Shown here: piece by piece, positions 1-64,000 of the stretch | Layout: each line of letters starts with the position of its first letter | Numbering within the stretch: the stretch's first letter is position 1 | The notes under the pieces: model-generated | What the model was told of the DNA's origin: nothing | Database searches by the model: none | Seen by the model: the letters and a program-made list of their open reading frames with translations, nothing else | Translations under genes and position numbers: made by a program | Origin: Runella defluvii | GTDB taxonomy: Bacteria > Bacteroidota > Bacteroidia > Cytophagales > Spirosomataceae | Reading direction: 5' to 3' | DNA length: 64,000 nucleotides | Assembly: GCF_014195535.1 (NCBI RefSeq) | Contig: NZ_JACIBY010000024.1 | Location: 1 to 64,000 of the forward strand

Positions 1-2
1 AT

Positions 3-59
3 TTAAGAGATGTCAACGCGGCTAAAAACATACTACAATTCTCCGTTAGGGGCATCTAA
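3..59 (+). CDS. tnpB: C-terminal tail of a TnpB-type IS200/IS605 nuclease (partial)
   Basis: Only the last 18 codons are in the window; the gene enters from the left edge. They read L-R-D-V-N-A-A-K-N-I-L and then end at TAA. The R-D-x-N-A-A-x-N-I pattern is the well-known end of the RuvC domain in TnpB proteins, where the Asp is a catalytic residue. TnpB is the RNA-guided nuclease of IS200/IS605 elements; its guide RNA normally overlaps the gene's 3' end and the element's right end. A hairpin typical of such a right end follows 15 bases later. Whether the rest of the gene is intact cannot be seen. Confidence 0.72.
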   Translation, partial: LRDVNAAKNILQFSVRGI

Positions 60-74
60 CGCTAATTAAAGGAA

Positions 75-97
75 TCCCCCAGCCTTTAGGCGGGGGA
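75..97 (+). mobile_element. Right-end hairpin of the IS200/IS605-type element
   Basis: A perfect outer stem of TCCCCC with GGGGGA, one bulged A, an inner stem GCC with GGC and a TTTA loop. IS200/IS605 elements have subterminal hairpins instead of inverted terminal repeats, and this one lies just behind the tnpB stop codon, so it probably marks the right end and the 3' end of the guide RNA. The same GCCTTTAGGC core recurs in the insertion at 33591-33829. Confidence 0.55.
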
Positions 98-504
98 GGA
101 TGTCAAAATAGAGAAATAAGAGTGACACCTGTGAGTGAGCCTCATTAAACCTTTCATAACCTTTGTCTTGCCTTCATTGGACAGGCCGAAGGTTATGGCT
201 TCAAATTTGTAAGTCTTCTGTCTTTGCGTACTCCGATGTGTTGCTAATCGGAACCAATCAGCTTCTTCATCCCACTTAACAGAGTGAAATATATCCCCTG
301 AGCTTATACCTCTCCACAAGTAAACATAATGGGTTATGTAAAGTTTTTTAAGTATCTGATAATGAGAGTTTTGTATTGACTTGTGTCTATTTTTGTTGTA
401 CCTTTATATTATCAAACAAGGAGGAGCAAACACCAAATTTGAGGGACTCATACCCGACAGTCGTTTTAGTTCGGGCAAATCTTTTCTTTTAAAACTCACT
501 TATT
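98..504. other. Gene-poor stretch between the IS end and the phage-like module
   Basis: About 400 bp with no convincing gene. A 77-codon reading frame on the minus strand (319 to 86) runs into the IS hairpin; no family is recognised and it may be a fragment cut off by the IS. At 379-389 lies the 11-mer acttgtgtcta, which is repeated in the same direction at 3461-3471 beside the IS3-like fragment, so the two may be ends of related elements bracketing the module. Confidence 0.4.
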
Positions 505-1164
505 ATGTTTTCCAAATCAAAAAATGTAGCCGAATTGGCTGCCCAGACTTCTCATGTCCAAATTTTAAACCCTGATTTCGGCGATGAAATTCTTTACATT
601 GAAGGACAACCCCGTGATTATCGCTTTGATGCCCGTAACGGTACGTTTAAATTAGGGGAAGAAGAGATTTTAACAGACCATAATGGCCAACCATTGAAAT
701 CGTTTACTTTTCAGCCATTGGCGTGGCGTATTTTTACGGATACCCTATTTGGCAGGGAAAGGGAAGAAACTTGGGCAGAAATTTTTTTCGTGGATAGTGA
801 AAATTGTCTGTCAGTGATTATGTTCAATAACAGTTCGGTAAAAGAGCTTCAAAAACTGATACAACCGCTTTTCTATAAGCGCAAAAAACTATCAGAAGTA
901 GTGTTGACCATGACGCCTGAATCGCATGAAAATACCAAAATCAAGCCCAAAGCCACCTATTTTATTGCTAAGTTTAAAATGGAAGATGCCATGCCTGAGC
1001 GCATTGAAGCTTTTGGGCAATATGCAGACTGTAATCGTATTTACCGATTAGATACCCTAACCAACGGTGCTATTTACCATTTTGTCGCAGATTGTTTCTA
1101 TAATGCTTTGGCCGAGCAAGAAAAAGAAGAACCTATTATCGAAGAGTTCAAACAAGCAGCATAG
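505..1164 (+). CDS. Conserved-looking protein of a phage/plasmid-type module, function unknown
   Basis: 219 aa, no signal peptide or membrane segment, so probably cytosolic. No family is recognised. The N-terminal half carries an F-x-F-Q-P-L-A-W-R-I-F stretch and the middle is rich in beta-type sequence; the C-terminus is acidic (E-E-P-I-I-E-E-F). It is followed by a DUF932 protein and a RecE-like nuclease, all on the same strand with gaps of about 75 bp. That context is typical of recombination or replication modules of phages and plasmids, so a role in DNA metabolism, perhaps as a single-strand annealing or accessory protein, is only an inference from neighbours. The ATG at 505 is the first in frame after a stop-rich region; no Shine-Dalgarno is visible, as is usual in Bacteroidota. 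Confidence 0.6.
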   Translation: MFSKSKNVAELAAQTSHVQILNPDFGDEILYIEGQPRDYRFDARNGTFKLGEEEILTDHNGQPLKSFTFQPLAWRIFTDTLFGREREETWAEIFFVDSENCLSVIMFNNSSVKELQKLIQPLFYKRKKLSEVVLTMTPESHENTKIKPKATYFIAKFKMEDAMPERIEAFGQYADCNRIYRLDTLTNGAIYHFVADCFYNALAEQEKEEPIIEEFKQAA

Positions 1165-1176
1165 ATAAATATAAGT

Positions 1177-1200
1177 GAGGGGGTAAAGTACAACCCTCTC
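1177..1200 (+). terminator. Hairpin with short T-run behind the first module gene
   Basis: GAGGGGGT pairs imperfectly with AACCCTCTC around a short AAAGTAC loop, followed by ATTTTC. It lies 13 bases behind the stop of the 505-1164 gene and looks like a weak intrinsic terminator, or an attenuator before the DUF932 gene. Confidence 0.45.
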
Positions 1201-1240
1201 ATTTTCAAACCTCCTATATCTTTTTAATTACCATAAGAAC

Positions 1241-2065
1241 ATGAAAATGCCCGTAATATTTCAGCCAAGTTGGGATGTTGTAGAAAAGCCTATATATTCT
1301 AACAATCAAGTAGTTAATGGCTACAAGGCCATTTTTAGAAGTGATAATAACCACTTACTTAACGTCTGTAAAGATTCATATACCCCTACTTCCAACGAAC
1401 GATTTATGGAGGTAGTCCAAAGAATGAATGACATAACGGGGTTTCCTATCAAGTGTTTTGATGAATTTGACGGGGGTAAGAAAGTATTGGCTTTTTTACA
1501 ATGCACCGAACCGATTCAAGTAGGAGGACATAGTTTTGAAGACTACTTAATGATTGGCAACAGCCATGATAGCAGTACTGGTTTTTTTATGGGAAATTCA
1601 AATATGATGATTCGTTGTAAAAATCGGTTTTCAAAGGTATTCCGTCAATTAAAAGTTCATCACACCAAGAACCACGACACTAAAATAAACCAGTTACTAC
1701 GCTATTTTGAAACATTTATGGAGGAGCGTACAAAACTGTTTCATCAATTTGAACGCTTGGGTAATGTCCAAATTGATGAAAGTATTAAGTCTGCTTTAAC
1801 CGAACGACTAACGCGTATGACGCAAGAGGAAAAATTGGGGAAGACAGAACTTTCAACCCGCAAAACCAATGTCATAAATGCCATGAACTACTCAATAGAA
1901 CGAGAGTGTGCAGATCTGGGAGACAATCTATTTGGGTTATTAAATGGAATAACCCACTACACTACGCACATTAAAAAGCCCAAAGAAGCAGTGTTTGGCA
2001 ATGCGGTAGGTAGTTTAGCCCGCATGAATGAAGACGCTTTTCGGTTTTGCCTTGAAATGGCCTAA
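1241..2065 (+). CDS. DUF932-family phage/plasmid-like protein
   Basis: 274 aa, cytosolic, without signal peptide. It resembles the DUF932 (phage/plasmid-like TIGR03299) family: an N-terminal part beginning V-x-x-P-I-Y-S-N-N and a central half with Y-L-M-I-G-N-S-H-D-S-S-T-G followed by R-C-K-N-R-F, which is the family's conserved core (D-S-S-S/T-G, then a Cys-N motif). These proteins occur in conjugative elements and prophages; their biochemical role is not established. Length is near that of typical family members (250-350 aa). It sits between an unknown module gene and a RecE-like nuclease, supporting a mobile-element DNA-processing role. The assignment to the family is from motif pattern, not a profile search. 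Confidence 0.72.
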   Translation: MKMPVIFQPSWDVVEKPIYSNNQVVNGYKAIFRSDNNHLLNVCKDSYTPTSNERFMEVVQRMNDITGFPIKCFDEFDGGKKVLAFLQCTEPIQVGGHSFEDYLMIGNSHDSSTGFFMGNSNMMIRCKNRFSKVFRQLKVHHTKNHDTKINQLLRYFETFMEERTKLFHQFERLGNVQIDESIKSALTERLTRMTQEEKLGKTELSTRKTNVINAMNYSIERECADLGDNLFGLLNGITHYTTHIKKPKEAVFGNAVGSLARMNEDAFRFCLEMA

Positions 2066-2138
2066 AAATGAAGCAAACTTTGGAGGCTAAGCAAAACACC
2101 CAATTTATACCTTTATAAACCACTAAATTTAATCAAAA

Positions 2139-2798
2139 ATGAACATTGTACCATTCCTAAGTGATACCCAGTACCGCCAACTTCCCCGCATAGCCAATTC
2201 GGACTTAAGTGAATTTCGTGACCACCTGTTTGGTTTAAAGAGTTTCAAACCTGAAAAAGCCTTTGCTTTTGGAAGCACATTGCATGAACTGATTTTAGAG
2301 CCTAAGAAACAGACGGTTATTCCCGAAGATATGGATGCGGATTTACTAAATATTTTAAAAGAAAAAGTGCTGAAAAATCGTTTTTGCAGTTGGCTTAGGC
2401 AGTTTGCAAGAAAAGAAAGTGTCTGCCTATTTACCAATCCAGCGACAGGCTTACCTTGCAAATCAAAGCTAGATTTGGTGTATAAGAAAAGTTTGGTAGT
2501 TGATTTAAAAACAACCAGCCAGCGGACATACGCCGCTTTTGTAAAAAGTTGCCATACATACGATTACGACCGCCAAGCTGCGTATTATCTGGATGGAGTA
2601 GGAGGGAAGCGATTTGTTTTTGTCGGTATTCAGAAAATACATCCGTACGATTTGTTTATCTATGAACCGAGTCGGGAGTTTATAGCAGAAGGGAGAAATA
2701 AATATGAATGTCTTTTGGAAGCATGGCAAGAAGTTGGTTTTACACCCAGTAGTTGGCAAAGGACAGAATCAAAACAACCATTTTTACAAGCTGCTTAA
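2139..2798 (+). CDS. PD-(D/E)XK nuclease, RecE/exonuclease VIII-like
   Basis: 219 aa, cytosolic. Motifs of the RecE-like PD-(D/E)XK fold appear in order: F-A-F-G-S-T-L-H-E-L near residue 45 (the helix carrying a metal-binding His), G-L-P-C-K-S-K-L-D-L-V near 105-117 (catalytic Asp), V-V-D-L-K-T-T near 122 (D-x-K signature) and Y-D-R-Q-A-A-Y-Y-L near 145 (family motif with Gln and Tyr). Such enzymes chew 5' strands of double-stranded DNA to give 3' tails for annealing or recombination in phages. It is shorter than E. coli RecE but close to the usual size of the isolated nuclease domain, and all key residues seem present. It is the last gene of the three-gene module and is followed by a strong hairpin. 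Confidence 0.75.
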   Translation: MNIVPFLSDTQYRQLPRIANSDLSEFRDHLFGLKSFKPEKAFAFGSTLHELILEPKKQTVIPEDMDADLLNILKEKVLKNRFCSWLRQFARKESVCLFTNPATGLPCKSKLDLVYKKSLVVDLKTTSQRTYAAFVKSCHTYDYDRQAAYYLDGVGGKRFVFVGIQKIHPYDLFIYEPSREFIAEGRNKYECLLEAWQEVGFTPSSWQRTESKQPFLQAA

Positions 2799-2803
2799 AG
2801 AAA

Positions 2804-2826
2804 GGGTAGGAGGGAACTTCCTACCC
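2804..2826 (+). terminator. Hairpin at the end of the nuclease gene
   Basis: A perfect 7-bp stem, GGGTAGG with CCTACCC, around a 9-base loop, starts 6 bases behind the nuclease stop codon. There is no T-run behind it, so it may stabilise the 3' end or act as a weak terminator. Confidence 0.45.
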
Positions 2827-2926
2827 AAGTGAAAAAGAACAGAGGGGAGGAATAAAGGGTATGAAAAGTGTGCTGACCGCTTCGACACAAGGCCTCTTGA
2901 CTTCAAGAATTCAGCAGGACAATACC

Positions 2927-3433
2927 TCAGTGAATTCTGTCGAGTTGTTCTATAATTTTCATAATAAACTCATTATCAATAACTTTTCCATCTTTGGCAA
3001 CAGCATAAAGTTTACGTCCTCTCAAGCCAATGCTGGAGCAATAGTAAAAACAGCTCCGAGCCACAGAACACCAAGCCAAAACCTTGCACATGGGAAAGGG
3101 AAAATCAATGAATTCTTGAGCTATTATTAACCGCTCTTGTTTTGATAGACAGGTTTTTAGGAGAGCATCCTTGACTCGTATTTCAAGCTCTTTCTCGGCG
3201 ACCAATTCTTTCAAAAGTTGGTTCTCGCGTAAAAGATGATGGTATTCCGCTTGACTGATACCACTTTGTACCTCTGTTTTAGGTTCACCTCTCATAGAGT
3301 GCCAGTGCCACCTATAAATCATTGAAGATGCGACGTTAAAGAGGCGTACCGTCGCTGTGATACCGTGCTGTTGATAGTGTTGTAGGATGTTTTCTATCTC
3401 AGTTTCACTCCAACTTTTACGATGTTTGCTCAT
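2927..3433 (-). CDS. Truncated IS3-family transposase (OrfA plus start of OrfB)
   Basis: 168 aa. Residues 1-55 form a helix-turn-helix (W-S-E-T-E-I-E-N-I-L-Q-H-Y then a recognition helix around A-S-S-M-I-Y-R-W), residues 65-105 a leucine-zipper-like coiled coil (E-N-Q-L-L-K-E-L-V-A-E-K-E), as in IS3-family OrfA. Residues 110-145 (C-K-V-L-A-W-C-S-V-A-R-S-C-F-Y-Y) match the second helix-turn-helix at the start of OrfB. The frame then stops at D-R-I-H before any DDE catalytic core, and no continuation of OrfB was found in other frames beyond 2927. So this is a deletion remnant and cannot transpose on its own. The 3461-3471 acttgtgtcta repeat just upstream may be near its left end. Confidence 0.7.
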   Translation of the reverse strand: MSKHRKSWSETEIENILQHYQQHGITATVRLFNVASSMIYRWHWHSMRGEPKTEVQSGISQAEYHHLLRENQLLKELVAEKELEIRVKDALLKTCLSKQERLIIAQEFIDFPFPMCKVLAWCSVARSCFYYCSSIGLRGRKLYAVAKDGKVIDNEFIMKIIEQLDRIH

Positions 3434-3967
3434 ATTGACTACAAGTTAGGTTTTCCCTTAACTTGTGTCTAGTTTTTTATCGGGACGACAAGAAGCGCAC
3501 TTTCATCAACGGTACCTATACCAAGCTATTCACTACCTATCAGTTATAAATTAGCCCCTCATAAGTTCGTTGTCATCGTGAACCAATCCAAACTCAGTGC
3601 ACAACAGAATAAGCTCGGAATAGACAATAAAGAAGCGGACAGTTACTATTGCTTTATAATGTTAATGGCCTCTTTGAACCAGAGGACATTGTCTATGTAA
3701 CAGGTCAATTGCTAATAATTGGTTGCTCGTAGCATATGGGATATAGTTCAATGTGTTGGTTAACAGTTACAAGGTATTTCTTGGAAGGAAATGTGTGTTA
3801 TGTTAAAGTATTTCTCAAGCTAGATTTTTATCAATGGTTGCAGTAATTTATGTAAAAACTACCAATGGTTTGAAATTTGAACCAGAAATAGCAACTAACA
3901 GGCACTTTGAGACAGAGAGATATTTTTTTTGTTAAATTTTTTTGAGTAAACTATTCTTTGTGCAAAA
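3434..3967. other. Decayed DNA between IS3 fragment and MORN lipoprotein gene
   Basis: About 530 bp without an intact gene. Two pieces read like broken coding sequence on the plus strand: a short open stretch ending at the stop near 3547 (D-K-K-R-T-F-I-N-G-T-Y), and a stretch around 3580-3730 that needs a frameshift near 3660 to join N-K-L-G-I-D-N-K-E-A-D with N-V-N-G-L-F-E-P-E-D-I. They are probably remnants of one or two deleted genes; no family is recognised. Confidence 0.4.
3928..3960 (+). promoter_or_regulatory. Possible Bacteroidota-type promoter
   Basis: A TTTG at 3928-3931 and TATTCTTTG at 3952-3960, 20 bases apart, resemble the TTTG / TAnnTTTG promoter of Bacteroidota, with one extra base in the second element. 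The start codon of the MORN lipoprotein follows after only 7 bases, which would make the transcript almost leaderless; this lowers the confidence. Confidence 0.28.
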
Positions 3968-6070
3968 ATGCGACCTTTCATTTACTATTGCCTATTTGTT
4001 ATAGGGCTTTATGGTTGTAGTATTCAAAAACCCATTTACCAGTCTTCATCGCTGGTTAAAAACAATACCACGAGTTTGTCCAATCCGCAGTTATCCAAAA
4101 TGCCCACTTTTTTTAAGCCCCTGGTAATAGGAGGCTTGTGGTTTACAGGGGCAACACTGCTGGGTACTCAAATGGAAATGGAAGAGAACACCTCAACAGG
4201 AACCATAAAACGCCCTGTAACCGAGGGGGAAGCTATGGGGTTTGGAGCAATCTTTGGGGCCTTAGCTACCGCTTATTCAATCAATGATGTAGTTAAAGAA
4301 CGGCGACAAGGAGGGAAAATTATTGAACTTGATAGTGATTCAAAAAAACAAAAGTGGTTCTCAAAGTACAATCGGCAAAACAGTAACAATTATGTCAATT
4401 ATTATTTCATAGGTAATGATATTTACCTAACTACCCCGAAAACCCTGACTGAGTACCGTTTCCAAGATGTACAAGACGTACGACTGTACCAAATGCTCTA
4501 TCCTAACCAACCCGCTGAGGGAGCTATTGAGCGCACACTGACAAACGCCTCTGTTCCCGAAGAGGTATTGGTCGAAATACTCAGCCAACTCAAACCGAAT
4601 CCAACCCAAGAAAAAGACTTAAAAAGGCGCTATACGCTCGCGGCAGCCGACTTAAATACCTTTTTAGTTCGACAAGACACTTACAATATTCTCAAAACCT
4701 CCGAAATACCAGGACAAGCGGCCAAGCGTGTTAAGGCATTTGAGCAACTCGAACTTTACCGCAAACGAATTGGCTCGTCCACGAGTTTTGACGATCAAAT
4801 CATTGACAATATTTACAAAAATTGCTCCATACAGCAATTAGACAAACTCATTGATTGGTATCCAGATTACTCCCGTTACCGTGATTTGGTAAAACAATAC
4901 ATCACCTCAATTTACAATATATCGGATTTAAAGGCAACCCTAAGTCGTTTCGGACCAACTTTCAAAAATGAAGTAGAAAGTAGAGCCGTGCAACAGGTTC
5001 TATCTACCCCCACTTCCATTTCTCTATTTGCCTATCACTTCCCCAGCTCAAAATACCTACTCGCCAAGAACAATACACTTTTCGTGGGCAAAACCCCTAA
5101 CGCTGGCGGCATCGCAAGTGGGGAAGGTATTATGTATGATAAATCAGACGGCTCGTACTGGCAGGGCACTTTTGTAGGTGGGGTATTGAATGGACCTAAC
5201 TGTAAAGTACAAGCATCAAAGTACAGTTATGAAGGCGGCTATTTGATGGGCAAAAAGAGTGGTAAGGGTGCGCTTAATTATTACAATAAATACACCTATT
5301 CAGGAGATTTTTACAATGACGAAATGCACGGTTCTGGCTCATTTTCGGGCGGTTTATCCGAAATCAGCTTAGTATCAATGTCAGGTAACTACACAGGGAA
5401 AATGGCCAATGGATACGCCCATGGATACGGAAAGTTGAGCTTTGAAAATGGCGAAGCTTGGTACGAAGGTGGGTTTGTAGATGGCAGATTTGAAGGAAAT
5501 GGCACAATACGTTATCCCAATGGGGTACGATTTACTGGCCCTTGGAAAAACCACTCACCTAACGGAAAATTTCACGTTTACAAGTACACTTTGATGGGGT
5601 TAATTCGGGAAGATTATTACCAAGAGATGTATAGCTTTGATGACATGGGCAAGGGGGAAGGTGCGCTCATTGATAAATGGAATAATGCCCGTGCAGACGA
5701 TAGACGCCGTGACCGAGAAAAAGAGCAGGAAGAAGAGGCGAAAGAAAAAGCTCGTGAGAAAGCAGAAGAAGCGAAGGAAAAGGCTGAAAGTGAAGAAAAA
5801 AAAGTAAAAGAATGTATGTCAGAGGTAAACAGCGCCCTTAAAGAACTCAGGAGTGTAGATGAAGGTTGGTTTACAAACCTTGATTGTCCTTGCATGTACT
5901 ATGAAGACCCTTCTTTTTTTGGTTACAGACTATCATTGAAAGTCAATGATAAAAATGAATGGATTTACATACTGCATGGATTTTGGAGCGACAAGGAATC
6001 TGAAAAATTTTACTCCAAAGATGGTGCTTTACGTGGAGTTTGTGAACATTGGTACAAGTCAAAAAAATAA
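3968..6070 (+). CDS. MORN-repeat lipoprotein
   Basis: 700 aa. The N-terminus is a lipoprotein signal with lipobox L-Y-G-C (Cys 17), so the protein is anchored in a membrane, probably the outer one. Residues about 45-90 hold a glycine/alanine-rich hydrophobic part with two possible membrane-associated segments. Residues about 380-530 are MORN repeats, with G-x-Y/F-x-x-G-x-x-x-G-x-G units such as Y-E-G-G-Y-L-M-G-K-K-S-G-K-G and Y-S-G-D-F-Y-N-D-E-M-H-G. Residues about 575-620 form a highly charged coiled coil (R-D-R-E-K-E-Q-E-E-E-A-K). The last 80 residues are a small domain with C-P-C-M-Y-Y. MORN repeats usually act as scaffolds or membrane-linked interaction modules. It heads a long same-strand series of exported proteins. 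Its precise function is unknown. Confidence 0.75.
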   Translation: MRPFIYYCLFVIGLYGCSIQKPIYQSSSLVKNNTTSLSNPQLSKMPTFFKPLVIGGLWFTGATLLGTQMEMEENTSTGTIKRPVTEGEAMGFGAIFGALATAYSINDVVKERRQGGKIIELDSDSKKQKWFSKYNRQNSNNYVNYYFIGNDIYLTTPKTLTEYRFQDVQDVRLYQMLYPNQPAEGAIERTLTNASVPEEVLVEILSQLKPNPTQEKDLKRRYTLAAADLNTFLVRQDTYNILKTSEIPGQAAKRVKAFEQLELYRKRIGSSTSFDDQIIDNIYKNCSIQQLDKLIDWYPDYSRYRDLVKQYITSIYNISDLKATLSRFGPTFKNEVESRAVQQVLSTPTSISLFAYHFPSSKYLLAKNNTLFVGKTPNAGGIASGEGIMYDKSDGSYWQGTFVGGVLNGPNCKVQASKYSYEGGYLMGKKSGKGALNYYNKYTYSGDFYNDEMHGSGSFSGGLSEISLVSMSGNYTGKMANGYAHGYGKLSFENGEAWYEGGFVDGRFEGNGTIRYPNGVRFTGPWKNHSPNGKFHVYKYTLMGLIREDYYQEMYSFDDMGKGEGALIDKWNNARADDRRRDREKEQEEEAKEKAREKAEEAKEKAESEEKKVKECMSEVNSALKELRSVDEGWFTNLDCPCMYYEDPSFFGYRLSLKVNDKNEWIYILHGFWSDKESEKFYSKDGALRGVCEHWYKSKK

Positions 6071-6087
6071 TTTAATCCCCATAATCA

Positions 6088-6900
6088 ATGAAAAAAACTA
6101 TTGCTTTTTACTCTTTTATATTTGGGCTGGCAATTTTGCAGCTTCACGCCCAAACCATCAAAACCGATGTCATCTACCGCACCGATAACTCTACCATCAG
6201 CGGTACAATACTCGAAATAACCGACGACATGGTACGCTATCGTAAACCTAACGATGCCACCATCTATCGGCTCTCCACCAAAGACATCCAAAAGATTGTA
6301 TATGCCAATGGGGAGGTAGAAAACTATAATCTTCAAGCTTCAACAATTCAAGGCAAGCAGAAGAAGGACATAAGTCAAAAGGCCGACATTAAAAACAGTC
6401 AAACCAATACCTCGGCTCTAAAATGGATGATTTCGGGAGCAATGGATTTAAGTCATTTTGTAGTCGATAAAGCAAGTACGACACAGATGACTCTCAATCC
6501 TAAGGTAGGTTACTTTTTTAAGCCAAACATCTTAGTAGGAGCTTCTATCTCGGTAAAGACCGATAAAGATGCCGATTCATCATCGCCTTGGGGGGGCAGT
6601 GGAGTATGGTCTGAAAGTACACGCATAGTAGGTGCATTTGGGCGCTATATGCAGCCGCTCAACGAAAAAACTTACGTATGGGGTGAACTTGGCTTTGGAT
6701 TTGGCTCCTACAAAGTCACCGAAGATGATGAAAGCTATAGTTTTTCAGCTTCTCAATTTCATATTGGCCCTGGTGTTAGTTTTTTCTTAAACAAACATGT
6801 AGCTATCGAGGCTATGTTGCGCTATTCTCATACGGGTATTGGCGGTCAACTTAAAACCAATGAAGTAGGTCTTTTTAGTGGAATCCAAATCTTTTTTTAA
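6088..6900 (+). CDS. Outer-membrane beta-barrel protein with N-terminal D-x-I-Y-R domain
   Basis: 270 aa with a signal peptide ending L-H-A-Q. Residues about 24-77 form a small beta-domain, starting D-V-I-Y-R-T-D-N-S-T-I and ending I-V-Y-A-N-G-E-V-E-N-Y-N, which recurs in the barrel gene at 14019 and more distantly at 15182. After a polar linker, residues 108-270 are alternating amphipathic strands ending in the aromatic I-Q-I-F-F, the usual last strand of a barrel inserted by BAM. It belongs to the loose OmpW/PorT-like outer-membrane beta-barrel superfamily. The start codon is 18 bases behind the lipoprotein stop, so co-transcription is likely. Ligand and role are unknown. Confidence 0.7.
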   Translation: MKKTIAFYSFIFGLAILQLHAQTIKTDVIYRTDNSTISGTILEITDDMVRYRKPNDATIYRLSTKDIQKIVYANGEVENYNLQASTIQGKQKKDISQKADIKNSQTNTSALKWMISGAMDLSHFVVDKASTTQMTLNPKVGYFFKPNILVGASISVKTDKDADSSSPWGGSGVWSESTRIVGAFGRYMQPLNEKTYVWGELGFGFGSYKVTEDDESYSFSASQFHIGPGVSFFLNKHVAIEAMLRYSHTGIGGQLKTNEVGLFSGIQIFF

Positions 6901-6904
6901 TCTC

Positions 6905-7459
6905 ATGAAAATATCTCTAACGCTATTTATCCTTGTAGTGGGTATATCTATACAAAAAGTTCAAGCGCAATTTAATAAAGGCGCACGCCTTTTGGGAGGC
7001 ACTGCAAGCTTGTCAATGAAATCTGTTTCTGAATCACAAAGTAGCACAGTGTCGGCCTTTATTGTGCGTTTGGCACCCCGCTTCGGCGTAGCACTATCCA
7101 ATCAAATGATTGTGGGTGGCATCTTATCGCTTGATTATGAAGGCTCTAATGTCGGAGGTACTACTACGATTAAGGCGGGGCCTATGGCACGTTATTATTT
7201 TCCTATCCAGCAAAAACTGTATGGCTTTGGAGAGCTTGCCGCACAGGTAGGCACTACCAAAATAAGTAAGGTTGATTCTTCGCCTTTTCTCACCGATTTC
7301 TCTATTGGACCGGGCGCGAGTTACTTCGTCAATCGTTCGTTTGCTGTAGAAGCACTTCTAAAATACGCCAACGTAGGTTCCAGAATCAATGGAAAAGGCG
7401 GCTCTCAAGGCGGTGTTTATTTTAGCATTGGGGTTCAGGCTTTTTTGAGAAAGGACTAA
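6905..7459 (+). CDS. Small outer-membrane beta-barrel protein
   Basis: 184 aa from the ATG at 6905, chosen because it gives a classic signal peptide (M-K-I-S-L-T-L-F-I-L ... V-Q-A-Q) and lies 5 bases behind the preceding stop; a start at 6878 would add nine residues and overlap that gene. The mature part consists of beta-strands with conserved glycines (G-P-M-A-R-Y-Y-F-P, S-I-G-P-G-A-S-Y-F-V-N-R) and ends in V-Q-A-F-L-R. The G-P-G-x-S-Y-F sequence is shared with the barrel encoded just upstream (G-P-G-V-S-F-F-L-N), so the two are probably paralogues arising by tandem duplication. Function unknown. Confidence 0.68.
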   Translation: MKISLTLFILVVGISIQKVQAQFNKGARLLGGTASLSMKSVSESQSSTVSAFIVRLAPRFGVALSNQMIVGGILSLDYEGSNVGGTTTIKAGPMARYYFPIQQKLYGFGELAAQVGTTKISKVDSSPFLTDFSIGPGASYFVNRSFAVEALLKYANVGSRINGKGGSQGGVYFSIGVQAFLRKD

Positions 7460-7543
7460 CTACAAAATTTAATCTTAAAGATAAATCAGGTGAAACAGCC
7501 ACCACTGAGGGGGTATTCAATATCAATTTTTAGACTTTTTATC

Positions 7544-9211
7544 ATGGTAAAGAAAAGCCAATTCAAAATTTTTATTTTTTTATATTTTTTGGTGGGCTGT
7601 ACAAGTTCTAATAAGAGTGTCGTTAGCCCTCAGTTGGAAGCACTTACTGCCTCTTTCACCGTATCGCAAGCTAACCCTAAGCTCAATGAAACTATCACAT
7701 TCAAAGATGAAAGCAAAGGGAACCCTACCAGTTGGACATGGGACTTTGGGGATGGCACAACTTCCACTCAACAAAATCCCACGAAGTCCTACGCAAAGTT
7801 AGGAGCTTATACTGTAAAGCTGACGGTCTCTAAAACAGGTGTAGCGAGTCAATCTGCTACAAAAAATATCACAGTAACTGCATCTGTATTAACACTGTCA
7901 TTGAATACCCAAAATGTAGTGGCTACTGCCAATACTGCCAGTATTACACTAACTGCCAACAATTCTTGGACAGCCAGTAGCAATAGTACATGGCTAAAAG
8001 TCAGCCCTATTAGTGGCAATGCTGGTACAAATACAGTTATTAATTTTACTGTTGATGCCAATACAACTACCAACTCTCGCACGGGTATTGTAACATTTGC
8101 TTCTGGTGGACTTACGCAAACTTATACGCTTACGCAGGCAGGTGCAAGTATAGTAAGCCAAGGAGGGACGTTATATATAGCTACTGACCAAGGTGACTAT
8201 GCTAGTAATGCCGCTTTATTTGCTATTGATATTAATACAGGTAGCATAAAATGGCGATTTAAAACTGATACACCTTCGGAAACTTTTGCATCACCAACTG
8301 CTTCAAATGGTATTGTATATTTTGGTAATAATGATAGAATATTTGCCCTTGATGCTCAAAATGGGAATATAAAATGGAAGTTTTCGACGGGTGGAGAAAT
8401 CATATCTTCACCTCTAGTTATTGATAATGTTATTTATTTTGGAAACACCGACCGTAAATTTTATGCATTAGACGCAAACACAGGTACAAAGAAATGGGAA
8501 TTTGTAACAGGACGACCTATAACATCTTCTCCAACCGTATCTAATGGTATGGTTTATTTTGGGTGTGGGTCTCTTTACGCCTTAGATGTAAATACAGGAT
8601 TAAAAAAATGGGAGTTTTTATCTGATGATTTAAGTTTTCTCGATTCTTCTCCAACGGTAGTCAATGGCACATTATATATAGGTGCAAGTGGAATTAGAGG
8701 TGAAGATGGAAAAATATTTGCCATTGATGGATTGAAAGGAATCAAAAAATGGGATTTGGCAATAGGCTCTATAAGTTCCTCTCCAACCGTTGTAAACAAC
8801 ATTATTTATGTGGGAAGTCAAAATAATAAAGTATATGCTATTGATGCTGTAACAGGGCTCAAAAGATGGGAGTTTTTAACCAATGGTTCAATTGGGTCGT
8901 CTTCTCCCTCAGTAAAAAATAATCTTGTCTATATAGGTAGTCTTAGAGACAAGTTCTATGCCTTAGATGCTTCAAATGGTTCAAAAAAATGGGAAGTTCC
9001 ATCACCTACCTTTATTAATCAGTCTTCGCCTACGATTGCTGAGGGAGTCGTTTATATCCATCATGGTGTTTGGATATCAGCTTTTGATGCTTTAACTGGT
9101 GTAAAAAAATGGACTGGCAATTTAGGCTCATCCAATGATTCCAGCCCATGCGTAGTAACTTCTGACGGTAAGGTGTATCATTCAGGCATTAGTGGTTATC
9201 CTGATAACTAA
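7544..9211 (+). CDS. PKD-BACON-PQQ beta-propeller lipoprotein
   Basis: 555 aa from the ATG at 7544; the longer frame from GTG 7490 would bury the lipoprotein signal. The signal ends in lipobox L-V-G-C. Domains: PKD at about 36-105 (F-K-D-E-S, W-D-F-G-D-G-T-T-S-T, Y-T-V-K-L-T-V); BACON at about 113-203 (W-T-A-S-S-N-S-T-W-L, S-G-N-A-G-T-N); then seven or so PQQ-like propeller blades at 206-553, each with a Y/F-A-L-D-A-x-x-G-x-K-K-W-x-F core. PQQ-like blades of this kind act as outer-surface binding or scaffold propellers (as in BamB); no PQQ dehydrogenase residues were identified. Probably a surface lipoprotein that binds polysaccharide or protein. The PKD and BACON units are near copies of those in the next gene, pointing to domain exchange. 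Confidence 0.78.
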   Translation: MVKKSQFKIFIFLYFLVGCTSSNKSVVSPQLEALTASFTVSQANPKLNETITFKDESKGNPTSWTWDFGDGTTSTQQNPTKSYAKLGAYTVKLTVSKTGVASQSATKNITVTASVLTLSLNTQNVVATANTASITLTANNSWTASSNSTWLKVSPISGNAGTNTVINFTVDANTTTNSRTGIVTFASGGLTQTYTLTQAGASIVSQGGTLYIATDQGDYASNAALFAIDINTGSIKWRFKTDTPSETFASPTASNGIVYFGNNDRIFALDAQNGNIKWKFSTGGEIISSPLVIDNVIYFGNTDRKFYALDANTGTKKWEFVTGRPITSSPTVSNGMVYFGCGSLYALDVNTGLKKWEFLSDDLSFLDSSPTVVNGTLYIGASGIRGEDGKIFAIDGLKGIKKWDLAIGSISSSPTVVNNIIYVGSQNNKVYAIDAVTGLKRWEFLTNGSIGSSSPSVKNNLVYIGSLRDKFYALDASNGSKKWEVPSPTFINQSSPTIAEGVVYIHHGVWISAFDALTGVKKWTGNLGSSNDSSPCVVTSDGKVYHSGISGYPDN

Positions 9212-9236
9212 AATTGATTTTAAAACTCGTTTTCGT

Positions 9237-12200
9237 ATGAAACCATTATCTCGTTTAGTTTTATTTATGATTGTTTTTGTTTCTTGGCAATGGGCTTGGG
9301 GGCAAAAAACAACAATATATACTGTATCTTCATCACCTTATAATAATTACCCAAGTCTTGCTTTTAATAGCGATTGGAAAGTCGGACCAGTTTTCGATGT
9401 TACAGGAGTTCAATATTTTATAGGGGTAAAATCTCTTGATTTTGGTTATGTTGATTACAGCATAATCAAAGTTGATAAAGGCAAGCTAACGTCAATTGAT
9501 ATTCCTTATTTGATGTCGAGTAAAGACAGTCAATCCCCACGAAGTGTAGATTTTAGCTTTTTTACGATTGATAAAAAAAATAATATCTGGATAAAACATA
9601 ATGCAGAAGGGGCTATTTATCGTATGGATAGTCAAGGTGTCTGGTACGCCTATTATTATAATTCAGACCATTTAAATCGTAGGTCAAAAACATTACCTAA
9701 TCTATTATCAGTAACAATGGATATACCTCTGTTATTTGCCAATGATAACAATAGTAAACTGTGGGTCTTCGATAATAGTGGTATCATTCACAATTTTGAT
9801 GGAAGCAAATGGAGTAAATCTATTGATTTAACCAAAGTGAGTTCTGAGTTTTTGAATGGGGTTGTGAATGTGCCTTCTGATGGTAAATTATATAAATTCC
9901 TGTCGATGGATGTTAAGGGCAATGACCAAATCTGGATGACGGCAAGTGGTACAGGTGGTCAATTTGCTCTGAAAGTTGAAGGTGCAAAAATGCTTGGATA
10001 TGCTTTGAATAGCAAAATAAACAATTCTACGGGTAAAATTTATATTGATAAATTGGGTGTGGTTTGGGTATTTGATGGTTATCAGATTGCAACTTTTGAT
10101 TCCAAAAAATGGTACACTTACCCTGTTAAAAGTAGTTATGATGGTAATGATTTTATTTTAGATTACGAAAGTAACAGAAAATGGTATTTAGATTTTAATA
10201 CCTATGATATTCAAACATTTAAAGACTATACCTTTACAGGCAACAGTATCACATTTTCAAATAATGCTTTAAGTACCTTTAAGCTTGAGAGCAATTATTT
10301 AACAAACATAACGACCAATGCTCTTGATGAAAGTTTATGGGGATTTTGGTCTAATAAATTAGTAAAAATAGAACCCCCTACTGTAAATGCTGTAACATTA
10401 TCAGCAAACTACTCATACACCCCCACTGCCCCACAACTTAACCAAAGCATTACGTTTAAAGACGAAAGTACAGGCAGCCCTACGAGTTGGGCTTGGGATT
10501 TTGGGGATGGTACTACCTCAACCCTACAAAACCCCACTAAAACGTACAACAAAGCAGGAAACTATACCGTCAAACTCACCATCAACAAACAAGGGGCTAC
10601 GGCAGCGAGTACCACCAAGAGCATCACAATAACTGCCGAGGCTGCAACGCTTGCCCTATCAACTATCACCCACAATGCCCCGGTGGCAGGTGAGCAAGGT
10701 GGCCTGAATATCTCTACCAACACCAACTGGACTGCCAACAGCAATGCTGCTTGGCTCAAAGTAAGCCCTACCAGCGGTAATGCAGGCACAAACATTGCGG
10801 TAAACTACACCGTCGAAGCCAATACGGCAACGGCAGCCCGTACAGGTATCATCACTTTTACGGCAGGAACACAAACGGCTACTTTCACCGTCACGCAAGC
10901 AGGAGTTGCACCCTCATTGGTGGTAAGCCCTACGGCTCCCACTACCATCGCAGCGGTGGGTAGTACGGTGGCGTTATCGGTTGTGTCAAACCTTTCTTGG
11001 TCAGTTGCCAAATCTACCAATTCAGATTGGCTTACGGTTTCACCTGCTTCGGGTATGGGCAATCAGAACGTATCTGTTACCGCCTCTGCCAATGCTACCA
11101 CGGCGGAGCGTTCGGCCACGCTTACGTTTTCGGTGGCGGGCGTAGCCAATGTCGTCGTAACTATTCGGCAGGCAGGCGTAAACGCCAGTTTGTCGCTTTC
11201 GGAAACAAGTATAAAAGTAAATGCTTCTTCGATTAGTATTGGGATTCTCAAACTTACTACAAACACGGCATGGACAGCGAGCAGCGATGCTGAATGGCTC
11301 ACCATAGGCCCCACTTCGGGCAATGCAGGGACGAATATAGAGTTGACATGGTCGGTGGCTATCAATACTTCAGTGAATAGCCGTACTGGAAAAATTACGG
11401 TAATGGCAGGAACACAAACGGCTACTTTCACCGTCACCCAAGCGGGCATAATTCCAGAATTGAGTCTTTCGGCAGAGAGTAAGACCGTTGCGGCCACGGG
11501 CGAAGCGGGGCAGTTGGGTATTACCTCAAACGTACCTTGGTCGGCTACTTCCAATGCTACTTGGCTCACGTTTAGTCCTTCCAGTGGTGGAGCAGGCGTT
11601 ATCAACAATTTTAGGTACGGTATAGATGCCAATCCCAATACGACGACACGGACAGGAGTCATTACTTTTTCAGCCAGTGGATTGATCAAAACATTTACCG
11701 TTACCCAAGAGGGTACTAAACCCACACCTCCCCAAGCCCCCACCCAATTGACCGTTACAGCTACATCGGAGTATGAACTACGCATTAGCTGGAAAGACAA
11801 TGCCACTAACGAGACTTCGTATGAACTCGAAAGAGCCGATGGACTTTTACTTGGCCCTACCAATTCCGATTTTAAGAAAATAGCCACGTTACCTGCCAAC
11901 ACTACCACCGTTTTAGACCAAAAACTAACCTCAAAATCCCAGTATTGTTACCGAGTGCGAGCAGTCAATGCAGTGGGAGCATCTGATTTTATGGAAGCAG
12001 TATGCGGCACTACCAATGCCCCCCCTGCGGGTATTACTTTGATAACACACGGATTTAGCCCCGCAGGTCCCGAAGCACCTGAAAAACTGAGGGACGATTT
12101 CACAGCGAGTTTTGGGGTATTTGCCAATAGCATTAGGGAAAAAGCAGGTGCAGGCGCAACGGTCTATATCAATGATGTAAATACAAGAAAATGGAAAAGG

Positions 12201-14006
12201 TGGGAGGCTGTCAGTAATAATGGAAATGGTGACCCAACCAAGGAAATTATTTTGTTTTACAACTGGGCAGATGCCTCCAACACAGAACTTTATGCCTTAC
12301 TCAACAACCTGCTGTATATGTCTAACTCAGGTTATTTAGAAGGTTCGGCTGATATTTTATTCGCTATGTTGGCTGACGCTCAAATACCTACTTTGCCTAA
12401 CAATTTGCTTACCTCTGGTAAACCTTTACACTTTATTGGCCACAGTCGAGGCACAATTTTATTATTACAACTCATGCACCGCATGGCGAAGTGGTTTCCC
12501 AATGTAAAAATTGACCACTACACTGCCCTCGACCCACACCCTGCCACCAACATGGGCGATGTAGTACGAAAACAGCGAAATACTTATGCTTCGCTTCCAC
12601 TCGTAACGGGCTACGCCGATGGTTGTACGAACACCATTGGCTGCTCGTCGGCATCGGTAGGTACAGCCGAAGAAATCAAAATCAGAATACCCGAAAATGT
12701 CCAAAAAGCCGAGGTCTATTATCGAAAAGATGGTGATTATGAAGACTCCGACTCAGCCTTAGAAAACTTAGCAAGCCGCTTTGGGGATCCCGAAATATAT
12801 GCCAATGCTGTAATTTTTATCACCAACTATTTTCTTCCACCTTGGTTACAAATTCAGTACCAAAATAGGTTTAGACGATTATTAGTGGCATTCGATGGAG
12901 TCCCCTCTATCGGAGGAGTCAATTACCAATTAGACAATACCAAAATATCTGAGGGCAAAACAGGCGGTTTTGGTGGAGCACATTCAGGAGTTGTGAGTTG
13001 GTATTTTGGTACCATTGACACAAGATTAACAGGTTCTGATGGAAAGCCTATTTCTTATGATGGAGAGCCTCTTTATCTCAACCAATGGTATGGAACAAAC
13101 GGAGCGCTGTTGGCCTCAAAGCCTGCTCGCGAGAAATCAGGCTACTATTTCAGTCGCATTGGCGGGGGCTATGCGCAGTTGGCCGACGCCACCAACAAAA
13201 TGAATATCTACGAAATGGACAACCAATTGCAAACTCGCCCTCGCCTCAACAACACTGATGGTGGTATGAAACTGGGGATTCAGAATGGAAACTTTGAATA
13301 TAACAATGACAGCGGCTGGCGGTTTGGTGGAGGAAATAGTGCATCTAACAATCAAGCTAAAAACGGACAGGTAATCGTTTCAGGGTCAGGTTTAAGTATC
13401 AAACCCGAGATTAATATTACTCATTCTTTGATGTACTACCCAGCCAACTTTAATTATGTAATGGCTCACATCAAATTTGATACTAAACAGACTGCTACAA
13501 AAACCTTTTCTGTCCAATTCCTCAATCGAGATTTTGCGGCTGTAGGGCAGCCGCTTGAAGTCGTACCTACCAAAAACGACACCAAGGCCTATATCAAAAT
13601 TCCAACATCATTAAAAGGAAAATCAGGCTCTTTCACCATCAAAGGAACGGGCATATTGGTTGAAAAAGTGGAATTGTCAGACAGGACAGGCAGTCAAGAC
13701 GTAATCATAGAATCACTGGCTCAACCCGAAACCCTTCAGACAGTCGAGGCTCTTTATGAAATATTCCCCAACCCCAACAACGGGCGATTTAGCCTCACGA
13801 GTCAAGACGCACAAATGCCTGCCATAGCCGTTGTGGTCGTTGATGTAATAGGTAATGTACTATTCAAAGCCACTGACAATCAGCTTTCAGTATTTAATGC
13901 CCAGCAAAAATTAGATATTGCTTTGCCGGGTGGCTTTACGGGGTCTTATACCCTACGAGTTGAAACCGCCCAAGGCGTATCGTTCAAACGTATCATAAAA
14001 GAATAA
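9237..14006 (+). CDS. T9SS-secreted multidomain protein with lipase-like alpha/beta hydrolase
   Basis: 1589 aa from ATG 9237 (signal peptide ending A-W-G-Q); an upstream in-frame ATG at 9192 overlaps the previous gene. Domains: propeller-like N-terminus at about 25-385; PKD at 392-468 (W-D-F-G-D-G-T-T); about four BACON domains at 470-828 (repeated W-T-A-x-S-x-A-x-W-L and F-T-V-T-Q-A-G); fibronectin type III at 832-925; alpha/beta hydrolase from about 932, with L-I-T-H-G-F near its start, F-I-G-H-S-R-G nucleophile elbow (Ser about 1070) and A-L-D-P-H-P-A, where an acid residue is expected; and a C-terminal T9SS sorting domain at about 1502-1589 (F-P-N-P-N-N-G-R-F to K-R-I-I-K-E). It should be exported by T9SS and attached or released. 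Lipase/esterase activity is inferred; the third triad residue is not assigned. Confidence 0.8.
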   Translation: MKPLSRLVLFMIVFVSWQWAWGQKTTIYTVSSSPYNNYPSLAFNSDWKVGPVFDVTGVQYFIGVKSLDFGYVDYSIIKVDKGKLTSIDIPYLMSSKDSQSPRSVDFSFFTIDKKNNIWIKHNAEGAIYRMDSQGVWYAYYYNSDHLNRRSKTLPNLLSVTMDIPLLFANDNNSKLWVFDNSGIIHNFDGSKWSKSIDLTKVSSEFLNGVVNVPSDGKLYKFLSMDVKGNDQIWMTASGTGGQFALKVEGAKMLGYALNSKINNSTGKIYIDKLGVVWVFDGYQIATFDSKKWYTYPVKSSYDGNDFILDYESNRKWYLDFNTYDIQTFKDYTFTGNSITFSNNALSTFKLESNYLTNITTNALDESLWGFWSNKLVKIEPPTVNAVTLSANYSYTPTAPQLNQSITFKDESTGSPTSWAWDFGDGTTSTLQNPTKTYNKAGNYTVKLTINKQGATAASTTKSITITAEAATLALSTITHNAPVAGEQGGLNISTNTNWTANSNAAWLKVSPTSGNAGTNIAVNYTVEANTATAARTGIITFTAGTQTATFTVTQAGVAPSLVVSPTAPTTIAAVGSTVALSVVSNLSWSVAKSTNSDWLTVSPASGMGNQNVSVTASANATTAERSATLTFSVAGVANVVVTIRQAGVNASLSLSETSIKVNASSISIGILKLTTNTAWTASSDAEWLTIGPTSGNAGTNIELTWSVAINTSVNSRTGKITVMAGTQTATFTVTQAGIIPELSLSAESKTVAATGEAGQLGITSNVPWSATSNATWLTFSPSSGGAGVINNFRYGIDANPNTTTRTGVITFSASGLIKTFTVTQEGTKPTPPQAPTQLTVTATSEYELRISWKDNATNETSYELERADGLLLGPTNSDFKKIATLPANTTTVLDQKLTSKSQYCYRVRAVNAVGASDFMEAVCGTTNAPPAGITLITHGFSPAGPEAPEKLRDDFTASFGVFANSIREKAGAGATVYINDVNTRKWKRWEAVSNNGNGDPTKEIILFYNWADASNTELYALLNNLLYMSNSGYLEGSADILFAMLADAQIPTLPNNLLTSGKPLHFIGHSRGTILLLQLMHRMAKWFPNVKIDHYTALDPHPATNMGDVVRKQRNTYASLPLVTGYADGCTNTIGCSSASVGTAEEIKIRIPENVQKAEVYYRKDGDYEDSDSALENLASRFGDPEIYANAVIFITNYFLPPWLQIQYQNRFRRLLVAFDGVPSIGGVNYQLDNTKISEGKTGGFGGAHSGVVSWYFGTIDTRLTGSDGKPISYDGEPLYLNQWYGTNGALLASKPAREKSGYYFSRIGGGYAQLADATNKMNIYEMDNQLQTRPRLNNTDGGMKLGIQNGNFEYNNDSGWRFGGGNSASNNQAKNGQVIVSGSGLSIKPEINITHSLMYYPANFNYVMAHIKFDTKQTATKTFSVQFLNRDFAAVGQPLEVVPTKNDTKAYIKIPTSLKGKSGSFTIKGTGILVEKVELSDRTGSQDVIIESLAQPETLQTVEALYEIFPNPNNGRFSLTSQDAQMPAIAVVVVDVIGNVLFKATDNQLSVFNAQQKLDIALPGGFTGSYTLRVETAQGVSFKRIIKE

Positions 14007-14018
14007 CCCCCTCCTAAG

Positions 14019-15113
14019 ATGAAAAGCCCATATCTGTTTGGATTATTAGTAAGTTGTTTATTGATAATATCCGAGTGTTTCTCCCAAAACACAAACAAAC
14101 CCGACCTCATCTACCGCTTAGACCAATCGGTAATAAAAGCCACAGTCGTTGAAGTAACTGACCAGGAGATAGTGTATCAGACCTTTGGCGACAAGAAGGG
14201 CCAAAAACTTCAACTGCCTGTAAAAAGCATTAGCAAAATCGTGTATGCCAACGGCGACGTGGAAACCTATAACGATATAGCTACTCAACCAAAGCCTCTT
14301 TCGGCTAAATTAGATAAGATAGTTCTAAAAAACCGACAACAAATAGAGGGTACTATTGTGGAAGTAGATGAAAAGAATATTAGTTATCGTAAAAAAGGAC
14401 AAACGATAATTAATAAAATTGGCTTACCGCAGGTAGCACAAATCATTTACAACAATGGCGAAACAGAAACATTTGGTCAACCAAATGCCCCTAATACCCC
14501 TTCTCCTACCAATAGTACAGGGCGTAGCCTTAGCATTTATGCGGGCGGTGGCATCAACTTGGCTCACCAAACACTTCCCGATGCCCTCCAAAGTTGGGTG
14601 CAGCCCATCATGGGTTATCGTGCTATGTTGGGAACTGAATGGCAAATCCATAAACATTTAGCCCTGCGCTTGGAGGCTAATTATGCCCAACAGGGGATGA
14701 AATTAGTCTTTGAAAATGACTACGAACAGCTCATGGCCAATTACCTCAAAGTACCTTTACTGCTACAAGGTCAGGTAGCTTTCGGTAAGTTTGGACTCCA
14801 TGCCAACGTTGGAGCGTTTGGAGGATACTGGCTTAGTGCAACGACTACTTCCATGCAAAACCAACAAAAATACCGAAAAACCTACGTATTCAATCAGTTT
14901 TTGGACAGAGGGCTTGCCGACAATCGGATAGAATATGGCGCTTGTGGTGGCGTTGGAGCTTCTTATGCCATAGGCCGTTCCAACCTATTTTTAGAATCAA
15001 GATATGATTACGGACTTAGCGATATTACCAAGTATGACCCAAAACCCGATGAATACCACCAGACCACTAACCGTGGCTTTGGGCTAATATTTGGCTACCG
15101 ATTTCGACTCTAA
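14019..15113 (+). CDS. Outer-membrane beta-barrel protein with two D-x-I-Y-R type domains
   Basis: 364 aa, signal peptide ending C-F-S-Q. Two copies of the small beta-domain follow one another: about 28-82 (D-L-I-Y-R-L-D-Q-S-V-I ... I-V-Y-A-N-G-D-V-E-T-Y-N) and about 95-148 (K-I-V-L-K-N-R-Q-Q-I-E-G ... I-I-Y-N-N-G-E-T-E-T-F-G). A Pro/Ser/Thr linker leads to a barrel of about 200 residues (Y-A-G-G-G-I-N-L-A-H ... F-G-L-I-F-G-Y-R-F-R-L), with the terminal aromatic strand. It starts 12 bases behind the lipase gene and belongs to the PorT-like barrel superfamily. It is the first of a compact set of five exported proteins to 20382. Confidence 0.72.
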   Translation: MKSPYLFGLLVSCLLIISECFSQNTNKPDLIYRLDQSVIKATVVEVTDQEIVYQTFGDKKGQKLQLPVKSISKIVYANGDVETYNDIATQPKPLSAKLDKIVLKNRQQIEGTIVEVDEKNISYRKKGQTIINKIGLPQVAQIIYNNGETETFGQPNAPNTPSPTNSTGRSLSIYAGGGINLAHQTLPDALQSWVQPIMGYRAMLGTEWQIHKHLALRLEANYAQQGMKLVFENDYEQLMANYLKVPLLLQGQVAFGKFGLHANVGAFGGYWLSATTTSMQNQQKYRKTYVFNQFLDRGLADNRIEYGACGGVGASYAIGRSNLFLESRYDYGLSDITKYDPKPDEYHQTTNRGFGLIFGYRFRL

Positions 15114-15181
15114 AAACACCTTAAATCACCAATAAAACAAACAAAATTTTCACTCGTGCGTCAGCACTTAATACTCACAAA

Positions 15182-16378
15182 ATGAAACGATTTATTCTAT
15201 TCTGGCTTCTGATTTCGGCTTCGCCATCATATGCTCAATTTACGGTGTATTTTATCAATGGCAATAAAATAACGGCACAGACTATTGAGTCCTATCAAGA
15301 AGGAAAGTTTAAAATGCAAGTCAAGCGAGGGGAAAGTGTCATCACCAATACTCGCCACCGAGATGGTATTGCACTCATTATAAAAGGGGCAGCCTATTTA
15401 GTCGTTTCTTCTCTTAATAATTTATCAGACGCCGACGCCACTCAGCAGGTAAACAACTTTCTCAATGCACCTGTGATAGCTCCCAAAGCCGACCTGATCA
15501 TCAAAGCACTCCCTACCGAAGTGATCTTGGCTAATATCTCTACCGAAAATGATGACATTATCAACTACGTAAACGAATCGAAAGAATCGGCCTCTATCAA
15601 TAAAAACGAGATAGTCGCAGTGATTCGAAAAGACGGAAGCCATGATATTTTAAAAGAATTTGTTGAGGCAGCATCGCTTTTAGGCAGTGTTAAACATACA
15701 GTAGATCAGTCGGTAAATCAGGTAATTGTACCCACATCTCCTACTCTCTCTCCTGTACCAACGCCACCACCAACGCCTATACCAGTAACTGAACCCGTAC
15801 TTGTACCAGAGCCCTCTCCAAAACCTCAGCCCATTGTAAAGCCAGAACCTGTTATTCAACCAAAACCTACTCCAAGTTTAACTGAAGGAGAATTAGAAGG
15901 CTACCGCGAAAAAGCCAAACAGAAAGTAGATGCTTTTTATGGATACCTCAACGTAATCGTTGATAAACAACGCCCCAAAGCTGAAAAAGACATAGCGGTA
16001 GAAACAGCTGCCCGCCTTTTCATGCCCAACTCCATGATTGAAGTGGACTCTGACAAAAATCCAGGCCAAATCAAAAAATATACCGTACGCGAATACTTGA
16101 AAAGGCTGCAACTATTACCCTATTCAACCGCCAAAATTGAATGGTCAGAAGTACAGTACATCAAAGATTTAACCCAAGAAAGGGATGGCAACTATTATGG
16201 GATCATCAGTGGACAGCAAACTTTCATGGGCTATGGCAAAGAAAATGAGGTAATGTATAGCGATGTACGCAAAAAAAACGTAAAAGTGAAACTACAATCT
16301 TACGAGAAACAAATAGATGGACAAACTGCCTTTAATTGGGATGTTTTATTGGGTAATATCGGTCTTTCGGTTAAATAA
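15182..16378 (+). CDS. Secreted protein with Pro-rich linker, function unknown
   Basis: 398 aa, signal peptide ending S-Y-A-Q. Residues about 20-80 and 105-160 are two weak copies of the small beta-domain found in the neighbouring barrel proteins (F-I-N-G-N-K-I-T-A-Q-T-I and I-V-A-V-I-R-K-D-G-S-H-D-I-L). Residues about 180-235 are a Pro-rich linker (P-T-P-P-P-T-P-I-P), likely crossing the periplasm or wall. The C-terminal domain (about 240-398) has a helical start (Y-R-E-K-A-K-Q-K-V-D-A-F-Y-G-Y-L) and then mixed structure with Y-L-K-R-L-Q-L-L-P-Y. A similarly laid out region occurs in the gene at 17720. Function unknown; context suggests an envelope complex with the OmpA-like and TPR-barrel neighbours. 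Confidence 0.6.
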   Translation: MKRFILFWLLISASPSYAQFTVYFINGNKITAQTIESYQEGKFKMQVKRGESVITNTRHRDGIALIIKGAAYLVVSSLNNLSDADATQQVNNFLNAPVIAPKADLIIKALPTEVILANISTENDDIINYVNESKESASINKNEIVAVIRKDGSHDILKEFVEAASLLGSVKHTVDQSVNQVIVPTSPTLSPVPTPPPTPIPVTEPVLVPEPSPKPQPIVKPEPVIQPKPTPSLTEGELEGYREKAKQKVDAFYGYLNVIVDKQRPKAEKDIAVETAARLFMPNSMIEVDSDKNPGQIKKYTVREYLKRLQLLPYSTAKIEWSEVQYIKDLTQERDGNYYGIISGQQTFMGYGKENEVMYSDVRKKNVKVKLQSYEKQIDGQTAFNWDVLLGNIGLSVK

Positions 16379-17723
16379 ACTAAACTTTTTGTTTGTGATG
16401 CTGGGGTGGATTGGGTGCTCTTTAGCGAGTGCTCAATCCCCTCCTTTTGTCAAAATAAACGGTTATATCTATGAATTCAATACCCAAAATGGGATCTCAG
16501 CAAAGGGTATTTGGAAAGATGAAAGTGGGAAGAAAATGTTATTTCAAGCAGATAGTAAAGGCTTTTTTGAAGCTGAATTGCCTTGCCAAAAAGGACAACT
16601 CAACATTGAGATGTCTGGCTATCGTACTTTGACCATTCCAGCTCACCTCACACAGTCAAATACCAAGGTGACTTTTGCAACCTCATTCCATCTACTACCC
16701 AATGATAAACAAAATAGCAATAAACCTTACCAGCAATCCGAGCAAAGACACTTTACATTGAAAGATACTTCTCTAAGTCAAAAAGCCTACAAATCCTTCC
16801 ATTTTCAACTCATTGACGCTATCTCGAAAGAAACGATAAGGAAAGCTGCTGTTTGCTTTTCTTATACACAAACAAAAAAAACAGAATGTGTTGATACCGA
16901 TAAACAAACAAATAAAATCAAGGTAGTATTCAACCAAAAAGATATAGTAGCGTTCCAAGCCAAGGCAACGGGTTACCAAGATTACAACGGTAATTTAATC
17001 ATTGATAACCTTAATAATCAAACCGATGACTACCCTCTTTACCTCCTGCGCGAAGTTACTTTATTGAGTGTGATGGTAGAATCAAAACAAGCCATAAAAG
17101 GATGTTGGTTAGTAGCTGCTAACGGGCAAAAAAAAGCTTTGCTCAATTTAGCATCCAATCATTACATGGCACAACTTATCCCCAATCAAAATTACACCCT
17201 CATTACCGAAACCCTTTCAAAGCAATACGCCCAACAAACGATTACAATTCAGCCTGGAATAAATGTGGCAGCCGTTGCATTTGACAATCCAACAAAACTA
17301 CCAGAATCAAACCTTCCCAAGCCTCCAACTGAACTTATATCGCCTCTCTCTCTTGTTGTACCCAACGAAGAATACACGGTTTATTTTGAACAAAGTGATT
17401 TTCAACTATTGGCCGACAGTAAAACTTTGTTGCAAAGAGTTGGCCAGACCCTCAAACAACAACCCGAAAAAGCACTGTATATCGAAGGCCATACGGATAG
17501 TATTGGGAATGCAGCACTCAATCAAACCTTGTCTGAGTACCGCGCCAAAGCTGTCAGTACGTTTTTGTTCAACCTCGGTATCAAAGACGAACAACTCATT
17601 TTGATTGGATACGGAGGAACTCGCCCACAAGTAGCAAATGATACCGAAGAAAATAGAAAAAAAAACCGTCGAGTAACACTACGATTTGCCGATAAAAATA
17701 CCAATATTTTGACTACTAAATGA
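16338..17723 (+). CDS. OmpA-family protein with regulatory-like N-terminal domains
   Basis: 461 aa from ATG 16338. The start is uncertain: this one overlaps the previous gene by 41 bases and gives a signal peptide with positive charges (F-R-L-N-K ... L-A-S-A-Q), while ATG 16398 avoids overlap but leaves a signal without a charged start. After the signal come two beta-sandwich units like carboxypeptidase-regulatory domains, then at about 345-455 a full OmpA-like peptidoglycan-binding domain: V-Y-F-E-Q-S-D-F-Q-L, I-E-G-H-T-D-S-I-G-N, L-S-E-Y-R-A-K-A-V, and R-R-V-T-L-R-F. The family's diaminopimelate-binding Asp and Arg are present. It should tie an outer-membrane assembly to peptidoglycan. Its stop overlaps the next ATG (ATGA), so translation is coupled. 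Confidence 0.8.
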   Translation, partial: GMFYWVISVFRLNKLNFLFVMLGWIGCSLASAQSPPFVKINGYIYEFNTQNGISAKGIWKDESGKKMLFQADSKGFFEAELPCQKGQLNIEMSGYRTLTIPAHLTQSNTKVTFATSFHLLPNDKQNSNKPYQQSEQRHFTLKDTSLSQKAYKSFHFQLIDAISKETIRKAAVCFSYTQTKKTECVDTDKQTNKIKVVFNQKDIVAFQAKATGYQDYNGNLIIDNLNNQTDDYPLYLLREVTLLSVMVESKQAIKGCWLVAANGQKKALLNLASNHYMAQLIPNQNYTLITETLSKQYAQQTITIQPGINVAAVAFDNPTKLPESNLPKPPTELISPLSLVVPNEEYTVYFEQSDFQLLADSKTLLQRVGQTLKQQPEKALYIEGHTDSIGNAALNQTLSEYRAKAVSTFLFNLGIKDEQLILIGYGGTRPQVANDTEENRKKNRRVTLRFADKNTNILTTK

Positions 17724-18682
17724 GAAATCTCTATTGCCTTTTTCTATGTCTGATTTTTGTTTTTCCAACGATAAACAGTTGGAGTCAAAAAATACTATCC
17801 TCTAAAGACCAAAACGAAATCAGGTACTTATCCCGTAAAAAAATTGAAACAGATTTGGTTGATTTACTGAACACGCTTTCGTTTGTTGATTTAGGAGAGT
17901 TTGAGCGAAAAACCCTCATAGAAAATAGCTATTTACCCAACCAAAACCAAGTCTTTTTTGACGATGCGGCCATTGTGGAAGATGATTTGAATGGTATGCC
18001 CAAAGAACAAACCAAAGTAGCGGATTTGAGCATAGACCGATACTTGAAAAACTTTGATTTATACTACAAAAAAAGTGACTCTCCTTCAGTGGAAACTGGC
18101 AATATGTTAGTTTCAGAGTTAAAGCAAGCCAAAGATCATTGGTATTTACAGGTATTTTTTCAAATCACCTATAAAAATAAACATAGCAACGGTAGCTCGT
18201 TTTTGCCAATGTGGCGAGTCGCCGAAATAAGAGCTGATAAATCCGAAAATCAATGGACTACGCTCATTAAACGAATGGGATTTTTTGACCCTAAATCTCA
18301 AAATGATAAAGCAGCAAACTCTTCGACCGAACTACGAAACAAAATCGTGGAAGACTCGCTCAATGCAGTGGCTCTAAAAAAAGAGTATTCGTTGCGGGTA
18401 GATGAACTGTTAAGCCTTGGGGAACAGATTATTAAAGAAAAAAATGCTAAAAAAGAAGCCATTGACTACTATAGCCAAGCCAAATTTTTGTCCCATTACT
18501 ATCACTTGTCAAGTCTCCGCTTTGAACAATTATATCAAGTTTACAAGAACAAAGGGGATATTATTGCCGAGGCCGAGATTTATGATAAAGCCTTGGCTTG
18601 GTATGAAGTAGCCGAATCCCTTAAAGATTCAGAAGAAATCAAACAAAAAATAAACGTCTGTAAAAAACTGCTTAAAAACTGA
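17720..18682 (+). CDS. Exported protein of the OmpA/TPR cluster, function unknown
   Basis: 320 aa, signal peptide ending S-W-S-Q. The N-terminal half (about 25-200) is mixed alpha/beta with I-E-T-D-L-V-D-L-L-N-T-L and R-Y-L-K-N-F-D-L-Y-Y; its layout resembles the C-terminal domain of the 15182-16378 protein. The C-terminal half (about 215-320) is helical and reads like two or three TPR-like repeats (Y-Y-S-Q-A-K-F-L ... I-Y-D-K-A-L-A-W-Y-E-V-A). Its start overlaps the OmpA-like gene by four bases and its stop overlaps the next start, so the three are almost certainly one operon. A periplasmic adaptor role is plausible; no enzyme motif was found. Confidence 0.6.
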   Translation: MRNLYCLFLCLIFVFPTINSWSQKILSSKDQNEIRYLSRKKIETDLVDLLNTLSFVDLGEFERKTLIENSYLPNQNQVFFDDAAIVEDDLNGMPKEQTKVADLSIDRYLKNFDLYYKKSDSPSVETGNMLVSELKQAKDHWYLQVFFQITYKNKHSNGSSFLPMWRVAEIRADKSENQWTTLIKRMGFFDPKSQNDKAANSSTELRNKIVEDSLNAVALKKEYSLRVDELLSLGEQIIKEKNAKKEAIDYYSQAKFLSHYYHLSSLRFEQLYQVYKNKGDIIAEAEIYDKALAWYEVAESLKDSEEIKQKINVCKKLLKN

Positions 18683-20382
18683 TGCATAAAGTGTGGTTAT
18701 ATCTCTTTTGGCTCGTAGCACTGGGAAGATGGTTTCCCATGAAAGGGCAAGTTACGACCGATGCCCAAGAGTATCAGCAATATAAAACAATGGCCGAATA
18801 CAGTATGACCGAAGGCGATTACGAAAAAGCCCGTAAACTGTGGCGGATATGCCTCACACTACCCAAGTATGAAAATGATACCAAAGCGCAACAAAAAGCC
18901 GATGACTGCACTAAAATTATCGCAGCCCAACAGCATTACCAAAAAGCCCTTAATGGTGAAGAGGATATTATGCCTGCATTTCGAGATCTCTTAAAATTAC
19001 AACCGATAAGTCCTCAAGATAAGTTTTTCAAAACTCGAATTACCCAACAAATTGAACAAACAGCCGATAAATACCTCAAAGAAGGCAATGTAGAACAAGC
19101 CACGAAACTCTTTGGCTATGCCTACGAAATGACACCAGTAGTTGGATTAGCTTTCAAATTGGAGCAAGCCGACATGAAATATGTTGAAAAATACCAACGA
19201 AACTCTTTGCCATATACCAATTATAAACAGAAAAAAAATACCCCGCAGAATAATACAAATTCATTATTAGAATTAGACGAATACGCCCAAATTATCAAGT
19301 CTGCAGATGAAGCCCTTAAAAACGGCAATTATGACTTGGCTCGTCGTAAATATAGTGCCGCTACTCAAGTTCCTGGCCACGAAAACGATCACTATGCCGA
19401 CGAACAACGCTTGCGAATTACTCGATTACAGCAGATAAACAAACGCCTCGAGGAAACCCAAAACGACCCACGCGGACAACTCATCTACGCCCGCGATGCT
19501 CTTTCATTGAGTCCAGATGATGCCACACTACGCCCTAAAGCCGCCAAAGCTGCCGTGCAGGTAGGCGACGAAATGCTGAGTAAAGAATTGTTTGCCGATG
19601 CCAAGAGATATTACCAAGAAGCGGCAAGGTATGGGGCTAATGGAATGAATGAAAAAATAGCCGATACAGAAAACAAAATCAAGGCAAAAAGACAGGAAAA
19701 CGCCAAGAAGCAGGTAGAAGTGGCCAAGCAAAAAGGCAAGAAACAACCAAACCTTCAGCCTGCCAAAGAGCCAAAACCTCGCCGTGAAATGCCTACGTTG
19801 GTGGGAGTAGCCATAACAGCAGGCGCTTCAGCAGCTTTTCCCATACTCAACAATGGGAGTAGCAATATCAAAACACCCATTTCTTTGCAGTGGTATGGCG
19901 GTGGGCATTTAATTGTCTTACCCGATGGCAAGTTCTCGCCCATTGTAGGCGTTCATTATGCCCCCGTGAGGTTTCAAACTGCCGCCGCCGCCAAAACCAT
20001 CCCCCTCGAACGCTTTGCCTTTGACCTCCTCCAAATTCCCGTAGGCTTGCGGTATAAATACCCTATGAGCAACCAAGATTTGAGCATACACTTTGAAGCG
20101 GGGGCTACTTTCAACCTCCCTCGAAAATTGAACTACACCAACTATGCCGTGGAAATAAACAATACCGACCTCAATATGCTCAACAATCAAACATTGGGCT
20201 TTTACGGAGGCATTGGCATGAGTAAATACCTCAGCAAACGCCGCTCGGTAAGCCTCATGCTCCAATACCAACGGACTGATAACCTCCTCAACCTTGACTA
20301 TAAAGACAACGCCACCAATCGTTCCCGCGCTTCAATGCTGTTGCAGGGGCTCAGTGTTCAACTAATTTTTAGAGTATTTTAA
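18682..20382 (+). CDS. TPR-repeat protein with C-terminal outer-membrane beta-barrel
   Basis: 566 aa, signal peptide ending M-K-G-Q. Residues about 25-340 are helical repeats of TPR type (M-T-E-G-D-Y-E-K-A-R-K-L-W, L-K-N-G-N-Y-D-L-A-R-R-K-Y-S-A-A, F-A-D-A-K-R-Y-Y-Q-E-A-A-R-Y-G-A), followed by a Lys-rich stretch (340-375) and a barrel of about 190 residues (V-G-V-A-I-T-A-G-A ... L-S-V-Q-L-I-F-R-V-F), ending in an aromatic residue as BAM substrates do. TPR-barrel fusion implies a periplasmic protein-binding arm tethered to an outer-membrane channel or anchor. TGATG overlap with the previous gene shows coupled translation with the OmpA-like set. Confidence 0.72.
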   Translation: MHKVWLYLFWLVALGRWFPMKGQVTTDAQEYQQYKTMAEYSMTEGDYEKARKLWRICLTLPKYENDTKAQQKADDCTKIIAAQQHYQKALNGEEDIMPAFRDLLKLQPISPQDKFFKTRITQQIEQTADKYLKEGNVEQATKLFGYAYEMTPVVGLAFKLEQADMKYVEKYQRNSLPYTNYKQKKNTPQNNTNSLLELDEYAQIIKSADEALKNGNYDLARRKYSAATQVPGHENDHYADEQRLRITRLQQINKRLEETQNDPRGQLIYARDALSLSPDDATLRPKAAKAAVQVGDEMLSKELFADAKRYYQEAARYGANGMNEKIADTENKIKAKRQENAKKQVEVAKQKGKKQPNLQPAKEPKPRREMPTLVGVAITAGASAAFPILNNGSSNIKTPISLQWYGGGHLIVLPDGKFSPIVGVHYAPVRFQTAAAAKTIPLERFAFDLLQIPVGLRYKYPMSNQDLSIHFEAGATFNLPRKLNYTNYAVEINNTDLNMLNNQTLGFYGGIGMSKYLSKRRSVSLMLQYQRTDNLLNLDYKDNATNRSRASMLLQGLSVQLIFRVF

Positions 20383-20400
20383 AAAAATACACATGTAACA

Positions 20401-23400
20401 ATGAAGCAATTATACAAATACATAGTAAATATCCAAGGTATAGTTTGGATGTTAGGAATATGGTTATTTTCATCCCCAGTACTCAAAGCTCAAACCATCA
20501 TACCTGATCCTAATTTTGCTGCTGCTATACGTGCTGCATGCCCTACTTGCATTGATGTAAACAACAGGCTACTTGCACCTGCTACTACACTTACTTCGCT
20601 CAGCGTCGTTGATAGAAAGATCACTAACTTAACGGGTATTGGGGGATTTATGAATTTACAGACTCTTGACTGCTCTACCAACGAACTAACCTCATTACCC
20701 ACTTTACCCAATAGGTTACAATCGCTATCTTGCTCTGCCAATCCACTCACATCTTTGCCCTCCCTTCCTAATAGTTTGGATATAATTGACTGCAATAATA
20801 GTTTACTCACCTCATTGCCTACTCTTCCCAATACATTACGAACGCTTAGACTCTATAACAATAAACTCATATCTTTACCTGACTTACCTAATAGTTTACA
20901 AGAATTTTGGTGTTGGACAAACCTACTCACTTCCCTGCCAACCTTACCCAATAGTTTACAAAAACTTTATTGCCACAATAACCAACTAAGCTCTCTGCCA
21001 ACACTACCGAATGGGTTACAAGAATTGAGTTGCTATCAAAATCAAATCTATTGTTTGTTAAATCTACCAAATGGCTTACAATATTTAAGAGTTGACGAAG
21101 ATAGGATCATTTGTTTACCAAGCAATCCAACAGGATTAAAAATCTACGGTCGAAATAATAATTTAATTTCACTACCTATCTGTACGGGCATGACCATTTC
21201 AACCGCCAACACATCTGGTATCTGCCCAGGCAATTCAGTTGAACTATTGGCCAATAAGTGTCGTGAAATTGTTAAATGGTCAGACGGACAAATGGGCAAT
21301 AGCATAACTGTAAAACCTACTACCACTACCACCTATACAGCTACTTGTATAAATATTTGCAACCCGGATGGTTTGTATCTAAGTAATCCAGTTACTATCA
21401 CGGTACTACCAACGCCTCCTCAACCCATCATTGCAGGCAATAATGCCTTTTGTGAGAATGGAACGACGAAACTTACCGTAAATAACGCTGGCAGTTATCA
21501 GCAGTTTCGTTGGCTACGTAATAACCAAAACACGAATGTAAACCAGAGTAACCTTGATGTGCGTGAGGAAGGTAATTACACAGTAGAGGTATCGGTCAAC
21601 GGTTGTTCAGCCACTTCGGCAAGTTTTCAAGTCCAAAAATCCCAACCTACAATCGGTAATATCAAAGGCGGTACCGAGTTTTGCGCAGGTAGTAGTCTTA
21701 CGCTCACTACCGAAGCTACGGGCGGTGTAGGAGTGTATAAATATGAGTGGCTTCGCAACGGCGAAAAAGTAGCTGAGGGCAGCAGCTACACTGTAAATAC
21801 ATCAGGCAACTTCCGCACCCGCGTTACTGACGGCATTGGCTGCACCGCCCAGTTCCCGACTGAGGTGACTGTCAAAGAAAACCCGCGCCCTATCGCTATT
21901 TTACCCACTTTAGCGAATCTTACAGGCACCGAAACCCAAGCAATTAAAGCGATGGTATCAAGCGGTACAGCCCCGTACAGCTACGCATGGTCTGCAGATC
22001 CAAACATCAACTTCAATAGCAATGGTGAGAATGCTACCTTTGGCCCATTTACCCAAAACACTACTATCAAGCTGCGCGTTGCAGATAGCAAAGGCTGCCA
22101 ATCAGAAGAAGTTCGCACACCTCTCACTTATATACCCTGTACTTTGAGCGCAGGTATACAGTCACAATCTTTCTTTTTTTGCAAAGGTAGCCTACCCTTG
22201 GCAGCTACTGTTCAAAATGGCAACGATGGCTACACCTACCAATGGCGCAAAGACAATAGTCCCGTAGGTGGAAATACATCCATATTGGATGTCATCGAGG
22301 GCGGGCGATATTCGGTCATTATTACGGACAAAAAAGGCTGCCTCTCTACATCAGGTACAGTTACGGTCACCAAAGGCAACCCCAGTGTCCAAATCGTGGG
22401 TAAATTAGAATTTTGTGCAGGAGGAAGTACTTTACTCAAAACTACTACCCAAAACGCTAAAGCCCCCATCAGTTATAAATGGCAAGGTGGGAGTAATGCC
22501 GATAGTTTACGGATAAGTACAGCAGGGAGTTATACCGTCGAAATTACCGATGCCAACGGCTGTTCAGCTACTTCATCGGCGGTTACGGTTGTACAAAACC
22601 CCTTACCCGTGGCCAGTGCCGGCATGGGCAAGAGCGTTACTTGTGCCGAAACTTACGCACTTACGGGCGTGAATACGGCCACTGGAGGCGCAGGCGGTTA
22701 CCAGTATGCATGGAGCAGCAACCCTGCAGTCGTCATCCAAGAGGCTACCACAGCCCAGCCTACCTTGGGGCCGTTTGTAGAAAACACCACCGTTACGGTA
22801 CGCGTTACCGATGCCAAAGGCTGTGTGGGTACTGCCCAAAGCACTGTCAGCTACATTTCACCCGATTTGAACGTAACACTGACGGGAGCCAGCGAGTTTT
22901 GTTCGGGCAAAAGTGTCCCACTCAAAGCCACCATCGAGAAAGCCAATTTACCTCTCAAACAATTGGTGTGGTACAACGACAGCCAAGAAGTCAAGCGTGA
23001 TAGTAATGAGTGGACTACCAATCAAAAAGGCAGTTACACGGTTTTTGTTGAAGACAACAAAGGCTGCCGCAAGACTTCCAATATCTTGGCTATTGCTGAA
23101 AATCCTACGCCAGCCGTAAGCATTACAGGCAGTAGTTTTTACTGTTATAGTAGCAATACTACTCTGTTGGCCAAAATTAACAGCGGCACACCGCCCTTCA
23201 AACACCAGTGGCAACTCAATGGTACGAGTACAGGTACAGACAGCCCCACACTCACCACCGCTACCGAGGGCAGTTATAAGCTATTCCTTAACGATGCTAA
23301 AGGTTGTACTGCCGAAGCACCCATGTTTGCTTTGGTAGAAAAAGGGGGCGAGTTGATAGCCCAAATTACGCCACAAGGCCCACTATCGGTTTATGCCCCA

Positions 23401-23853
23401 GAAAAAGTGTTGCTGGTGGCTACTTTGGGTAAAGAATACCAGTACCAATGGAAGCGCGACAACACCAACATTGTAGGAGCGAACGGAGGGGCATATACCG
23501 CCGACCAGTCGGGAAGTTATGAGGTAGTAGTGTCTCGAGGTGAATGTAGCCGCACTTCGGCAGCAGTGGTGGTCAAAGTAGAAGTACCTACCTCAGTAGT
23601 AAGTTTTCCAACCAATCGCTGGCGCGTTTGGCCCAATCCCACCAGCGATAAACTAAGTGTGTTGCCTCCTGCGGGCATAGTAGGGGAATTAAAATGGGTA
23701 GTGGTAGATCTAACTGGCAAAAAAATAACCGAAGCCGCGCAAATCGGCACCTCACAAATGGAGATTGATACCAAAAATTGGCCTGTTGGTCAGTATATAC
23801 TCTTTATAGTTACCCCTTCTTATCCATTTACCACCAAAATAGTGAAGCAGTGA
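20401..23853 (+). CDS. T9SS-secreted LPX-type leucine-rich repeat protein with Ig-like domains
   Basis: 1150 aa, signal peptide ending L-K-A-Q. Residues about 80-257 hold eight or nine leucine-rich repeats of 20-21 residues with L-P-x-L-P-N-x-L-Q-x-L-x-C-x-x-N-x-L-x-S, the short LPX class also found in YopM and IpaH effectors. Residues about 265-1065 are eight to nine Ig-like units, each starting near F-C-x-G-x-S or F-C-E-N-G and ending in G-C-S-A-T-S. The last 80 residues form a T9SS sorting domain (W-P-N-P-T-S-D-K-L-S to T-K-I-V-K-Q). It should be a surface or secreted adhesin-like binder. The stop codon overlaps the next gene's GTG start. Confidence 0.78.
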   Translation: MKQLYKYIVNIQGIVWMLGIWLFSSPVLKAQTIIPDPNFAAAIRAACPTCIDVNNRLLAPATTLTSLSVVDRKITNLTGIGGFMNLQTLDCSTNELTSLPTLPNRLQSLSCSANPLTSLPSLPNSLDIIDCNNSLLTSLPTLPNTLRTLRLYNNKLISLPDLPNSLQEFWCWTNLLTSLPTLPNSLQKLYCHNNQLSSLPTLPNGLQELSCYQNQIYCLLNLPNGLQYLRVDEDRIICLPSNPTGLKIYGRNNNLISLPICTGMTISTANTSGICPGNSVELLANKCREIVKWSDGQMGNSITVKPTTTTTYTATCINICNPDGLYLSNPVTITVLPTPPQPIIAGNNAFCENGTTKLTVNNAGSYQQFRWLRNNQNTNVNQSNLDVREEGNYTVEVSVNGCSATSASFQVQKSQPTIGNIKGGTEFCAGSSLTLTTEATGGVGVYKYEWLRNGEKVAEGSSYTVNTSGNFRTRVTDGIGCTAQFPTEVTVKENPRPIAILPTLANLTGTETQAIKAMVSSGTAPYSYAWSADPNINFNSNGENATFGPFTQNTTIKLRVADSKGCQSEEVRTPLTYIPCTLSAGIQSQSFFFCKGSLPLAATVQNGNDGYTYQWRKDNSPVGGNTSILDVIEGGRYSVIITDKKGCLSTSGTVTVTKGNPSVQIVGKLEFCAGGSTLLKTTTQNAKAPISYKWQGGSNADSLRISTAGSYTVEITDANGCSATSSAVTVVQNPLPVASAGMGKSVTCAETYALTGVNTATGGAGGYQYAWSSNPAVVIQEATTAQPTLGPFVENTTVTVRVTDAKGCVGTAQSTVSYISPDLNVTLTGASEFCSGKSVPLKATIEKANLPLKQLVWYNDSQEVKRDSNEWTTNQKGSYTVFVEDNKGCRKTSNILAIAENPTPAVSITGSSFYCYSSNTTLLAKINSGTPPFKHQWQLNGTSTGTDSPTLTTATEGSYKLFLNDAKGCTAEAPMFALVEKGGELIAQITPQGPLSVYAPEKVLLVATLGKEYQYQWKRDNTNIVGANGGAYTADQSGSYEVVVSRGECSRTSAAVVVKVEVPTSVVSFPTNRWRVWPNPTSDKLSVLPPAGIVGELKWVVVDLTGKKITEAAQIGTSQMEIDTKNWPVGQYILFIVTPSYPFTTKIVKQ

Positions 23854-24758
23854 AAAATAAATACCGTGTTTATTGGCTTTTTTTGTTGACTATCAGCTGG
23901 CTTAGATTACCCGTTTCCTGCACTCAACTGGATGTAGAACAGGTTGGGGCAAGCCTCAAAATATCAGCCGGGTCGGGGCTAATTGTGGGTAAAAAACGTT
24001 GGGCATCGTGTACGGTTGGCTGGAACACAGCAGGTACTTTCACGCCCGAACAAACCCAAACGATAGAAGCTGCCATGAGCGAAATCAATAAAATAAAGGT
24101 GTATTTCACATTGACCAAAAACAATACTCCTCATATCAAAGTAGCCTTTGCCTCCCCCGAACAAGTAGGCAAAAACAATACGGAGGGTGTACTGACTTAT
24201 CGCAAACCCGCCTTAGCATCTATTGAAGGCAATGTAAGTAGAGGCTATACAATTTACCTCAATCAAGCACATACTTGGACAACCACCCAACTCAAAGCGG
24301 TGGTGATGAATCAGTTGGGTGAAATCATGGGACTTCCAATAAGTACGAACGAAAAATCCATCATGTATCCATGGCTCAATCCAACAACGCATACGGTTCA
24401 GTGGAGTCAAGAAGATGTACAGGAATTGAAACAACTCTACCCTGAAAGTGGCCTACCTGCCGTTAAGGCAGGACCTCCTACCCTCGCCCCTGCCAACAAA
24501 ACACATACCATCGAAATAAATATCACCAATTTCGACAATATTCCACCTATCTCGAATCTCGGCGTTTGTTGGTCGAGTACTAATCCTACACCTACGATAG
24601 ATAATACAGAAGGACGAAATGCCTATGGAAGTGACAGCAAATCGCTTCTCATCTCACTTTGGGAATTAAAATCAGGAACACGCTACTACTTGCGTGGCTA
24701 TGCCTCCAATGCTTGTGGGATTCAATATAGTGAAGTCGTTGTTTTTTCTAAACAATAA
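23850..24758 (+). CDS. Matrixin-like lipoprotein with lost zinc-binding motif
   Basis: 302 aa from GTG 23850, which overlaps the LRR gene's stop and gives a compact lipoprotein signal ending V-S-C; an ATG at 23778 lies deep inside that gene. Residues about 50-195 follow the matrixin (M10) plan: W-N-T-A-G-T-F-T-P-E-Q near the start, the helix V-V-M-N-Q-L-G-E-I-M-G-L at about 151-162, and S-I-M-Y-P-W-L with the Met-turn, then Q-E-D-V-Q-E-L-K-Q-L-Y-P. In active members that helix is H-E-L-G-H-x-L-G-L-x-H; here both first two histidines and the catalytic Glu are replaced (N154, Q155, E158). The C-terminal 100 residues are a fibronectin-like domain (Y-Y-L-R-G-Y-A-S-N). Probably a non-catalytic binding protein. 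Confidence 0.65.
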   Translation: MKNKYRVYWLFLLTISWLRLPVSCTQLDVEQVGASLKISAGSGLIVGKKRWASCTVGWNTAGTFTPEQTQTIEAAMSEINKIKVYFTLTKNNTPHIKVAFASPEQVGKNNTEGVLTYRKPALASIEGNVSRGYTIYLNQAHTWTTTQLKAVVMNQLGEIMGLPISTNEKSIMYPWLNPTTHTVQWSQEDVQELKQLYPESGLPAVKAGPPTLAPANKTHTIEINITNFDNIPPISNLGVCWSSTNPTPTIDNTEGRNAYGSDSKSLLISLWELKSGTRYYLRGYASNACGIQYSEVVVFSKQ

Positions 24759-24769
24759 GGAATAACCTT

Positions 24770-25681
24770 TTACACTCCCCAAAATCTACTTAAAAGACCT
24801 TTCAATGTATCGAATTTACTTTTCGAAATAGTATTTTGTGTATTCAAATACTGTCTTAAACGCTGTCCACCTTGACGTGAGGCGTAGAGTGCTTGAGTGC
24901 ATTCTTTAAGTTTTACCGTTTGCTCCCCATGGTCATACGTTTGTAAATAATCAAGATTGATACACAAGCTATTACTGATTGAAAAAAAGCGTGCATCGTT
25001 GTGAAGAATATCGACGTACTGCCCTAGATTTCTGTTTGCCACTACAGCATGAGTAGTTGATGCTAACCAAAAGTTGGTCATACTCGCTTTCGCTTCCAAA
25101 TAAAGTATATCTGAAAGCTCTATCATCTGAATCTTACCCCCAATGAGCGTAATTGCGATTCGCTCTGAGTTTTTTTGGGGGGAGTTGAGGAAATCTATTA
25201 AAAGACTTAACTGTTCATAGCTTTGGATGGGCTCTTTCTGCTTTGCCACTTTTACCACTGCTGCTTGTAATTCTTTTGCGCTAAAGGGTTTTACTAAAAA
25301 ATCAACCGCAGCATATTTAAAGGCTTGAGTGGCATTATTGAAGTCATAATGTCCAGTCATAAAAATGATACTAAGCGAATCTAGTTGGTTTTTATGACGC
25401 AATTGTTCCAACAATTGATAACATGAACCTCCCGTAATCTGTACATCTGTCAGCAATAAATCTGGATTTGTCTCAACGACTACCCTAACAGCTTCATTCA
25501 CCTCAGAAGCTACTCCAACAACCTCTACATTTGGACATAACTGTGCTAAAAACGACAAAACATTTTCTCGTTCAGCAGAATTATCTTCAATAATGACAGT
25601 TCGTAACATACGAAGTTCTTCTGAATTAGGTGACTCATTTAATAGTAACTCTATATTCATGGGTGGATGCTGTTTAGACAT
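24770..25681 (-). CDS. LytTR-family response regulator
   Basis: 303 aa, cytosolic. Receiver domain at about 26-140: acidic pair E32-D33, phospho-acceptor D79 (L-L-L-T-D-V), T109 (F-M-T-G-H) and K131 (V-K-P-F), so all switch residues are present. LytTR DNA-binding domain at about 172-290 (I-L-Y-L-E-A-K-A, V-A-N-R-N-L-G-Q-Y, F-F-S-I-S-N-S-L-C-I-N). Its first ATG overlaps the end of the sensor kinase gene by 8 bases, indicating coupled translation; an internal Met 25 just before the receiver fold is an alternative start. It would bind direct repeats upstream of target promoters after phosphorylation by the partner kinase. It ends 11 bases from the convergent matrixin-like gene. Confidence 0.88.
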   Translation of the reverse strand: MSKQHPPMNIELLLNESPNSEELRMLRTVIIEDNSAERENVLSFLAQLCPNVEVVGVASEVNEAVRVVVETNPDLLLTDVQITGGSCYQLLEQLRHKNQLDSLSIIFMTGHYDFNNATQAFKYAAVDFLVKPFSAKELQAAVVKVAKQKEPIQSYEQLSLLIDFLNSPQKNSERIAITLIGGKIQMIELSDILYLEAKASMTNFWLASTTHAVVANRNLGQYVDILHNDARFFSISNSLCINLDYLQTYDHGEQTVKLKECTQALYASRQGGQRLRQYLNTQNTISKSKFDTLKGLLSRFWGV

Positions 25682-28600
25682 GATTTATACGAATAGTCAC
25701 AATTGTTCCTGAATTTTTTACTGCATCTTCGGTATGTATTTCAATCTGATAGCCCAAAAGATTCAACAAATGTGCCCGCTGCATAGTCAGTGTAGTAGAA
25801 ACAGAGTTTTTTTGTTGGGGTTTAATCTTCTGAAGTTCAGCCGCCGCTTGACGGCCTATGCCATTATCTTCTACTTTACAAACGATAGTTTCATCAGGAA
25901 GAGTAAAGAAATTAACTTTTAACATTCCCAACTTTGAACTGTTCAAAAGTCCATGCACAATGGCATTTTCGACATATGGCTGGATTAGAAAAGGTGGCAA
26001 ACGATAATTATCTGTATTGACTGAACCCTCTATTTCAAATCGAGTTTCAAAACGTCCTTCGTACTGCAATTGCATTAGTTCAACATACATTTTCAGCAAT
26101 TCAATTTCGCGTGAAAGCGAAATTTCTTTTGCAAACGGAGTTGTTTCATCTTTGAAAAGAGAATCTTCGAGGTAAGCACGTGTAAGCCTCCCCATTTTTA
26201 TCAAATTATCGCTCGCTTTTTCTGCATCATGGCTTAAAATCAACTTTTGAATGGCTGCAAGCGTATTTGAAGTAAAGTGTGGATTCATCTGCGATTGAAT
26301 CGTCTGAGCTTGAAGCAATCGCATTTGTCGTTCTCGCTCTTCCATTTGTTTTTGTTTAATAAAAAGTTGATTCGATTTTCGAGTGTCTTTCCACCATAGT
26401 ACTCCGAGTAATGCCGTCAGGCAAAGTCCAGCCAAACTAGCGTACCAATAAAAATTGGGGGATTTCCAAAAATAAACCAAAGTTGTGAACTGAACGCTAC
26501 TGATGCTCGATTGAGTTGACTCTAAAGTACCTGTACACGAACGAACTTGTAAGGTATGAGTACCATTAGCTAGGTTTGTTAAATTAATTTCGTGATTTTC
26601 TGTCCAAGGTGACCATATATCGTTTTCCCCCAATAAACGATAGCTAAATCGAGAGCGAAAGGGTTTATCTTCCCCAATAGATTCTACTTTTACCTTTACA
26701 TCGTTCTCACCAAAGGCAAGTTTGATGGGGTCATTATTTTGATTAAAAGAGACTCTTTCGTTGTTAACATGTGTAATAAATGTTCGTAAGGGTTTTACAG
26801 TAAAGTCAAGTTTTGTTGGGTCAAATACCGATAACACCGAGCTTGAGGTCATCCAAATACGGCCTTCCGAATCGCGATAACTGCCCAATTGACCTGGTTC
26901 TAAGCCCATAAATCCATTATGATGATTGAAGCATTTTATCAAGGCTTTTCCGTCTTGGTTAAATCGTTTTAAATCCAATACATATAAATTATACGCATCG
27001 GCTATCATCAAGTGGTCATTATCAATTTGTTCAATACATTGTATAAGTTTGGAAAAATATCCTTCTAGCGCCAATTCAAAAGCATCGGTTTGAGGATTAT
27101 AACGGCAAACTTTACCTCGCCCCCCTAACCAAACTGTCCCTTGCCAATCCGTGTACAACACCCCACCGCCCTTTACAGGGAGTTTTTCGTTGTCTTTGGT
27201 GTAGGCTTTCCACTGTTTTTTTTCAGGGTTATAACGCTCGACACCTAGCCCAGAAAACCAATAGTCACCATCGTTAGAAACCGTTGAACTCATCACAAGG
27301 TCGTCAAACAAGGGCGATTGTCCTCTAAGCGAATCCGTGCGAAAAGGGGGAGTTGTCTCTATCGTATATACATGTTGGTTACTTGCTGCGATTATTTTTC
27401 CTCGTTTTGTATCCTCACTAAGGCAAAAAGCAAGACTATTGAGCCTGCTTGGACGAAAAAATAACCATTTCGTTCCATCGTACCGAAATACGCCACTACC
27501 TTCGGGTAGCCACAAAGCTCCCTTTGAATCCCTGATTGCCCGATAATACCATTGATTTTTGAAATGGAAAAGATATTGGTAAGGTTTAGGAAGGGTTTTC
27601 CGATGTCGTTCTATAAGACTCACCAAAGGAGTAGAAGGAAGATTGACCAGTGTTTTTCCATCATATTTTTGAATGCCTAATTCATAATTTAAAAAAAACA
27701 TGTTTTTCTGACCATCCTCCACTACACTCCAAGCATTGGGTACCTGCTGATTTGTAAAACTCTTAAAGCCATTAATTGATACTAATTTCCACAATCCTTT
27801 CTCGGTAGGCAAATAATAGGGAGACGTATTGTTCTGATTAAGAAATGATAAATTATGGGCTAACGGTGGGTTTTTGCCAATACTAAGTACTTGCTTACTC
27901 TTTGCTGGAATATAATACAGGATTTCATGATGAGTAAAAAAATAAGGGAATTGGAGCGTGTTTTGGACGTTAATTCCTCTGGAATCGATTTGTAAAAAGG
28001 GAATAATTTGCTGACTGTCCCAGTAACTATGAGTTTGTTGACCAGCGGATTCATTAATAAAGAAGGCTTGGTTATGTAATAATTCAAAGCCTGAAGAAAC
28101 TTCAAGTCTAGGAATGAGTGGATTAGATTTCCCTTTACTATATTGATATACAACGTTATCAACATCAAGCAAATAACGCTGACTTTTAGAATGGTAAAGA
28201 GCTCCTAGTAATTGTCCTTTTGGTAAATTAGGTAGTTTAACGGGGAGTAACGTATCGCCTTCTACTTGAATTAGTTGGTTGTTAACAACCATCTGTATCG
28301 CTCCTTTGGGGCCTTTAATAATCGTTCCTAACCCAGCCGAAGGAGGCAAAAGCCATTTTTTAAACGTTTTTCCGTCAAAACGAGCTAAGTGGCTCCCCGC
28401 ACTTATCCAGAGGTATCCTTTGTCATCTTCATCTATATCAAAAACGGGGCCATTCCAAAGACCATCTTTTTCGGTATAGTTTTCAAAAGTTTCGCCATTA
28501 AACTTACTCAGCCCAAACCAGGTACCACACCATACGTAACCTCTACTGTCCTTGTATAGGCACAACACTTGATTCTGCAATAACCCTTCTTGAGTAGTGT

Positions 28601-28691
28601 ACTTAACGATAGGAAAATCTTGGGCAAGGCATTGCTCCACCCAAGTAAGACCTAACCAAAACATACACAATAAATTAATGATAAATTTCAT
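25674..28691 (-). CDS. LytS-type sensor histidine kinase with periplasmic two-component propeller
   Basis: 1005 aa from ATG 28691, which gives a signal peptide ending C-L-A-Q; a longer frame from 28775 adds 28 unlikely residues. The periplasmic part (about 20-690) contains regulator-propeller blades (T-T-Q-E-G-L-L-Q-N-Q-V, D-S-R-G-Y-V-W-C-G-T, D-S-E-G-R-I-W-M-T-S), then a Y_Y_Y domain (about 690-760; F-S-Y-R-L-L-G). One membrane segment follows (S-L-A-G-L-C-L-T-A-L-L-G-V-L-W-W). The cytosolic part is a His_kinase/LytS module: Q-M-N-P-H-F (phospho-His) followed by T-S-N-T-L rather than the usual I-F-N-x-L, N-box P-Y-V-E-N-A-I-V-H-G, and G-box E-D-N-G-I-G-R. It pairs with the response regulator encoded downstream. 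Confidence 0.87.
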   Translation of the reverse strand: MKFIINLLCMFWLGLTWVEQCLAQDFPIVKYTTQEGLLQNQVLCLYKDSRGYVWCGTWFGLSKFNGETFENYTEKDGLWNGPVFDIDEDDKGYLWISAGSHLARFDGKTFKKWLLPPSAGLGTIIKGPKGAIQMVVNNQLIQVEGDTLLPVKLPNLPKGQLLGALYHSKSQRYLLDVDNVVYQYSKGKSNPLIPRLEVSSGFELLHNQAFFINESAGQQTHSYWDSQQIIPFLQIDSRGINVQNTLQFPYFFTHHEILYYIPAKSKQVLSIGKNPPLAHNLSFLNQNNTSPYYLPTEKGLWKLVSINGFKSFTNQQVPNAWSVVEDGQKNMFFLNYELGIQKYDGKTLVNLPSTPLVSLIERHRKTLPKPYQYLFHFKNQWYYRAIRDSKGALWLPEGSGVFRYDGTKWLFFRPSRLNSLAFCLSEDTKRGKIIAASNQHVYTIETTPPFRTDSLRGQSPLFDDLVMSSTVSNDGDYWFSGLGVERYNPEKKQWKAYTKDNEKLPVKGGGVLYTDWQGTVWLGGRGKVCRYNPQTDAFELALEGYFSKLIQCIEQIDNDHLMIADAYNLYVLDLKRFNQDGKALIKCFNHHNGFMGLEPGQLGSYRDSEGRIWMTSSSVLSVFDPTKLDFTVKPLRTFITHVNNERVSFNQNNDPIKLAFGENDVKVKVESIGEDKPFRSRFSYRLLGENDIWSPWTENHEINLTNLANGTHTLQVRSCTGTLESTQSSISSVQFTTLVYFWKSPNFYWYASLAGLCLTALLGVLWWKDTRKSNQLFIKQKQMEERERQMRLLQAQTIQSQMNPHFTSNTLAAIQKLILSHDAEKASDNLIKMGRLTRAYLEDSLFKDETTPFAKEISLSREIELLKMYVELMQLQYEGRFETRFEIEGSVNTDNYRLPPFLIQPYVENAIVHGLLNSSKLGMLKVNFFTLPDETIVCKVEDNGIGRQAAAELQKIKPQQKNSVSTTLTMQRAHLLNLLGYQIEIHTEDAVKNSGTIVTIRINHV

Positions 28692-28935
28692 CTTTTCTTT
28701 ATCTCTGTTTGGCAAGAGTACACATTTTTTATTCAATCCTAAAATATGCCCTTTATTTTGGTTCTTTTTTCGCATGGTTGGCAGAAAATAGCTTATTCAA
28801 AGTACTTACCCCAAAACAAAAAATCGCCTAAAAAATGCAGTTTATCCGAAATATCTGCCAATTGTCCAGCAAAACTGACATAGCCACTTTTTTGGTTTTA
28901 TGTTTAGGGCATTGTTCCTATTTGACCAATACAAA
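28692..28935. promoter_or_regulatory. Divergent intergenic region between kinase and stand-alone LytTR gene
   Basis: About 240 bp separate the two divergently read regulators and must hold both promoters. No clear TAnnTTTG element or direct-repeat LytTR box could be picked out by eye. The stretch is AT-rich, with a T-run near 28890. Confidence 0.3.
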
Positions 28936-29292
28936 ATGACTACCCAGCCAGACACTCGACCACTTTCATCTGATATTCACTTACAGTTAGGGCGCCTTCA
29001 CATAGCTATTCATCAAATCGTTTTTTTACGGGGCTGCAAAAATTATACTTTTTGCCATCTTACTGATGGTCAAATACTGCTTTTAAGCAAAACGCTCAAA
29101 TACTACGAACAGTTACTGGCTCGTCATGGTTTTGTACGCCCTAATAAGTCTTACCTGCTTAACACTAACTATGTTTTGGAATATACTGCCTCTGAAATTA
29201 TTATGTGTACCCACGAGTGCGTGGGAATTTCGAGGCGAAAGCGTAATCGAAAAAGTGATTTTTATACAGTACTACAAACAAAAATAGCCTGA
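28936..29292 (+). CDS. Stand-alone LytTR DNA-binding protein
   Basis: 118 aa from the ATG at 28936; an ATG 36 bases upstream (28900) would add 12 hydrophobic residues unlike the family. Nearly the whole protein is one LytTR domain: I-V-F-L-R-G-C-K-N-Y-T near 31-41 (usual core I-xx-I-E-A-x-x-x-Y), L-L-L-S-K-T-L-K-Y-Y near 53, F-V-R-P-N-K-S-Y-L-L-N near 73 and the closing S-R-R-K-R. There is no receiver domain, so it cannot be phosphorylated in the usual way. Such orphan LytTR proteins are frequent in Cytophagales. It reads away from the kinase pair and its TGA overlaps the next ATG. Confidence 0.78.
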   Translation: MTTQPDTRPLSSDIHLQLGRLHIAIHQIVFLRGCKNYTFCHLTDGQILLLSKTLKYYEQLLARHGFVRPNKSYLLNTNYVLEYTASEIIMCTHECVGISRRKRNRKSDFYTVLQTKIA

Positions 29293-29480
29293 TGATAAAA
29301 GAAACAACTCCTATTGCAAAAAATAAGGATAAATATATCTTTTTACGACAATTTTTAGAACAACAAGAAAAAGAGCTAAAACTAGCTATGTTAGCCCGTA
29401 CCATGAAAGCCCAGGGAATTGGATTTTTGCACATATTTGAAGCAACGGGTCTCCAACCAGAAATCATTCAAAGCTTATAA
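29292..29480 (+). CDS. Small protein coupled to the LytTR gene, function unknown
   Basis: 62 aa, cytosolic, mostly helical: an N-terminal charged part (K-E-T-T-P-I-A-K-N-K-D-K) and a helix-rich end (L-R-Q-F-L-E-Q-Q-E-K-E-L-K-L-A-M-L-A). The end, I-G-F-L-H-I-F-E-A-T-G-L-Q-P-E-I-I, reads like the second helix of a small helix-turn-helix. It overlaps the LytTR stop by one base (TGATG), so it is probably translated with it. No family is recognised; a small partner or antagonist of the LytTR protein is a guess from the position only. Confidence 0.55.
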   Translation: MIKETTPIAKNKDKYIFLRQFLEQQEKELKLAMLARTMKAQGIGFLHIFEATGLQPEIIQSL

Positions 29481-29492
29481 AACATTCAACCT

Positions 29493-32492
29493 ATGAATAC
29501 CCGAATTTTATTCTTTGTACTAGCACTCTTTATCGGGAGTCTAAATGCTATAGCCCAAAACTCTCCTATTTGTGGAGTAAACGAATTGACCAAACTGGAG
29601 GTAAATGCCAGAAAAATGGCTTCTACTCAACTTACCGCCGCCGACCCCAACACGGTATTTACCTTGCCTGTGGTATTTGTGGTCTATCATTTAGGTGAAT
29701 CCGTAGGTACGGGTTCTAACCTTTCGGATGCCAAACTCAACGACGAATTGGCCAAACTCAACGATGCGTTTCGCGCTAGAGGGGCATTCGCAGGGCTGAA
29801 CGACACCAAAATCCAGTTTGAACTCGCCAAATACGATGCAAATTGTGCTTCTGCTTCGGGAATCGTACGTGTTAATGCAAGTGGTGTAGCTGGATATGCG
29901 GCCAATGGCTTGAATAACAGTGACAACACAACGCTCCAAGCTTTACGGGCGCTTCACTCATGGAACAACCGTGATGAATACATTACCATTGAACTGGTCC
30001 ATAAACTCAACGGCGCAGCAGGATACGCTGGGTATTTAAGTGGGTACTTAGTAATAGATGCTCAAGCTTATTGGTATGGACTAACTGCCCACGAAATGGG
30101 GCACTGCCTCAACTTACGCCACACGTTTGAGGGAGACAATGGTGGAAGCCAATGCCCCCCCAATACTGACCCCGAAAATCAAGGGGATTTGATTAGCGAT
30201 ACAGACCCCCACAAAACGGGAGATTTTTGTTTGGATGCTGCCAAATCAGAAACGAGCATCAACGAATGTTCGGGTGTTGCGTTTGGCAAATTATTACGAA
30301 ATTTTATGTCGTACAACGGCCCTTGCTGGGACCGATTCACCCCTAAGCAGATAGAAAGGATGCGCAACTCATTGGTGAGCTTTCGCTCCCAATGGCTTGC
30401 CTCCAAGGCTTTAACGGGACTCACCTCGCCCCCCGTAGCCAGTGCCGTGGAGCGTTGTGGGTCTGGGACAGTAACCCTTACCGCTTCTGCTTGTTCTGGG
30501 ACTTACAATTGGTATTCATCCGCAAGCGGAGGAAGTTCGTTAGGTACTTCTGCCACTTACACCACTCCAAACCTGACAGCGAATACGACTTATTATGTTT
30601 CCTGTACGGGGAGCAGTTGCCCCGAAAGCGGACGAACGCCCGTTGCCATCACCATAAAACCTGCTGCTATTGCGCAGCCAAGTAGTTGTATTCCAACGGC
30701 CACCAATGGCCTTAGCACTTATTTTGGAATATCTTCCTTTTCGTTTAGTACCATCGCTCGTACGGGCGGACAGTCTTCGTTGGCTATTGGCAGTAATTAT
30801 AGCGACTTAAGTTGCAGTGTCAGTACCACCGTACAAGCAGGAAATACCTACCCTTTTACTATCAGCTCACTTTTTGGAAATACTGTAATAGCTAAAATAT
30901 TTATTGACTATAACAGTAATGGTAATTTCGATGACATTGGCGAATTAGTGTATAACAGCAATGGTAATTATTTGGCTACGCACACTGGAACTATCGTTGT
31001 GCCAACGAATACAACTGTCAATACGGGATTGCGTATGAGGGTAATGATTGACCCTTTCAATATGACTTCCTGTTCTTTACCCGGTTTGTCTCAATATGGA
31101 TCTGGGAGAGCAGAAGATTTTGCGGTGACCATCACCCCGTCCACCTGCACCCCACCTGCCGCGCCCACCGTCAATTCAGTCAGCATCAACAGCGGACTAA
31201 CCGCTACCCTGACGGCAAGCAATTGTACGGGAAGTGTCAAATGGTACGACCAACAAACGGGCGGTACGCTGCTCTACACAGGAAACCCCTACACCACCAA
31301 TGCCCTCATTGCCAACGTTACTTACTACGCAAGCTGTATCGTAAACAACTGCGAAAGTACTTCAAGAGGCAGCGGTACTGTAACGGTCAACTGCACCCCA
31401 CCTGCTGCCCCCACCGTCAACTCAGTAAGCATCAACAGCGGACTAACCGCTACGCTGACGGCAAGTAACTGTACGGGTAGTGTAAAATGGTACGACCAAC
31501 AAACGGGCGGCACATTGCTCTTTACTGGTAACCCCTATACCACCAATGCCCTCACTGCCAACGTTACTTACTACGCAAGCTGTACCGTAAACAACTGTGA
31601 AAGCACTACCAGAGGCAGTGGAACCGTAACAGTTTCGACGGGGGCTTGTGCCGTGCCAACGGGTATGCAATGGAGCGATAGAACCACGCAATCCTTCCGA
31701 CCTCGTTGGCAGGGTATAGCAGGGTATAATTATGTAGTACGTTACCGAATTCAGGGGAGTGCAGCTTGGACAGAAACAGCCATCATTCCCTGCACCTTGA
31801 CAGGAGGGGTATCAACAACACTTCTCAACCTTGCTACAGGCCGTACCTACGAATGGCAAGTGAAGGCAATATGCAGTATCGGTAATGAAAGTGCTTATTC
31901 GGTTTCTACACTTTCAACCATTGATACCGCGAGCCCTCCTTGTACCTCTACCCTTACCCACAGCACTGCTACACTTTCCGCAGGAGTCTATCAGGCATCG
32001 CAAACTATTGCAAGTCAAGCCAATGTGGTAAATAATACGAAATATTTTGCAGGCCAGTCAGTATTGCTGCAACCTGGGTTTAAAGTAAACAGCACGCAGC
32101 CTTTTACGGTCAATATAGAAGGTTGCCCTACCCAAGCCCCCGCGTTGCAGTTTACTGGGACATCGACTTTTACCGCCAATGGCCAAAACTATACCTCCTA
32201 TGGCCTGAGTGTTTCCAATTTTTCCGTTTTTCCTAATTCGTTGTTTGCCGCTGCACCGACTTTGCCGCTTTGCGGAACGGCTACCAATACAGCCCGCACT
32301 TGGGTGTATGTCTATGATGCGACTACGGGGCAGCTGTTGAGCTATTTCTGTACGCTTTCAAACGCGGCCTCTATGACCGGTCTCGCTTTTTCAAGAGTTA
32401 CTGGGATACCCGCCCCCACATCAGTGTATGTGGATATATATGATAGATTCTTAAATCTGCACTATGTTTCTACTGCGGTGACGATTCCTTAG
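29493..32492 (+). CDS. Secreted M43-type zinc metalloprotease with Ig-like and FN3 domains
   Basis: 999 aa, signal peptide ending A-I-A-Q. The catalytic domain (about 50-300) has H-E-M-G-H-C-L-N-L-R-H with zinc ligands H200, H204 and H210 and catalytic E201, and a Met-turn N-F-M-S-Y-N; this matches the M43/pappalysin-type (cytophagalysin) family. Then come an Ig-like unit, a GEVED-type domain (I-D-Y-N-S-N-G-N-F-D-D, about 470), two nearly identical 82-residue Ig-like units, an FN3 domain (about 715-810), and a C-terminal part containing F-A-G-Q-S-V-L-L-Q-P-G-F, typical of 3-coathanger-stack modules seen in secreted Bacteroidota proteins. No classic T9SS P-N-P motif is seen at the end. Likely an extracellular protease acting on protein or glycoprotein. 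Confidence 0.82.
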   Translation: MNTRILFFVLALFIGSLNAIAQNSPICGVNELTKLEVNARKMASTQLTAADPNTVFTLPVVFVVYHLGESVGTGSNLSDAKLNDELAKLNDAFRARGAFAGLNDTKIQFELAKYDANCASASGIVRVNASGVAGYAANGLNNSDNTTLQALRALHSWNNRDEYITIELVHKLNGAAGYAGYLSGYLVIDAQAYWYGLTAHEMGHCLNLRHTFEGDNGGSQCPPNTDPENQGDLISDTDPHKTGDFCLDAAKSETSINECSGVAFGKLLRNFMSYNGPCWDRFTPKQIERMRNSLVSFRSQWLASKALTGLTSPPVASAVERCGSGTVTLTASACSGTYNWYSSASGGSSLGTSATYTTPNLTANTTYYVSCTGSSCPESGRTPVAITIKPAAIAQPSSCIPTATNGLSTYFGISSFSFSTIARTGGQSSLAIGSNYSDLSCSVSTTVQAGNTYPFTISSLFGNTVIAKIFIDYNSNGNFDDIGELVYNSNGNYLATHTGTIVVPTNTTVNTGLRMRVMIDPFNMTSCSLPGLSQYGSGRAEDFAVTITPSTCTPPAAPTVNSVSINSGLTATLTASNCTGSVKWYDQQTGGTLLYTGNPYTTNALIANVTYYASCIVNNCESTSRGSGTVTVNCTPPAAPTVNSVSINSGLTATLTASNCTGSVKWYDQQTGGTLLFTGNPYTTNALTANVTYYASCTVNNCESTTRGSGTVTVSTGACAVPTGMQWSDRTTQSFRPRWQGIAGYNYVVRYRIQGSAAWTETAIIPCTLTGGVSTTLLNLATGRTYEWQVKAICSIGNESAYSVSTLSTIDTASPPCTSTLTHSTATLSAGVYQASQTIASQANVVNNTKYFAGQSVLLQPGFKVNSTQPFTVNIEGCPTQAPALQFTGTSTFTANGQNYTSYGLSVSNFSVFPNSLFAAAPTLPLCGTATNTARTWVYVYDATTGQLLSYFCTLSNAASMTGLAFSRVTGIPAPTSVYVDIYDRFLNLHYVSTAVTIP
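31146..31637 (+). repeat. Tandem 246-bp coding repeat in the metalloprotease gene
   Basis: Two copies, 31146-31391 and 31392-31637, differ at only a few bases and encode 82-residue Ig-like units that begin C-T-P-P-A-A-P-T-V-N-S. The near identity at DNA level points to recent duplication or gene conversion, and the copy number may vary between strains. Confidence 0.8.
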
Positions 32493-32558
32493 AGAAAATA
32501 GAATCAAAACCAAATTGGCAAGTACCTACTGTTAACTAATTGAACAACAAAACCACTA

Positions 32559-33596
32559 ATGAACATGAACCCTATGAAAAAATACCTGTTTCTGCTTTTC
32601 TCTTTTTTTTACTCTCACTTTCTTCTTGCACAAGCCCCAAGTATTATTTGGGATAAAACTATTGGGGGGAATGGGCAAGATTTAAGACCAACCATGATAA
32701 CAACAAGTGATGGAGGTTTTGTAATTGTAGGGCAATCACCTTCAGATATTTCAGGAGATAAATCGGAAGCGAACAAAGGTGGAAATGATTATTGGGTGGT
32801 TAAGCTCAACAGCAACGGACAAAAAGTTTGGGATAAAACCATTGGTGGAAATGGTTTGGAGGAGACACCCACTATAACCGCTACAAGTGATGGAGGGCTT
32901 TTTATTGCAGGAACATCATCATCAAACATATCAGGAGATAAATCGGAAGCGAACAAAGGTATGAGGGATTATTGGGTGGTTAAGCTCAACAGCAACGGAC
33001 AAAAAGTTTGGGATAAAACTATTGGAGGAAATTATAGCGACATAGTAAGTGCAATCATTGCTACAAATGATGGAGGGTTTGCTGTTGCGGGAAGTTCAAA
33101 CTCCAGCATGGGGTATGACAAAAGTGAAAGTAGTCCTGCGAATGAGTATGCTTATTGGATTGTAAGATTTAATGGAAGTGGGCAAAAGTTGTGGGATAAA
33201 ACATTTGCGGGAAGTAGATATGATATTCATAATGTGGATGTAGCCAAAAGCATAATTACAACTTCTGATGGAGGGTTTGTAATTGCTGGGACATCATCAT
33301 CAGACATATCAGGTGATAAATCAGAGGCAAGAAAGGGTTCTGATGATTATTGGGTAATAAAACTAAATAGTAATGGACAAAAAGTCTGGGATAAAACTAT
33401 TGGGGGAAGTGGAGCAGATGATGTTACCTCAATCATTACTACAACTGATGGAGGGTTTGTAGTTGTTGGAACATCGTCATCAAGCATATCGGGTGATAAA
33501 ACAGAAGCAAGCAAGGGATATCAAGATTATTGGATTGTTAAACTTAATAGTAACGGACAAAAAGTCTGGGATAAAACCATTGGGGGAAGTAAGTAA
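32559..33596 (+). CDS. N-terminal fragment of a split giant repeat protein
   Basis: 345 codons up to a stop supplied by the inserted element. A signal peptide (from the third Met, 32574: M-K-K-Y-L-F-L-L-F ... L-L-A-Q) is followed by five repeats of about 55-65 residues with W-D-K-T-I-G-G, T-S-D-G-G-F-V-I-A-G and D-Y-W-V-V-K-L-N-S-N-G-Q. These repeats look like blades of a beta-propeller. The sequence breaks inside the next blade at D-K-T-I-G-G-S, and the missing half of that blade is found at 33830 onward. Alone, this product would be exported but truncated. Confidence 0.75.
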   Translation: MNMNPMKKYLFLLFSFFYSHFLLAQAPSIIWDKTIGGNGQDLRPTMITTSDGGFVIVGQSPSDISGDKSEANKGGNDYWVVKLNSNGQKVWDKTIGGNGLEETPTITATSDGGLFIAGTSSSNISGDKSEANKGMRDYWVVKLNSNGQKVWDKTIGGNYSDIVSAIIATNDGGFAVAGSSNSSMGYDKSESSPANEYAYWIVRFNGSGQKLWDKTFAGSRYDIHNVDVAKSIITTSDGGFVIAGTSSSDISGDKSEARKGSDDYWVIKLNSNGQKVWDKTIGGSGADDVTSIITTTDGGFVVVGTSSSSISGDKTEASKGYQDYWIVKLNSNGQKVWDKTIGGSK

Positions 33597-33829
33597 TTGT
33601 GCAAAATTAAAATGGATATTATCAACGATATGTAACTCCTTTAACCCCACGCCTTTAGGCTGGGGGGGGGAAAGAGCACAATGTAGGGCTTTAGCCCTGA
33701 TTTTTACGCCTTTTTGTCAAAAAATCAGGGCTAAAGCCCACGTGAAGCTCTCTCATTGTATCCCCAGCCTAAAGGCCTGGGGTTAAAATAGAATTAGCTT
33801 TATACTCGCTTAATTTTGCTTAGATACTT
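33591..33829. mobile_element. Palindromic MITE-like insertion that splits a gene
   Basis: Removing 33591-33829 joins ...GGS to NYD... in frame and gives a blade of exactly the length of its neighbours (seven residues between G-G and T-I-T-A-T-S-D-G-G), so the boundaries are supported by the coding sequence. The ends are imperfect inverted repeats: aagtaattgtgcaaaattaa at the left against ttaattttgcttagatactt at the right (about 15 of 20 bases pair). A repeated AA at the junction allows a 2-bp target duplication. Inside are two outer hairpins with GCCTTTAGGC or its complement (33645-33665, 33762-33783) and a 20-bp perfect inverted repeat (33686-33705 with 33720-33739). It has no gene, so it must be moved in trans, if at all. 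Confidence 0.8.
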
Positions 33830-33838
33830 AATTATGAT

Positions 33839-36800
33839 ATGGCCCCCACCATAACAGCTACAAGTGATGGGGGTTTTGTTATTGCAGGAACATCATCATC
33901 AGGCATATCAGGTGATAAATCAGATGCAGGTAAAGGTGGTAATGACGATTGGATAATAAAACTAAACAGCAATGGACAAAAAGCATGGGATAAAACCATT
34001 GGTACAAGTAATTATGATTTTGCATGTTCAGTTGTAGCTACATCCGATGGTGGCTTTGTTATTTCGGGAGAATCTGGCTCAGGAATATCAGGTGATAAAA
34101 CAGAAGCTAATAAAGGTTATGAAGATTATTGGATAGTGAAATTAGGAGGCAACAGTTATACCTTCCCAACCCCCACTTTAGCCGTTACAAAATGCCCCAG
34201 CAAAGATTTTTGCTTACAATTGAACTTAACAACTACTGTTCCAAGCGATGGGCGGCGGCAAAAGTTTTTGATTTCTACAACGCCTACTTTTGATGATGCC
34301 ACTACCTGGGGGTATAACTCAACGGGCGATTTAGCAGTAATATTTCAGAATGGCGATTCTTTCAACAAACCCTTTCAAAATAATGTCACTTATTACATTC
34401 GGGCAAGGGTAGAGAATATTGTTAATCAAACATTTTCGGATTGGGCTTCTACTACGTTTACGTTCACTTCATCCCCAGCTACGCTTAAACTTTCAGCTAC
34501 TTCCTATTCTGCTACGGCTGATGCTTTTTTTCAAAACTTAGGGCTTGAAGCATCAGCCGCTTGGACAGCCCAATCCGATGCTTCGTGGCTAACTATCTCA
34601 CCTACAAGCGGTACGCTTGGGTTTTTCAGTCAGATACGCTATGGGGGTGATGCTAACACTACCACTACTGCCCGTACGGGTACAATTACCTTTACATCGG
34701 GTACTACTACGGCTAAATTGGTGGTTACGCAGGCGGGAGGAGTAGCCAAAATAATTATCACCAATCTGCCCGAAGCCATCAATCAAGCTACCTACACAGT
34801 GCCACGGGAGGCTACGGTGCATCATTACTTTTTGGCAAAAAATAGTAGTACCAATTTGCCTGTACAGAATGTGATCGTAAATTATAAAATAGGCACTCAA
34901 ACGACTATTAGGAATTCTCTGCCCAGCGATGCCGATGGTTTAATAGACCTCAACGTGAAAGTGGGTGGAACAGACTCAACAAGTTCAGCAGATGATTGGC
35001 TGGGTGTGGGAAGCGGTACCATTCAGTACGTTGGACTTACAAATGCTACTTTATCTGGGCAAAATGACTTTGCTACCAATCCGTTCACAATCAATGTGAT
35101 AGATAAAGCTTCGCCGCTTGATAAAGAAATGGGCATAGGTGTTGGTTTTCGAGTAGGTGCTCCATTGTTTGAATTACCCTACGATTATAAAAAGAAAATA
35201 GGGAGTTATACACTAAGTTTTGGTTCGAGTATATCTGGAAAACTTGGTATGAGCACAGGGCGGCAAATTAGAATCAAACCCGTTTCTGGTTCAGCCTGGG
35301 ATATTTATTTTAGTGGTAACCTTGGTGTAGGGTTAGACTTAGCTGGTGAAGCAGGATTTACTTTTGGTGATAAAAATATCAAAGCAGGAGCAAACACTTC
35401 TCTTGATACGGAGTTGGAAGGTGGAACTCGTTTTGAAAAAGGCTATCGAATAGACCTAAATAACCGTACAGACGTACTAAAATTGGGTTATTTGGTTTAC
35501 TCATTACATGTAGCAAGTCCTACTGCCAAAGCTATTTCTCTCATATTTGAGAATCTTTATAACAAATATTCAACAACCCCACTCACCAATAACAGCCTTA
35601 CCACAAGACGGGAGTTTTCGTATGGTGCAAACTATAATTTCGATTTAGATACAGAACTAAAATTCAAAGTGCGAGCCAAGGGCTTTAACTTACCAGGCTA
35701 TGGTAATATTCCAGAGATAGAGCCTCAATACAAGGTTGAATCAAAAGGTGGCTTTTTAGATACCTATATTTTAGAATCAGAAAAGGGAGTAGGAAATCAT
35801 ACCATCAACTCTATTGATGTTGATTTTAGTGCTGTTTCATCTATTCAAAGTATGGTGAACATTACCAAAGGCAACCGGAAAAACAATCCTTCCGCCAAAT
35901 CGCAGCCTTTTGAACTGTACAATACTTCGATTGATAACAACCTAACAGTGGGTCGTACTGTTGGCTTCGATGAATTGCCAAAGAGTTCATTTTTTTCATT
36001 GGGTACTCGCTCTACGGAACTAACCTTAGACCCCACAAATTCCACCAAGAAATACAACGTTATTATCAATAACCAGTACAAATATGGCCCACAAGTAACT
36101 TCAAGAATATTTGCCAACTATTATAGTACACCTGTATTGCAAAATAATGCACTGGCAAAATTTATTACGATGAATACGAATAGTTTGGTTTGGAGTGCAT
36201 TTACAGCAGCCGATAATACAAGGAGCGTTTACAAACAAGCATTGGATTTACATGATTGGGTTACCACCACTTCTCCAAATAATACACCCTTTAATGAAAT
36301 TGACTTAACCAGCACAAGAGACATTTCATTGATTGAAAAGCAAGAAGCCTCAACTGATTTGTCAAAATACAAAATCAATATTTTTAAGATTAAACTCGAT
36401 TTAGCAGGAGTAAATTTAAGTTCATGGAGTACCCATAAGCATAATTTATCAAAAGCGGTGTATGTCAAATCACTAAATCGGGCATTACTTACGCTTGACT
36501 ATCCCAACATCACAAATAATTTGGAAATACCCACCACTCATCCATTACTGATGATAGAAAATGCGATTAATTCGGTTTTAGGAGGAATTGATGATAATAC
36601 AATTGCAGAATCAGATGATTTTATGGAAAGAACGTCTGCCTTTGTAGATGAACTGGTAGATATCTTATGGACCAATTTATGGAAGCCTCGTAAAAATTCG
36701 GCGGGTGTAACCATTTATGACCCAAAACAGAGCCTTTCTACACAATCAGCAAGAATCGCAGCTAATACTCCCAGTGTATTTACGTTCACTATTCCAAAAA

Positions 36801-38296
36801 CTGCATTTTATGCAAATACCAAGTTAGATTTCGACTACTATTATCCAGCCAACGAGATTGAAGCCATCACTACAACAGATACATTGAGAATCATAAGTGA
36901 TGTCTTTACAATTTCGGCAACCCTCAATAATACGAAATTGCTCAATGCCCCAAGAGCAAACTTTAACATTCAAACGGTTTTTAGCCAAACAGATTTAGAA
37001 TTGGCATCATTACCAACCAATTTAGTGCCTATAGTGGTATTTTTACCACACGGCTCTACCGTTTGGGAGAAAATAGGTACTCTGAATACAACTTTTTCTT
37101 TTAACCGCTTAGGCACTTATGCGTTGGCAGTAAAGATTACTAATGACGATACACCACCTACCATTAATGTCACATTTCCAAGTACATTTACTGCACCCAA
37201 TTACATTGATGTTACTTTAAACGACACTCAATCTGGGATTGATTGGGCAAAAGTAACTTTTGCAGCTAATGATTTACCCGTACCCTACACACGTCAAGGA
37301 CTTACAAATACGTTTAGGGTTAATATCAGTGACTTACCGACAAATGCCAACGGAATTTTCAATTTCTACATTTTAGCTATTGATTTGGCTGGTAATCCCA
37401 AGACCTATCAAAATGTATATCCATGTGATTATCAAATGGTCATTTCTGGATTAGAGTTAGACCCAGACAATCCAATTTTGAAGAAAGCACTGGCAACAAT
37501 TCAAGCAAACTCTAAAACTCCACAAAATAAAGACGTTTTATTCCGCGCAGGAAAAAGCATTGAACTTACACCTGGATTTGAAACAAAAGGAAAAACCTTT
37601 ATGGCTCAGATTGGAGGCTGTGCAACATCTACCCTCCCTACAAACGGTTTAATAGCCTACTACCCATTTACAGGCAATACCAACGATGCGAGTGGTAATA
37701 ATAGGAATGCGACTAACAACGGGGCAACCCTTACCACCGATAGAAAGGGCACCGCAAATGCGGCCTATGATTTCAACGGCAGCAATGCTTGGCTCAATAC
37801 GCCTTTGGTTCAGTCCAACCTATCAGGCTATACCATTTCTGCTTGGGTAAAGCCCAATTTTACCAACAGTCAAGAGTACGTTATTCTTCAAAATCGAGGC
37901 ACAACGCCAGGCAGCGGGCGGAGCTTAACGTTACATTACCAATACAGTACCAATCGGTGGGGCTTTGCCATTGATGGCGATGCGCTATACACGGGTGTAC
38001 AAGCTCCATCAACCAATACTACCGAGTGGATACACGTGGTAGGTGTTTGGTCGTCGGGAGGCGCGAGCACATTCAATGCGAATCAGTTTAAAGTATATGT
38101 CAACGGCGTATTATTGTCGGCAGTTGCTATCAATGGCAACAGTGCAACTATTCCCAATACGGGTTCGGGTACGGTTGCCATAGGTCGGCACGAGGCTTGG
38201 GGGAGTTATTTCAAAGGCAAATTAGATGACATCCGTATCTACAACCGTGCCCTTACTGACGCGGAAGTACAGAGTATTTATACCATAGAACGATAA
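33839..38296 (+). CDS. C-terminal fragment of the split giant repeat protein (BACON, LamG)
   Basis: 1485 codons without signal peptide; continues the blade cut at 33590 (coding frame really resumes at 33830). Two further propeller blades (to about 34150) are followed by an FN3-like part, a BACON domain at about 34470-34740 (A-W-T-A-Q-S-D-A-S-W-L), a large middle region of unknown fold rich in beta-sequence with glycine-rich F-G-S-S-I-S-G-K-L-G stretches, a coathanger-like module (F-R-A-G-K-S-I-E-L-T-P-G-F), and a C-terminal LamG/concanavalin-like domain at about 37640-38290 (L-I-A-Y-Y-P-F-T-G-N-T-N-D ... L-D-D-I-R-I-Y-N-R-A-L-T). Intact, the protein would be about 1830 aa and surface-exposed. 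As it stands the fragment cannot be exported, unless an alternative start or excision restores it. Confidence 0.75.
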   Translation: MAPTITATSDGGFVIAGTSSSGISGDKSDAGKGGNDDWIIKLNSNGQKAWDKTIGTSNYDFACSVVATSDGGFVISGESGSGISGDKTEANKGYEDYWIVKLGGNSYTFPTPTLAVTKCPSKDFCLQLNLTTTVPSDGRRQKFLISTTPTFDDATTWGYNSTGDLAVIFQNGDSFNKPFQNNVTYYIRARVENIVNQTFSDWASTTFTFTSSPATLKLSATSYSATADAFFQNLGLEASAAWTAQSDASWLTISPTSGTLGFFSQIRYGGDANTTTTARTGTITFTSGTTTAKLVVTQAGGVAKIIITNLPEAINQATYTVPREATVHHYFLAKNSSTNLPVQNVIVNYKIGTQTTIRNSLPSDADGLIDLNVKVGGTDSTSSADDWLGVGSGTIQYVGLTNATLSGQNDFATNPFTINVIDKASPLDKEMGIGVGFRVGAPLFELPYDYKKKIGSYTLSFGSSISGKLGMSTGRQIRIKPVSGSAWDIYFSGNLGVGLDLAGEAGFTFGDKNIKAGANTSLDTELEGGTRFEKGYRIDLNNRTDVLKLGYLVYSLHVASPTAKAISLIFENLYNKYSTTPLTNNSLTTRREFSYGANYNFDLDTELKFKVRAKGFNLPGYGNIPEIEPQYKVESKGGFLDTYILESEKGVGNHTINSIDVDFSAVSSIQSMVNITKGNRKNNPSAKSQPFELYNTSIDNNLTVGRTVGFDELPKSSFFSLGTRSTELTLDPTNSTKKYNVIINNQYKYGPQVTSRIFANYYSTPVLQNNALAKFITMNTNSLVWSAFTAADNTRSVYKQALDLHDWVTTTSPNNTPFNEIDLTSTRDISLIEKQEASTDLSKYKINIFKIKLDLAGVNLSSWSTHKHNLSKAVYVKSLNRALLTLDYPNITNNLEIPTTHPLLMIENAINSVLGGIDDNTIAESDDFMERTSAFVDELVDILWTNLWKPRKNSAGVTIYDPKQSLSTQSARIAANTPSVFTFTIPKTAFYANTKLDFDYYYPANEIEAITTTDTLRIISDVFTISATLNNTKLLNAPRANFNIQTVFSQTDLELASLPTNLVPIVVFLPHGSTVWEKIGTLNTTFSFNRLGTYALAVKITNDDTPPTINVTFPSTFTAPNYIDVTLNDTQSGIDWAKVTFAANDLPVPYTRQGLTNTFRVNISDLPTNANGIFNFYILAIDLAGNPKTYQNVYPCDYQMVISGLELDPDNPILKKALATIQANSKTPQNKDVLFRAGKSIELTPGFETKGKTFMAQIGGCATSTLPTNGLIAYYPFTGNTNDASGNNRNATNNGATLTTDRKGTANAAYDFNGSNAWLNTPLVQSNLSGYTISAWVKPNFTNSQEYVILQNRGTTPGSGRSLTLHYQYSTNRWGFAIDGDALYTGVQAPSTNTTEWIHVVGVWSSGGASTFNANQFKVYVNGVLLSAVAINGNSATIPNTGSGTVAIGRHEAWGSYFKGKLDDIRIYNRALTDAEVQSIYTIER

Positions 38297-38796
38297 TTGA
38301 TACCTTGTTAAAATGAACATCAAAAAAAGTATTATCATCTGCCTACACGTTATTTTGGCTGGGAGAGACTGATTCCTACGCAGGTGCTGCTGGTGGCGGA
38401 GGATTGGATGCATCTGGTTAAGTGTTAGTGCCAAAAGAGTTTTTTGAGTTACCGATTGTGAATTTTAATCCCTACGGTACATTTTACGCAAAGAGTAACG
38501 CGCCGCTTATTCGACTGAACGGATTTGCCCAATTTTTGTGGGGAGGTCTTCCAACCGTTGATAAGATTCCGACTACAATACCTCACGAACTTGGCCATAT
38601 ACGAAACAGTGCCCTTTGTACAGGGGAGCCTTGAACTACACAAGTTACGGTTAAAAGCTTAATGAGACATAAAAATAAAAAAAAATGAAGGATAGGTTAC
38701 AAATCAATGAACATCAGGTATAATCCCTCGAGATGGTAAGATTTACCCGTTTGGAAGTTAATCAATGTTTTAATTATTTAATTTACCTGTTATTCT
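38297..38796. pseudogene. Degenerate region with gene remnants, including a HELGH fragment
   Basis: About 500 bp without an intact gene. An ATG near 38314 opens a signal-peptide-like 19-codon frame (M-N-I-K-K-S-I-I-I-C-L) that stops; another frame ends in S-Y-A-G-A-A-G-G-G-G-L-D. A 70-codon open frame from GTG 38422 to 38634 ends in I-P-H-E-L-G-H-I-R-N-S-A, which contains a zinc-protease-like H-E-x-x-H but is too short to be an enzyme. These pieces look like a decayed secreted protein or a displaced toxin tip; no family is certain. Confidence 0.4.
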
Positions 38797-39348
38797 ATGA
38801 AAAAATACGCTGCATTTATTGTTTTCTGTTTCGCTCTTGCTCCTGTCTATGCTCAAATCTCGGTGGTAGGAGCGACTATTTCAAGTGCTAACACCTCTTA
38901 CAATGTAGGAACCCCCTCAAACTCCCAAGTTTTTAATAGTGATGCGGGGAGTACTATTTATATTGATGTCCCTTGGTCATTGTCTTCACCTGTCCCATTT
39001 ACTCAGCATCGAATCTACCGAGTCAATAGCACTTGGAAACTTGATAAGGTTTTTATTGGGGCAAATGGACCAACTATTACCCCTCTTTATACAAAAGCAG
39101 GGACGGACTTGACACCACCCTGCGACTGGAGCAATGGGCTTCTTTTGACGGGGACGTGTATAGGCCAATCGTCACAACCAACACAGGCCACAACGATCAC
39201 CTCCAATTTTATGGTCATTCCTCAGCTCTCCTCAAGTGCCATTTCTTCATTGAGCTCTCCTCCAAAAGGAGCCTTGATTTTCGATACAACCAATAATTGT
39301 CTAAGGCTGTATAACGGAACAGAGTGGAAATGTCTCGTGGCTCAATAG
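38797..39348 (+). CDS. Secreted protein of unknown function
   Basis: 183 aa, signal peptide ending P-V-Y-A-Q. The mature part is Ser/Thr/Asn-rich beta-type sequence; the end, G-A-L-I-F-D-T-T-N-N-C-L-R-L-Y-N-G, is a short motif seen at the C-terminus of many secreted or fibre-like Bacteroidota proteins (a tail-fibre-like pattern). Two Cys pairs could form disulphides. It stands alone between a decayed region and the RHS locus. No enzyme motif is visible. Confidence 0.62.
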   Translation: MKKYAAFIVFCFALAPVYAQISVVGATISSANTSYNVGTPSNSQVFNSDAGSTIYIDVPWSLSSPVPFTQHRIYRVNSTWKLDKVFIGANGPTITPLYTKAGTDLTPPCDWSNGLLLTGTCIGQSSQPTQATTITSNFMVIPQLSSSAISSLSSPPKGALIFDTTNNCLRLYNGTEWKCLVAQ

Positions 39349-39724
39349 GGTCATAGAATTTTAATAAAAGAGTATTATCCAAAGTTGTGTTCTCCCTCAA
39401 AAATCATGGGGGCTAGCTACGGCTTTGTTCAAGAAGGCCCCTATTAGCGGCATAAAGACCATGGGAGCGGATACCGAAAAGCTTGTAGAGTAGGTAAAAA
39501 ACGAAAACATATAGAATTATGTTAGTATCAAATTTTGAATTGCTGATTAAGAGAATTGCTCCAAGAGTTCTATCTAATCCTAATTTTATTGATACAAAGT
39601 ACGTTTTGAAATCTGGCTCAAGAATCCCTTTCATTTTCTATCAATGAACAACATTTCTACCAGTAGAGTGCTAATGGCAGACGGCATGCCCAATCCAATG
39701 AAAACATCCCAAAATAATATACAA
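39349..39724 (+). other. Leader region of the RHS locus
   Basis: About 375 bp before the chosen start of the first RHS gene. An open frame from 39519 to 39647 (42 codons, L-L-I-K-R-I-A-P-R-V-L) reads smoothly but is unrecognised and may be a remnant. The region probably carries the RHS promoter; no clear TAnnTTTG box was seen. Confidence 0.3.
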
Positions 39725-42700
39725 ATGAAGAATAAACTGATTTTTATTCTTATCTACTTCATCCAACTCACTTCCTTTGCCCAAACTTCTGGCCCATCCC
39801 AGCCTGAAGTTCAAAGTTTTCAACCTGTTACCATGACCGATATGGTGGATCCTCCAACGGGAGAATTTAGGCATCAAATCCAATTATTTTCTATTGGAGG
39901 CTACCCTGTCAATATCAATTACAACAGCCAAGTTACCATGGAGCAAGAAGCCTCTATGGTAGGACTCGGCTGGAATTTGAACGTAGGAGCCATTACCCGA
40001 CAAGTAAGAGGATTGCCCGATGATTTTAAGGGTGACTTGGTGAAACGGCAGGTCAGTATGAAGCCTAATATTACGATTGGTAAGGATATTGGATTTTCAT
40101 TAGAAATTTTAGGTATCAACCGCAAAGATAGTGACTCATTAGACAGACAATATTCTGCAAGTCTTAATGCCAGTGTTGGAGTATTTTTCAACAATACAAG
40201 CGGATGGGGCATAGATGCCAAAATTAGACCAGGGTTTAGTGGACATATAGGAGGATGGGCAGCAAATGCAGGAATTGGAGTTTCCTCCAATTCACAGCAT
40301 GGAACAAATATTAATCCCTATGTAGGCTTTAGTTATGACTGGACTAAGAATAAAGGCGTAGAAGTCGGACAGAGTAAGATAGTGAACGAAAAGTTGCGTA
40401 TTAGGCCTTCTAAAATTAAAACTAAAAGTTTAACTTCAGGTGCTGGATACGATTTTTCGACCTCGACCTACACCCCAAAGGTTGACTTGCCTTTTGAAAC
40501 CAAGAATTATGATTATAAGGTTAAAGCAGGCTATGCCTTCCCATTAGCAAATGTCGGGGGAGAGCTAAATTTCAATAAAGTAGTTCAAACACTTTCTATA
40601 AATGAAGTAGTTAGTCCAGCTTTTGGATCTCTTTATGCTGATTTTGGAAAAAACAATGAAGCGGCATTGATGGATTTTGTGCGAGAACAAGATGGGGTCA
40701 TGTTGGAAGATAAACCTAATTTGCCATTTACTTTTAACACCCCTGATATTTATTCGGTGGCTGGGCAAGGCATAGGCGGGATTTTTGAATTGAAACGTAA
40801 TAATGTATTTGTAGCTTTTGATCCTTTTGTTAAGACAAACAATAATGCCTTAGGTGCTGAAATTGACTTAGGTTTTGGCCCAACCGATGGCCATATAGGA
40901 GCCGAAATACGTGGGGGCTATACCAGAAATGCTTCTTCTAAATGGGATGGAAACTCAAATAGACTTCTTCCAAATGTTGATTTTAATAATCTGACTAGAA
41001 GCTTATCAGAGAAGGTGTATTTTAAAAACCCATCGGATGTGATGTTTAATGCCAATCCGATATATCAACTTTCAGGAATAAAACCAATTGCCCCTATCCT
41101 AAGCCATATTCCCTATTGGGGTGGCCAAACCAAGGAGTTCAAAATTAATGTTGAGGATAATGAACTTAGCATTACAAGAGATAACTTTCTTAATTCCAAC
41201 CGTGATAAAAGACTTGATGTAATATACTATTTAAATGCCAAAGAAACCCAAGAAAAGGGCTTTCAACAATTTATTTCTTCTTATAAACTTAACGAATTTT
41301 CAAATGGCCAAGTTACTTATCTACCTCGTATTGCTCAAAATAGGTCAGAAAATCAGCTCTCTGAAATGATCTGCCTGAAACCAGATGGTCAAAAATACGT
41401 GTTTAATATCCCTGCTATAAATAATGAAAAACGAGAGTTTTCCTATTCTATTAATGATAATGAGGTTGATAACAGCTATGAAACAAATCGAGTTGTAAAT
41501 CAGTTTTCAGCTACTTTCGACGGTGGTAAAGATGGGTATCTTTCAGTGACCCACACACCAGCTTATGCTCATGCTTTTTTACTTGGTTCGGTTCTATCGC
41601 CCAATTATATAGATGTTGATGCCAACGGCCCAAGTGTGAACGATTTGGGGGATTATGTAAAATTCAATTACAGTTTATTAGACTCAAATTTTTATTGGCG
41701 GAGTAACAACAGTCTTGAAAAAGTGGGAGCCGACAAAGGAAATGTAGCCGATGATAGGGATGCCAAAGCATTTTACTCAGAGGGAACAAAGGAAATATGG
41801 CTAATACATTCCATCGAATCAAAAAATGAGGTGGCCAGATTTTACTATTCTAACCGAGCGGATGCATATGACTTAAAAGACCCAAATAAAAAATTACAAA
41901 AACTGGATTCTGTATTAATTTATTCAATGGCTGAATTGAATAAACCTATTCCAATGCCACTGAAAAAAGTGTATTTTCAATATGATGATACAAATCCGCT
42001 TTGCAAAGGCATTTTCAATAACAACTCGTTGGGAAAGCTAACCTTGAATAAGGTTTATTTTAAAGAGGGTAGCAGCCACAAAGGAAAACATAGTGCCTAT
42101 GAATTTGGCTATGGCTTCAACAAACCGTATGATGAACTATCAGTAGATAGATGGGGAAATTATAAAACCAACTCTAATTTTCCAATTTCATTAGATAATA
42201 AGAAATTCCCTTATGTTCCACAAGATAACCCTACTGTAACAAATCAATCAGCGGCAGCTTGGTTGTTAAATTCCATCAAACTACCTTTTGGGGGGGAAAT
42301 AACGATAAATTATGAAGCACATGATTATGCCTATGTACAGAATAAACGAGCAATGTACATGACACCAATCGTAGGTGTAGTAAAAGAAAAACCAACCAGC
42401 AAAATCACAGAAAATACATTATATACTGACAACAGCCCGCATAATTATTTGATATTCAAACTGAAAACACCTTTTGTGGGTACGCTGTCGGAAATTGAAG
42501 CAAAAGAAAAACTAAAAGTAGAATACCTAACAGACCCTACTGATAGCAAATATGGGTCAATTTTAGATAACCCTCATGCCAACTTTTATGGGAAGTTTTA
42601 CCTAAATGTTGATAGAAGCTTTTCTAAGTACGAGGAAATTCCTGCTTTTCTCAATATTAAAGAGTGTGGTGTGATTAAAGATGGGAATCAATATAGTTAT

Positions 42701-45598
42701 GGTTGGATAGAACTAAAAGGGGCACCAATTGCGGATGGGAATAATGATAATGCAAATCAAATATCAAAAATAGGATGGGAGTTTGTGAAGCATACATATC
42801 CTCATGTTTTGTTTGGTGTTGATAATCCTGTTGGGATAAGTGAAAATACAGATCTTGAAAATATGCCAGGATTATTTGATACAGGGCCTACGTCTGACTT
42901 AATCAAAGGGATTATTAAATTTGGACCTTATCGCAAACTTAGAAATGATAAAATTGCAAGTAAAATTGATTTATCCAAATCATTCATTCGTTTGTATGAA
43001 CCATCTTATCGAAAAATAGGGGGTAGCGGAGCAAGAGTGCAGAAAATAACAGTTTCGGACCATTGGAATGAAATGGCTGGCACACCTGCAACTGAATCGG
43101 CTTATTCAATCGTCTATGATTACTCCAAAACAGAAAACGGCAAGATTATTAGTTCGGGAGTAGCTTCTTATGAACCCGAGATAGGCGAAGATGAAAACCC
43201 CTGGTATCAGCCGATTCATTTTAAAGAAAAAAATGTACTACAACCCGATGACAATAAATTTTTAACTGGCCCGATTGGAAAATCTCTGTTTCCTTCTGCC
43301 AGCATAGTATATAGTAATGTAAAAGTTACTCAAAATCCTGTTGTAAATCAGCAGACGGAAGAAGGAACAGGGAATACCATCTATGAATTTTATACAGCTC
43401 GTGATTTCCCTATTCAAGAATTAGAAACAAAAAAAGAGACGAAAAGAGTACCAAAGCTAAAACTCACTCCAATGTTCGGAATTTCCAATGACTATATGGC
43501 AACAGTCATGGGGTACAGTATTGTCTCCAATGATATGCATGGAAAACCTAAGTCAGAATCAATCTATGGTGAGGGTAATAACCTTGTTTCGCAAAAAAAA
43601 TATTATTACAAGTCAAATAACAATGGGGTACTAATAAATGAGGTGCCATCTATTGATGAAAATAGAAATATATCTATTAATCAAACAATGGGTGTTGAAA
43701 CCCTACTGACAGGAGATGCCCGCCGATTTGATACGGAATCTTATTCTGGAAGCCTTAAAGGTAATCTTGACATAAATTGGAGTACACTTGTTGTAGTACC
43801 TTCGTTTGTCCCTGATTTTTCGTTTGAAAAAAAATCTTTCTCCTCCTTCACCCTAACCAAACACATCCGTCAGCAGGGGATTTTGGATAGCGTAGTAGTT
43901 ACCGATAAAGGCTCGACCATTGCCACCAAAAATCTGCTTTGGGATGCCAAAACAGGAGCCGTTTTATTGACACAAACCACCAATGAGTTCAAAGACCCTA
44001 TCTACAATTTCACTTACCCCGCTCACTGGGCGTATGAAGGAATGGGAATGGCTTGTGAGAATGTTGGTACGGAAGTTTGGTTAAATCCTCCAATACAAAT
44101 AACGTCTAATGAAATTCAACTGCAAGGCGACCATAGCTATTTTGAAGTTGGAGATATAGTTTTTATGGAAAAACTAGGTGGTACTGGTGGCATTAAATTA
44201 GTCATAGAAAGTGTCAGTTTACAGAATAATACTACAAAGTTAAACTTCCACACACTTTATAGAAGTAATTTTTCAATAAACGGGGCATATGCTAATGGCA
44301 AACTCAAAATCATTCAATCAGGAAAACGAAATGTAGCTACCTCGGCTATTGGAAGCCTTGTGTTACTGAAAAATCCTATCGTAAATAATCGCTTGGAAAT
44401 AAATGCTCAAAAACAAATCATTGATGCCAATGCTGTGGTATTTGATAATAAAACCAAGGATATTGTTTGTGATACGTGTTCTTATGGTCCCAAACCTGCA
44501 TTTAGGCAAGTCTTAAGCACCGTCAAAAATTTAGGAGCTTGGCAACCTGTGGCTACCTATAAATTTGTGGATGATAGAACACAAACCGCTACCAACCCCG
44601 TATTGCGTACAGATGGTGCTATCCAAAACTTCGTACCGTTCTGGAACCGTGTCAATAGTGGTCGGTGGCTGGGCTTTACCAATCAGGGAGCAAGTAATTA
44701 CAACCTTTGGATAGCACCCGAAAAAGTAACCATGGTAGATGCCGAATCGCAGCCTTTGGAGAGCAAAAACGCCATTGGTATTTATTCAAGCGTGTCGTTT
44801 AGTAATTTTGACGGCATGGTCAATGCCACCACGGCCAATGCCCGCTACCACGAAATGCTCTTTGATGGCTTTGAAGATTATATGCCTTGCCCTGACGATA
44901 ATCATTATACGCTCCTTTCGACTCAGTATCCTACTTTCCGAAGCAATGAGCAGGCTCATACAGGTAATTATTCCATGAAAACTGGGGCAACTGAATTTAC
45001 CAAAATTATTAAAAATGCGAATGTAGCCTACGAATGTGAAAAAGTAGTAGAAGTAATTGACCGCATTTACAATAGAGAAGATGATTATTCAAAATTTGAT
45101 TTTCCGTCTCTAAGTGAAAAGTGTGACTGTGAACCTGAATTTCAACTTCAACCCAACAAAGAATACATCCTATCGCTTTGGGTACGGGAAGCCAATGCTT
45201 CGAGCAATACCATAGATTATCAAAATGCCAACGTAAAAATAACGATGGGTTCGGGGAATCCTGCCATTTCCATTACCGCTCGCCCCGAAGGACAAATACT
45301 GGATGGTTGGCAGCGGATTGAAAAGCGTTTTACAACACCTGCAACAAATACTCAGATAAAACTGATTTTCTCGCCCAATACCTATTTCGACGATGTCAGG
45401 ATTCATCCTGCCGATGCCAACATGAAATCGTATGTGTACGACGAACGGGACTACTCGCTGATGGCAACGCTCGATGAAAACAACTTTGCCACTTTCTATG
45501 AGTACAACAACAAGAAAAACCTCAAACGAGTGAAAAAAGAAACCGAAAAATCGGTGGTCACTTTGCAGGAAGTAAATTTTGGAGCAGCTAAAAAATAA
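39725..45598 (+). CDS. Large RHS-locus protein with SpvB/TcB-like N-terminus
   Basis: 1957 aa from ATG 39725, which yields a signal peptide (M-K-N-K-L-I-F-I-L-I ... S-F-A-Q); an ATG at 39644 adds 27 charged residues ahead of it. The N-terminus reads G-E-F-R-H-Q-I-Q-L-F-S-I-G-G-Y and V-G-L-G-W-N-L-N-V-G-A-I-T-R, a sequence pattern characteristic of the start of large RHS/Tc-like shell proteins in Bacteroidota. The long middle is beta-rich. Near the end lies a carbohydrate-binding-like jelly roll (about 1790-1905; H-T-G-N-Y-S-M-K, F-F-D-D-V-R-I-H in part), then Y-D-E-R-D-Y-S-L-M-A-T-L-D-E-N-N, a YD-type motif with F-Y-E-Y-N. No RHS core or toxin tip; it probably assembles with the next protein. 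Confidence 0.75.
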   Translation: MKNKLIFILIYFIQLTSFAQTSGPSQPEVQSFQPVTMTDMVDPPTGEFRHQIQLFSIGGYPVNINYNSQVTMEQEASMVGLGWNLNVGAITRQVRGLPDDFKGDLVKRQVSMKPNITIGKDIGFSLEILGINRKDSDSLDRQYSASLNASVGVFFNNTSGWGIDAKIRPGFSGHIGGWAANAGIGVSSNSQHGTNINPYVGFSYDWTKNKGVEVGQSKIVNEKLRIRPSKIKTKSLTSGAGYDFSTSTYTPKVDLPFETKNYDYKVKAGYAFPLANVGGELNFNKVVQTLSINEVVSPAFGSLYADFGKNNEAALMDFVREQDGVMLEDKPNLPFTFNTPDIYSVAGQGIGGIFELKRNNVFVAFDPFVKTNNNALGAEIDLGFGPTDGHIGAEIRGGYTRNASSKWDGNSNRLLPNVDFNNLTRSLSEKVYFKNPSDVMFNANPIYQLSGIKPIAPILSHIPYWGGQTKEFKINVEDNELSITRDNFLNSNRDKRLDVIYYLNAKETQEKGFQQFISSYKLNEFSNGQVTYLPRIAQNRSENQLSEMICLKPDGQKYVFNIPAINNEKREFSYSINDNEVDNSYETNRVVNQFSATFDGGKDGYLSVTHTPAYAHAFLLGSVLSPNYIDVDANGPSVNDLGDYVKFNYSLLDSNFYWRSNNSLEKVGADKGNVADDRDAKAFYSEGTKEIWLIHSIESKNEVARFYYSNRADAYDLKDPNKKLQKLDSVLIYSMAELNKPIPMPLKKVYFQYDDTNPLCKGIFNNNSLGKLTLNKVYFKEGSSHKGKHSAYEFGYGFNKPYDELSVDRWGNYKTNSNFPISLDNKKFPYVPQDNPTVTNQSAAAWLLNSIKLPFGGEITINYEAHDYAYVQNKRAMYMTPIVGVVKEKPTSKITENTLYTDNSPHNYLIFKLKTPFVGTLSEIEAKEKLKVEYLTDPTDSKYGSILDNPHANFYGKFYLNVDRSFSKYEEIPAFLNIKECGVIKDGNQYSYGWIELKGAPIADGNNDNANQISKIGWEFVKHTYPHVLFGVDNPVGISENTDLENMPGLFDTGPTSDLIKGIIKFGPYRKLRNDKIASKIDLSKSFIRLYEPSYRKIGGSGARVQKITVSDHWNEMAGTPATESAYSIVYDYSKTENGKIISSGVASYEPEIGEDENPWYQPIHFKEKNVLQPDDNKFLTGPIGKSLFPSASIVYSNVKVTQNPVVNQQTEEGTGNTIYEFYTARDFPIQELETKKETKRVPKLKLTPMFGISNDYMATVMGYSIVSNDMHGKPKSESIYGEGNNLVSQKKYYYKSNNNGVLINEVPSIDENRNISINQTMGVETLLTGDARRFDTESYSGSLKGNLDINWSTLVVVPSFVPDFSFEKKSFSSFTLTKHIRQQGILDSVVVTDKGSTIATKNLLWDAKTGAVLLTQTTNEFKDPIYNFTYPAHWAYEGMGMACENVGTEVWLNPPIQITSNEIQLQGDHSYFEVGDIVFMEKLGGTGGIKLVIESVSLQNNTTKLNFHTLYRSNFSINGAYANGKLKIIQSGKRNVATSAIGSLVLLKNPIVNNRLEINAQKQIIDANAVVFDNKTKDIVCDTCSYGPKPAFRQVLSTVKNLGAWQPVATYKFVDDRTQTATNPVLRTDGAIQNFVPFWNRVNSGRWLGFTNQGASNYNLWIAPEKVTMVDAESQPLESKNAIGIYSSVSFSNFDGMVNATTANARYHEMLFDGFEDYMPCPDDNHYTLLSTQYPTFRSNEQAHTGNYSMKTGATEFTKIIKNANVAYECEKVVEVIDRIYNREDDYSKFDFPSLSEKCDCEPEFQLQPNKEYILSLWVREANASSNTIDYQNANVKITMGSGNPAISITARPEGQILDGWQRIEKRFTTPATNTQIKLIFSPNTYFDDVRIHPADANMKSYVYDERDYSLMATLDENNFATFYEYNNKKNLKRVKKETEKSVVTLQEVNFGAAKK

Positions 45599-45607
45599 TC
45601 AATCGTC

Positions 45608-48600
45608 ATGAAAAAAATAACCCTTTTCATTCTTACTATCATGGCGATAGCAAATAGTGCTTTTGCCAAAAAAGAAAAATTTGAGAGTAGTACCATTACC
45701 GGGTATTCGCTTAATAATGCAGTTTTTTCTCATTGGGGAATAAACAAAACCCTAACCGCCGAGGTGGCAGACTTTACCTTTAACAATGATGCTTACAAAA
45801 CAAAAGAGGTAAAAAGCTATATTCAGCTTCGCTTAAAAACTGAAAATATACCCAATCTTACGGCGTTTCGAGCAAAAGTTCCTGTGAGGATTACGTATTT
45901 TCTAAACAATAATTCGTTTTCGACTCCTGTTGTAGAAAACAAAATCCTAACGATAGAATTTGACCCAACGGAAGGAGCAAAATACAAAAATCTGGATTTA
46001 TTACTGATTCCGAATGCCTATAAAGTGCAGGTTGAATACTCCGCAAACAGCATTACGCTTGAGACACTTAACGGTACAAGTACCTCAATTTCTATCACCA
46101 ACGACCACCGTAATTTTATTGAATTACAGGCATTTACGGAGATTGAACGGTACTATAATTTCAATAATATCTATCAAACAGGGGTAGGCAATGTAAATCA
46201 GTTGGTTGAAAATGTCCAGATAAATTATCAAAACAACAACAACGAATTAATCCTAAATTGGGAAGCCTTGCCCTATGCCGAAGGTTATGAGTTGGAATAC
46301 ACGTTTGTTGATGACTATTCGGATGATATTACCAATTATCTACCAGCCAGCCAACTAAGATTTTCCTTCAAAAATAACAGTACCCGAATTTTACTCGAAA
46401 AAAACGAATACACCATGCCTTTGGTGCAAGAACATGGCTATTTGGTATTTCGGGTGCGTGGCTACGGAATGGCAGGAAGCAATTTTGACCGAATGTATTT
46501 TGGTAACTTTGATTTAGACGCAGGAGGTGGATTCCCCGCTAATCATATTTTTACGGTCGGTAGTTTCCCTCATAAATATAAAATAGATGCCCAAACACAT
46601 ACTACTGACAAAATTAATTGGCAATCGGTAACTACGTTTGCCGAGGAGGGCAAAAGTAAAACCGTAGCCAAGTATAGGGATGGCACGATGAGGGAACGTC
46701 AAATCGTAACAAGCATCAGTACTGACCATAATGCCATAGTTGCCGAAACGATTTATGATAGACACGGTCGGCCTGCAGTCAATATTTTGCCCGCCCCTGT
46801 TACCTATTCCGCCATAAAATACTACGCCAATTTCAACCAAAACCAAGCGGGGCAACCTTATTCCTATCTTGATTTTGACATAAAAGGGGCAGATGTTTGT
46901 TCTCCTTCTATCATCAATCCGCTCAAACAGCCTAATAATCAAGGGTCAGGAAATTATTATTCAAAGAATAATGACATTAGGAATGGCTTCAACGCCTACA
47001 TTCCTGAAGCCTACGGTTATCCTTTCTCGACTGTCAAATATACGCCCGATAATACTACTCGTGTAGTTCGTCAGGGTGGTGTGGGTGAAATTTTCCAGCC
47101 TGGGAAAACCACCAATGGCATTCAAAATCACGATACCAAGTTCTACTACGGCAAGCCTACCCAAGAACGTTTAGACCGATTGTTTGGAACTGACGTAGGC
47201 TATCGGGAACATTACCAAATGAACATGGTGGTAGATGCCAACGGACAAGCAGCCGTAAGCTACGTGGACTTAGACGGAAAAACCGTCGCCTCTGCTTTGG
47301 CAGGTAAAAACCCCGAAAGTCTGGATAGATTGGATTCTTATCGCTCGGATGTGGTAACGACCAATTTATTGGATAATTCTGTCCCCCCTGCTTTTGGTGA
47401 AGGAATGTTGTTGGCTTCCGAATCTTTTTTAGTGCCAGACGACAATACCGTGCATCAATTTAGGTACGAATTAAACCCACGCACGTATGACGCTCTTTCG
47501 TGCAACGGTGCTAATTATTGTTTGGATTGTATCTACGATATTAAGATAAAAGTAGTAAACGACGAATGTGGCATTGCTCTGAAAGATACTGCCTTCACCG
47601 TAGGTACATTGACCAACCTCAATACACTTTGTAATGATGCCAATGCCTCTTCGGCTTTTAATTTTTCGCTCAATCTCAATCGTGGAAGCTATACCGTAAG
47701 TCGTAAATTGGTAGTGAATCAACAAGCCGCTATCACCTACGCCAATGCTATTCTGAACGACCCCAACAATGTATGCTTAGAAACCTATCAGGATTTTCTA
47801 AACGATGAAATAGCCAATCTCGATAGTACCCGCTGTATGACTGCCTGCGAGGCTTGTGAAGCCGAAGCGGCTCAAATCACACAAGCCGCTGCTTTGGCAC
47901 AGGCTCGCCAAGTCTGCGATAGCTTGTGGTGCAAGCCACAATTGCCGACGCTGTGCGATGTGGCTCGTATTTCAATGATCAACGACCTTTATCCAGGGGG
48001 GCAATATGCTCAGTATTTGAATAACGACGGAGACGTAAGTTTGACGGCGTCTCCGATTTCAATATTTAATACAAATGATGTAAACACGGCCATCAAACGC
48101 ATTAATTATAGCGGTTTACAAAATATTCAGGTTACTGTTTTAGGGCAAACTCATCCGCTGTCTTATTATACTGCTAATGCCGATAGTCTTAAAAAATTGA
48201 TAGCCAATTGGCCCGATGGTTTGGCAGAAAAACTACTACCCTTGCACCCAGAGTATTGCTATTTGGAGTTTTGCAATACCATGACGCAATCTAACGAGTT
48301 TGACACTAAATTAGTAAGCACGCTCACTTTTCAGGAGGCTCAACAGGCGGGCTTATTGAACGATATAAATTTGTTTTTGAACCAAGATGCCTTTTATACT
48401 ACGGTCTTGCAAGGGACTCTAAAACAGCAATTTGCCGCCAAATTTAGCCAATTTTCAAACGGTAAATCCATTCAATACATTGCCGTATTTATGAGTAATT
48501 GCCCATCTGGAACAGACATCAATGTTTGTAATGGAGCATGGGGCGATGGCATCAACGACAACGAAGAATGGGAGATGTTCAGAGGACTGTATTTTTCGTT

Positions 48601-51600
48601 GAAACAGGAATTTATCCAGAAAGCCCGTGAGGCGTATGTGAGAAATAAACCTGGGTGTGTAACGAACAATTACATAGGCTGTGCTACTCGAAATTGTACC
48701 ATTGATATACTTTCGGGAGGAGGCACTTTGAGCAATTTAACGCTAAGAGAACTATACCTTAATGCTGCCGTGCGTTTCCCGACTATCAATGACGTGCAGT
48801 TCCCGAATACCGATTCGCTCACAACGTCTATTTATGACCTTACGCCTGAGCAGCAACGGGATTTTATGAATGTAGATGACCCACAAAACGGACTCATCTG
48901 CCCCACTTGCCCCGAAATGGAAGCCTTTAAAGTCATGGTTTATTACCTCAATTACAAAGGCTGGACTACGCAAAACACCACCGTAAGAGCCGATAATATT
49001 GCAGGAATGGACAGCGTGATGCGTACCCGTATGTGGGGTTCGGGCGATAATAAAGAGGTGCGGATTTCGCCATTTGCCAATAGCGGTATTGAAATAAAAA
49101 CCGCAAACTGTAACCTCACCATGAAACCCGACACAACGGTAGATTGGAGCAAACCTATTTTTCCGACTTGTTTAGAAATTATTGATTACAAAACTGCCAA
49201 ACTGCATATCATCGTTAATGGTGCGTACAAAACCATTTTGAATATCAATGCCTCTTGTGAACTGTTTTACTGTGAAGGTCGCCCCGCCCAAGATTCCTTG
49301 GTGAATGCCTGTACCTGCGATAAGGAATACAGCTATACCCAACGCTATCAATTGGGCGACATCGTAAACTACAAAGGCGTTTGTTACATTGCCCAATTTA
49401 CAGGAGCTGAATTTGTACCCATTGGCAAATACCCTGATTTCAAAGAGTTCTGGACACCCCTTTGTGAACAAACTAACGTTTGCCAGAATCCGTTTAACCT
49501 CAATTTTGAAACAGCAGGCGGGTATGTAAGCACCGTAAACCATGTGGTAGCCAATCAATGGTCGCCTGCGGGTGTGGCACAAGGTTTTGTGTTGCCTTCT
49601 CGTGGATTTATTGCCGATGCCCTTGCCAATACTCAAACCATTATCAGTAAAACCGCTACCGTTCAGCCCAATACAAACTACACCTTGTCGTTTGATTATG
49701 GTGTTTGGAATACCGCCGCCCAATCTACCAATGGCACCATGACGTTTCAGGTGTTGGTAAATGGACAAGTGCTGGGAACTGTAACGCCTACGGTGGCACA
49801 GCTCCGCATTATTCAGCACCGTTATTTCGACTGGAACAGTGGCAACGCTACCCAAGCGGTGGTTACACTCGTAAAAACCGACAACAGTGTTCGTCGTCTA
49901 TTTTCGTTGGATAACCTCCAAATGATTTGTGGCAAACAGGACGGCAACGGCCGTAAACCCACATCGGGCAAAGACTCAACCGTGGTACGCTACATTCCTG
50001 CCAATGTATGTGGTTGTAATGCTCTGTGTGATATGCCGTTGCCCTCGCCAAGCCTTGCCTACACGCCTTGCGACAGCCTGATGGCGGCTATTGCCCGTGA
50101 CCGTGCCGCTCGCCGCTACGAACAATACCGTGACTCGGTGTTTCATGCCTTGCTCAATGGTTATACCGCCCACTGCCTGCAAGCTGCCGAAACGTTTACG
50201 ATGAACTACAAAATTGCTGAATACCACTTTACGCTGTATTACTACGACCAAAGCGGCAATTTGGTGCGTACCGTACCGCCTGCGGGGGTTATGCCCTTGC
50301 CCAATACCCAATTGGCAGCCGTACAAACTGCCCGAAACAACCGTAACCGCTTAGTTCCCAGCCATATACTGACCACCACGTATCGCCATAATGCCCTCAA
50401 TGGCGTGGTGTGGCAAACCACGCCCGATGCAGGGGTAAGTGAGTTTTTTTATGACCGCCTCGGACGCATTGTAGTAAGCCAAAATGCCAAACAACGCCCC
50501 GAACGCTCAGCAGCATACACTCTTTACGACCGCTTAGGACGGAACATTGAAGTAGGGAAAACAGCTCTTAGACCAGGTGAAGACCTCAAACGTATGGCGT
50601 TCAATTACCAAAACTTTGAGACTTTCATTACCCTGCCTACCCATGTACGCAGCGAAATAACGCATACCTTTTACGACCGCCCTGCCAGCCAAGCCATTGC
50701 GGCAGCTTTGGGCGGACAACCCAACCTACGCAACCGCATTGGTACTGTGGCCTATTTTGCCACAAATGTTACCCAAAATGCCTTTGATTATGACCACGCC
50801 ACCCACTACCGCTATGATATTGGCGGCAATGTAAGTGATATTTTACAGGATTTTGGCAAAAACTCGCCTTTTGGTGCGGGCAACATACGCAACCAAAGCA
50901 AGCACATTGCCTACCGTTTTGACTTGGTAAGTGGCAAAGTAAACGAAGTACACTATCAAAGCGGCTACCCCGACCAGTTTATACACCGCAATACCTACGA
51001 TGCCGACAACCGCCTCACGGCAGTACATACCAGCACCGAAGGCATTGTGTGGGAAAACGATGCCCGCTATAAATACTACCGCCACGGACCCTTGGCACGC
51101 ACCGAATTAGGCACCGACCGTGTGCAGGGCATTGACCACGTGTATAACCTGCAAGGTTGGATAAAAGGCGTAAACGGTTTTGCCGCCACCCCTGCCCAAG
51201 ATGCAGGACGAGACGGCATAGCCCCAAGCCAGCAAGGACCCATAAGTGGCGATGAGCAGGGCTACCAAAACGCCAACCGCCCTACCGCTCCCGATGTGTA
51301 TAGCTATTGGTTGAGTTATTACCAAAACGACTACCAAGCCATTGGCACTGCCCCAACCATTGGGCAACCTTTACAGCCTTTGACCTCGGGCAACTACCAC
51401 AGTACGCCTGCGGAATTATACAACGGTAACATACGCTCAATGTACACCTACCTCAAACCCAAAGGAGGCATGGGAATGCACTACCGCTATGACCAACTGA
51501 ACCGTATAAAAACCCAAAACGCTTGGGATTTTGCTGGCACTACCGCCACCCCAAGCCCCAACGGTGCCTACCGCATGGCACTGACCTACGATGCCAACGG

Positions 51601-53392
51601 CAACATACAGAGCCTGTTACGCAATGGCAATACTACCGTGCCTCAAATGGACGATTTGAAATACGTGTATTACAACACCGACGGCAGCACTTATACAGGC
51701 AACCCAAGCTCTGCCTTAGCCACCAACCGCTTGGCACAGGTAAAAGACGGCGTACCCACCGCCAACTATACCCACGATTTGGACAACCAGCCCACTAACA
51801 ATTATACCTACGATGCTATTGGCAACCTCATAGCCGATGCCAGCGAAGGCATACAGCAAATAGACTGGAACCTCCAAAACAAAGTAACCCAAGTACGCAA
51901 AACCAACGGCACCCGCATAACCTACGCCTACGATGCCTTAGGAAATAGAGTAGAGAAAAATATTACCTCCCCTACTGGGGGAGGACAGGTGGGGGTTTAC
52001 ATACGTGATGCCCAAGGCAACACCCTTGCCGTATATGAAAAAACCGCCGATAACAAACTGATTTGGGCAGAGCAACACCTCTACGGTAGCGGACGATTGG
52101 GAATGTACCGCCCACAAAAGGAAATACCGCCCATACCTGCCATAGCCTCTTTGCCAAGTGGTTTACTAAGCCGTGACGATACCCGTGGCGTAGTATTGCC
52201 CTACACCCACACCAGAAATACCACCCAATACGAACTCACCAACCACTTAGGTAATGTGCTGGCAACCATTAGCGACAGCCGACTTTTACCCCCTACTGGG
52301 GGGCAAGGGGGGCTTGGGGCTTCTGTTCTCACCACCTCCGACTACTACGCCTTTGGTATGGAAATAAAAGAACGTAGTTATAATTTACCCCCTACTGGGG
52401 GGCCAGGGGGGCTGGGGCTGTTTAGGTACGGCTACAACGGCAAAGAAAACGATACCGATTGGGGAACAGGCTTGATACAAGACTATGGATTTAGATTGTA
52501 TAACCCAGCAGTGGCGAGGTTTTTAAGTGAGGATCCAATAACCAAAGATTATCCTGAATTAACGCCTTATCAGTTTGCAAGTAATATGCCCATAAATAGT
52601 ATTGATTTGGATGGGTTAGAGGCTTATATTGTGACAAGGGTCACTTACAAAAATGGAGAAAACAAAACGACTATTCACTATCACGAAAATGAAGAAGATA
52701 TGAATATTCTTTATTATAAAGGTAAGTTGAAAGGAAAGAGAATAACTGATAAAAAGGTATTACTAATTACAAAAGTTTATGAAACTCAAGCACTTTCATA
52801 TGAAGGCGTGGATGATTTGGATGTCTTTGCTGAAAGAGCAAAAAGATCCTCAAAAAAAACGGGAAATTTCTTTGGAAAATTCGATGAGGATTATAATTAC
52901 AAAGAATCGAAAGATAAGGGGATACATTCAGAGGCCTTTACAGGGACTTATTTTTACAAAAGAACACCTTTGCCTACATTGAATGTTATAAAAACAACAA
53001 TACCCGAAGAAACAAATCAAATAGATATGGATTTAACAATAAGTTCACCTCCACCTGGTGTTTCCCCATCACCTCAAACAGCATCTGTCAATGTTGCTTT
53101 TGATCCAAATACTTCACATTTTACCAATAAAAATGATGCTAATAATCAAATAAATAATATAAAAAATCTATATAATGAATCTGGAAGTAATGCAGATATT
53201 ATCATTAATGTCAATGCAAATTTTGAGACAAACTCTCCTAATGCTCAAAAATTATTGAGAGAAAGAGAAACGAAAATTATAAACCTTTTAACAAGTGGAA
53301 ATAATAGCATTAATCGTGGAAGGATTAGAGTTGGTAGATCCAATCCAACAGCAGGTAACACAAGAACGTCATTTACTTGGAGTAGTAAGTAA
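45608..53392 (+). CDS. Giant RHS repeat-associated core protein with variable C-terminal tip
   Basis: 2594 aa, signal peptide ending S-A-F-A-K. Order: N-terminal beta domains with an FN3-like unit (about 180-305); Cys-rich helical region (C-E-A-C-E-A-E-A); ChtBD3-like carbohydrate-binding unit near 1240-1290 (G-D-I-V-N-Y-K-G-V-C-Y); a DUF642-like jelly roll about 1295-1440; YD/RHS repeats from about 1600 (Y-D-R-L-G-R-I, Y-D-A-N-G-N-I, Y-D-A-L-G-N-R-V); RHS core end near 2270-2337 (D-Y-G-F-R-L-Y-N-P, F-L-S-E-D-P, A-I... D-L-D-G-L-E). The RHS cage normally encloses its C-terminal tip. The tip (about 2338-2594) is variable in such proteins; here its last 100 residues resemble an OmpA-like fold. 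Starts 10 bases behind the first RHS gene. Confidence 0.82.
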   Translation: MKKITLFILTIMAIANSAFAKKEKFESSTITGYSLNNAVFSHWGINKTLTAEVADFTFNNDAYKTKEVKSYIQLRLKTENIPNLTAFRAKVPVRITYFLNNNSFSTPVVENKILTIEFDPTEGAKYKNLDLLLIPNAYKVQVEYSANSITLETLNGTSTSISITNDHRNFIELQAFTEIERYYNFNNIYQTGVGNVNQLVENVQINYQNNNNELILNWEALPYAEGYELEYTFVDDYSDDITNYLPASQLRFSFKNNSTRILLEKNEYTMPLVQEHGYLVFRVRGYGMAGSNFDRMYFGNFDLDAGGGFPANHIFTVGSFPHKYKIDAQTHTTDKINWQSVTTFAEEGKSKTVAKYRDGTMRERQIVTSISTDHNAIVAETIYDRHGRPAVNILPAPVTYSAIKYYANFNQNQAGQPYSYLDFDIKGADVCSPSIINPLKQPNNQGSGNYYSKNNDIRNGFNAYIPEAYGYPFSTVKYTPDNTTRVVRQGGVGEIFQPGKTTNGIQNHDTKFYYGKPTQERLDRLFGTDVGYREHYQMNMVVDANGQAAVSYVDLDGKTVASALAGKNPESLDRLDSYRSDVVTTNLLDNSVPPAFGEGMLLASESFLVPDDNTVHQFRYELNPRTYDALSCNGANYCLDCIYDIKIKVVNDECGIALKDTAFTVGTLTNLNTLCNDANASSAFNFSLNLNRGSYTVSRKLVVNQQAAITYANAILNDPNNVCLETYQDFLNDEIANLDSTRCMTACEACEAEAAQITQAAALAQARQVCDSLWCKPQLPTLCDVARISMINDLYPGGQYAQYLNNDGDVSLTASPISIFNTNDVNTAIKRINYSGLQNIQVTVLGQTHPLSYYTANADSLKKLIANWPDGLAEKLLPLHPEYCYLEFCNTMTQSNEFDTKLVSTLTFQEAQQAGLLNDINLFLNQDAFYTTVLQGTLKQQFAAKFSQFSNGKSIQYIAVFMSNCPSGTDINVCNGAWGDGINDNEEWEMFRGLYFSLKQEFIQKAREAYVRNKPGCVTNNYIGCATRNCTIDILSGGGTLSNLTLRELYLNAAVRFPTINDVQFPNTDSLTTSIYDLTPEQQRDFMNVDDPQNGLICPTCPEMEAFKVMVYYLNYKGWTTQNTTVRADNIAGMDSVMRTRMWGSGDNKEVRISPFANSGIEIKTANCNLTMKPDTTVDWSKPIFPTCLEIIDYKTAKLHIIVNGAYKTILNINASCELFYCEGRPAQDSLVNACTCDKEYSYTQRYQLGDIVNYKGVCYIAQFTGAEFVPIGKYPDFKEFWTPLCEQTNVCQNPFNLNFETAGGYVSTVNHVVANQWSPAGVAQGFVLPSRGFIADALANTQTIISKTATVQPNTNYTLSFDYGVWNTAAQSTNGTMTFQVLVNGQVLGTVTPTVAQLRIIQHRYFDWNSGNATQAVVTLVKTDNSVRRLFSLDNLQMICGKQDGNGRKPTSGKDSTVVRYIPANVCGCNALCDMPLPSPSLAYTPCDSLMAAIARDRAARRYEQYRDSVFHALLNGYTAHCLQAAETFTMNYKIAEYHFTLYYYDQSGNLVRTVPPAGVMPLPNTQLAAVQTARNNRNRLVPSHILTTTYRHNALNGVVWQTTPDAGVSEFFYDRLGRIVVSQNAKQRPERSAAYTLYDRLGRNIEVGKTALRPGEDLKRMAFNYQNFETFITLPTHVRSEITHTFYDRPASQAIAAALGGQPNLRNRIGTVAYFATNVTQNAFDYDHATHYRYDIGGNVSDILQDFGKNSPFGAGNIRNQSKHIAYRFDLVSGKVNEVHYQSGYPDQFIHRNTYDADNRLTAVHTSTEGIVWENDARYKYYRHGPLARTELGTDRVQGIDHVYNLQGWIKGVNGFAATPAQDAGRDGIAPSQQGPISGDEQGYQNANRPTAPDVYSYWLSYYQNDYQAIGTAPTIGQPLQPLTSGNYHSTPAELYNGNIRSMYTYLKPKGGMGMHYRYDQLNRIKTQNAWDFAGTTATPSPNGAYRMALTYDANGNIQSLLRNGNTTVPQMDDLKYVYYNTDGSTYTGNPSSALATNRLAQVKDGVPTANYTHDLDNQPTNNYTYDAIGNLIADASEGIQQIDWNLQNKVTQVRKTNGTRITYAYDALGNRVEKNITSPTGGGQVGVYIRDAQGNTLAVYEKTADNKLIWAEQHLYGSGRLGMYRPQKEIPPIPAIASLPSGLLSRDDTRGVVLPYTHTRNTTQYELTNHLGNVLATISDSRLLPPTGGQGGLGASVLTTSDYYAFGMEIKERSYNLPPTGGPGGLGLFRYGYNGKENDTDWGTGLIQDYGFRLYNPAVARFLSEDPITKDYPELTPYQFASNMPINSIDLDGLEAYIVTRVTYKNGENKTTIHYHENEEDMNILYYKGKLKGKRITDKKVLLITKVYETQALSYEGVDDLDVFAERAKRSSKKTGNFFGKFDEDYNYKESKDKGIHSEAFTGTYFYKRTPLPTLNVIKTTIPEETNQIDMDLTISSPPPGVSPSPQTASVNVAFDPNTSHFTNKNDANNQINNIKNLYNESGSNADIIINVNANFETNSPNAQKLLRERETKIINLLTSGNNSINRGRIRVGRSNPTAGNTRTSFTWSSK
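51966..51996 (+). repeat. In-frame palindromic repeat 1 inside the RHS gene
   Basis: CTCCCC-TACT-GGGGGAG followed by GACAGGTGGGGG; encodes S-P-T-G-G-G-Q-V-G-V between two ordinary RHS-core segments. It is a divergent member of the repeat also found at 52286 and 52385, in the same reading frame. Confidence 0.6.
52286..52320 (+). repeat. In-frame palindromic repeat 2 inside the RHS gene
   Basis: Begins TTACCCCCTACTGGGGGG and continues with a G-rich tail; encodes L-P-P-T-G-G-Q-G-G-L-G. The inverted C5/G5 arms can form a hairpin. Nearly identical to the copy at 52385 and read in the same frame. Confidence 0.7.
52385..52418 (+). repeat. In-frame palindromic repeat 3 inside the RHS gene
   Basis: Begins TTACCCCCTACTGGGGGG and differs from the copy at 52286 mainly by single bases in the tail; encodes L-P-P-T-G-G-P-G-G-L-G between E-R-S-Y-N and F-R-Y-G-Y-N-G-K-E-N-D of the RHS core, a stretch that in relatives is normally shorter and variable. 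Confidence 0.7.
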
Positions 53393-53394
53393 CA

Positions 53395-53470
53395 AAACAG
53401 GTAAACACCTCGCTGTGCGAAGGTTCCACCTTCGTACGTGTGAAAAGCGGTCTTTGACCGCAGTGAAAAT
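53395..53470 (+). repeat. Double-hairpin palindromic repeat behind the RHS gene
   Basis: Two perfect small hairpins in the gap after the RHS stop: CGAAGGT-TCC-ACCTTCG at 53418-53434 and GCGGTC-TTT-GACCGC at 53447-53461, flanked by purine-rich DNA. They lack a T-run, so they look more like an extragenic repeat unit than a terminator, though they could block exonucleases or end transcription of the RHS operon. Confidence 0.6.
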
Positions 53471-53497
53471 TAAGATGATTAAAGCAGTTTATAAAAA

Positions 53498-53944
53498 ATG
53501 AATAAAAGCAAATTAAAGTGGATATTGACATTTTTAAGTGTAATGATGCTATTTGGTAAGCTCCAAGCCCAAACAGATTCGGCTACGGTAGTGGTGTATC
53601 GTCAATTGAAATTTAGTGCGGGCGTATCTGCCATAGCGGTAGGGTCTTCGGCAGATAGCCTGTTTATGTGGGTGCGGTCAAACAAAGTGGTGGTACTGCG
53701 GGTAGCGGCTGGTCAGCATCAGTTTAGTACCTACTTAGATATGTCAGATAAACTTTCTAAGCCCATACCGTGGGCGTTTACTATTGCACCCAATGAAACC
53801 AAATACGTAGAGTTTGATACCAAAGCCGCTTTCCCAACCGCCGTACCAGTCATACGAGAGCAATCAGAAGAGGTATTCAACCAACTCATCCAAAATCCCA
53901 AATGGCAACGCCGCCGAGATGAAGCAGAGGTGGTGCATTATTGA
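53498..53944 (+). CDS. DUF2846-like exported protein
   Basis: 148 aa, signal peptide ending L-Q-A-Q. The mature part matches the DUF2846 pattern in outline: A-T-V-V-V-Y-R-Q at the start, then A-V-G-S-S-A-D-S-L-F-M-W-V, a V-V-L-R-V-A-A-G-Q-H-Q-F-S block (typically P-G-x-H) and W-A-F-T-I-A-P-N-E-T-K-Y-V. This family forms a small beta-sandwich that is often periplasmic or lipoprotein-bound; function is unknown. It is the first gene behind the RHS tip, so a role as accessory or immunity factor is possible but unproven. Confidence 0.55.
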   Translation: MNKSKLKWILTFLSVMMLFGKLQAQTDSATVVVYRQLKFSAGVSAIAVGSSADSLFMWVRSNKVVVLRVAAGQHQFSTYLDMSDKLSKPIPWAFTIAPNETKYVEFDTKAAFPTAVPVIREQSEEVFNQLIQNPKWQRRRDEAEVVHY

Positions 53945-53970
53945 AGTAAATGAATGAAGCAAATAAAAAG

Positions 53971-54354
53971 TTATAAAGTAAATGGGTCAATAAGTTTTAA
54001 ACGTGGTATGTTCTCAAATCCTTTGTCGTTGCTGATGAGGGTTAAGTCATGTACCAAGGCAGTTGCCGCAATAATGGCATCGGGTGTTTTTATTTTGCGG
54101 CTTCGTCTGAGGCGTACACATTCAGCCACTATTTCGGGGCTTAGAGCTAAGATAGTAGCATCTGCCACAAATTCTTTAATCGTCTGTTCTTTGGTTTTAT
54201 CGTGGCTTATCCACGACAAAGCCTCAATTTCAGTAATGACAGATAAGATAGGTGTTTCGTCAATAACAGATGCTATAAACGCCATAGCTGTTTCACTAAG
54301 CAAAGCTGAGAAAAAACTGGAAATAGTGTTGTTGTCAATTAAATATTTTTCCAT
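53971..54354 (-). CDS. PIN-domain toxin of a type II toxin-antitoxin pair
   Basis: 127 aa, cytosolic. PIN fold residues: Y-L-I-D-N-N-T-I near the start (first catalytic Asp), E-I-E-A-L-S-W near 42-48 (acidic), and T-P-D-A-I-I-A-A-T-A near 94-103 (third Asp plus helix), then L-I-S-N-D-K-G-F near 106-113 (fourth acidic). It is the expected length for VapC-type ribonucleases. The start overlaps the antitoxin gene by 16 bases. VapC-type toxins cut specific RNAs; the target here is unknown. The pair is read opposite to the flanking genes, as is common for a stabilising TA module. Confidence 0.8.
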   Translation of the reverse strand: MEKYLIDNNTISSFFSALLSETAMAFIASVIDETPILSVITEIEALSWISHDKTKEQTIKEFVADATILALSPEIVAECVRLRRSRKIKTPDAIIAATALVHDLTLISNDKGFENIPRLKLIDPFTL

Positions 54355-54548
54355 TCATTTCTCATTACTTGCGTATGGTCATTAAAACTTTGGGCATCTT
54401 CTTTGGTAAAAACGCCTCGGTACTTATCAGAGAGTTTTGGTTGGGTAGGTTTATTTTTCAAAACCTTTATCAAATGTAGCTCTTCCAATTCGTGTAAAAG
54501 CCCCAACGCTTTTGGGTTTGTAATTTCGATAAGCAAGGTATTATCCAT
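54339..54548 (-). CDS. Antitoxin partner of the PIN-domain toxin
   Basis: 69 aa from ATG 54548; a longer frame to 54674 runs into the divergent lipoprotein gene and is rejected. The N-terminal part (L-L-I-E-I-T-N-P-K-A-L-G-L-L-H-E-L-E) is a short ribbon-helix-like DNA-binding half with a following helix, and the basic C-terminal part (K-L-S-D-K-Y-R-G-V-F, E-W-K-N-I) resembles a toxin-binding tail. This layout, with overlap of the toxin gene and a shared promoter, is the usual autoregulated antitoxin-first arrangement. The exact family is not certain. Confidence 0.7.
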   Translation of the reverse strand: MDNTLLIEITNPKALGLLHELEELHLIKVLKNKPTQPKLSDKYRGVFTKEDAQSFNDHTQVMRNEWKNI

Positions 54549-54594
54549 ATAAAAAATCTGTTTTGGGCAATTTAGTAAAATAAACGTAAAATCT

Positions 54595-55560
54595 ATGAAA
54601 AAATTCAAAAATATAAAGCTGTGTGCTTTCTTCGGCTTACTGGTGCTGAGTGGTTGCGTACAAGAAGAAATCATCAGTACCCAAACCCGTACGGGGAAGA
54701 TTTTGGGCTATGGCGTGGCGGCGTATCCTCGCCGTGCTTCGGTAAACTTTGGCGTGGTCAATCACCAAACAGCCGTGAGTACTACTTCGGCGGTATTGAC
54801 TAACTGGAACAACTTCGCCAATCAGGGCATGTACCACCCCGAAGGCTCATATTCCGTGCCTACGCCCTACAATGTTTTCAATGTAGAGGTCAAAATTCCA
54901 GAAATAAGGCGTGTCAACCTGGCTACCAATCAGGTAGATGTTATCACGACGAATACCCAAAAGCTATTGGTAGGCTTGGCGTATAGTCCCGTTACCAAGC
55001 AAACATACGGCGTGCAGTTTGATAGTGTCTATACTTATACAGTCAATGAAAATACCTCGCCCAAACGCATTATCAAAGGCAGAAGATATTTTACTATTGT
55101 AGAGCCTACGTTGTTTCATCTAACAAGCAGTACCGCTCATGGTAAACAACCCTTTTTATACTTGACAAGAGTGAGTCAAGTACAAAAATTAAATTTAGAA
55201 ACAGGAACACTCACCCGCATTACGGGCACTGGTAAAATCTATTTTTTAGCTCGTTACAATGCCCATGATGATAACGTTTACCTCTTGAAATTAGATGTAG
55301 GTGCAAACGACCAACGGACATTTACCATAGAAAGGGTGAATGACACCAACAACACCATGACCACCGTAGCTACCCTACCAAACACCCTCACGCTGGCTGA
55401 TGCTGATATTTTTACGATGTCAGCTACCATTCATTGCTGCGAAAACAAGTATATTTTGTTTGACAGAAACCGATTCTATAACGTGAATTTAGACAACGGC
55501 ACGGTTGAAACCGTCAATAGCACCATCAATTACCAAGGTTTGGTATGGATAAACGACTAA
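54595..55560 (+). CDS. Lipoprotein of unknown function, propeller-like
   Basis: 321 aa with signal ending L-V-L-S-G-C (Cys 21), so it is a lipoprotein. The mature part shows repeated beta segments (K-L-L-V-G-L-A-Y-S-P, F-L-Y-L-T-R-V, N-V-Y-L-L-K-L-D-V, Y-I-L-F-D-R-N-R-F) that look like a six- or seven-bladed propeller. It is read divergently from the antitoxin gene with 46 bases between them, so the two share a promoter region. It ends 4 bases before a barrel protein start and probably works with it at the outer membrane. No ligand can be named. Confidence 0.6.
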   Translation: MKKFKNIKLCAFFGLLVLSGCVQEEIISTQTRTGKILGYGVAAYPRRASVNFGVVNHQTAVSTTSAVLTNWNNFANQGMYHPEGSYSVPTPYNVFNVEVKIPEIRRVNLATNQVDVITTNTQKLLVGLAYSPVTKQTYGVQFDSVYTYTVNENTSPKRIIKGRRYFTIVEPTLFHLTSSTAHGKQPFLYLTRVSQVQKLNLETGTLTRITGTGKIYFLARYNAHDDNVYLLKLDVGANDQRTFTIERVNDTNNTMTTVATLPNTLTLADADIFTMSATIHCCENKYILFDRNRFYNVNLDNGTVETVNSTINYQGLVWIND

Positions 55561-55564
55561 CCGC

Positions 55565-56746
55565 ATGAAAAAATATAGCTTTATACTACTACTATTGGTC
55601 TGGACAACAAGCACTTACGCCCAGCAAAAAATGCCCTTTCAAATCAATTTGGAAGGGGGGCTACCGCTTACGCCACTCAACTCAAAAATGTATGGCTCGC
55701 AAGCACTCAACAAAGGCAAAGAAGCGGGTTTAGGCTTAAAATTTCCGTTGAGCAAAAACCTTGCTTTGGGTTTGGAAGGACACTACCGAGAGTTCGATGT
55801 ACGTTCGCTTATCACTTCTCATTATCAAGGCATTACGCAGGTTGATCCAGCCGCTTTGTTTCGGTTCAAACCTTCACAGATACTCAACGGTATCATGAGT
55901 ATCAATTGGTACAAATACAGCAAAAATGGTAAAAATCTTTTTGAAGTCGGAGTAGGCGGTGGTTTGCAGGCCTTAGCCATGAGCCAAAGTAGCCTTACGT
56001 TCAGCAATCCCTTGCGTTTGGGGCAAACCGATACCTTGTATAGTCATAGTGGCAGGTCGAATGCCGTAATGGGGCAATTTTCGTTACAAAATACCTTTTT
56101 CATCACCAAAAATATCGGAATCCGATTGGCATTAAAAGCCCAATATGCTCCCAATATGTATCGGGCAAGTTATGTCAGTACAGGAGGCAAAACCATGACC
56201 TTTGAGGAGTTTTGTAATACCACCCAAATCACCCAAACTACGGCAAATCCCATCAGTTTTGTTCCTACGGTAGGCATTACCATTCAGTTGGGAGGCAAAA
56301 AGCCCAAACCCGTTGTAGCAACCGTCCCCACTACGCCCCGCCCGCCCAAAGAGGAAAAGAAAGAAGAAGAGCAGAAACAGGGAGAGTGTTTTGATGTAAA
56401 ACTATTAACAAAAATAGAAAATGGGTGTTTTGGAGGGGATAAACTCCGCTGCCAAATCAATCAACGTTTTAGAGAGCGAAACGCACCCCGTCCGCTGAGG
56501 TATGAAGTATCTATTGCTCCTTTCAACAAGCTGACAGAACAAGAATTGATAACAACGATAGCCACCGCAGGTATTTTTGAAATTGCCGCAAGCAAGTTCA
56601 GAACAAGCACGGTGGAGTATATCATTATTCTAAAATCCGTTTATCAAGACAGCAAATACAACTGCCTGCAATTCATCAAGCCCATTCGCCGCTGTCCTGA
56701 TGCTTGTTTGGATGTAACTTTGCCTGAAATACCGATAAAGAAGTAA
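55565..56746 (+). CDS. Outer-membrane beta-barrel protein with C-terminal extension
   Basis: 393 aa, signal peptide ending S-T-Y-A-Q. Residues about 25-245 are amphipathic strands (F-Q-I-N-L-E-G-G-L-P-L, L-G-L-E-G-H-Y-R-E-F, V-G-V-G-G-G-L, F-V-P-T-V-G-I-T-I-Q-L), a barrel of the Bacteroidota OMP superfamily. After an acidic/basic linker (P-P-K-E-E-K-K-E-E-E) comes a C-terminal domain with paired Cys (C-F-D-V-K, C-Q-I-N, C-P-D-A-C-L-D), perhaps exposed to the periplasm or surface. The ATG is 5 bases behind the lipoprotein stop, so the two form a unit. Confidence 0.65.
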   Translation: MKKYSFILLLLVWTTSTYAQQKMPFQINLEGGLPLTPLNSKMYGSQALNKGKEAGLGLKFPLSKNLALGLEGHYREFDVRSLITSHYQGITQVDPAALFRFKPSQILNGIMSINWYKYSKNGKNLFEVGVGGGLQALAMSQSSLTFSNPLRLGQTDTLYSHSGRSNAVMGQFSLQNTFFITKNIGIRLALKAQYAPNMYRASYVSTGGKTMTFEEFCNTTQITQTTANPISFVPTVGITIQLGGKKPKPVVATVPTTPRPPKEEKKEEEQKQGECFDVKLLTKIENGCFGGDKLRCQINQRFRERNAPRPLRYEVSIAPFNKLTEQELITTIATAGIFEIAASKFRTSTVEYIIILKSVYQDSKYNCLQFIKPIRRCPDACLDVTLPEIPIKK

Positions 56747-56753
56747 CACCTCT

Positions 56754-57425
56754 ATGATAAAATTAGTAACAAGAAAAGAAATAGTGAGTTCCAAACGAAT
56801 CATTGGTTCGGAATTGGCCAAATTGCAAAAGGCTTTTTTTGACAATGATATGTTAGACTGCTACAAAGCCGACAATGAAGAGCAACTCTATTTAGACCAG
56901 TTTGATTGTATCCACAATGAGGTTTTGGGGTATCCTGTATTTGACAAAGTGCTATCATTAAATCACTATGAAATTGAGACATTTATCCCCATTTTAGCAA
57001 AAAAACTGCGAGATTTATTAGAAAATATTCACGTCCAGCACCTTCTACTAATCACCCATTTAAAGCTTGATTTGTTGAAAAACAGGCAAACAAGGAAAGG
57101 CCGCTTGGGCAAGTCGTATAAAAAATTCGAAAAAATCATCAATAATAAGAGCTATAACGAGGCCATTGTTTTTGATTTAGATAGTTTGCCCGATATGATT
57201 GAAATTGTTTTTTGGATTACGCGTTGCGACCCCAGTGCCGCTGAGTATCTCTTGTTCTTTGATACCGACGAAAAAGTTCAGTTTTTTGTTTGTAAGTATG
57301 GGAATGTTCACCTGACTGAGTTTAGACAAGAAAACCTGTCCGTAGAAAAACTTACCGCCCTTGGCTGGCACATTCTAAGTGGGCAGGAAGTGGATAACTT
57401 CTCAAAAAGCAGTAAAACAACATGA
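56754..57425 (+). CDS. Cytosolic protein, immunity-like, function unknown
   Basis: 223 aa without signal or membrane segment. Helix-rich N-terminal half (E-I-V-S-S-K-R-I-I-G-S-E-L-A-K-L) and a C-terminal half of mixed structure (L-L-F-F-D-T-D-E-K-V-Q-F-F-V). It overlaps the next gene by four bases (ATGA). Such acidic cytosolic proteins of 150-250 aa, in tandem behind a polymorphic toxin, are typical of immunity genes, but no immunity family is recognised. The base composition is AT-richer than the envelope genes before it. Confidence 0.5.
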   Translation: MIKLVTRKEIVSSKRIIGSELAKLQKAFFDNDMLDCYKADNEEQLYLDQFDCIHNEVLGYPVFDKVLSLNHYEIETFIPILAKKLRDLLENIHVQHLLLITHLKLDLLKNRQTRKGRLGKSYKKFEKIINNKSYNEAIVFDLDSLPDMIEIVFWITRCDPSAAEYLLFFDTDEKVQFFVCKYGNVHLTEFRQENLSVEKLTALGWHILSGQEVDNFSKSSKTT

Positions 57426-57946
57426 GTTCGATTTTCTACCACGAAGACGATTATGGAACGATACAACTCATACCCGAAGAAAATTTGCCCTTCATTTGGT
57501 ATGAGTTTGAGAAGATTATCGGCTATGACATAGAGCAAAAAGTAGATACCAATGTAACGGAGATTTTCAGTTTGGATAAACCCAAAATAAAGTTGGCCGA
57601 ACGAAAGATACCCGTAACTATTTTTGAAAGCCTCTGTGAATCGTTTGGTTTTACAAAAATAGCCGAAGTCTATACAGGCTATGCTTCCTACCGAGGATTG
57701 GATAAAAAGTCAAAGGCATTCAGTCTATGTGATGAACAGCAAAAGTTCAAAGATTTTACACTTTTTTATGAAACAGAAGGCACTTTCATAAGCTATTTAT
57801 GGGTTTTAGACCATTTTTATAGGCATGATTCTATTGTAAAGCTATTGAACGAATTTGGCAAAAAATGGCGATTGTGTTTGGCAGAAAATGGAGAGAAAGT
57901 GGTGAATTTGAGAGAAATAAACATTTTGAAGAAGTATCGGGGTTAA
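57422..57946 (+). CDS. Cytosolic protein, immunity-like, function unknown
   Basis: 174 aa, acidic, no signal. Alpha/beta layout with Y-H-E-D-D-Y-G-T-I near the start and L-W-V-L-D-H-F-Y-R-H in the middle; the last part reads E-N-G-E-K-V-V-N-L-R-E-I-N-I-L-K-K-Y. A leftover of a second copy of this C-terminus lies at 59071-59136. Its start overlaps the previous gene. No family is recognised; an immunity role is inferred from position and size. Confidence 0.55.
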   Translation: MSSIFYHEDDYGTIQLIPEENLPFIWYEFEKIIGYDIEQKVDTNVTEIFSLDKPKIKLAERKIPVTIFESLCESFGFTKIAEVYTGYASYRGLDKKSKAFSLCDEQQKFKDFTLFYETEGTFISYLWVLDHFYRHDSIVKLLNEFGKKWRLCLAENGEKVVNLREINILKKYRG

Positions 57947-57984
57947 ACTATATTAGCCGTAACATTTATTAAAAATTCAACTAT

Positions 57985-59070
57985 ATGATTGTTGATAAAC
58001 AATTAGAAATATTCGTAGCATCAATTAAGCATTGGATAAATCAAAATTATCCAGTTCGTCAAAGTATAGCTGATGTTGATATGATTTACTATCCTGATGA
58101 CCATTGGCAAGAAATCTATACTTATATAGGCTCAATTTTTGACTCTGGTTTGCAAAATCGTCCTTTACAAGACCTCAAAAATGTTTTATACCTTATTGCC
58201 AGAAACTATCGGGTGGCAAGATTACTCAGTTGGCATGAACCTTCAACAATCTCAAAAGTTGGTAACCTTTCTAAATCGGATTTTTTATTATTAGCTCAAA
58301 CTGTTCAAAATCTTAATCACGAAGATTTTAATGATGCCTATCGCCAAATAATCGTTTTGTTGCAAAAATACCCAAGTAATGAATTTTTAGAATTCATTCC
58401 ATCATTTATGGACAAGGCATTTCAAATTTCATCTAACAATTATATAAAGAATAAGGCTCTAAAACATTTCATAGAGATAAGCCACCCTAACTGCCCGAAA
58501 ATGATTCAAGAATCATGGAAAGCTGCTGACGAATGGCTCAAAGATGATATCCTCACAGATATGATTTTTATTCGAGACCCCTCGATAGTTGAGTATTGTA
58601 TAGAATCTGCACAAAGTACAAATTTAAAAGCTTATGAAACACACAAAAAAGCTAAACTCGAAAATCTAAGAGAACACCTTTCAAGTTTAAAAATGACACA
58701 AGTCATAACAACAAAAAAGTATGAAGTAAAAGGATTTACAACTGAAACATTAGAGGAATTTTCAAAACGCTATTTTGGATTTGGGAAAGAACTTTTTCAA
58801 AAGATAGAAAAAGAGATGCCAGACGTTTATCAGTATATGACATTAGCATACGATCCATCTGACGAACTATGTTATGCCTCTGCTTTTTATGATGATGGCT
58901 ACAGAAAATTTGAAATTATGTTAGATAATGAGGTTGAACAAATTGTTTTTAAGCCTGAATTTGCCCAATGGCATGCCCAATATGGTGACTGGAGCGAATC
59001 TGACAATGCTATAAACAGTGTAATCGCTCTCTTAAAATGTCAACTTCATATTTTGAACAAAAATGAATAA
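57985..59070 (+). CDS. Helical-repeat cytosolic protein, immunity-like
   Basis: 361 aa, no signal. Mostly helical, with HEAT-like repeats in the middle (F-L-E-F-I-P-S-F-M-D-K-A-F, Y-I-K-N-K-A-L-K-H-F-I-E) and a mixed C-terminal domain (Y-D-P-S-D-E-L-C-Y-A-S-A-F-Y). The first 110 residues align by eye with the gene at 62999 (H-W-I-N-Q-N-Y-P against N-W-V-R-E-N-H-K, Y-P-D-D-H-W-Q-E-I against Y-P-H-W-E-E-V-I, L-Y-L-I-A-R-N against L-Y-I-L-A-R-E), so the two are paralogues. Strongly AT-rich. Role unknown; immunity or regulatory protein of the RHS toxin set is the best guess. Confidence 0.55.
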   Translation: MIVDKQLEIFVASIKHWINQNYPVRQSIADVDMIYYPDDHWQEIYTYIGSIFDSGLQNRPLQDLKNVLYLIARNYRVARLLSWHEPSTISKVGNLSKSDFLLLAQTVQNLNHEDFNDAYRQIIVLLQKYPSNEFLEFIPSFMDKAFQISSNNYIKNKALKHFIEISHPNCPKMIQESWKAADEWLKDDILTDMIFIRDPSIVEYCIESAQSTNLKAYETHKKAKLENLREHLSSLKMTQVITTKKYEVKGFTTETLEEFSKRYFGFGKELFQKIEKEMPDVYQYMTLAYDPSDELCYASAFYDDGYRKFEIMLDNEVEQIVFKPEFAQWHAQYGDWSESDNAINSVIALLKCQLHILNKNE

Positions 59071-59136
59071 GAAAATGGAGGCAAATCGTTGAATTTAAGA
59101 GATATAAGTATTTTGAAGGAGTATTTAAGCCAATAA
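59071..59136 (+). pseudogene. C-terminal remnant of a second copy of the 57422-57946 gene
   Basis: The frame from 59071 reads E-N-G-G-K-S-L-N-L-R-D-I-S-I-L-K-E-Y and then stops at 59134. It matches E-N-G-E-K-V-V-N-L-R-E-I-N-I-L-K-K-Y at the end of the 57422 gene. The body of the second copy is absent; it was probably deleted when the 57985 gene was inserted, or by recombination between copies. Confidence 0.6.
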
Positions 59137-59185
59137 TTGGGACTTTATAATCGTCTATTATATTTCATTTCAAACTCTTTAAAAT

Positions 59186-59902
59186 ATGTCAAAATCATTC
59201 TTATTGTTAGCCCTACTTTCTGTATATGGGAGTTATGCTCAAAACACCGATAATTCCAAACCCAGGATAAATGCCATAGGTGTTGGCACTGTAAATGCTT
59301 TTCCAAACGCAGCACAAATTACCATTGCGTTTTTGCATACCAAACCTACTCTACGTGAAGCCATCAACGAAAATCAAAAAACCTTAGGCGATGTTTATGG
59401 AATTGTCAAAAAATATGTAAAGGATACTTTGGAGATCAAAACGAGTTTGATTGCGACCAATAAATCCACGAAATGGGGTGAGCGTTTGGGTAAAGAAGTG
59501 TTTGTAGGCTATCAGTCAAATCAGAAGCTTCTATTTACGCTGAGGTCATTAGACAAAATGCAGGAGTTTACGGAAGAGTTGCTAAAAACAAAGTTCAACA
59601 AAATAGAAAAAGTATCGTATTTCAATACTGAAGCGACCGAATACATGATTCAGGCAGAAGAACTGGCGGTCAATGATGCCATTGAAACGACTCGAAGGCT
59701 GGCCAAAGTAAGTAATTTGAAGATGGGAAAGATTATGTTTCTTCAATCCAACAAAAGTCCCAACGACAACTTAAACAATAGATCTGATTCGTTTGGTTTT
59801 GAGACATTTGGCAAAGGAATGGGCGGGAAAGGCGTTGCGTCAAGCGGCGAATTGATACGATATACCGTCACTGTTAATATGCACACAGAGATTATAGACT
59901 GA
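59186..59902 (+). CDS. SIMPL-domain (DUF541) exported protein
   Basis: 238 aa, signal peptide ending G-S-Y-A-Q. Matches the SIMPL/DUF541 family: R-I-N-A-I-G-V-G-T-V-N-A-F-P-N-A-A at the start of the mature part, E-N-Q-K-T-L-G-D-V near 60, the aromatic V-G-Y-Q-S-N-Q-K-L-L-F-T-L near 105 and A-E-E-L-A-V-N-D-A-I-E-T near 150. Length is typical. Family members are periplasmic or surface oxidative-stress-associated proteins of poorly known function. It stands among the immunity-like genes but is exported, so it may be an unrelated passenger. Confidence 0.78.
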   Translation: MSKSFLLLALLSVYGSYAQNTDNSKPRINAIGVGTVNAFPNAAQITIAFLHTKPTLREAINENQKTLGDVYGIVKKYVKDTLEIKTSLIATNKSTKWGERLGKEVFVGYQSNQKLLFTLRSLDKMQEFTEELLKTKFNKIEKVSYFNTEATEYMIQAEELAVNDAIETTRRLAKVSNLKMGKIMFLQSNKSPNDNLNNRSDSFGFETFGKGMGGKGVASSGELIRYTVTVNMHTEIID

Positions 59903-60026
59903 GGGTATTTGAAAAAATCTAAGTCCGATGTTTCAACTACCCCTATGGTATTAACGTAGTTTAATGGATGACTGCGGCCAAGAATAGACAAAGTATCGTA
60001 AAACTGATAAAACAGCTATCTCAAAA

Positions 60027-60488
60027 ATGAATATTCTTTCAGAAGAACAGATCAAAATTCTCGCAGATTGTACATTAGGAATTATAGCGTACGAAGATGC
60101 TGCCGAGCAAATTCCTGATTCATTGCTCAAAGACACAGCATTGGCACGTGAATTTATTGAATATGCTCTTGGTTCTGAGAACGAAACGCTCGTGAATGCA
60201 GCACTTGCTTGGCATTTTTTGTATGATAAACACTGTAGCATGATTGATTTGCTGGGGCGGTTGTTATTATCCGAAAAGCACGAGCAGCATCAAGACATAT
60301 TGATGTATTGTTCTTCTCCCGAATTTGCCGAATTAGTGCCATATCTCGACCAAATGCTTTCAACGGAGTACAACGGAAATCTAAAAGATGCCCCCTACCC
60401 ACTGTGGATTTATTGGGCTTTGGTACGGATAAATACATCAGAAGCAGAAGAAGTAAGGAAAAAGCATAATATGCTCGAAACAGAATGA
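60027..60488 (+). CDS. Small helical cytosolic protein, immunity-like
   Basis: 153 aa, helical and acidic, no signal. Repeated helices (Q-I-K-I-L-A-D-C-T-L-G-I-I-A-Y-E-D-A; L-A-R-E-F-I-E-Y-A-L) suggest a HEAT- or TPR-like fold. Two more genes follow on the same strand. Function unknown; immunity-like by size and position only. Confidence 0.5.
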   Translation: MNILSEEQIKILADCTLGIIAYEDAAEQIPDSLLKDTALAREFIEYALGSENETLVNAALAWHFLYDKHCSMIDLLGRLLLSEKHEQHQDILMYCSSPEFAELVPYLDQMLSTEYNGNLKDAPYPLWIYWALVRINTSEAEEVRKKHNMLETE

Positions 60489-60515
60489 TTGGAATATAGA
60501 ATTTACTGAAATAAA

Positions 60516-61175
60516 ATGAATGACATTAAGATTCAGGCGATTGCCCCATTGATTGCCCGTACTTTTATCGAAGATACGTCGATAGATTCGGCGTACTTTA
60601 AGAGTTACCGTCAAATATTAAAGGACAAAAGGCCAATCTTAGGCGATTTCTTATCGCTTATGAATGGCAGATTGCACGATTCTTGGATTATAAAACAAAA
60701 CTTTCTAGAAAATACGTTTAGCCTAACTATTTCAGATTTTGTTACTCATATTTTTGCAGAGGCCTTGGTCAATAAAACGGGGTTGAAGATTGCAGATACG
60801 TCACTTGTGTTTCCGATTTACATTGATTTTCAATTGATGAATCCACCGCAATATTATGATATTCAGGAGGATGGAACGCTTACAGAAGTAGCACCCGTCT
60901 TATTTACAGAATATTTAGACGAGCAATTGTTGAAAGTGAAAAATAGTCGAAAAATCGGAATTTTAGCAACTACCAATGGCTCAGATAAGTACTTATTGGT
61001 GTTAGAGTTGGAAACTGTAAATGTTACCTTCAATCTGGATGCGGCCTGGCATCAGTTATTTGGTAATGAATACGACGCGGTTTACAATAAATTTAAAAAT
61101 TTGCTCAGTCGAGGCAAGTACTTAGCGGATCAAAGCATTTGTGATGAACTGTTATGTTATTATTTACCTAATTAA
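60516..61175 (+). CDS. Cytosolic protein, function unknown
   Basis: 219 aa without signal peptide. Mixed alpha/beta with I-Q-A-I-A-P-L-I-A-R-T-F at the start, L-V-F-P-I-Y-I-D-F in the middle and a Leu-rich C-terminus (E-L-L-C-Y-Y-L). The start codon is 27 bases behind the preceding stop. No family is recognised. Confidence 0.5.
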   Translation: MNDIKIQAIAPLIARTFIEDTSIDSAYFKSYRQILKDKRPILGDFLSLMNGRLHDSWIIKQNFLENTFSLTISDFVTHIFAEALVNKTGLKIADTSLVFPIYIDFQLMNPPQYYDIQEDGTLTEVAPVLFTEYLDEQLLKVKNSRKIGILATTNGSDKYLLVLELETVNVTFNLDAAWHQLFGNEYDAVYNKFKNLLSRGKYLADQSICDELLCYYLPN

Positions 61176-61187
61176 ATAATCATTAAG

Positions 61188-61856
61188 ATGAAAAAACACA
61201 TGAAACAACAAATACTGTTCATACTTATTCTTTTGAATTGCACGGTTGCTTATAGCCAAACCTTTGAAGGGTGGATAACTTACAGAAAAGATTTTTTGAA
61301 TCCAAACCCCAAAATGTTTGCGGATAGTCTATGGAAAAAAACAATTAAGAAAAAATACGGTGAACGTGGATATATTCTTCAGAAGAATTTCTATAAAAGA
61401 GGCAAGTATTCGTCAGAAATTGATGCAGTAACAGAAAATGGTTTTCAAGTATTTAATCAAAATGATAAATTACTATACGCATGGAAGGCCAATTCAGACA
61501 CTGTTGTTACCATCAATACAAAAAAATCTATGTATGATTTAATTGAAATTTCGTCTAATACTGCTCTTGACACAATTTTGAATATACCTTGTAAGTCAAT
61601 AATTGTAAAAAAGGCTTTAGGACAAACAATAATTTGGTATAATAATGAAATTTTAAAGGTAGATGCCAAGTTATACAAAGGGCACAAGTATGGGCATTGG
61701 GAGCAAATCTTAGCCAAAATAGGATGTTTACCCTTAAAAATCGAAGAAAATGGGTACATCATCCAAACAGCCATCGAATATAAGGAAGAACAAGTAGATG
61801 AAAACAAGTTTGTGATACCGAAGTTTAAAACAAAGATTGAAAACCCATTTAATTGA
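61188..61856 (+). CDS. Exported protein of unknown function, GLPGLI/DUF4412-like
   Basis: 222 aa, signal peptide ending A-Y-S-Q. The mature part starts F-E-G-W-I-T-Y-R-K, with later W-Y-N-N-E-I-L-K-V and L-P-L-K-I-E-E-N-G; that succession of G-W-I-T-Y, a central I-W-Y and a final P-L-K-x-x-x is the pattern of GLPGLI-family/DUF4412 exported beta-proteins. The exact family is not certain. Among cytosolic immunity-like neighbours it is exceptional in being exported. Confidence 0.5.
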   Translation: MKKHMKQQILFILILLNCTVAYSQTFEGWITYRKDFLNPNPKMFADSLWKKTIKKKYGERGYILQKNFYKRGKYSSEIDAVTENGFQVFNQNDKLLYAWKANSDTVVTINTKKSMYDLIEISSNTALDTILNIPCKSIIVKKALGQTIIWYNNEILKVDAKLYKGHKYGHWEQILAKIGCLPLKIEENGYIIQTAIEYKEEQVDENKFVIPKFKTKIENPFN

Positions 61857-61907
61857 AAAGGCTTTTTCAGTGCAACGAGCTTTATTGTTGAAAATTGACT
61901 ATCAAAA

Positions 61908-62969
61908 ATGACAAATATAGAATTTAAAGAAAAACTACAAATAGCCATTCAAAAGCAAAACCATGAGCTTTTGGAAGAGGTAATTGAGTTGTTTTGGAGC
62001 TTCGAACCCAAAAACCTAATCGAAGAAGAATTTAATCAATTACTTCTGACCCCCAACCATTACCAACATCAGTACTTAACCAAATACTTGCAAGATGTTT
62101 TGCGGTTTGAAAGCTCCGTTTCTGTCATTGACCAAATACTCACGCAGGGCTTTGAGTATATGAATCATTATTCGGAAGACGGAGTCATTGCAAAATGGTT
62201 TAGCCATGCCCTCATGGATATTGGAACACCCGAAGCCATTACGGTTTTGAAAAAACACGCTGAATCATCTAACCCAGAAATTCGGCAAGAAATGCAATAT
62301 CGTTTATTAAAAAACGGTATCATTAACAAAATTCCTTATGATTCAATTAGCTTACAATTAACTTCTTACGAAGAACAACAGGCAAGTTTACCGACCGAAG
62401 GCAATCATTTCATAGCCCATGAAGCCGACGATACACTCACATTTTATGCGGCTTTCAATGATGCCATAGCCAACTATGCCGTGGCCAATCAGCGTTTTGG
62501 CGGTCATGCGTTCAGTTTTAACCGAATGACTTGGATAAAGCCCAGCTTTATGTGGATGATGTACCGTTCGGAGTGGGCAACTGCCGAGAATCAACAGCGG
62601 ATTTTGGCTTTAAGAATCAGAAAACAAGATGCTGTTAAAATGCTCCAAGAAGGTGTTTTGAGTAGTTTTGATGCAACAAAATACACAGATGAAGCAGCGT
62701 GGAAACAAGATTTGAGCCAATCAGAGGTAAGAATTCAGTGGGATCCCGACCACGATGAGTTTGGGATGAAACTAAAACGAAAAGCCATTCAGATAGGCTT
62801 GAAAGGTGAAGTTTTAAGAAAATTTGCGACCGAGATGCTTTCACAAATCGAAGATATTACGTCTTTCGTGACGGCACAAAGAATTCAAAAATCAATAAAT
62901 AGCGATTTTTTAGTGCCGCAAGAAAAAGTGTTTTTTTTTGAGGGCAATTTTCTAAAAATCAGCCTATAA
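61908..62969 (+). CDS. Helical-repeat protein fused to a DUF4291 domain
   Basis: 353 aa, cytosolic. Residues about 1-150 are helical repeats (L-L-E-E-V-I-E-L-F-W, I-G-T-P-E-A-I-T-V-L-K-K-H) like those of HEAT-type immunity proteins. From about 155 it matches DUF4291: F-N-D-A-I-A-N-Y-A-V, R-F-G-G-H, R-M-T-W-I-K-P-S-F-M-W-M-M-Y-R-S and R-I-L-A-L-R-I. DUF4291 proteins are usually about 190 aa alone and their activity is not known to me. The fusion suggests that the immunity-like part targets or regulates the domain. Base composition is close to the neighbours. Confidence 0.68.
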   Translation: MTNIEFKEKLQIAIQKQNHELLEEVIELFWSFEPKNLIEEEFNQLLLTPNHYQHQYLTKYLQDVLRFESSVSVIDQILTQGFEYMNHYSEDGVIAKWFSHALMDIGTPEAITVLKKHAESSNPEIRQEMQYRLLKNGIINKIPYDSISLQLTSYEEQQASLPTEGNHFIAHEADDTLTFYAAFNDAIANYAVANQRFGGHAFSFNRMTWIKPSFMWMMYRSEWATAENQQRILALRIRKQDAVKMLQEGVLSSFDATKYTDEAAWKQDLSQSEVRIQWDPDHDEFGMKLKRKAIQIGLKGEVLRKFATEMLSQIEDITSFVTAQRIQKSINSDFLVPQEKVFFFEGNFLKISL

Positions 62970-62998
62970 ACCCTCAAAAATAAACGAGTAGATTTTTC

Positions 62999-63697
62999 AT
63001 GAGAGAGCATATACGTAGAATAGATAATTGGGTTAGAGAAAATCACAAGAATTTTGAATCTATGTATGAAATTGATTTTCTTTCTTATCCTCACTGGGAA
63101 GAAGTTATAGAATCTATAAAGTATGCAACCGAACTCAAACCTATCAGAGCGTGGGCAACGGAGGAAAAATTGGATTTCTTGTATATTTTAGCAAGAGAAG
63201 AGTTAGGGTTTTTAACTTGTTTTTTATATTCAAAATCAGATACCTTTTCTAAACATATAAATCTTACTATTGATGACATCGAAGATTTATTAAAAACATG
63301 TGAATCATATTGGAACGAAAAGCATTATCAAGGTTCTTTCCCAAAGCTTGTTGAATTACTAAGGAAAGGTAAAATAGTTAGTAAAATTGCGAATGAACTG
63401 CTTGTTTTAATAGAGTTATACCATATAAATACACTTGGATACGGAAAGAGAGTGTCTTTTGATATTCTTCTTAGCTGGAATTACATTTTTTATGAAAAAT
63501 ACATTGATCAAATTTTAATTGAAGAAGCAAACGATTTCGATTATTGTCTATGTATTTTATACCAGTACGAAAATAATACATCCAGAATTGAAAAATACAT
63601 GATAACAAACGAAATGGAGGAAATAAAACAAAGTAAAGGATGGAAAAAGCTACTTAAAAAGTTTCTTTACTTACAAAGTAAAGAAAATCAAAAATGA
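62999..63697 (+). CDS. Helical cytosolic protein, paralogue of the 57985 gene
   Basis: 232 aa without signal. Helices throughout; the first 110 residues align with the N-terminus of the 57985-59070 protein (see there), while the rest is shorter and diverged, ending in a Lys-rich tail. The gene is strongly AT-rich. Best viewed as another member of the immunity-like array. Confidence 0.55.
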   Translation: MREHIRRIDNWVRENHKNFESMYEIDFLSYPHWEEVIESIKYATELKPIRAWATEEKLDFLYILAREELGFLTCFLYSKSDTFSKHINLTIDDIEDLLKTCESYWNEKHYQGSFPKLVELLRKGKIVSKIANELLVLIELYHINTLGYGKRVSFDILLSWNYIFYEKYIDQILIEEANDFDYCLCILYQYENNTSRIEKYMITNEMEEIKQSKGWKKLLKKFLYLQSKENQK

Positions 63698-63704
63698 TTT
63701 ACAG

Positions 63705-64000
63705 ATGGAAAGGCTCCTCGAACATACCTTTTTTGAAACGCTTGAATACGAGCAAAAGTTTAATATTTCAGATTTTCAAAACTTACTACTGACAATAAAA
63801 AATCTCCCACAACCAACCACGCTGGAAGAGACGAAGAGATTGACTATCAACTTAATGGAGTGTCAGCGTGCCATTTATTTATCGTTGCTTTTTCATTTTG
63901 ACCCCGAAGATTTGGCTGAAATTATAAATTTGCCCACTTCATCAACAGAAATCATATCGCAGTTTGATGAAGCTATGGATGAGGTTTTAAAAAAACATTT
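63705..64000 (+). CDS. Start of a cytosolic protein cut by the window end
   Basis: 98 codons run open from ATG 63705 to the right edge, beginning M-E-R-L-L-E-H-T-F-F-E-T-L. The frame is helical and acidic, with D-F-Q-N-L-L-L-T-I-K-N-L and F-D-P-E-D-L-A-E-I-I, like the other members of this array. It starts 7 bases behind the previous stop. Family not recognised. Confidence 0.5.
   Translation, partial: MERLLEHTFFETLEYEQKFNISDFQNLLLTIKNLPQPTTLEETKRLTINLMECQRAIYLSLLFHFDPEDLAEIINLPTSSTEIISQFDEAMDEVLKKH

Follow-up and report, generated by a model that had tools for sequence, protein, structure and literature searches.

The window analyzed here, a stretch of 64,000 nucleotides of Runella defluvii from contig 24 of an 8-Mb genome in 50 contigs, contains a gene for a large propeller protein that appears to have been inactivated by a mobile element. 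The reading favored here, with a probability of about 0.87, is that a non-autonomous MITE of the IS630/Tc1 type with a REP/BIME-like core inserted at a TA dinucleotide within this gene. An IS630-family transposase acting in trans would have recognized the ends of the element, each of ~19 bp, a transposition step attributed to it from its family, and insertion into a TA within the sixth of seven propeller repeats would have duplicated that TA; the gene now ends after 345 codons. The interior is a double hairpin of the REP/BIME-like kind that flanks RAYT-type (Y1) genes in the genus. From IS630-type ends around a RAYT-type interior, we infer that two mobile systems have contributed sequences to the element.

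Terminal repeats and dispersed copies

The element comprises 237 bp (33592-33828) between two TA dinucleotides that are read directly in the sequence, the order being TA (33590-33591), AGTAATTG...GATACT, and TA (33829-33830). That the two are the left and right copies of one target is suggested by the sequence and by the join of the reading frames, and for the left copy also by membership in a TA-duplicating family; the extent of the mobile unit is indicated by its copies in the same genome and in relatives. The terminal inverted repeats, AGTAATTGTGCAAAATTAA at the left (33592-33610, plus strand) and AGTATCTAAGCAAAATTAA at the right (33810-33828, minus strand), both match IS630-family ends. 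They are followed inward by arm A (ATGGATATTATCAACGATATG..., 33611-33644, plus strand) and, read inward from the right end, by arm B (GCGAGTATAAAGCTAATTC..., 33783-33809, minus strand). Between the arms, the interior is laid out as H-spacer-K-loop-K-spacer-H, in which H is CCCCAnGCCTTTAGGCTGGGG and K is GGGCTTTAGCCCTGATTTTT. The first outer hairpin unit H (CCCCACGCCTTTAGGCTGGGG, 33645-33665, plus strand) is followed by spacer D, the inner 20-bp arm K (33686-33705, plus strand), a central loop (33706-33719) whose orientation varies among copies, the second, inverted K (33720-33739, minus strand), spacer C, and the second, inverted H (33762-33782, minus strand). The core is a hairpin pair of the GCCTTTAGGC and GGGCTTTAGCCC types.

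Both outer hairpins are confirmed, and the inner inverted repeat of 20 bp has no mismatch, in agreement with the initial annotation of a palindromic, gene-free, non-autonomous element; its description is refined in that the outer hairpins and inner repeat form one nested palindrome. As DNA, the element folds at -58.9 kcal/mol, as compared with a mean of -25.1 for 200 dinucleotide shuffles (z -9.2), none of which folds as well. It contains no supported gene; a frame of 107 aa with a TTG start (33463-33786) overlaps it. A search of Rfam with positions 33000-34400 returned five matches with E up to 1, to a viral cis-element and to microRNAs of three families; all five fall under the gathering scores and are regarded as chance matches on a hairpin. 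The Bacteroidota -7 promoter box is TAnnTTTG, and the core of the right end read outward, TAATTTTG (33811-33818), fits this box ~20 bp before an ATG at 33839; by eye, no -33 box accompanies it, and a promoter role for the ends is conceivable.

Similarity of these ends to those of IS630-family elements is observed directly. Within the genus, matches to the Pfam family DDE_3, to which the IS630 transposase of the same genome belongs, number 52 in 10 of 13 genomes; these and one fetched stretch provided 29 IS630 loci that were checked for TA-anchored inverted ends, and none is both intact and a close match to the ends in the window. A family-wide search, in which 23 of 81 genomes matched, found further insertion sequences with such ends. 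Over 19 positions, agreement with the window is 14-17 for a relic on a plasmid of R. slithyformis (L158) and 16, 14-15, and 13-15 for elements of other genera of the family (L256, L279, and L262, respectively), so that terminal repeats are shared at 13-17 of 19 positions with four insertion sequences. The IS630 element of the same genome (L103), whose ends have diverged, agrees at 12-15 of 19, and three further elements (L257, L106, and L114) agree at 4-8 of 19 at the offsets used, of which the one for L257 was probably four bases off. Background scores, taken from 9,488 TA-anchored 19-mers of the window, reach at most 13 for the left end and 14 for the right, so that the lowest of the related scores (12-13) are not convincing alone. 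The R. slithyformis copy is broken. Its ends are AGCAGTTAAGCAGAATTAA and AGTAAATGAGCAAAATTAA, and one of them runs on into ATTGGATATTATCC, which resembles arm A of the window element; in DNA, an IS630 relic in the congener G002 is 100% identical to the R. slithyformis DSM 19594 plasmid NC_015705.1. The element at L103 (1431-2491; ~883.2-884.2 kb of G000:C1) has two overlapping frames with a run of A between them and itself splits another gene, whose flanking frames are by eye continuous over one TA.

A search for further copies, as the initial annotation had proposed, found them both in the same genome and in relatives. In the former, 20 matches collapse to 11 places, and the only full-length copy is that of the window. 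Among the matches listed, 13 of 39 genomes have a match, 11 of them within the genus (this genome included), and the longest, full-length copies in the three congeners G005, G008, and G010, share both ends of the element. The best-scoring relative is 84% identical (G005) and the best-scoring copy in the same genome is partial and 79% identical; matches of higher identity among those listed are short pieces only. The plasmid collection contained no copy. Fourteen composite copies were read end to end in four genomes (one in R. defluvii, five in G005, seven in G008, and one in G010), and because four G005/G008 pairs are shared insertions, these represent 10 places. Ten of the 14 have a TA at each end; the remaining four lack it at one end or at both, and for one of these the right end was not located. 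Allowing at most one mismatch, the terminal-end pattern has 89 matches in 13 genomes, as compared with six for the reversed control. The element is short, carries no transposase gene, is dispersed over 10 places in 14 copies that have their ends in common, and lies at a duplicated TA, as judged from the reading frame and from 10 of the 14 copies. It resembles an IS630-type MITE, with a core like that of REP/BIME repeats.

An exact filled/empty pair was read for a ~100-bp sister element that adjoins one composite copy, G005 having ACT-TA-element-TA-TTAG where G008 has ACT-TA-TTAG. For the composite elements themselves, an empty site was sought for two copies and no precise pair was found. At the site of G008:C29, the same insertion is present in G005, and three further genomes (G009, G011, and G012) match on the left up to a few bases from the insertion point, their right flank not having been recovered; at G008:C7, G005 is without elements, the intergenic gap being too diverged for a precise junction to be read. 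The G008:C7 region (L191, 761-1227) holds one composite and two ~104-bp sister elements head to tail, none of which is present in the orthologous gap of G005 (G005:C41, L287). Three places read in G007 (L160, L161, and L162) carry a ~100-bp element whose terminal repeats are the same and whose short interior is different.

The hairpin core and its rearrangement

The hairpin unit H (at most one mismatch) has 82 matches over 13 genomes, as compared with none for its control, and ranges from 0 to 21 per genome, with none in six of the 13 and 11 in the 8-Mb genome of R. defluvii. Hairpins of similar kind, found with loose probes, flank Y1 genes in four of 30 loci scanned out of 60 Y1 matches (L136, L148, L155, and L156, in G002, G005, G009, and G012); by the strict H pattern, G009 and G012 have none and G002 has one. 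A fifth case, G003:C3, was read in L164. The interior has one feature of RAYT-associated REP/BIME repeats, the same kind of palindrome beside a Y1 gene. Two others are absent: the copy number is low, REP-type repeats usually exceeding 100 copies per genome according to the available text of PMC2817692, and there is no constant GTAG-type tag of the sort described there for known RAYT repeats. In the window copy, K has GTAG next to it; other copies, for example G010 and G008.C17, lack it at that position.

Several Y1 loci present arrangements of their own. In G003, G005, and G002 (L164, L165, and L166), a RAYT-type gene lies within an array of similar hairpins, and by eye the surrounding genes look like serS and aspartate kinase. 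The RAYT array of R. slithyformis (L155) contains, among other parts, about eight tandem units of ~59 bp. In R. defluvii, one Y1 gene (L151, G000:C1 at 925.7 kb) adjoins a different repeat array of the GGGGCGTTAGCCC type.

The order of segments in the core varies. Of eight window-type copies, four have the order A-D-C (the window, G005.C12, G008.C17, and G010, in which spacer C is weak) and four the order A-C-D (G005.C72, G008.C29, G008.C25, and G008.C7), and the loop of G008.C7 is reversed relative to that of G008.C29. G005.C12 and G008.C25 are the same insertion, as their flanks align through. After an identical left end, arm B follows in G005.C12 and arm A in G008.C25; the two copies also have their loops in opposite orientation and wholly different right arms. 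This change of state is directly observed, and because two species differ in arms and loop at one shared insertion, the core has changed in place. The left half of G008.C25 is identical to those of G008.C29 and G008.C7, the terminal repeat excepted; such identity among sites of G008 makes copying between sites (gene conversion) as likely an explanation as inversion. The nested palindrome would allow segments of the interior to be inverted, or overwritten by other copies, after insertion, with recombination or gene conversion as the probable cause. A shared insertion with differing arms and loop offers a direct system for studying the inversion or overwriting of bacterial palindromic DNA.

A more far-reaching version of the main reading is tentative and less likely than not. 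Here, an IS630-type MITE would carry a RAYT-type BIME core, two unrelated transposases (DDE and Y1) could each act on part of it, and the nested palindromes would enable the core to invert at three levels and to be copied anew from site to site. If true, such a two-system design would yield a combinatorial family of elements from one design. It is quite improbable that RAYT (Y1) transposition of the REP-like hairpins moves the whole element, with the IS630-like ends incidental. The inner hairpins do resemble the arrays flanking Y1 genes, and hairpin cassettes without IS630-type ends exist at no fewer than 16 loci, most with both H units and some at places common to several species. Nevertheless, the boundary common to the 14 composite copies is the IS630-type end, mostly with its TA, rather than a hairpin, and the GTAG tag of known RAYT repeats, as the available text of PMC2817692 presents it, is not constant. 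Further, none of the three Y1 loci scanned in R. defluvii has hairpins on both sides: one has a single H (L128), another none (L141), and L151 has two K-type matches on one side. The cassettes without IS630 ends, which count against the favored reading, could be decayed composites.

The divided propeller gene

The split of the gene is read directly from its frames. The 5' part (32559-33591, plus strand) encodes an N-terminus resembling an export signal, the first five propeller repeats, and the beginning of the sixth; the 3' part (33831-38296, plus strand) encodes the rest of repeat 6, repeat 7, a BACON domain, and a laminin-G-like C-terminus. The N-terminal frame (32559-33596) has 345 aa, its stop codon falling within the element, and the C-terminal frame (33839-38296) has 1,485 aa and an ATG of its own. 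When the flanks are joined by script over one TA with the element left out, which is equivalent to the join of 33590 to 33830 in the initial annotation, a single open frame of 1,832 aa results, close to the 1830 aa claimed there. This frame has seven WDKT repeats at spacings of 60, 60, 61, 65, 60, and 60 residues. The restored repeat measures exactly 60 residues, and over 12 bases at the junction it has the same sequence as the next repeat at the corresponding place. The N-terminal piece alone (L048) gives six motif matches, the sixth cut short.

Assignment of the N-terminal piece as a beta-propeller is supported by its predicted structure (mean pLDDT 82), whose five best PDB matches are CylK entries (best E 4.5e-16). 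In Pfam, the downstream piece matches BACON and laminin-G-like domains, and the upstream piece with its propeller repeats matches no family above threshold, a sub-threshold ANAPC4 match being the only one. By eye, the N-terminus reads like a signal peptide and the protein looks exported; the claim that the element disrupts a large surface protein agrees with this, as an exported-looking propeller protein is split and its frame stops after 345 codons. A second large exported-looking protein of the window (1,604 aa, 9192-14006) combines four BACON domains with PKD domains and also shows a sub-threshold match to a secretion tail.

No orthologue of the split gene was found in 38 other genomes, the best downstream match being 32% identical over residues 304-1399 (G012); in a wider contig collection, from which the same or very near genomes were possibly excluded, none of 39 pattern stretches was confirmed. 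With no orthologue found, a direct empty allele is lacking, and no element copy among the matches listed lies at an orthologous junction. Four open frames of relatives (L052, L055, L057, and L058) have exactly seven repeats each. Fewer were counted in L054 (three), L056 (four, with one double gap), and L061 (five), where the fetched stretch may be cut or the motif may miss a repeat. In L052 (G006:C114), the seven-repeat propeller follows a region that by eye reads like a Ser/Thr protein kinase. Nor were relatives with the same spacer and stop codons, which would have suggested an old intergenic sequence, found among the 38 genomes, the best downstream match being that in G012.

The suggestion that the insertion is recent holds in part. 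The split gene is otherwise open at full length, and with 1,485 downstream codons open an ancient break is improbable. The search did not, however, reveal a full-length copy of near identity, and the best copies elsewhere, at 84% and 79%, give no indication of a burst under way.

The further proposal, that the element acts as an on/off switch whose precise excision gives part of the population the propeller protein back, is very improbable. The frame is open once the element and one TA are left out, and long palindromes can be lost through replication slippage. Against this, only a 2-bp repeat flanks the element, and the single assembly shows the occupied allele alone, with neither an empty allele nor an excision product. 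The purified transposase of ISY100, as described in the available text of PMC2170065, cleaves the 3' strands exactly at the ends and the 5' strands two bases further in, the TA being duplicated on insertion. Healing after such cuts would usually leave extra bases, so that excision would rarely restore the gene, and by this analogy a regulated switch is unlikely. That the segment is an old spacer between two separate genes is scarcely credible, for although each piece is a long open frame, the second with an ATG of its own, the seven-repeat architecture appears only on joining, the 60-residue register is kept, the junction bases are identical, and dispersed copies carry the same ends. Insertion of the MITE, with plain gene inactivation as its effect here, is most likely.

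Comparison with known systems

Several families of short repeats share features with the window element. Like RUP of Streptococcus pneumoniae, which shares its ends with IS630-Spn1, and Correia/NEMIS of Neisseria, it is short and transposase-free, with inverted ends, a TA target, and strong base pairing, as far as these families are described in the available text of PMC2229807 and PMC2817692. Unlike them, it has as its interior a RAYT-type hairpin pair, and the orientation of its segments varies at more than one nested level. The likeness to RUP and Correia is judged on these features. Inversion of Correia elements was reportedly described by Elbeyioglu in 2017.

Like REP/BIME repeats, the core is composed of inverted hairpin pairs of the type flanking Y1 transposase genes; unlike them, it has few copies (11 H hairpins in 8 Mb), has no constant GTAG, and is enclosed by IS630-type ends. 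BrickBuilt of Porphyromonas gingivalis is likewise a MITE of the Bacteroidota that houses a repeat family, but in the available text of PMC4596501 its interior is a minisatellite and not a REP-like hairpin pair. ISY100, an IS630/Tc1 element of Synechocystis, shares TA duplication and terminal inverted repeats (24 bp, as compared with the ~19 scored here; available text of PMC2170065), but is autonomous, whereas the window element has no transposase. No description of a MITE carrying RAYT-type hairpins appeared among the results listed in searches of the open-licence literature.

The insertion is well supported and the class of the element, an IS630/Tc1-type MITE, is a known one; its composite core is what is unusual. 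It provides a clean natural example, from a genus of the Bacteroidota, of a gene disrupted by a MITE and points to the likely transposase family. It also shows that the core of a MITE can be made up of an apparent second mobile repeat and can alter in place.
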